Shown here: piece by piece, positions 1-22,963 of the stretch | Layout: every line of letters begins with the position of its first letter | Numbering within the stretch: the stretch's first letter is position 1 | Assembly (NCBI GenBank): GCA_947259685.1 | Contig: CAMYNC010000054.1 | Location: 1 to 22,963 of the forward strand | DNA length: 22,963 nt | DNA from: an uncultured Desulfuromonadales bacterium | Lineage (GTDB): Bacteria > Desulfobacterota > Desulfuromonadia > Desulfuromonadales > Geopsychrobacteraceae | Direction: 5' to 3' | Position numbers and translations under genes: made by a program | The notes under the pieces: generated by a model | Database searches by the model: none | Seen by the model: the letters and a program-made list of their open reading frames with translations, nothing else | Told to the model about the DNA's origin: nothing

Positions 1-281
1 TCACGCGCTTCCGCCAGGCAGGCCTCGACAATCTGCCGGCCAATCCCCTTACCCTGCTGTCCCTCAGCTACCGCCAGGGAACGGACTTCGGCCAAATCTT
101 CCCAGCAAATCGCCAGAGCGCCAACCCCAAGCACTTCCCCCGCTTCTTCATAGATGTAAAAATCACGGATAGTGTCGTAGATGTCAGCCAGGGAACGACC
201 GAGCAGCTGTCCATCCTTGGCAAAAATCAGCAGCAGCTGGTGAATGGCACGGGCATCGGGGATTCTGGCATGACGGATCAT
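1..281 (-). CDS. GNAT N-acetyltransferase, N-acetylglutamate-synthase-like (3' end outside window)
   Basis: The first 93 residues of a GNAT acetyltransferase, cut by the left edge of the window. The protein begins MIRHARIPDARAIHQLL, the usual start of short GNAT enzymes. It carries the acetyl-CoA-binding motif A as RSLAVAEGQQGKGIG at residues 68-81, where QQGKGIG is the pyrophosphate-binding Q/RxxGxG loop. The stretch CWEDLAEVRSLAV resembles the short stand-alone ArgA-type N-acetylglutamate synthases of delta-proteobacteria, which make N-acetylglutamate from glutamate and acetyl-CoA at the start of arginine synthesis. That assignment is from memory of the family, and another small-molecule acetyltransferase is possible. 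The ATG at 281-279 has a good Shine-Dalgarno (GAAGGAG) and lies 16 bases after the recN stop, so the two are probably co-transcribed. Confidence 0.85.
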   Translation of the reverse strand, partial: MIRHARIPDARAIHQLLLIFAKDGQLLGRSLADIYDTIRDFYIYEEAGEVLGVGALAICWEDLAEVRSLAVAEGQQGKGIGRQIVEACLAEAR

Positions 282-297
282 CGTTTCTCCTTCAATA

Positions 298-1974
298 TCA
301 ACCTGCGACTCGCGCAATCGAGCCGGCGATCAGCTCGCGGGCGTGTTCCAGGGTCCGTTCACTGACCTGCGAACCGCCGAGCATCCGGGCCATTTCGGCC
401 ACCCGCTCCTGCTGTTCGAGCAATATCAGGCGAGTGGCGGTGCGACCAGCGACCTCCTGTTTAGCGACCTGATAATGTTGTGCAGCAAAAGCAGCAACCT
501 GCGGCAGGTGGGTGACACAGAGCACCTGAAATTTCTGACCGAGCCGGCTGATCTTTTCGCCGACGGCGGTCGCCGCCTCGCCACCGATTCCGGCATCCAC
601 CTCATCAAAAATCAGCGTCCGCACCCCGTCCCCTTCCGGGGCACTGCGCTTAAGCGCCAGCATTATCCGTGACAGCTCGCCGCCCGAAGCAATTTTCGCC
701 AGCGGCTGTGGTTCCTCTCCGGGGTTGGCAGCCAGATAAAACTCGCCCTTTTCCAGACCATCAACGCCCGGTTTGGCAAGGGTTTCCAGCTGGATACTGA
801 AACGTGCTTTCGGCATCGCCAGGTCGGCAAGTTCCAGCTCCACCGCGGCCGCCAACTGTTTTGCCGCCAGTCGCCGCTTGCTAGTGAGCATATCCCCCGC
901 CTGCTGTAAAGCGTCAGAACAGGTCGCCAGTTGCTGCTGCAAATCCTGGCGGTGGCCTTCGACATCGCTCAGCTCTTCAAGTTCGGCTTCGACTTTCAGC
1001 TGGTACTCGAGCAACTCGGGGATGCTCGGCGCATATTTTCGTTTAAGATTGCCTAACAGGGCCAGGCGTTCTTCGACCTGTTGCTGCCGCTGCGGCTCAA
1101 AATCTAGCTTGTCGGCATAATCACGCAACCGGGATGCGACATCTTCCAGTTCATAAAAGGTGCTGCGCAGGGTGACTGCCAGCGGCTCTAAGGAAGGATC
1201 GATCTGCTGTAGCTGCTCCAGTTGGCTGGCCAGTCCGCCGAGCCGTTCACACACAGCTCCCTGGCTGGCATAAAGCTGCTGATAACCACCCGAGCTGGCC
1301 TCGGTCAGCTTTTCAGCATGTTGCAGCAGCGCCCGCTCCTGCTCCAGCTCAAAATCTTCGCCAGCAATCAGCTTGGCAGCGGCCAGTTCCTGCTGCTGAA
1401 AAGCGAGCATGTCGAGGCGCTGCTGGCGTTCGCGTTCAGCCAGGTCGAGGGCTTGCAGACGTTGCTGCAGCTGCTGACACTGCTGAAAGTGTCGCTGATA
1501 CGTTTCACGCTCTGGCTGCAAAGCGGCAAAAGCATCAAGCAATTCCAGATGGGTTTCGATCCGTTGCAGATGCTGGTGTTCATGCTGGCCGTAAATATTC
1601 ACCAGCCGACTGGTCAATTCACGCAACTGCCCGAGCTGCACCAGTGAACCGTTAATAAACACCCGATTTTTTCCGGACCGGGAGACAATCCTCCGCACCA
1701 GCAGCTCATCCCCTTCAGCCAGACCTAACTGCGCCAACTGCTGGCGCGCCGGCTGCTCATTTTGCAGATCGAAAACCGCTTCAACGGTCGCTTCTTCGGC
1801 CCCGGTGCGGATCACCTCGCCCCGCGCCCGACCGCCAAGCAACAGATTGACCGCGTCGATGATAATAGATTTACCGGCTCCAGTTTCGCCGGTCAACACA
1901 TTGAAGCCAGCTCCGAATCCGACATGCAGATTGTCGATAATCGCAAAATTCTTGATAATCAGATCGGTGATCAT
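298..1974 (-). CDS. recN: DNA repair ATPase RecN
   Basis: RecN is a cytoplasmic SMC-like ATPase that acts in recombinational repair of double-strand breaks. The 558-residue product has the normal family length. Visible motifs are Walker A GETGAGKS (29-36), the Q-rich helix NIYGQHEHQHL (126-136), the ABC signature IASGGELSR (428-436), Walker B TLIFDEVD (453-460) and the switch histidine in THLPQVAA (488-495). Residues about 155-400 are rich in Gln, Glu and Leu heptads and form the two arms of an antiparallel coiled coil. The ATG at 1974 gives the expected MITDLIIKNFAIID amino end, but no strong Shine-Dalgarno precedes it. It follows nadK by 75 bases and precedes the GNAT gene by 16, so all three are probably one transcript. 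I did not identify a LexA site. Confidence 0.97.
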   Translation of the reverse strand: MITDLIIKNFAIIDNLHVGFGAGFNVLTGETGAGKSIIIDAVNLLLGGRARGEVIRTGAEEATVEAVFDLQNEQPARQQLAQLGLAEGDELLVRRIVSRSGKNRVFINGSLVQLGQLRELTSRLVNIYGQHEHQHLQRIETHLELLDAFAALQPERETYQRHFQQCQQLQQRLQALDLAERERQQRLDMLAFQQQELAAAKLIAGEDFELEQERALLQHAEKLTEASSGGYQQLYASQGAVCERLGGLASQLEQLQQIDPSLEPLAVTLRSTFYELEDVASRLRDYADKLDFEPQRQQQVEERLALLGNLKRKYAPSIPELLEYQLKVEAELEELSDVEGHRQDLQQQLATCSDALQQAGDMLTSKRRLAAKQLAAAVELELADLAMPKARFSIQLETLAKPGVDGLEKGEFYLAANPGEEPQPLAKIASGGELSRIMLALKRSAPEGDGVRTLIFDEVDAGIGGEAATAVGEKISRLGQKFQVLCVTHLPQVAAFAAQHYQVAKQEVAGRTATRLILLEQQERVAEMARMLGGSQVSERTLEHARELIAGSIARVAG

Positions 1975-2049
1975 AGACGTTAAGTCATCAGCCCCTTATT
2001 GGCAGGATCCCACAAACAGACAGCAATTGGCGCGAAAAGGAAGACTGCC

Positions 2050-2907
2050 TCAGCGCTCCCCCCAGCTCAGTTTGGTGCGGAGAATTTCGAAGTAGTCTTT
2101 GCTCGGGCTGGTGACCAGATGGGTGCGGGCTTCGGAGCGACTGACCTCGACGACATCACCCGGCAACAGCTTGCGGCCGACTTGGCCATCGGCGGTAAAG
2201 AAAACCACATCATCTTCAAACATCACTTCGATCCGGATCAACGATTTACTCCAAACCACGATCGGTCGATTGGTCAGCATATGCGGGCAGATCGGAGAGA
2301 TCACCAGGCTATTGATTTCCGGAAAAATGATCGGTCCCCCGGCTGCCAAATTATAACCGGTTGAGCCAGTCGGGGTGGAGATGATCAGCCCATCCGCCTT
2401 GTAGGTCGACAGGTGCCGGCCATCAACACTGGTCGCCATGTCGATAATCCGCGCCAGCGCCCCCTTATTGATAACCACATCGTTGAGCACAGTATATTCA
2501 CCGACCACCGTGCCGTTGCGGCGAATCCTGGCATCAAGCATCATCCGCTCAGAGGTCTCATACTCCCCTGAGACCAGGCGATCGAGCATTTCGGGTAATT
2601 CCGATTGAGTCACTTCGGTCAAAAAGCCAAGTCGACCAAGGTTGATACCGAGAATCGGCACATCGCGATGGCCAACCAACCGGGCCACCGAAATCAATGT
2701 CCCATCACCGCCGAGAACAATAATCAGATCGACCAGATCCGGGATCTCTTCGGCAGCGTAGCCGTTGATTTGCCCAACCTGCTCAGCCAAACTGTCTTCG
2801 AGCAGCACTTCAATCTGGTCTTTTTTCAGCCGCGCGCAAACCTCCAACGCAATCTGCTCGGCATCCGGATGATTCTTTTTGGCGAAAACCCCGACTTTTT
2901 TCAGCAC
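2050..2907 (-). CDS. nadK: NAD kinase
   Basis: ATP-NAD kinase phosphorylates NAD+ to NADP+ in the cytoplasm and sets the NADP pool. The 285-residue protein has the family's diagnostic motifs: GGDGT at 66-70 with the catalytic Asp68, GINLGRLGFLTEV at 87-99, NDVVINKG at 142-149, and ADGLIISTPTGSTGYNLAAGGP at 171-192, which forms the NAD pocket. The start is a GTG at 2907-2905 preceded by an AGGGTGGA Shine-Dalgarno. No upstream in-frame start was found, and translation from here gives the typical amino end (MLKKVGVFAK). A small perfect hairpin lies just upstream of the ribosome site. nadK followed by recN is a frequent bacterial arrangement. The gene diverges from rarA. Confidence 0.97.
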   Translation of the reverse strand: MLKKVGVFAKKNHPDAEQIALEVCARLKKDQIEVLLEDSLAEQVGQINGYAAEEIPDLVDLIIVLGGDGTLISVARLVGHRDVPILGINLGRLGFLTEVTQSELPEMLDRLVSGEYETSERMMLDARIRRNGTVVGEYTVLNDVVINKGALARIIDMATSVDGRHLSTYKADGLIISTPTGSTGYNLAAGGPIIFPEINSLVISPICPHMLTNRPIVVWSKSLIRIEVMFEDDVVFFTADGQVGRKLLPGDVVEVSRSEARTHLVTSPSKDYFEILRTKLSWGER

Positions 2908-2923
2908 TTGTCCACCCTGATTC

Positions 2924-2940
2924 GCTTTACCCTGTAAAGC
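2924..2940 (-). promoter_or_regulatory. Small perfect hairpin in the nadK leader
   Basis: GCTTTAC-AGG-GTAAAGC (minus strand) is a perfect 7-bp stem with a 3-base loop, ending 16 bases before the nadK GTG start and next to its Shine-Dalgarno. It has no T-run, so it is not an intrinsic terminator. It could modulate nadK translation or be a protein-binding operator; neither is shown. Confidence 0.35.
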
Positions 2941-3042
2941 CGTAACGAATCCGCCTACGGCAGTAAATTTGAACCAATATTAAACCCCAGACAGATACCA
3001 TAAGCAACCGCCAAAGTCTATCGCATTCAACGACTTAGAGAG

Positions 3043-3071
3043 TTGTTATGAACCACACCGCATGCTAGATT
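3043..3071 (+). promoter_or_regulatory. Candidate sigma-70 promoter for rarA
   Basis: TTGTTA (3043-3048), a 17-base spacer and TAGATT (3066-3071) resemble the -35 and -10 boxes of a housekeeping promoter. Transcription would begin about 25 bases before the rarA ATG at 3103. Prediction from sequence only. Confidence 0.5.
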
Positions 3072-3102
3072 GTGCTTTCAACTTTTTACCGGTGAGAACA
3101 GC

Positions 3103-4422
3103 ATGGATCTCTTTGAACAATCGGCCCAATATTCCGGCAATACCCCTTTGGCAGAACGGATGCGGCCACGCAACCTTGACGAGGTGGTCGGTCAACAACA
3201 CCTGCTCGGCGAGGGCAAACTGCTACGACGGCTGATCCAAAGCGATCAACTCAGCTCTGTCATCTTCTGGGGGCCGCCCGGCACCGGGAAAACCACCCTG
3301 GGGCAGGTTATTGCCGGCAGCACCCAGAGCCGGTTCGTGTTTTTTTCCGCAGTGCTCGGCAGCATCAAGGAGGTGCGGGAAATCCTGGCTGAAGCCAAGC
3401 AGCAGCGCGCCTACCATGGGCACAAAACCCTGCTGTTTGTCGACGAGATTCACCGTTTTAACAAAGCCCAACAGGATGCCTTTCTGCCAGCGGTGGAAAA
3501 GGGCGAGATCACGCTGATCGGCGCCACTACCGAAAATCCCAGCTTCGAAGTCAATTCGGCACTGCTCTCCCGATCACGAGTCTTTGTTCTGGAAGCGCTG
3601 GCCGCCGAAGATTTGAAGCTGTTGCTGCAGCGGGCACTGACCGATCCACGCGGACTACAGGAGCAACAACTGGATCTGGAACAGGCTGCCGCTGATTTCC
3701 TGGCCGAACAGGCCGACGGTGACGCCCGCATTGCCTTGGGCGCATTGGAGGTGGCTGCCGCTGCTGCAACCGATGGAAAGATTGACCTATCGATCGCCCA
3801 GGAAGCCTTGCAGAAAAAGGCCCTGCTCTATGACAAAGGCGCCGAGGAACACTACAATGTTATTTCCGCCTTCATCAAAAGCATGCGCGGCAGCGATCCA
3901 GACGCGGCCCTTTACTGGCTGGCCCGAATGCTGGAGGCTGGTGAAGATCCACTTTTCATCGCCAGGCGCATGGTGATTTTTGCCTCTGAAGATATCGGCA
4001 ATGCCGATCCCCGCGCCCTGCAGATTGCGTTAACAGTACAACAGGCGGTGCATTTTGTTGGCCTACCGGAGGCCCGCATCAATCTTGCCCAAGGTGTGAC
4101 CTATCTGGCCACCGCGCCGAAAAGCAACGCCAGCTATGCCGGTATCAATCAAGCCCAGGCCGAGGTACGTAAGTCGGGTGCCTTACCGGTTCCCAAACAT
4201 ATTCGCAATGCACCAACCAAGCTGATGAAAGAACAGGGCTACGGCAAAGGGTACAAATATGCCCACGCTTATGATAGCGGCATTGCAGACCAGACCCATC
4301 TGCCGGACAAACTCGCAGGAAGCAAATTTTATCAACCCACTGAGCGGGGTTATGAAAAAACCATAGGTGAGCGGATGGCGTATCTTGAAGAACTGAAGAA
4401 AACTCCGAAAATGGAAAAATGA
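3103..4422 (+). CDS. rarA: Replication-associated recombination protein A (RarA/MgsA)
   Basis: RarA is a cytoplasmic AAA+ ATPase of the clamp-loader family that acts at stalled replication forks (E. coli RarA, yeast Mgs1, human WRNIP1). I place the start at ATG 3103 (GGTGAG Shine-Dalgarno) rather than at the upstream in-frame TTG at 3070, because MDLFEQ...[17 protein letters not shown] is the usual amino end. That gives 439 residues, the normal length. Motifs are Walker [10 protein letters not shown] (57-65), Walker B LLFVDEIH (110-117), sensor 1 GATTENPS (140-147) and the arginine finger in LLSRSRV (154-160). The C-terminal half contains the family's tetramerisation region, including [23 protein letters not shown]. 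The last 4 bases overlap the next gene (ATGA), so the two are translationally coupled. Confidence 0.96.
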
Positions 4423-4814
4423 AGAGATTCCTGACCACCGGCATCCTGCTGACAATGATTCAGCTCAGCCCTGCCCAGGCAGCAGACTGGGGCCCATGGG
4501 AAGCGCCAAAAGCTCTCCAGAACAAGCAGCCCAAGACAGGCACCAGTGGTCCGCTACAGCAGGCGGTGCGCTTTTTCCAGAAGTACCTCTCTCAGGTAGA
4601 TGGCCCCCGCTGCCCAATGTATCCGACCTGTTCGGCGTACTCGCTGCAGGCTCTGCAGCAGCATGGCCCGCTGCTTGGGACTTTCCTTACTGTCGATCGT
4701 CTTTACCACGAAGGGGACCCACACGAGCAGCAGCAGCCGATTGAGAAATGGGGCAATGTCCGTTTTTTCGACCCACTGGAAAACAACGATTTCTGGCTGA
4801 ACCGAGCCGACTAA
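4419..4814 (+). CDS. yidD: YidD-family protein with signal peptide
   Basis: This 131-residue protein belongs to the YidD family (membrane protein insertion efficiency factor), small proteins that assist YidC/Sec insertion at the inner face of the membrane. The core at residues 49-100 shows the family pattern: AVRFFQKYLS, then GPRCPMYPTCSAYSLQALQQHG with Cys65 and Cys71. It differs from classical YidD, which is about 85 residues, in having an apparent Sec signal peptide ([21 protein letters not shown], cleavage near 21) and a C-terminal extension (WGNVRFFDPLENNDFW). If cleaved it would be periplasmic, which does not fit the known YidD role, so function is uncertain. Its ATG overlaps the rarA stop. 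It converges on rodA with only 9 bases between stop codons and no visible terminator. Confidence 0.85.
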   Translation: MKRFLTTGILLTMIQLSPAQAADWGPWEAPKALQNKQPKTGTSGPLQQAVRFFQKYLSQVDGPRCPMYPTCSAYSLQALQQHGPLLGTFLTVDRLYHEGDPHEQQQPIEKWGNVRFFDPLENNDFWLNRAD

Positions 4815-4823
4815 GCAGGGCAG

Positions 4824-5921
4824 TTAAAACATAAACCGCCGCATACTCACGCTCATCAACAGACCCACCCCGATCATGGTAGTGACCATACTGGTACCAC
4901 CGTAAGAAAACAGCGGCAAAGGAACGCCGACCACCGGCAGTAGCCCAATCACCATCCCCAGGTTGACAACGATGTGCCAGAAAATCATCGCCGTGACGCC
5001 GATCGCCAGAAACATGCCGTAGCGGTCTGAAGCCCGGCGGGCGATGTAGATCCCCCAGATAATCAGGAACATGTAGCAAAAGAGCAAGACAAAGCTGCCG
5101 CTGAAACCCCACTCTTCAGCAAAAACCGAAAAAGCGAAATCGGTGTGCCGCTCCGGCAGAAAGGAGAGCTGCGACTGGGTTCCTTGCAAAAAACCTTTGC
5201 CAGTAAAACCGCCGCTGCCGACAGCAATCTTCGACTGAATAATGTGATAGCCACTACCAAGTGGATCAGCTTCAGGATTGAGAAAGGTCAGGATCCGCTG
5301 CTTCTGATACTCATGCAGACCGAACCAACCCCCCACTGCCGCCAGGACTCCCATTAGGACGAGGACGAGCAGGGTATTGCGCTGCAAACCGGCAAACAAC
5401 AACATCGAGACGGCAATAAAGACCACCATCAAAGCGGTCCCCAGGTCAGGCTGCTTGAGAATCAGCGCCACCGGCACCAGCAGCAGTAAAGCCGGCTGCC
5501 AGAGCTCCCCAAGGCTGAAACCAAGCGGATGAGCGGTGCGGCCGAAAAACCGCGCCAGCATCAGAATCATGATAATCTTGATCACCTCGCTCGGCTGTAA
5601 ATTGAAAAACCCAAGATTAATCCAGCGGGTCGCCCCCATCGAAGTCTTCCCCAGCAGCAGTACGAACAGCAGCAGACCAATGCTGATGATATATCCGTGG
5701 ATGGCAAAATGCTCAAGATGGCGATAATCGAAACAGCAGACCAACAGGGCTAAAAACATCCCGCCGCTGAGCCAGAGCAGCTGCTTTACATAAAGCGGCG
5801 TACCGCCCATCTGCCAATTGGCTGTAGCACTGAACAGGTTGGCGATGCCGATACCGGCAATAACGCATACGGTCAGCATCAGCACAAAATCGAAATGGAT
5901 GATCAGACGTCGGTCAAACAA
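4824..5921 (-). CDS. rodA: Rod-shape SEDS glycosyltransferase RodA
   Basis: RodA is the SEDS-family peptidoglycan glycosyltransferase of the elongasome. It polymerises lipid II in the inner membrane and works with PBP2. The 365-residue protein has about ten hydrophobic segments and SEDS signatures: the loop SFLPERHTDFAFSVFAEEWGFSGS, and near the C-terminus PVVGVPLPLFSYGGTSMV. The start is a TTG at 5921-5919. It has a strong Shine-Dalgarno (AGGGGGA), lies 3 bases after the mrdA stop and gives the typical MFDRRLIIHFDF amino end; the next Met is 14 residues inside. It is the last gene of mreBCD-mrdA-rodA and ends against the converging yidD-like gene. Confidence 0.96.
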   Translation of the reverse strand: MFDRRLIIHFDFVLMLTVCVIAGIGIANLFSATANWQMGGTPLYVKQLLWLSGGMFLALLVCCFDYRHLEHFAIHGYIISIGLLLFVLLLGKTSMGATRWINLGFFNLQPSEVIKIIMILMLARFFGRTAHPLGFSLGELWQPALLLLVPVALILKQPDLGTALMVVFIAVSMLLFAGLQRNTLLVLVLMGVLAAVGGWFGLHEYQKQRILTFLNPEADPLGSGYHIIQSKIAVGSGGFTGKGFLQGTQSQLSFLPERHTDFAFSVFAEEWGFSGSFVLLFCYMFLIIWGIYIARRASDRYGMFLAIGVTAMIFWHIVVNLGMVIGLLPVVGVPLPLFSYGGTSMVTTMIGVGLLMSVSMRRFMF

Positions 5922-5924
5922 GGT

Positions 5925-7766
5925 CTAGTCCCCCTGTTCCTGGAGCTTCAGGTAACCCTCGATGAGGGTCTTGGCGACCGGCCCGGCGGCACTGCCACCA
6001 TGCTGACCATGTTCGACGACCACCGCCACAGCAATTTTCGGCTTATCGGCTGGCGCATAAGCAACAAACAGGGCGTGCGGCCGAAAACGATAAGGGACTT
6101 CTCCATCGCTATCGAGCTCTTCTTCCTCATCTGATTTTCGCCGTACCACCTGCGAAGTCCCGGTCTTGCCAGCCACCAGATAATCATCGAGTTGGGCAAT
6201 CTGACCGGTTCCCCGTTGCTCATTGACGACCGCAACCATCCCTTCCTTAATCGTCTTCCAAGCCGCAGGGGTGTATTCGGCATGACGGATCACTTCGGTT
6301 TCCGGATCCATCAGGGTGATCCCTTGCCAGTCTTCAATTTTACGGATCAGTTGGGGTTTCAACACCTTGCCGCCATTGGCGAGCGCGGCAGTCATCACCG
6401 CCAGCTGCATCGGCGTCGCCAATACGAACCCCTGGCCGATCGAGGCGATGACCGTTTCGCCAGCATACCAGGGTTTATTATAACGAGCCCGCTTCCAGTC
6501 CTGCGAAGGGATGAGCCCGGGTTTCTCTCCGGGCAATGGATAGCCGACCTTCGCCCCCAGACCAAATTCCTTGGCAGCAACAGAAAGCTTATCGATGCCC
6601 AGCTCAAGGCCAACCTGATAAAACCAGACATCGCAACTTTCCCGCAGGGCTTTTTTCAGATCCATCTTGCCATGTCCGTATTTTTTCCAGCAACGGAAAC
6701 GGGCACCGCCAAGAGCATAGCTGCCACCGCAGTAAACGACCCGTTGCGGGGTAACCAATCCATCGCGCAAGGCCGCCAGGGCGACAATCATTTTAAAGGT
6801 CGAGGCTGGGGCATACTGACCGGCGATCACTTTATTCTGTAGTGGGTGACGCTCATCCTCAAGCAATCCCTGCCATTCTTCACCGGCGATCCCCCGGGCA
6901 AACAGTGCCGGATTAAAGGTTGGTCGGCTGACCATGGCCAGCACTTCGCCAGTATCCACATCCATCGCCACCGCTGCCCCTGATTGATCGCCGAAGGCCT
7001 GGTCGGCGATCGCCTGGAGTTCGCGCGACAAGGTCAAATAAACCTTATTTCCCGGCCGGGCAGATTGCATTTGCAATTGGCGCAGCAACTTGCCCTTGAC
7101 ATCAACCTCGACTAGCCGCTGCCCTTTGGCTCCCTTCAGGTACTCCTCGAACTCCCGTTCAAGAGCCGTCTTGCCAACGTAATCACCTGGCTGATTCTCA
7201 CCGAAACGTTCGGAATCAAGCTCCTTTTCGGTGATCTCACCCAAATAGCCGATCAAATGAGCAGCCGAGCCCTGCTCCAGGTAATCGCGTACCGGTCGTA
7301 CCTCGGTCAAGACTCCCGGCAACTCAACACTGTGCTCCTGAACCCGCTCCATAACTTCCCGGCTGACATCAGTCGCTAATGGAACCGGCCGATAGATCGG
7401 ATAGCGTTTCCCTTGCTGCCAACGCTCTTCGAGGACCTCGAGCTCAACCTCCAGCAGCGCTGCCAAGCGTTGCAGCAGGGCCTGTTGGTCGACGACATCT
7501 TGGCGCATCACCGAAATCCGAAAGGATGGCCGATTATCGACCAACAACTCACCGTTGCGATCAAAGATCGGTCCGCGTGGCGCCTCAAGCGCTAGAATCC
7601 GGGTCCGGTTGCGAATCGAACGTTCCTGAAATTCGGCGTAACTGATGACCTGCAGATACCAGAGGCGCAGCGCGAGCAAAATAAAAATCGAAGCCACGGC
7701 AATGGAAAACAGAAAAAACCGCCGTTGCACGTGTGGCAACTCGCTCCATTTTGCATCAAGCCCCAT
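5925..7766 (-). CDS. mrdA: Penicillin-binding protein 2 (elongasome transpeptidase)
   Basis: Monofunctional class B PBP that cross-links peptidoglycan during elongation and pairs with RodA. I place the start at ATG 7766 (MGLDAKWSELPHVQRRFF) and not at the longer open frame upstream, whose Cys-rich translation is a shadow of mreD. This gives 613 residues. A membrane anchor lies at about 17-40 and the pedestal domain follows (APRGPIFDRNGELL at 62-75). The transpeptidase domain has the active-site SxxK as STFK (322-325), the second motif SCD (377-379) and KTGT (534-537). A short acidic insert (DEEEELDSDGE, 546-556) follows the KTG motif. The gene overlaps the end of mreD by 11 bases and is followed 3 bases later by rodA. 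Confidence 0.96.
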   Translation of the reverse strand: MGLDAKWSELPHVQRRFFLFSIAVASIFILLALRLWYLQVISYAEFQERSIRNRTRILALEAPRGPIFDRNGELLVDNRPSFRISVMRQDVVDQQALLQRLAALLEVELEVLEERWQQGKRYPIYRPVPLATDVSREVMERVQEHSVELPGVLTEVRPVRDYLEQGSAAHLIGYLGEITEKELDSERFGENQPGDYVGKTALEREFEEYLKGAKGQRLVEVDVKGKLLRQLQMQSARPGNKVYLTLSRELQAIADQAFGDQSGAAVAMDVDTGEVLAMVSRPTFNPALFARGIAGEEWQGLLEDERHPLQNKVIAGQYAPASTFKMIVALAALRDGLVTPQRVVYCGGSYALGGARFRCWKKYGHGKMDLKKALRESCDVWFYQVGLELGIDKLSVAAKEFGLGAKVGYPLPGEKPGLIPSQDWKRARYNKPWYAGETVIASIGQGFVLATPMQLAVMTAALANGGKVLKPQLIRKIEDWQGITLMDPETEVIRHAEYTPAAWKTIKEGMVAVVNEQRGTGQIAQLDDYLVAGKTGTSQVVRRKSDEEEELDSDGEVPYRFRPHALFVAYAPADKPKIAVAVVVEHGQHGGSAAGPVAKTLIEGYLKLQEQGD

Positions 7767-8292
7767 GGCGTTTACTCTGATAGACAATTCCGGCCAAGCC
7801 GGAACGGGTCCCAAGCAGCGGCTGCAGGCGCAGCAGGAAGAACAGCAGAATGGTGGCCGCCAGCAGATTGGCCAGCAACTGCTGTGGTAAAGCCGGCAAG
7901 AGAATCGGCATGACCGGGCCGGCATCGGCAAACACAGTCAGACAAAAACCGACCAATAGATTCTGCACCAGGGTTCCAGCGGCGATCAGCAATAATAGCA
8001 GAGCAGGACTCTCTCCGTTCAAACGCCCCGACAGCAGTCTCACCAGCAGCAGAATGGCCAGATCGACCGATACATAAAGTCCTAAACTGGTGCCGCTGAA
8101 GCTGTCCTGAATCCCCCCCAGCAGCAAAGCCACCAGAACCGCGCGGGGAAAGTTTTCACTCAAGCCGAGATACAGGATCAGGATCAGGATCAGGTTCGGC
8201 CGGAAACCGGGCGGTAGCACAACCGGAAAGACACTGCTTTGCAACAGGGCGAACATAATCCCGCAGGACAGATAAACCACGAAGCCCCTCAT
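7756..8292 (-). CDS. mreD: Rod-shape determining membrane protein MreD
   Basis: MreD is a small integral membrane protein of the elongasome that interacts with MreC and helps regulate PBP2/RodA. The 178-residue product is almost entirely hydrophobic, with about five or six membrane segments. It contains the family-typical FRPNLILILILYLGL and the loop GGIQDSFSGTSLGLY, which is the most conserved part of MreD. Sequence conservation in this family is low, so the call rests on these segments and on its position between mreC and mrdA. Its ATG overlaps the mreC stop by 4 bases (ATGA) and its end overlaps mrdA by 11, indicating tight translational coupling. Confidence 0.94.
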   Translation of the reverse strand: MRGFVVYLSCGIMFALLQSSVFPVVLPPGFRPNLILILILYLGLSENFPRAVLVALLLGGIQDSFSGTSLGLYVSVDLAILLLVRLLSGRLNGESPALLLLLIAAGTLVQNLLVGFCLTVFADAGPVMPILLPALPQQLLANLLAATILLFFLLRLQPLLGTRSGLAGIVYQSKRHGA

Positions 8293-9107
8293 CGATCTTC
8301 TCCGAGCAGCACCATCACCTCTTCCATATGGGAAAAATCAGCTGCCGGTTCCACCTCGATGCGCTGAAACAGGCCGAAATCATCCCGGTTGACTTCTGCG
8401 ACACGCCCCAGAGTCAGGCCCTTCGGGAAGACTCCCCCCATTCCGGAGGTCACTAACAGATCATCAACCTTAATGTCCGCAGAACGCAGCGCATAGTTAA
8501 GAGAAAGTTCCGAGCCACGCCCGCGGGCCACGCCCCGGGTGCGGGTGCGCTGGATGAGCGCGGCCACAGCCGATGAGGCGTCAGTAATCAACAACACCCG
8601 TGAGCTGTTCGGTGCCGTCTTGATAATCCGCCCGACCACGCCCTCGGCGGCCACCACTGGTAAACCATCCCGCAAGCCGGCCCGGGTGCCCTTGTCGATA
8701 ACAATGGTTCGTGCCCAGTTACTGGCGTCCTCGCCGATCACCTGGGCCGGCAGGGCCGGACGGTCAACATCATCGATAAATGCCAGCAGTTCCCGCAAGC
8801 GTTCATTCTGCAGCCGGACTTCTTCGACCCGCTGCAGTTCCCCGCGCAGGCGACTGTTTTCGGTCTCCAGTTGCAGATTACGGTGCCGGGTATCGACCAG
8901 CCAGAGGTAGTTGCCCCAAAGGCCGGTGACACTGTCGAAGGTTGTATCAAAGCCGGCTTGAAAAGGCGCGGCCAGGGTCAGAACAGCACGCTCAAAGAAG
9001 CTGCTCGCGCCCTTCTGGCGTAAGTTGTAGGAATAGAGAAGCAGCGTGGAGAGTAGCAGGGCAATCGCCAGAAGCAGATAGCGATAGCGTTTGAAAAAGT
9101 CACCCAT
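8289..9107 (-). CDS. mreC: Rod-shape determining protein MreC
   Basis: MreC is a bitopic inner-membrane protein whose periplasmic part binds and activates PBP2. I choose ATG 9107 (MGDFFKRYRYLLLAIALLL), with GAGG about 10 bases upstream, over the in-frame TTG at 9137. That gives 272 residues. There is one membrane helix at about 9-29, a coiled coil at about 65-105 (LQLETENSRLRGELQRVEEVRLQNERLREL) and then the two beta-barrel domains, with VIGEDASNWARTIVIDKG and the conserved LLVTSGMGGVFPKGLTLGRV. A 120-base gap with two hairpins separates it from mreB. mreD overlaps its stop. Confidence 0.96.
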   Translation of the reverse strand: MGDFFKRYRYLLLAIALLLSTLLLYSYNLRQKGASSFFERAVLTLAAPFQAGFDTTFDSVTGLWGNYLWLVDTRHRNLQLETENSRLRGELQRVEEVRLQNERLRELLAFIDDVDRPALPAQVIGEDASNWARTIVIDKGTRAGLRDGLPVVAAEGVVGRIIKTAPNSSRVLLITDASSAVAALIQRTRTRGVARGRGSELSLNYALRSADIKVDDLLVTSGMGGVFPKGLTLGRVAEVNRDDFGLFQRIEVEPAADFSHMEEVMVLLGEDR

Positions 9108-9119
9108 GCCCAACCTCAA

Positions 9120-9141
9120 CAGCTTGCAGGTAAGCAAGCTG
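9120..9141 (-). promoter_or_regulatory. Hairpin directly upstream of the mreC ribosome site
   Basis: An 8-bp perfect inverted repeat, agcttgc at 9121-9127 pairing with gcaagct at 9134-9140 plus one outer C-G pair, with a 6-base loop. On the minus-strand transcript it ends about 12 bases before the mreC ATG, next to the GAGG ribosome site. It could affect mreC initiation or stabilise a processed 5' end. Function is inferred. Confidence 0.4.
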
Positions 9142-9164
9142 GCAGGGAATCTGACTAACGAAAA

Positions 9165-9190
9165 CAGGGAGGATCAAAGGATCCTCCCCT
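9165..9190 (-). terminator. Intrinsic terminator or attenuator between mreB and mreC
   Basis: On the minus strand a perfect 9-bp GC-rich stem (GGGAGGATC / GATCCTCCC) closes a CTTT loop and is followed by TGTTTTC. One bulged base and three more pairs (CAG/CTG) extend the stem. It lies about 40 bases after the mreB stop. Because mreC, mreD, mrdA and rodA have no obvious promoter of their own, partial termination here would yield much more mreB than mreCD mRNA. Confidence 0.65.
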
Positions 9191-9227
9191 GGTATAAACA
9201 GCACACGGTAACGCCCCAAAAAATGGA

Positions 9228-10283
<1,056 letters not shown>

Positions 10284-10343
10284 CTACTTACCGCCGCAAA
10301 CGGCTTAAAATGTTGACTTTCCATGCTTGCGTAAAACTTGCCC

Positions 10344-10372
10344 ACTCTAGCAAACCGACCACCGATAAGCAA
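10344..10372 (-). promoter_or_regulatory. Candidate sigma-70 promoter for the mre operon
   Basis: On the minus strand, TTGCTT (10372-10367), a 17-base spacer and TAGAGT (10349-10344) fit a housekeeping promoter about 70 bases upstream of mreB. The -35 match is modest; prediction only. Confidence 0.4.
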
Positions 10373-10394
10373 GGGCTTAAAAGGGAAAAAATGA

Positions 10395-10424
10395 TTGCAT
10401 TCCGGCGGATTGCTGGTCTAACAT
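10395..10424 (+). promoter_or_regulatory. Candidate sigma-70 promoter for ppiD-purC
   Basis: TTGCAT (10395-10400), an 18-base spacer and TAACAT (10419-10424) lie 55 bases before the ppiD-like ATG, which has an AAGGAG Shine-Dalgarno at 10463-10468. Prediction only. Confidence 0.45.
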
Positions 10425-10478
10425 GCGTGCCTGTTTCTTTCGATTCCATCCCTAATAAAACCAAGGAGTTTTCCTGCA

Positions 10479-12434
10479 ATGCTCGACTTTGTCAGAAACG
10501 CGCAGAAGTCGATCCTGATCAAATTTGTGTTTGGTCTGATCATCCTCAGTTTCATCATCGGCTACAGCATGCTCTCCGCCCCCGGCGACAGCAGCAGCAA
10601 CGCCGTCCGCAGCGATGTCGCCGCCCGCGTCAATGATATGGACATCAGTTATCCGGCTTTTCAGCAGGCCTACAGTAACCTCTACAACCTGTACCAGAGT
10701 ATTTATCAGAGCAATTTCAATCCCGAGATTGAAAAACAGCTCAACCTGCCGAAACAGGCCCTGGAACAGCTGATCAACGAAGCCTTGCTGGTTCAGGAAG
10801 CTGAGCGGCGCGGGATTGAGGTCAGCAAAAAGGAACTGGTCGATTCCATCGCCCAGTATGACGCCTTCAAAGAGAATGGCGTCTTCAACCGCGAACGCTA
10901 CCTGCAGGTGCTCAACTATCAGCGTATGACCCCAGAGCAGTTCGAGGCGGCCCAGCAGCGCCAACTGCTCAGTGGCAAGGTGCGCGAACAGTTACAGCAG
11001 GATGCAGCTATCGCTGATGAGGAGTTGAAAGAGGCTTTTCACAAGGAAAACGATAAGATCAACCTGAATTTCGTCCAGTTGGCGCCACCCCTGTTTGAAG
11101 CCCGGGTCAAGGTTGACGATGAAAAGCTGCAGACCTTTTTCACGGAAAACCAGGAAGATTTCCGCCTGCCGGCCAAGGTGTCACTGCGCTACCTGCAATT
11201 CGACCCGGCTCGTTACGAAAAAGCGGTCACTAACTTTACCGAAGAAGAGCTGGATCGCTATTACCGCCGCAATCTGCACCTGTTTGAAATTAAAGAAGAG
11301 GTCAAAGCCGCCCATATCCTGATCCGGGTCCCGGAAGATGCCGATGAGGCAACCCGCCTCAAGCGACGTGAATTTGCTGCCAGCATCCTCGAGCAACTCC
11401 AAACAGGGGCCGACTTCGCCACTCTGGCAAAAGCCAACTCCGACGACACCGGCAGTGCCGCCAAGGGCGGTGAACTTGGCACCTTCGGCCGGGGGGTGAT
11501 GGTCAGTAGTTTTGAAAATGCCGCATTTGCCCTGCGCCCCGGTCAACTGAGCGAACTGGTAGAAAGCCCCTTCGGCTTCCACATAATCCGGGTTGATGAA
11601 TATACTGAACCAGGGGTCAAGCCGCTGGTCGATGCCATCGACGAGGTCAAAGCCGGCTTACAGGTCGATAAAGCCCGCCAAATGGCCTATGAAAAAGCCA
11701 TGGATGCCTACAATATTAATCGCAAAACCGGCGACCTTGACGCTGCGGCAAAAAACAATGATCTGGGCATCAAAGAAACCGGGCTTTTCGGTCGAGACGA
11801 TGCGATTGACGGCATTGGCAAAGAGGAGACGATCAGTAGCGCGGCATTTACTTTACAGACCGGAGAATTAGCCCGTCCGGTACAAACCACCCAAGGGATC
11901 TTTCTGTTTACCTTGAAAGAGCGCCAGGAGAGCCGCTTACCGGAGCTGGCGGAAGTCAAAGCCTCAGTTGAACAGGCTTACCGTGTTGCTCAGGCTGAAA
12001 GTCTCGCCAAAGAGACTGCAGAAACCCTGCTGACCCAAGCCCAGGAAGCAAAAAGTCTGCGTCAGGCTGCTTCTGAACTGAATCTCAGCATCGAGGAAAC
12101 CGGCGATTTCAGCCGCGGCTTCGGCGCTTTTGTGCCCCGGATCGGCGCCTCAGAAGAATTGGCCAGCGAGGCCTTCAGCCTGACCGAAGACGCTCCGATC
12201 GGCAGCAAGGCCTACAATCTCGGCGGCAAAGCGATCGTCTTCAGCCTGAAAAATTCCAGCCCGGGCGACTTCAGCTCCCTTGATGAACCAGGCCGGGTTG
12301 CCCTGCGCGATCAATTGCTGGCCAGCAAAAAAGAAGCCATGCTCAGCGAAAAGCTGCAAAACCTGCAAAAGCAAGCTGATCTTGAAGTTATGGTCCCCGA
12401 GCTGACCAGTGCATTTTCCCAAGAGAAAGAGTAA
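10479..12434 (+). CDS. ppiD: PpiD/SurA-type periplasmic peptidyl-prolyl isomerase
   Basis: A 651-residue membrane-anchored folding factor of the PpiD type, which helps newly exported proteins fold at the periplasmic exit of the Sec translocon. It begins MLDFVRNAQKSILIKFVFGL, with a single membrane helix at about 14-33 and no cleavage site. A SurA-N-like chaperone domain follows (about 45-230). A parvulin domain spans about 275-375, with VKAAHILIRV at its start, GGELGTFGRGVMVSSFENAAF and the closing SPFGFHIIRVDEY. Two further stretches (about 425-500 and 540-600) repeat the GLFGRDD / ISSAAFTLQTGELARPVQTTQGIFLFTL pattern and look like diverged parvulin halves. The symbol ppiD is by architecture; a general PpiC/SurA name is the fallback. 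purC starts 3 bases after its stop. Confidence 0.9.
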   Translation: MLDFVRNAQKSILIKFVFGLIILSFIIGYSMLSAPGDSSSNAVRSDVAARVNDMDISYPAFQQAYSNLYNLYQSIYQSNFNPEIEKQLNLPKQALEQLINEALLVQEAERRGIEVSKKELVDSIAQYDAFKENGVFNRERYLQVLNYQRMTPEQFEAAQQRQLLSGKVREQLQQDAAIADEELKEAFHKENDKINLNFVQLAPPLFEARVKVDDEKLQTFFTENQEDFRLPAKVSLRYLQFDPARYEKAVTNFTEEELDRYYRRNLHLFEIKEEVKAAHILIRVPEDADEATRLKRREFAASILEQLQTGADFATLAKANSDDTGSAAKGGELGTFGRGVMVSSFENAAFALRPGQLSELVESPFGFHIIRVDEYTEPGVKPLVDAIDEVKAGLQVDKARQMAYEKAMDAYNINRKTGDLDAAAKNNDLGIKETGLFGRDDAIDGIGKEETISSAAFTLQTGELARPVQTTQGIFLFTLKERQESRLPELAEVKASVEQAYRVAQAESLAKETAETLLTQAQEAKSLRQAASELNLSIEETGDFSRGFGAFVPRIGASEELASEAFSLTEDAPIGSKAYNLGGKAIVFSLKNSSPGDFSSLDEPGRVALRDQLLASKKEAMLSEKLQNLQKQADLEVMVPELTSAFSQEKE

Positions 12435-12437
12435 CCG

Positions 12438-13319
12438 ATGACCCCGATTATCACCCAAACCGACTGCCCTGAACTCAAGTTGGTCAACCGTGGCAAGGTT
12501 CGCGACATCTACGACCTTGGCGAGCACCTGCTGATCGTCACCAGTGACCGGATTTCCGCTTTTGATGTGATCATGGATGAGGGGATTCCGCAGAAAGGCT
12601 ACGTGCTCACGGAAATCTCGAAATTCTGGTTCAAGCAGATGACCGACCTGATTCCGCACCATCTGGTGGCCACCGAAGTCGACGACTTCCCCAGCATCAC
12701 TCACCAGTATCGGGACCAGCTCGAAGGGCGCAGCATGCTGACCAAGAAGGCCCAGCCGCTGCCGATCGAATGCATTGTGCGCGGCTACATTTCCGGCAGC
12801 GGCTGGAAAGAGTACCAGCAGCGAGGTTCGGTGTGCGGCATTCAATTACCGGCTGGCCTGCGGCAAAGCGACAAACTGCCGCAAACCCTGTTTACCCCTT
12901 CAACCAAGGCCGAACTGGGCGAGCACGATGAAAATATCACTTTCGCTCAAGCCGCCGAGCTTTGCGGGCAGGAGCTAACCCAGCAGGTCAGCGATATCAG
13001 CATTGCCATCTACGAGCGCGCCCGCCAACTGGCCGCCACCAAAGGGATCATTATCGCCGACACCAAGTTCGAATTCGGCATGATGGGTGATCAGCTGATC
13101 TGGATCGACGAAGCAATGACCCCCGACTCCTCCCGCTTCTGGCCTGCCGATCAGTACCAGCCGGGCAGCGCCCAGCCAAGCTTCGATAAACAGTTCCTGC
13201 GTGACTATCTGGAAACGCTCGACTGGAACAAGCAGGCTCCGCCGCCAAAGCTACCGCAGGAGATCGTTAGCAAGACCGGTGAAAAATACCTCGAGGCACT
13301 CACCCGCCTGACCGCCTGA
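12438..13319 (+). CDS. purC: SAICAR synthetase (phosphoribosylaminoimidazole-succinocarboxamide synthase)
   Basis: PurC joins aspartate to CAIR with ATP to make SAICAR in purine synthesis in the cytoplasm. The 293-residue protein belongs to the longer version of the family. Visible signatures are [11 protein letters not shown] (18-28), [19 protein letters not shown] (36-54), [19 protein letters not shown] and, toward the C-terminus, [28 protein letters not shown] with the catalytic and metal-binding acidic residues. The ATG lies 3 bases after the ppiD-like stop, so the two share a transcript, which ends at the strong terminator just downstream. The pairing of a folding factor with a purine gene looks like operon convenience rather than shared function. 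Confidence 0.97.
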
Positions 13320-13327
13320 CCACTATT

Positions 13328-13368
13328 AATCGCGCCATCCCTTTCTCAGGATGGCGCGATTCTTTTTT
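13328..13368 (+). terminator. Strong intrinsic terminator after purC
   Basis: A perfect 13-bp stem, AATCGCGCCATCC (13328-13340) with GGATGGCGCGATT (13349-13361), closes an 8-base loop and is followed by C and six T residues. It begins 8 bases after the purC stop. It has no T-run in the opposite direction, so it acts on plus-strand transcription. Confidence 0.95.
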
Positions 13369-13455
13369 ACCATCCCCATTGCCTCCCGAACATTCTGTGG
13401 CAGAATATTAAGAATGATTTACCAACAAACAGATTTGCCGTCTGGAGGTTTCGCT

Positions 13456-13484
13456 TTGCCACTACCGCAACCGCTTGCCATAAA
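13456..13484 (+). promoter_or_regulatory. Candidate sigma-70 promoter for the membrane exonuclease gene
   Basis: TTGCCA (5 of 6 consensus, 13456-13461), a 17-base spacer and CATAAA (4 of 6, 13479-13484) lie about 84 bases before the ATG at 13568. The rest of the 13369-13567 gap holds one small perfect hairpin (ATTCTG-TGG-CAGAAT at 13392-13406) and no convincing gene. Confidence 0.5.
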
Positions 13485-13567
13485 CTCTGCCTGTTCGGGT
13501 TCCGACGCCCAGCCAACTCAGCAACAATACAAAGCCTTTTCTACAAGATTTACAAGGGATATGACTG

Positions 13568-15742
13568 ATGGATGTTGAACAGATGCAACCCAGGGTCAAA
13601 TATTGGATCTTCCTGATGGTCATCAACCTTATGGTCTTCGGGGTGATCCTTGTCAGCTTGGCCGGTTCCTGGTTCAGCCTCAACCCAGCGGAGCAGGAAT
13701 CACTGGCAAAAATGTTTCAAAAATTGCTGCCCTTTCCGCTGCTCGGTGGGCTGATTCTTTGTGCCACCATCGGTTTCCTGATCAGCCGTTTGTTCCATTT
13801 CTACATCATCCCGATTCTCAAATTGGGTGAAAGTACCCGGCTGATTTCCGCTGCAAACCCGGAGCATCGCATCGAAGTCAAGCGCGGTGCAAAAGAGATT
13901 CACTACCTGGCACGGATGATTAACGAGTCGGCTGAAGCCTTTGCCAATTTGCAGCGCGATGTCGATGAACAGATCGCTGGCGCCCAGGCCAAACTCGGTG
14001 AAGAACGCACCAGATTGGCGGCGCTGATGTCAGAGTTGCCGCATGGTGTACTGGTCTGCAACACCGACGGCCAGGTGTTGCTCTACAACCAGCAGGCCCA
14101 GCAGTTATTCAATCCGGAACATCTGATCAACCTTCCGGAAGAAAAACGTCACGGGATTCTCGGTCTGGGCCGTTCGGTTTTCGGCATCCTCGACCGCGAC
14201 CCGATCGTTCACGCCCTGGAACTGCTCTATAAAAATTTCGAATCGGGGCAACAGAAACCGATCAGCAATTTTATGATGACCTTGCGCAACGGGCTTTGCT
14301 TACGGGTCAATATGGCCCCGGTGTTTATTGAACGGGAAACCAAGAAGAGTATCACCGGCTTTGTCCTTACCATGGAAGACATGACCCGGCAGATGGAGGC
14401 TGACACCCGCCGCGATCAATTGATTCAGTCGTTGACCGATGATCTGCAAAGTACCCTGGAGAAGATTCGCACCTCGATCACCACCATTCTCAGCCAGCCG
14501 CGCCTCGACTTCGAACAGCTACACAGCTACCGGAAAACCATCGATCACGCCTCGCAAACCCTGCAGGAAAAAATCGACCAGGCCCGCAGCAACTATGCCA
14601 AACACCTGCACGACATCAGTAAAACCGAGGATGTGCTAGCCGGCAACCTGCTTGAGGTCATCAGCAAAAATATCTTCGATCGCTATGGCATCACTGTTAA
14701 CACCCAGGCGACTGAAGGGCTCTGGCTGCAACTCGACAGCTATTCGATGGTACAGGCGATTTCACACCTGGCGGGCTTGCTCAAAGGTCGGGAAAATACT
14801 CTGGAGGTGCTGATCACGCTGTCGCAGAATGACCTTGGCGAGGTGGAACTGGCAATCAACTGGCCGGATGATGAGGTCGACCTCAACCTGCTGGAAGAGT
14901 GGCAGCAAACCCCGTTGATTACCGATGCGCAAGGAAAATTATTGAACTTCAGAGATGTCATCGGTCAGATGAACGGCGCGATCAAGTCACTCTGTTTCCT
15001 CGATCAGGTCTGCAGTGGCATTCTGCTGGTCTTTCCACCGATCGACGCAGAGAGTTCGCCCGCGCTGCAGGTGAGTTTGGAACACCGGCCGATCTCCTAC
15101 GAGTTCGACCTGTTCAACCGCAGCGACTGGCAGGAACTCAGCCAGATGCCGCTGAATAAACTGACCTACGTGGTGTTTGATACTGAAACAACCGGTTTGA
15201 ACCCATCGGATGGCGATGAAATAATCCAGCTGGGAGCGATTCGCTGTGTGAACGGCCAGCTGCTCTACCATGAAACCATCGATCAACTGGTTGATCCGCG
15301 CCGCCACGTGCCGAAGTCATCGGTGGAGATTCATGGCATTCAACCTGAGTTGCTGACGGGGCAACCGACCATCGATAAAGTCTTGCCGGTTTTTCACCAG
15401 TTTGCTGAGAATTCGGTGCTGGTGGCCCATAACGCGGCCTTCGATATGCGCTTTTTGCAGCTCAAAGAAGATGTGGCCAGGGTCAAGTTCGACAATCCGG
15501 TGCTCGATACTCTACTGCTCTCCTCGATTCTGCATCCGAATCAGGATTCGCATGCCCTGGAAGGCCTGGCAGAACGCTTTAACGTGACCATCGTCGGCCG
15601 ACATACCGCCCTGGGCGATGCCATCGTCACTGGGGAAGTTCTGGTCAAGCTGATCCCGCTACTGGAAGCACACGGCATCATCACCCTAAAGGACGCCTTG
15701 CTCGCCTCAGCCAAATCGCCATTTGTCAAGCTGGGGTATTAA
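13568..15742 (+). CDS. Membrane-anchored sensor-like protein fused to a DEDDh 3'-5' exonuclease
   Basis: A 724-residue fusion. Two membrane helices (about 12-32 and 56-80) bracket a short periplasmic segment of about 20 residues. A HAMP-like helix and coiled linker (about 80-150) and a PAS-like domain (about 146-275, ending FVLTMEDMTRQME) follow. Residues about 283-490 have histidine-kinase layout but lack its key residues: the H-box position reads SLTDDLQSTLEKI (288-300), the N-box position reads SMVQAISHLAGLL (393-405), and no DxGxG or GxGxGL loop is present. The C-terminus is an intact DnaQ/epsilon-type exonuclease: Exo I FDTETTG (537-543, D538 and E540), Exo II HNAAFD (621-626, D626) and Exo III HTALGDA (679-685, H679 and D684). 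It would degrade DNA or RNA 3' ends at the inner membrane. Its regulation by the sensor part is inferred. Confidence 0.9.
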   Translation: MDVEQMQPRVKYWIFLMVINLMVFGVILVSLAGSWFSLNPAEQESLAKMFQKLLPFPLLGGLILCATIGFLISRLFHFYIIPILKLGESTRLISAANPEHRIEVKRGAKEIHYLARMINESAEAFANLQRDVDEQIAGAQAKLGEERTRLAALMSELPHGVLVCNTDGQVLLYNQQAQQLFNPEHLINLPEEKRHGILGLGRSVFGILDRDPIVHALELLYKNFESGQQKPISNFMMTLRNGLCLRVNMAPVFIERETKKSITGFVLTMEDMTRQMEADTRRDQLIQSLTDDLQSTLEKIRTSITTILSQPRLDFEQLHSYRKTIDHASQTLQEKIDQARSNYAKHLHDISKTEDVLAGNLLEVISKNIFDRYGITVNTQATEGLWLQLDSYSMVQAISHLAGLLKGRENTLEVLITLSQNDLGEVELAINWPDDEVDLNLLEEWQQTPLITDAQGKLLNFRDVIGQMNGAIKSLCFLDQVCSGILLVFPPIDAESSPALQVSLEHRPISYEFDLFNRSDWQELSQMPLNKLTYVVFDTETTGLNPSDGDEIIQLGAIRCVNGQLLYHETIDQLVDPRRHVPKSSVEIHGIQPELLTGQPTIDKVLPVFHQFAENSVLVAHNAAFDMRFLQLKEDVARVKFDNPVLDTLLLSSILHPNQDSHALEGLAERFNVTIVGRHTALGDAIVTGEVLVKLIPLLEAHGIITLKDALLASAKSPFVKLGY

Positions 15743-15760
15743 TCCAGCTTCGTTAGTTCC

Positions 15761-15926
15761 TAGGAGGCTGTCTGACTTTCTGGATCGAAACGAAAAATTG
15801 GATGTTCGAGAACAGATTTTCGACAATTTGAGAGCGAATAGCAGGGCTATTTGTCGAAAAGTGTCGGAAATATGGGCCGATCAGCCAACTTTGCAGTCGA
15901 TTCATGACAAGTCCGACAGCCTCCTA
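15761..15926. mobile_element. 166-bp palindromic MITE-like element
   Basis: The ends are an 18-base inverted repeat with one mismatch: TAGGAGGCTGTCTGACTT at 15761-15778 and its complement at 15909-15926. The arms keep pairing imperfectly inward to a central AATAGC-AGG-GCTATT hairpin (15837-15851), and TTTTCGACAA (15817-15826) also recurs inverted at 15851-15860, so the whole element is one long imperfect palindrome. If TA is the duplicated target, the ends are GGAGGCTGTC, as expected of Tc1/mariner (IS630-like) derivatives. It encodes no transposase. It lies between two convergent genes, could terminate both, and its right end contains the stop codon of the hybrid kinase. Confidence 0.75.
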
Positions 15927-17969
15927 ACTGGCGTTGCGACTTGACAGCAAGACAGTGATCTTACGCGCAACTTCACTGGCGGTCAGCGGTTTAGGCAGAC
16001 AGGGGTCGCCGCAAGCCGTCAGCTCGCTCTGCCCGCCACATTCCTCATCGTAACCGGTCATAAAAAGCACCGGCAGCTCGGGCCGCAGCTTCAGAACCGC
16101 ATCGGCCAACTGCTGACCGCTCAATCCCGGCATGCAGCGATCGGTCAACAGCAAAGCGTAGTCTGCCGGTTGCTGCTCGAACGCCCGTAGGGCGGCACGA
16201 CTGCTGGTGAACCCGACCACCCGGTAACCGTAACCGGTCAGTCCGGCGATTAACAGATCAACGATATCCGCTTCATCATCGACCAGCAAAATCTGTTCAT
16301 CCTGGGCACTCACTTCGATCGCTTTGGTTTGGCCTTTAGTTCGAGCAGCGCAAAGAGGCAGGTAAACCTTAAAGCAGCTCCCCTGCCCTGGGGCACTATC
16401 TACGTCAATGAATCCACCATGACTGTGGACAATCCCCTGCACCACCGCCAAACCCAGGCCGGTCCCCTCGCCCGGCTGTTTGGTAGTAAAAAATGGATCA
16501 AACAGCTTTTTCAGCACCTCCTCATCCATCCCACTCCCAGTATCGCTAATCTGCAGGCAGAGGAAAACTCCGGCTTCGACTCCAAGCGGCACACCGGCTT
16601 CGCTAGCAAGTGTCGTTTGCTCCAGCTTGAGGCGCAAAACGCCATCTACCCCGGCCATCGCCTGCCAGGCATTGGTGCAAAGATTCATCACCACCTGATG
16701 CAACTGCCCCGGATCGGCATTTACCAGGCAGCCCGGATCGAGAAGCTCCTCCTCAATCCTAATAGTTTTAGGAAAGGTCGGGCGTACCAGTTCCAGAACC
16801 TCATCGATGATCCCCCGGAAACAGACCGGCTGCTTGGCATGCTCGCTCCGCCGGCTAAAGGCCAGGATCTGCTTAACCAGCCCCTTGGCACGTTGTGCAG
16901 CGCCGAAAATCTGGCGCAGATCTTTCTGGAGTTTTTCACCGACCTCTGGCCGCTGTAATGCCAGTTCCGAATAGCCAAGAATCGGGGTCAGCAGGTTATT
17001 AAAATCGTGCGCTATCCCACCAGCCAGGGTGCCGACAAGCTCCATTTTCTGAGCTTGCCGAAGCTGTCCAGTCAGTCGTTCCCGCTCCTCTTCGGCGGCG
17101 ATCCTTTGCCGGATATCTTCCTCCAGCAGCCGTTTGCTCTCTTCCAGTTCCAGGGTCCGCTCAGCGACTCGCTCTTCCAGCTCACTGTTAATCTGCTGCA
17201 GGCTCTCCTCCTGCCGCTGCCGTTCATTATCGCGCTTGACCAGCAACCTGGCCCGTACGATAAGCCCGCTGAGTCCGGTGAGCCAGAGCAACACATATCC
17301 AACCACCAATTGCAGGCGGGTACTGGCCAAAAGCGCCAAGCTCGGAGTCATCTCGATGGAGACACTGATCCCGCCGCGAACTTCACCCACCTTATAGCCC
17401 TGATGGGCATGACATTCGATACATTCCTGTTCTACCAGCAGCGGCCGCATCAAGCGCATGACCTGGTTGCCAGCCAGCGGCTCAACGGAACTGATTTCAG
17501 CCACCCCGTTCTCGAATTCTTTCAGAGCCTTAGCCTCCCAGGGGTCAGGAGCATTGTCTGGTCTCAGCGGTTTCAGGCTGGTCAGGTGGCCATAAATCCC
17601 GATCCTCTCAAGGCCCAGTTCATTGGCCTGGCGGGTCATATAAGCAGGATTCATCATCGTTAAGGGAACCCCGTCCGGAGTACTGATATCCCGTTCTGGA
17701 ACATCCAGATAGGGATTAGGCGGGGTTTCTTCAGAGACCGGGACATAGACGAATTTATGCGAAGAATTCCAGAACCGGTAAAGAACATCTTTATCGTAGG
17801 CAGTTCGTGCCTGCACCCGGACCAGGTCGAGGACCTGTTCGCTGGCGCTGTCCAGGTTCCAAGCCAGCAGTGTCCCGATCGCCAGGGTCCAGATCACCCC
17901 CAGAGTCCAAAGGTAATAACCAGGCCCTTTCTTTCGGCTCGTCCTGCTATCTGTTGCGTTAACGCTCAT
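15924..17969 (-). CDS. Hybrid sensor histidine kinase with periplasmic heme-c (Tll0287-like) domain and receiver
   Basis: A 681-residue two-component sensor. Two membrane helices (about 18-39 and 219-241) enclose a periplasmic domain of about 180 residues resembling the Tll0287-like/DUF3365 family. It has a CxxCH heme-c attachment motif at 183-187 (CIECH), followed by [16 protein letters not shown] coiled linker (about 245-308) leads to a kinase core with phospho-acceptor His321 in [12 protein letters not shown]-box [11 protein letters not shown] (428-438), G1 DTGSG (476-480), FDPFFTT (490-496) and G2 GEGTGLGL (500-507). The C-terminal receiver (about 558-675) has Asp564/565, phospho-acceptor Asp610 in LTDRCMPG, Thr638 and Lys660. 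The start overlaps the upstream kinase by 4 bases with a GGGAGG ribosome site. The TAG stop lies in the adjoining palindromic element. It likely senses redox state or a heme ligand. Confidence 0.93.
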
Positions 17970-19843
17970 AAGCCTCCCAGCTCCCTAGCTTGGTAGCGAC
18001 AGTCATTTTCCGACCGCTCTCCTCCTGTGGGTTGCTTGACAACAGCAGAACATTTACCTGCAGCAAAAATTGCGGCAGCATGATTTAAACCGCCAACTCT
18101 ACTGAAACTGACCGGAAACAGAATCCGAAACCTGGTGCCGATCCCAACCTTGCTGTCAACCTGCAGTTCGCCACCGTGCTGTTCAACGATCTGCCGCACA
18201 ATGTATAAACCCAGACCGGTCCCCTTACCAGCGTCCTTGGTGGTAAAAAACGGCTCGAAAACCTTTTCCAGCTGCTCCGAAGAGATTCCGGTTCCGGTAT
18301 CTTCTATGTCAAAAAAGACCCGCCCGTCTTCGGCTAGCGCACTGCGTAAAGTTAAAGTGCCTTTACGCCCCATGGCGTGCACAGCATTGATCTGCAAATT
18401 GCGCATCAGCTGCTCAAGCTGATGCGGATCGCCAGCAATCAGCGGAAGGTCGGTGGAAAAATCCTGAACCAGAGTTAAATATTTGGTGACGCCACTCATT
18501 TGCAGCAGATCGGTCACCTGCGCAAAGACCTGGTTCAGGTCAAGTGGCCCGAACTTGGGGGGTTGGGGTTTGTTGCCGATGCCGAGCAGGTTATTCGCAT
18601 GCAGGCGTAACTGTTCTGCCTGCCTGAGCATGGTGGCGGCACATTTGTCGACGAATGCCGCATCCCCGGAGCGGCCATGCAGCAACTGACCATAGCCGTA
18701 AAGCCCACTGATGGCATTGTTGATTTCATGGCCGATGCTGCTGGCAATGACTGAAATTCCGGAGAGTTTCTCGGCTTCGAGAGCTTTTTCCTGCATGACT
18801 TGTCGCTCGGTTTCATCGCGCAGAATCGCAGTAACAATCCGCGCATCAGCGTCACCGGAAACAGCAAAGGTCAGCGCCAATGGAAAAGATTCCCCATTGG
18901 CCCGACGACCCTGCCAGTTCAGTAATTCGCCATCCCGGCTACCGCCCTGAGCAAAAAAATCTTGCAGCGCACTTTTGGTCTGCGGTTGCTTCTCTTCCGG
19001 CATCAGTTGACCAAGTGGCATCTCGATCATATCCTCCGCAAGATAACCGAAAATTCGCTGTGCTGCTGAGTTGCAAAGCACAATCCTGCCCTGCTGATCG
19101 ACCGCCAGAATGCCGTCCTGGGCTGAACCGATCAGATTGCGGTACTTAGCTTCAGATTCAAGCAGACCGATACGTTGCCGCTCGATCTTCCGGGTGGCAC
19201 GAAAAACCAGAGAGAATAAGGCCAGGTAGAGCAGACCGAAACTGCTGAAAATAATGCACCAGACGATTCGTTGCTGATGGTTGAACTCAGCATAGAGGGG
19301 GTCCATGTTGCGATAGACTTCAAAAATAATGTCAATGCCAGGACTACCCGGAAAGGTGATCGGCACATAGAGTTCCAGCAACCGCTTGCCGTGGTTATCG
19401 CTTTCCAACTCATGCTCGCTCTCGGTGCGTTCATGCCCTTTCCAGGTCATTTCGACGACTTCACCACCGCGAGAGAGGACCTCTTCAATGCCATGATTAT
19501 CGGCATAACGACGCCCGACCATCTCTGGCATGTCGGCCCAGATAACCTGATAATCCGGACTCCAAACTTTAATGCGTTCGATATTGTGGCCCAGACTCAG
19601 ACGGGATATTTTTGCCGCGAAGGCGTGGTAGGCGTCCCCCTGCAAAGGAGTACGTAATTCATCGGGATGCAGTTCTTTGATAACTTCACCCCTGATCACC
19701 GCTGAAGTCATTTCTTCAGCATGCTTGATCAGGTTCTTTTCCATCAGGAAGTTGATGGCCAGGTTCAGCATGATCCCAAGCAGGATCAACATCAGCAGGC
19801 AGATCAGAGAAAACTTCTGCAGCAGACTGAATTTGCGGATCAT
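17966..19843 (-). CDS. PAS-domain membrane sensor histidine kinase
   Basis: A 625-residue sensor kinase. Membrane helices at about 11-33 and 193-215 enclose a periplasmic sensor region of about 160 residues without a CxxCH motif. A PAS domain follows (about 233-348: YRNLIGSAQDGILAVDQQGRIV), then the kinase core: His372 in SIGHEINNAISG, N-box MRNLQINAVHAM (480-491), G1 DTGTG (515-519), FEPFFTT (529-535) and G2 GKGTGLGL (539-546). The core ends near residue 579. The last 46 residues (SRVGGLNHAAAIF... to ELGGL) match nothing I know and span the ribosome site of the next gene. The ATG at 19843 has a GAGGTG Shine-Dalgarno. It is translationally coupled to the hybrid kinase downstream, which may relay or compete for its phosphate. 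No DNA-binding partner is in the window. Confidence 0.92.
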   Translation of the reverse strand: MIRKFSLLQKFSLICLLMLILLGIMLNLAINFLMEKNLIKHAEEMTSAVIRGEVIKELHPDELRTPLQGDAYHAFAAKISRLSLGHNIERIKVWSPDYQVIWADMPEMVGRRYADNHGIEEVLSRGGEVVEMTWKGHERTESEHELESDNHGKRLLELYVPITFPGSPGIDIIFEVYRNMDPLYAEFNHQQRIVWCIIFSSFGLLYLALFSLVFRATRKIERQRIGLLESEAKYRNLIGSAQDGILAVDQQGRIVLCNSAAQRIFGYLAEDMIEMPLGQLMPEEKQPQTKSALQDFFAQGGSRDGELLNWQGRRANGESFPLALTFAVSGDADARIVTAILRDETERQVMQEKALEAEKLSGISVIASSIGHEINNAISGLYGYGQLLHGRSGDAAFVDKCAATMLRQAEQLRLHANNLLGIGNKPQPPKFGPLDLNQVFAQVTDLLQMSGVTKYLTLVQDFSTDLPLIAGDPHQLEQLMRNLQINAVHAMGRKGTLTLRSALAEDGRVFFDIEDTGTGISSEQLEKVFEPFFTTKDAGKGTGLGLYIVRQIVEQHGGELQVDSKVGIGTRFRILFPVSFSRVGGLNHAAAIFAAGKCSAVVKQPTGGERSENDCRYQARELGGL

Positions 19844-19896
19844 TTACACCTCATGGCATAGGCCGTCTCCTCCCTGGTTCACTACATTTCAATTCA

Positions 19897-20058
19897 TCAA
19901 AAAAATCGCAACAGATTGCGGATTTCATCTTTAATCCGCTGGATCGTACCATGCAGCCGCCCCAGCTCTCTGGCCCTCTGCGGCAGACTGCGAAATCCGA
20001 ACAACAGGCCGACCAGCAGGGCCAGCATCAGCAGCTCCCAAATACCAAAACCGAACAT
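19897..20058 (-). CDS. TatA/TatB-like small membrane protein (53 aa)
   Basis: A 53-residue frame beginning MFGFGIWELLMLALLVGLLF and ending in a TGA at 19899-19897. It has the TatA/TatB plan: a very short periplasmic start, one membrane helix (about 6-20), the hinge FGFRSLPQRARELGRL (20-35), where family members usually have FGP..LP..(A/R).LG, then a charged amphipathic helix (IQRIKDEIRNLL). Phe replaces the usual hinge proline. The ATG shares one base with the selD stop (TAATG) and GGAG sits 9 bases upstream, so translation is coupled to selD. TatA and TatB form the twin-arginine pore that exports folded proteins, including many selenoenzyme complexes such as formate dehydrogenases. A true Tat role here is an inference from residues and context. 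Confidence 0.75.
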   Translation of the reverse strand: MFGFGIWELLMLALLVGLLFGFRSLPQRARELGRLHGTIQRIKDEIRNLLRFF

Positions 20059-21107
20059 TATGCCGACTCCAACTGCAGACGACCGACGGTTTCTGCAGTG
20101 ACTTCACCGATCAGGGTTGCGGTCACTTGACGCGCTGTCAACGCCTGGCAAAGGCGGTTGCAGCGCTCCGACGCGACCGCAATCAGCAGTCCTCCCGAAG
20201 TCTGCGGATCGCAGAGCAGATCCAGTTGCAATGGGTCACACGCCTCCCTGCCATCAACGCGGTCGAAATAGTAGTCGCGATTGCGGTGGGCCCCTTCCGG
20301 GATCAGGCCGATTGCCGCCATTTCCAGGGCCTGGGGATAGGCCGGCAAATCTGCCAGCCGGAACCGCAGGCCAACCTGGCTGGCCTGGGCCAGTTCCAAG
20401 GCATGCCCGACCAGCCCGAACCCGGTAATATCGGTACAGGCGGAAACCCCTACCTCCAGCATGGCTTCTGCAGCCGCCTGATTCAGGCTGATCATGCCTT
20501 CAATCGCGGCACTGATTTCCGCCTCACTGACAACCTCCCCTTTCAAAGCGGTGGCCAGGATACCGGTACCGAGCGGTTTGGTCAGGATCAGCTGATCTCC
20601 GGGCTGGCAGCCGCAAGTCGTGACCATTCTTCCAGGATCGACCAGGCCGGTCACCGACAGACCGTATTTCGGTTCATCATCCTCAATGGAATGCCCCCCG
20701 GCGATCACGGCACCTGCGGCAGCAACCCGTTCGGCACCACCCGCAAGGATCTGCTGCAAAACCTCGGAGCCGAGTTGAGCAAGCGGAAAGGCCACCAGGT
20801 TCAGAGCAGTGATTGGCCGCGCACCGATAGCAAAAATATCGGACAGCGAATTTGCGGCAGCGATCTGACCATACCGGTAGGGATCATCTACCACCGGAGT
20901 AAAGAAGTCGACCGATTGCACCAAGGCCTGATGTTCATCGAGACGGTAGATGGCGGCATCGGCAAAAGGAATCTGCTGCGACAACAATTGCGGGCAGTCA
21001 GTTTTGGGGAGCTGACTCAGCACCTGAGTCAGGGTCGCGGGACCGATTTTGGCCGCTCACCCGGAACTGCGTGACAATGCGGTCAACCGCAGCGGTTTAT
21101 CCGTCAT
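20058..21107 (-). CDS. selD: Selenophosphate synthase, selenocysteine-containing
   Basis: SelD makes selenophosphate from selenide and ATP, the selenium donor for selenocysteine synthesis. The complete gene runs from ATG 21107 (AAGGAGAG Shine-Dalgarno at 21120-21113) to TAA 20060-20058: 349 codons, close to E. coli SelD (347). Codon 17 is an in-frame TGA (21059-21057), giving SSGUAAKIGPATL. This is the catalytic Sec/Cys17 position, and Lys20 is kept as well, so readthrough is expected. A caller that treats TGA as stop would start at the GTG at 21023 and lose the active site. Later motifs include QSVDFFTPVVDDPYRYGQIAAANSLSDIFAIGARP and GGHSIEDDEPKYGLSVTG, with the nucleotide-binding Asp residues. 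Downstream of selB; the TatA-like gene overlaps its stop by one base. Confidence 0.96.
21012..21059 (-). promoter_or_regulatory. Selenocysteine UGA codon and candidate SECIS hairpin of selD
   Basis: TGA at 21059-21057 is followed on the minus strand by a perfect 9-bp stem CTGACTCAG/CTGAGTCAG with loop GTG (21032-21012). The loop begins 33 bases after the TGA, within the range I recall for bacterial SECIS elements, and contains the G and U that SelB usually reads. A weaker alternative hairpin (GCGGCC / GGTCCCGC around AAAATC) lies directly after the TGA. Confidence 0.65.
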
Positions 21108-21138
21108 CGGCTCTCTCCTTTTTCAATTTCACTCATTA

Positions 21139-21310
21139 TTTAAATCTGAATCAGTGGATATAAGGTGGATGAAGAGTGCAAGTGCTTGGATTGAATGAGT
21201 GATTCAAAAATCTGAGCTACACCCAAAGGTTCAGCGGTGATTTTTGGAGCGCACAGACAATTCAATGGTTTGCGCTATTCGCCACCGGATATTCACTGAT
21301 TCAGGTTAAA
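21139..21310. repeat. Long imperfect palindrome between selB and selD
   Basis: Arms 21139-21210 and 21241-21310 are inverted copies. By hand alignment 51 of 72 columns match, with 2 one-base gaps, the best block being 10 identical bases (TGAATCAGTG). The 30-base centre is unpaired. The region is AT-richer than the flanking genes and has no open frame of interest. It resembles a decayed MITE or a structured RNA. All 8 transition differences between the arms leave G-U pairs if the plus strand is transcribed. The rest of the 245-base gap holds the selD ribosome site and no clear promoter. Confidence 0.7.
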
Positions 21311-21352
21311 GCCAATAAGCTGGCCGATTCCGTGAAAGCACTGCAAGCAGGC

Positions 21353-22963
21353 TTACTCCGGCAGTTGCCAGGGGACCCGCTCTTCGCCGGTACGACGTGT
21401 GTATTTGCAACTGTCAAAGAACTCCAGCAGCGCCTGGGTCAGCTTCCGACCACTGCCAAGACGATCACGGAACTGGGCCAGGGTCAGGCTCCCTTGGTCG
21501 GCAAACAGCTCAACAAGAAGCTGTTCAGCGCGCTGGTAACTCAACATATGCAAATAACTTTCCTGGTTTAGTTTTTTTAATTTTTTTTCTTCAACCAGAT
21601 AGGAAAAATAGAGTTCCGCGTCAAGCCCGTCAAGACCAAGCTGGCTAAGGGTTTCATTGCAATTTTTTACCGCAAAGCCCTGCTCCTGATAGTGGCGATC
21701 CAGCTTCTCTAAAATCTGCAGTTCTTTTGGTGTTGGCTGGGGCTGCCAATCCGGGGTGGCCAGGAGGTCGCCCCGGGCGACAATATCGCCAGCGCTGGCG
21801 GCCCGCTCAAGGAGAACATCGAAGCCCTTCGGGGCCAGCTGACCGCTGAGCTGAGATTGCAGGGTCGCGCGCGGGATTCCGTGCCGCAACGGATGGCGCC
21901 GCTGGTATTCGGCGACCAATTGCGGCAATTGCAACAGCCAGCTGCGGATCCGCTCGGCCAGCAACCACTGGTCACCAAGCTGCTCAACCTGGCCGGCTGC
22001 CTGCAGCTGCTCCAACCCCTGCTGCAACTGCTCCCGACCGGTGCCGGTCTGCTTTTCCAGCTCGCGCAATTTGGCCAGCCCCATTTCATCGAGTTTTTGC
22101 AACCAGAAGCCGAGATCGCCGGAGGCGAGATCCTGCAAGCGCTGGGTGACTTCACTGCGGAAGCGGCGGTGCTTCTGCGGCTCGGCATCGATGACCGTCC
22201 CGCCACCAATGGTCGCCATCGGCGAATAGGAGCGGATGATAAACCGATCGCCACGATGGGCCAGCAGCGGTTGCTCCAGGACCAGCTGCACCAATGCCTC
22301 CTCGCCCGGTTCCAGCTCCTCGCGATCCAGCAGAACCACGCGGCCGACGCTGCGAGCCGTACCCAAGTGAAAATGGACCGGATCGCGAAACTTCACTGGC
22401 CGGGCGGCCTCGGCCAGTAGTTGCAAGCGAGCATCCAGGCGCTCGGTGGCCCGGAACAGGCCAGGCGTACCGATCACCGAACCACGCGGGACCTGCTCCC
22501 GTGATACCCCGGAAAGATTCAAAGCGGCCCGCTGCCCAGCCGATGCGACTTCCACCGGGGCGCCATGCACCTGAACTTCACGCACCCGCGCCAGCACCGC
22601 TGCCGGGAGCAGTTCCAAGGTATCTCCGCTACGGACCGAACCGCTGTTCAAGGTTCCGGTGACCACGGTGCCGAACCCGCTGATGCTGAAACAGCGGTCG
22701 ATCGGCAGGCGCACCGCGCCGCTGGCATCGCGCGCCGGGACCTGCTGCAGCTGCTGCCTGATGCACTCCTGCAGACCGTCGAGACCGGAACCGGTCAGAG
22801 CGGACACCCGGCAGCAGGGAGCCTTTTCCAGGAAACTTCCGGCGACCTGTTCGCGGACCTCTTCCTCAACAATATCGAGCCACTCCTCTTCCACCAGATC
22901 GGCTTTGGAGAGCACCAGAATGCCGCGCTGCAGTTGCAGCAGCTGCATAATCTGCAGGTGCTC
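21353..22963 (-). CDS. selB: Selenocysteine-specific elongation factor SelB (N-terminus outside window)
   Basis: SelB is an EF-Tu-like GTPase that carries selenocysteyl-tRNA(Sec) to UGA codons marked by a SECIS hairpin. The window holds the C-terminal 536 residues; about 90-100 residues with the G1-G3 motifs lie beyond the right edge. The visible part starts EHLQIMQLL, then the G4 motif SKAD (19-22) and G5 SAL (54-56). Beta-barrel domains II and III follow (RLPIDRCFSISGFGTVVTGTL and HRGDRFIIRSYSPMATIGGGTVID). The remaining roughly 280 residues are winged-helix repeats that bind mRNA, ending LTQALLEFFDSCKYTRRTGEERVPWQLPE, the typical SelB tail. The frame is open to the window end. selD follows after 245 bases. 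Confidence 0.97.
   Translation of the reverse strand, partial: EHLQIMQLLQLQRGILVLSKADLVEEEWLDIVEEEVREQVAGSFLEKAPCCRVSALTGSGLDGLQECIRQQLQQVPARDASGAVRLPIDRCFSISGFGTVVTGTLNSGSVRSGDTLELLPAAVLARVREVQVHGAPVEVASAGQRAALNLSGVSREQVPRGSVIGTPGLFRATERLDARLQLLAEAARPVKFRDPVHFHLGTARSVGRVVLLDREELEPGEEALVQLVLEQPLLAHRGDRFIIRSYSPMATIGGGTVIDAEPQKHRRFRSEVTQRLQDLASGDLGFWLQKLDEMGLAKLRELEKQTGTGREQLQQGLEQLQAAGQVEQLGDQWLLAERIRSWLLQLPQLVAEYQRRHPLRHGIPRATLQSQLSGQLAPKGFDVLLERAASAGDIVARGDLLATPDWQPQPTPKELQILEKLDRHYQEQGFAVKNCNETLSQLGLDGLDAELYFSYLVEEKKLKKLNQESYLHMLSYQRAEQLLVELFADQGSLTLAQFRDRLGSGRKLTQALLEFFDSCKYTRRTGEERVPWQLPE

Follow-up and report, generated by a model that had tools for sequence, protein, structure and literature searches.

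One gene of the window (the whole stretch of 22,963 nucleotides that was analysed) raises the question of what a histidine-kinase fold without kinase chemistry does between a membrane-anchored sensor and a nuclease. A first-pass annotation had read the protein as a signalling protein whose output is replaced by a 3'-5' exonuclease. The parts of the gene are as follows, all on the + strand.

13568..15742, +: whole gene, membrane PAS pseudo-histidine-kinase DEDDh exonuclease, 724 aa
13592..13819, +: two transmembrane segments and a short loop, residues 9-84 (hydropathy; model helices 8-36, 55-89)
13796..14011, +: putative HAMP-like linker, residues 77-148 (helix pattern in the model)
14000..14398, +: PAS domain, residues 145-277
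14408..14617, +: pseudo-DHp helical hairpin, phospho-His site = D291, residues 281-350
14618..15052, +: pseudo-CA domain (ATPase fold) lacking the N-box Asn and DxGxG, residues 351-495
15086..15115, +: RPxxYEFDLF family motif, N-terminal to the exonuclease, residues 507-516
15158..15667, +: DEDDh 3'-5' exonuclease domain with the full catalytic set, residues 531-700

Domain organization

The order of domains in the reading frame is two transmembrane segments, HAMP-like linker, PAS, DHp-CA fold and DEDDh exonuclease. Hydropathy places the membrane segments at about residues 9-39 and 52-84; the loop between them (residues 36-54) is the least conserved part of the protein in the alignment of relatives and, since it is also short, the signal is likelier to be cytosolic (through PAS) or membrane-borne than a loop-bound ligand. 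The HAMP region is predicted as a helix, a low-confidence connector (97-107) and a second helix (109-155), and Pfam calls HAMP in 2 of 71 relatives; a PAS fold is present, with weak Pfam PAS matches. The earlier picture of a membrane-anchored, sensor-type protein with a C-terminal 3'-5' exonuclease domain agrees well with the predicted membrane segments, the PAS domain and the RNase_T match. In the motif that precedes the exonuclease R507, Y511 and F513 are invariant (84/84 in alignment A1), and R507 is kept in 172 of 212 wider loci, 38 being gapped at this position. The full-length model (pLDDT 70, pTM 0.44) is too weak to judge the domain arrangement.

A sequence search with the 724-residue protein scored 7999 sequences, of which 7781 were homologues at E<=1e-3; those beyond the best 120 may have only the exonuclease part in common. 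Within the best 120, the homologues that carry organism names come mostly from Desulfuromonadales, for example Malonomonas rubra.

A dead histidine-kinase core

Residues 268-500 modelled alone gave a pLDDT of 89, with a DHp hairpin followed by an ATPase fold of the CA type and structural matches to histidine kinases, the pseudokinase DivL included. The comparison with DHp/CA domains proposed in the first-pass annotation thus returns a kinase-like core; the narrow profile of the A1 cores on its own reached a probability of only 19. The same annotation had described this core as lacking the phospho-His, the N-box Asn and the G boxes, and the relatives bear this out: among 130 that keep the core none has a His at the phospho-site (positions 290-292), an N-box Asn or a DxGxG motif (0/130 in each case), Asn at 404 and Asp at 432 likewise being found in 0/130. 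In alignment A1, where the CA part is the least conserved domain, His at 290-292 occurs in 0 of 84 sequences and position 291 is D in 72, E in 8, N in 2 and A in 2; over the 130 cores scored, the phospho-site residue is acidic in 95 of the 121 that have one. An initial placement of the phospho-site at T290 was dropped for D291 on the basis of hhalign; neither residue is a His.

With the kinase residues missing from 130/130 cores and an intact core in no relative examined, the dead core is general in these relatives and represents an old state rather than local decay; a degeneration confined to the window was accordingly rejected, and so, on the same residue counts, was a catalytic kinase. That the protein might still be an active or phosphotransfer-competent kinase through unusual residues, an idea for which the persistence of the histidine-kinase fold speaks, is hardly credible when His at 290-292, N-box Asn and DxGxG are missing from every core.

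The exonuclease domain

The RNase_T family of Pfam is matched strongly (residues 535-691, 1e-33), and among solved structures PolC-type and epsilon exonucleases come closest in sequence (2p1j, 3.4e-29). The claim that all five DEDDh catalytic residues are present is correct: D538, E540, D626, H679 and D684 lie within the RNase_T fold of the window protein, and the set is complete in 209 of 212 loci, the frames of the remaining three ending early.

The gammaproteobacterial relatives L223 and L224 retain PAS and core but not the exonuclease residues, and neither matches RNase_T at E 0.01; their mutual identity is 38%, and both frames are open over their full length. From these sequences a doubly dead form, in kinase and exonuclease alike, has probably persisted, and catalysis would therefore be dispensable in some lineages.

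A lone receiver gene beside most cores

Relatives were gathered as 80 loci from named genomes, together with further genomes in which matches were found in 42/98, 63/120, 35/240 and 18/274. With one duplicate removed, the 198 unique usable loci comprise 123 that bear the core, 72 that are core-less and 3 with partial cores, so that with partial cores left out the core is missing from 72 of 195. A lone CheY-like receiver (REC) gene stands directly upstream in 84/123 core-bearing loci, as against 0/72 core-less loci and 0/3 partial ones; a loose search found no REC-like match within 1 kb of the core-less genes. The adjacent REC is missing from 39/123 core-bearing loci, the window included.

The raw Fisher p for this association (4e-25) ignores kinship, and the support that takes kinship into account is mixed. 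An exonuclease-domain tree of 193 rows shows 14 core changes and 21 REC changes. A Pagel-type test of dependent versus independent change was positive (LR 35.4, p 4e-7; first run LR 34.1), with a fitted rate of core loss near 0 in the presence of REC and of 1.6 in its absence; as it was run with our own script on one quick tree with midpoint root, flat root prior and duplicate L151 included, its p is indicative only. Independent pairs on the exonuclease-domain tree were not significant: in 5 well-supported pairs (4 in an earlier locus set) REC changed in the same direction in 3.1 on average and never in the opposite one (p 0.125-1).

The sequences of both partners point the same way. Across 80 aligned REC partners two Asp and one Lys are present in 80/80 and a Thr in 78/80. 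The 84 REC-paired cores conserve R294 (82), E328 (79), H468 (76) and W473 (83); W473 is found in 0/20 window-type cores and in 6/19 other REC-less cores, and at least three of the four residues are kept in 83/84 REC-paired, 0/20 window-type and 11/19 other REC-less cores. DHp helix 1 is missing from 6/19 other REC-less cores versus 0/84 REC-paired ones. In a mirror-tree comparison of 80 pairs, with the exonuclease allowed for, REC divergence has its highest partial r with the DHp (0.62; PAS 0.53, CA 0.51), a small difference that is at most suggestive of REC binding to the DHp. Among loci with at least 3.5 kb of flank at each end, the large type of kinase occurs within 4 kb in 25/38 REC-paired, 1/14 core-bearing REC-less and 0/10 core-less loci.

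A parallel exists in Caulobacter, where the DHp-CA module of DivL reads DivK~P; as far as the account in PMC4211667 goes, alphaproteobacteria without DivK often lack the DHp-CA of DivL. Core loss appears to follow REC loss here in the way reported for that pair, and we therefore read the core as an ancestral dock for REC. The earlier view that a signalling output has been replaced by a nuclease holds for the exonuclease domain on a dead core; it needs amending for the core, which goes with a lone REC in most other lineages and is absent only where REC is absent too. This pattern points to docking, and the core may be more than a relic. For the family as a whole docking would be the best reading of the core.

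The window-type group

The window copy departs from this arrangement. There is no cognate lone REC within 1 kb of the gene, where the single weak match is to the REC of an opposite-strand hybrid kinase, and the residues typical of REC-paired cores are replaced by Q294, A328, M468 and K473. When 8 window-type genomes were searched with a Nitrospirota REC, the best matches (41-50% identical) fell in frames of 235-355 aa in 8/8, whereas the same query recovered a lone REC at 55-66% identity in two REC-paired genomes; weaker matches in lone frames of about 130 aa also occur in window-type genomes, so a relocated partner is possible there. Six more distantly related loci of the window's class (L109-L114) have both REC and core, and the absence of REC is accordingly a trait of the window-type group rather than of the class. 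Core-less members of the class exist as well (L105-L108): in genomes G046, G050, G072 and G086 one frame matches model positions 1 to about 270 and about 478-500 to 719, with the core cleanly missing. With the core kept, no adjacent REC and the typical residues lost, the docking role is probably gone from the window group.

A tie to DUF294 and organic-acid genes

The conserved neighbours suggested as a check were sought with purpose-built HMMs, examples being verified by Pfam, and they do recur: beside the relatives lie genes for DUF294 proteins with CBS (and cNMP) domains, an SSF symporter, the single-domain REC, a HisKA/HATPase_c kinase and acetyl-CoA synthetase (acs). DUF294 is near the exonuclease gene (in examined flanks of none to 10 kb) or fused to it in 157 of 211 unique loci. 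Among the named-genome loci it is present in 62/80; loci of the window's type (L001, L002, L003, L005, L006) are among the 18 without it. Four loci (L200, L203, L225, L226) carry RNase_T, CBS, DUF294 and DUF294_C in a single frame, and in L197, L208, L222 and L227 exonuclease-only frames of about 200-265 aa adjoin DUF294. In L081 the gene directly after DUF294 encodes a DEDDh exonuclease of a different subfamily, PRK09146 (318 bits).

The DUF294 and exonuclease genes are unlinked in the window group. In G003, a genome of this type, one DUF294 gene is found on another contig (L087), surrounded by what we take, from reading the sequence, to be SSF-like genes. DUF294 occurs in 24/24 genomes with the exonuclease protein and in 91/98 genomes of the class, namely 42/42 with and 49/56 without an exonuclease match; mere presence is hence weak evidence and was set aside, and the argument is carried by proximity and fusion.

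The N-terminal part of the neighbouring kinase has 9-14 hydrophobic segments in complete copies; in L010 this part matches the solved histidine kinase chain 10ed (residues 7-473, 1.2e-76), and Pfam calls SSF in 1 of 4 tested. We read it as SLC5-like, as in CrbS.

Related gene sets have been studied in pseudomonads. According to the text available of PMC9927547, PP_0353 (RNase_T) and PP_0354 (CBS) of P. putida form an operon that is a target of MxtR/ErdR; the PP_0353 mutant is impaired on pyruvate with no defect on acetate, and mRNA decay is the authors' speculation, while deletion of pp_0354 leaves growth on pyruvate unaffected. PA3232-PA3235, which include an acetate permease gene, are reported to be higher during growth on propionate (PMC9765439, in part), and DUF294_C has been grouped with the C-terminal domains of GlnD/GlnE (PMC3710099, in part). 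Judging from its look-alike in L081, PP_0353 is probably a member of a different DEDDh subfamily.

Between DUF294 and REC or exonuclease, L069 encodes a protein of 173 aa (4906-5427) whose N-terminus is hydrophobic and which has no Pfam match; like genes are seen in L067, L035, L163 and L178.

Proposed mechanism and its rivals

In the mechanism that we propose, a histidine kinase, often the SLC5-like one of the same locus, would phosphorylate the lone REC; REC~P would dock on the pseudo-DHp in the manner of DivK~P and DivL. Docking and the PAS signal together would change the dimer and thereby gate the exonuclease, which may work with the DUF294 enzyme to control how organic acids (acetate/pyruvate) are taken up and used. 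In the window's group, from whose loci the REC arm has gone, PAS/HAMP input alone would be expected to act, the core being kept as dimeriser and lever. The computed parts of this explanation are the domain order, the dead kinase fold, the complete exonuclease site, the REC-core pairing in most other lineages and the DUF294 tie; taken whole, as a DEDDh exonuclease with PAS and a membrane anchor, for which a histidine-kinase chassis was repurposed, with REC docking and DUF294, it has in our view an even chance of being right. A bolder form, in which two-component control of organic-acid use acts through nucleotide chemistry instead of transcription (kinase to REC to dead core to an exonuclease that erases nucleotides added by DUF294), seems to us quite improbable; on that signalling route the window would show a derived state, its receiver arm having been lost.

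The dead core might instead be a mere spacer or dimeriser left by a kinase ancestor, with control by PAS/HAMP alone and with REC and core eroding together as signalling arms. The number of core-less loci, some of them in the window's own class (L106-L108), the loss of the REC-paired signature in 20/20 window-type cores and the poor conservation of CA within A1 all fit such a history, which is strongest in the window itself, where the docking role is probably gone; against it, REC-paired cores conserve R294, E328, H468 and W473 despite dead catalysis, and core loss is limited to REC-less states in the fitted model. On balance we consider it unlikely, though it keeps real weight. A writer/eraser pair, in which nucleotides attached by DUF294 to a protein or an RNA are taken off again by the membrane exonuclease, the two together fixing the state of an organic-acid transporter or its regulator, would draw on the single-frame fusions, on the frequency of DUF294 nearby, on the second kind of DEDDh enzyme 3' of DUF294 in L081 and on the GlnD/GlnE grouping of DUF294_C; the unlinked genes of the window group and the pyruvate defect seen with pp_0353 but not with pp_0354 make it improbable. 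The role in DNA repair, competence or defence that the first-pass annotation had suggested for a signal-controlled membrane nuclease finds some footing in a complete DEDDh domain near the PolC and epsilon types and in recN and a rarA-like gene (rarA by recognition) about 9-12 kb away in the window. It fits poorly with the relatives, whose surroundings are transport and acetate genes (DUF294, SSF, SLC5-like kinase, acs), and PADLOC gave no specific match to a defence gene, its hits being generic CRISPR-associated DEDDh and PDC-S48 models on the exonuclease domain; we regard this role as very unlikely.

Comparison with known systems

We found no description of such a protein in the open-licence literature searched; pseudokinase readers and DEDDh exonucleases are both known, and in that literature it is their combination with a conserved partner set that is undescribed. 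DivL, the pseudo-histidine kinase to which we liken the core, has a Tyr at the phospho-site, appears to retain the other kinase boxes and has no exonuclease, as far as its published account describes it, whereas in the window protein the kinase boxes are gone and an output is fused. Unlike PolC/epsilon-type exonucleases the protein is membrane-bound, with a sensor N-terminus, an RPxxYDF motif and no polymerase part. The short exonucleases of the PP_0353/PA3232 type are likewise RNase_T proteins, share an operon with a CBS gene and are tied to organic-acid genes, but the portions available of PMC9927547 and PMC9765439 mention no sensor or kinase fold, and the L081 look-alike is PRK09146. CrbS/R (MxtR/ErdR) resembles many relatives in having an SLC5-like histidine kinase and acs nearby, and differs in that this kinase has intact HisKA and HATPase_c, while the lone REC here is without an output domain.

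If docking is true, DivL would be joined by another histidine-kinase fold that has changed from sending signals to reading them, here with an enzyme fused as output. The family would also give a way into two genes that still lack an explanation, those for the DUF294 nucleotidyltransferases and for the exonuclease targeted by MxtR/ErdR. Of the new evidence, the REC/core pattern and the exonuclease-DUF294 fusions are the most useful. The relatives form a natural series (REC with core, core without REC, core minus the DHp helix, no core, exonuclease by itself, DUF294 fusion, exonuclease dead too), and this makes the core/REC question directly testable.

Genes around the window copy

Pfam identifies recN-, ppiD-, purC-, mreB-, selD- and selB-like genes and two intact histidine kinases around the window copy; nadK, rarA, rodA, mreC and mreD are presumably present as well, by recognition. 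Scans of the window returned neither a tRNA nor an Rfam family at gathering score. Of the 23 stretches compared from the window's class, 12 have purC upstream of the exonuclease gene in the same orientation. An operon of purC and the exonuclease gene was rejected for the window, where the following feature stands between the two.

13328..13361, +: terminator-like hairpin of 13 pairs followed by a T-run, separating purC from the exonuclease gene (consensus scan)

This hairpin suggests that the exonuclease gene is a separate transcription unit; the scan gave 5 terminator-like sites in the region versus 2.8 expected from shuffles.

Between the exonuclease gene and selD, two intact histidine kinases overlap (15924-19843, -), one of them with a Tll0287-like sensor and a fused REC. 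As conserved partners they were discarded, with no match at E 1e-20 in the 23 class stretches, many of which span only about 1.5 kb downstream; selD-like genes occur in 6/23 and selB-like genes in 5/23 of these stretches. The frame of the window's selD gene (20058-21107, -) can be extended across an in-frame TGA (21059-21057, context SGUAAKI), and the gene product itself appears to be a selenoprotein; owing to this TGA, ORF callers place the start of the gene too late.
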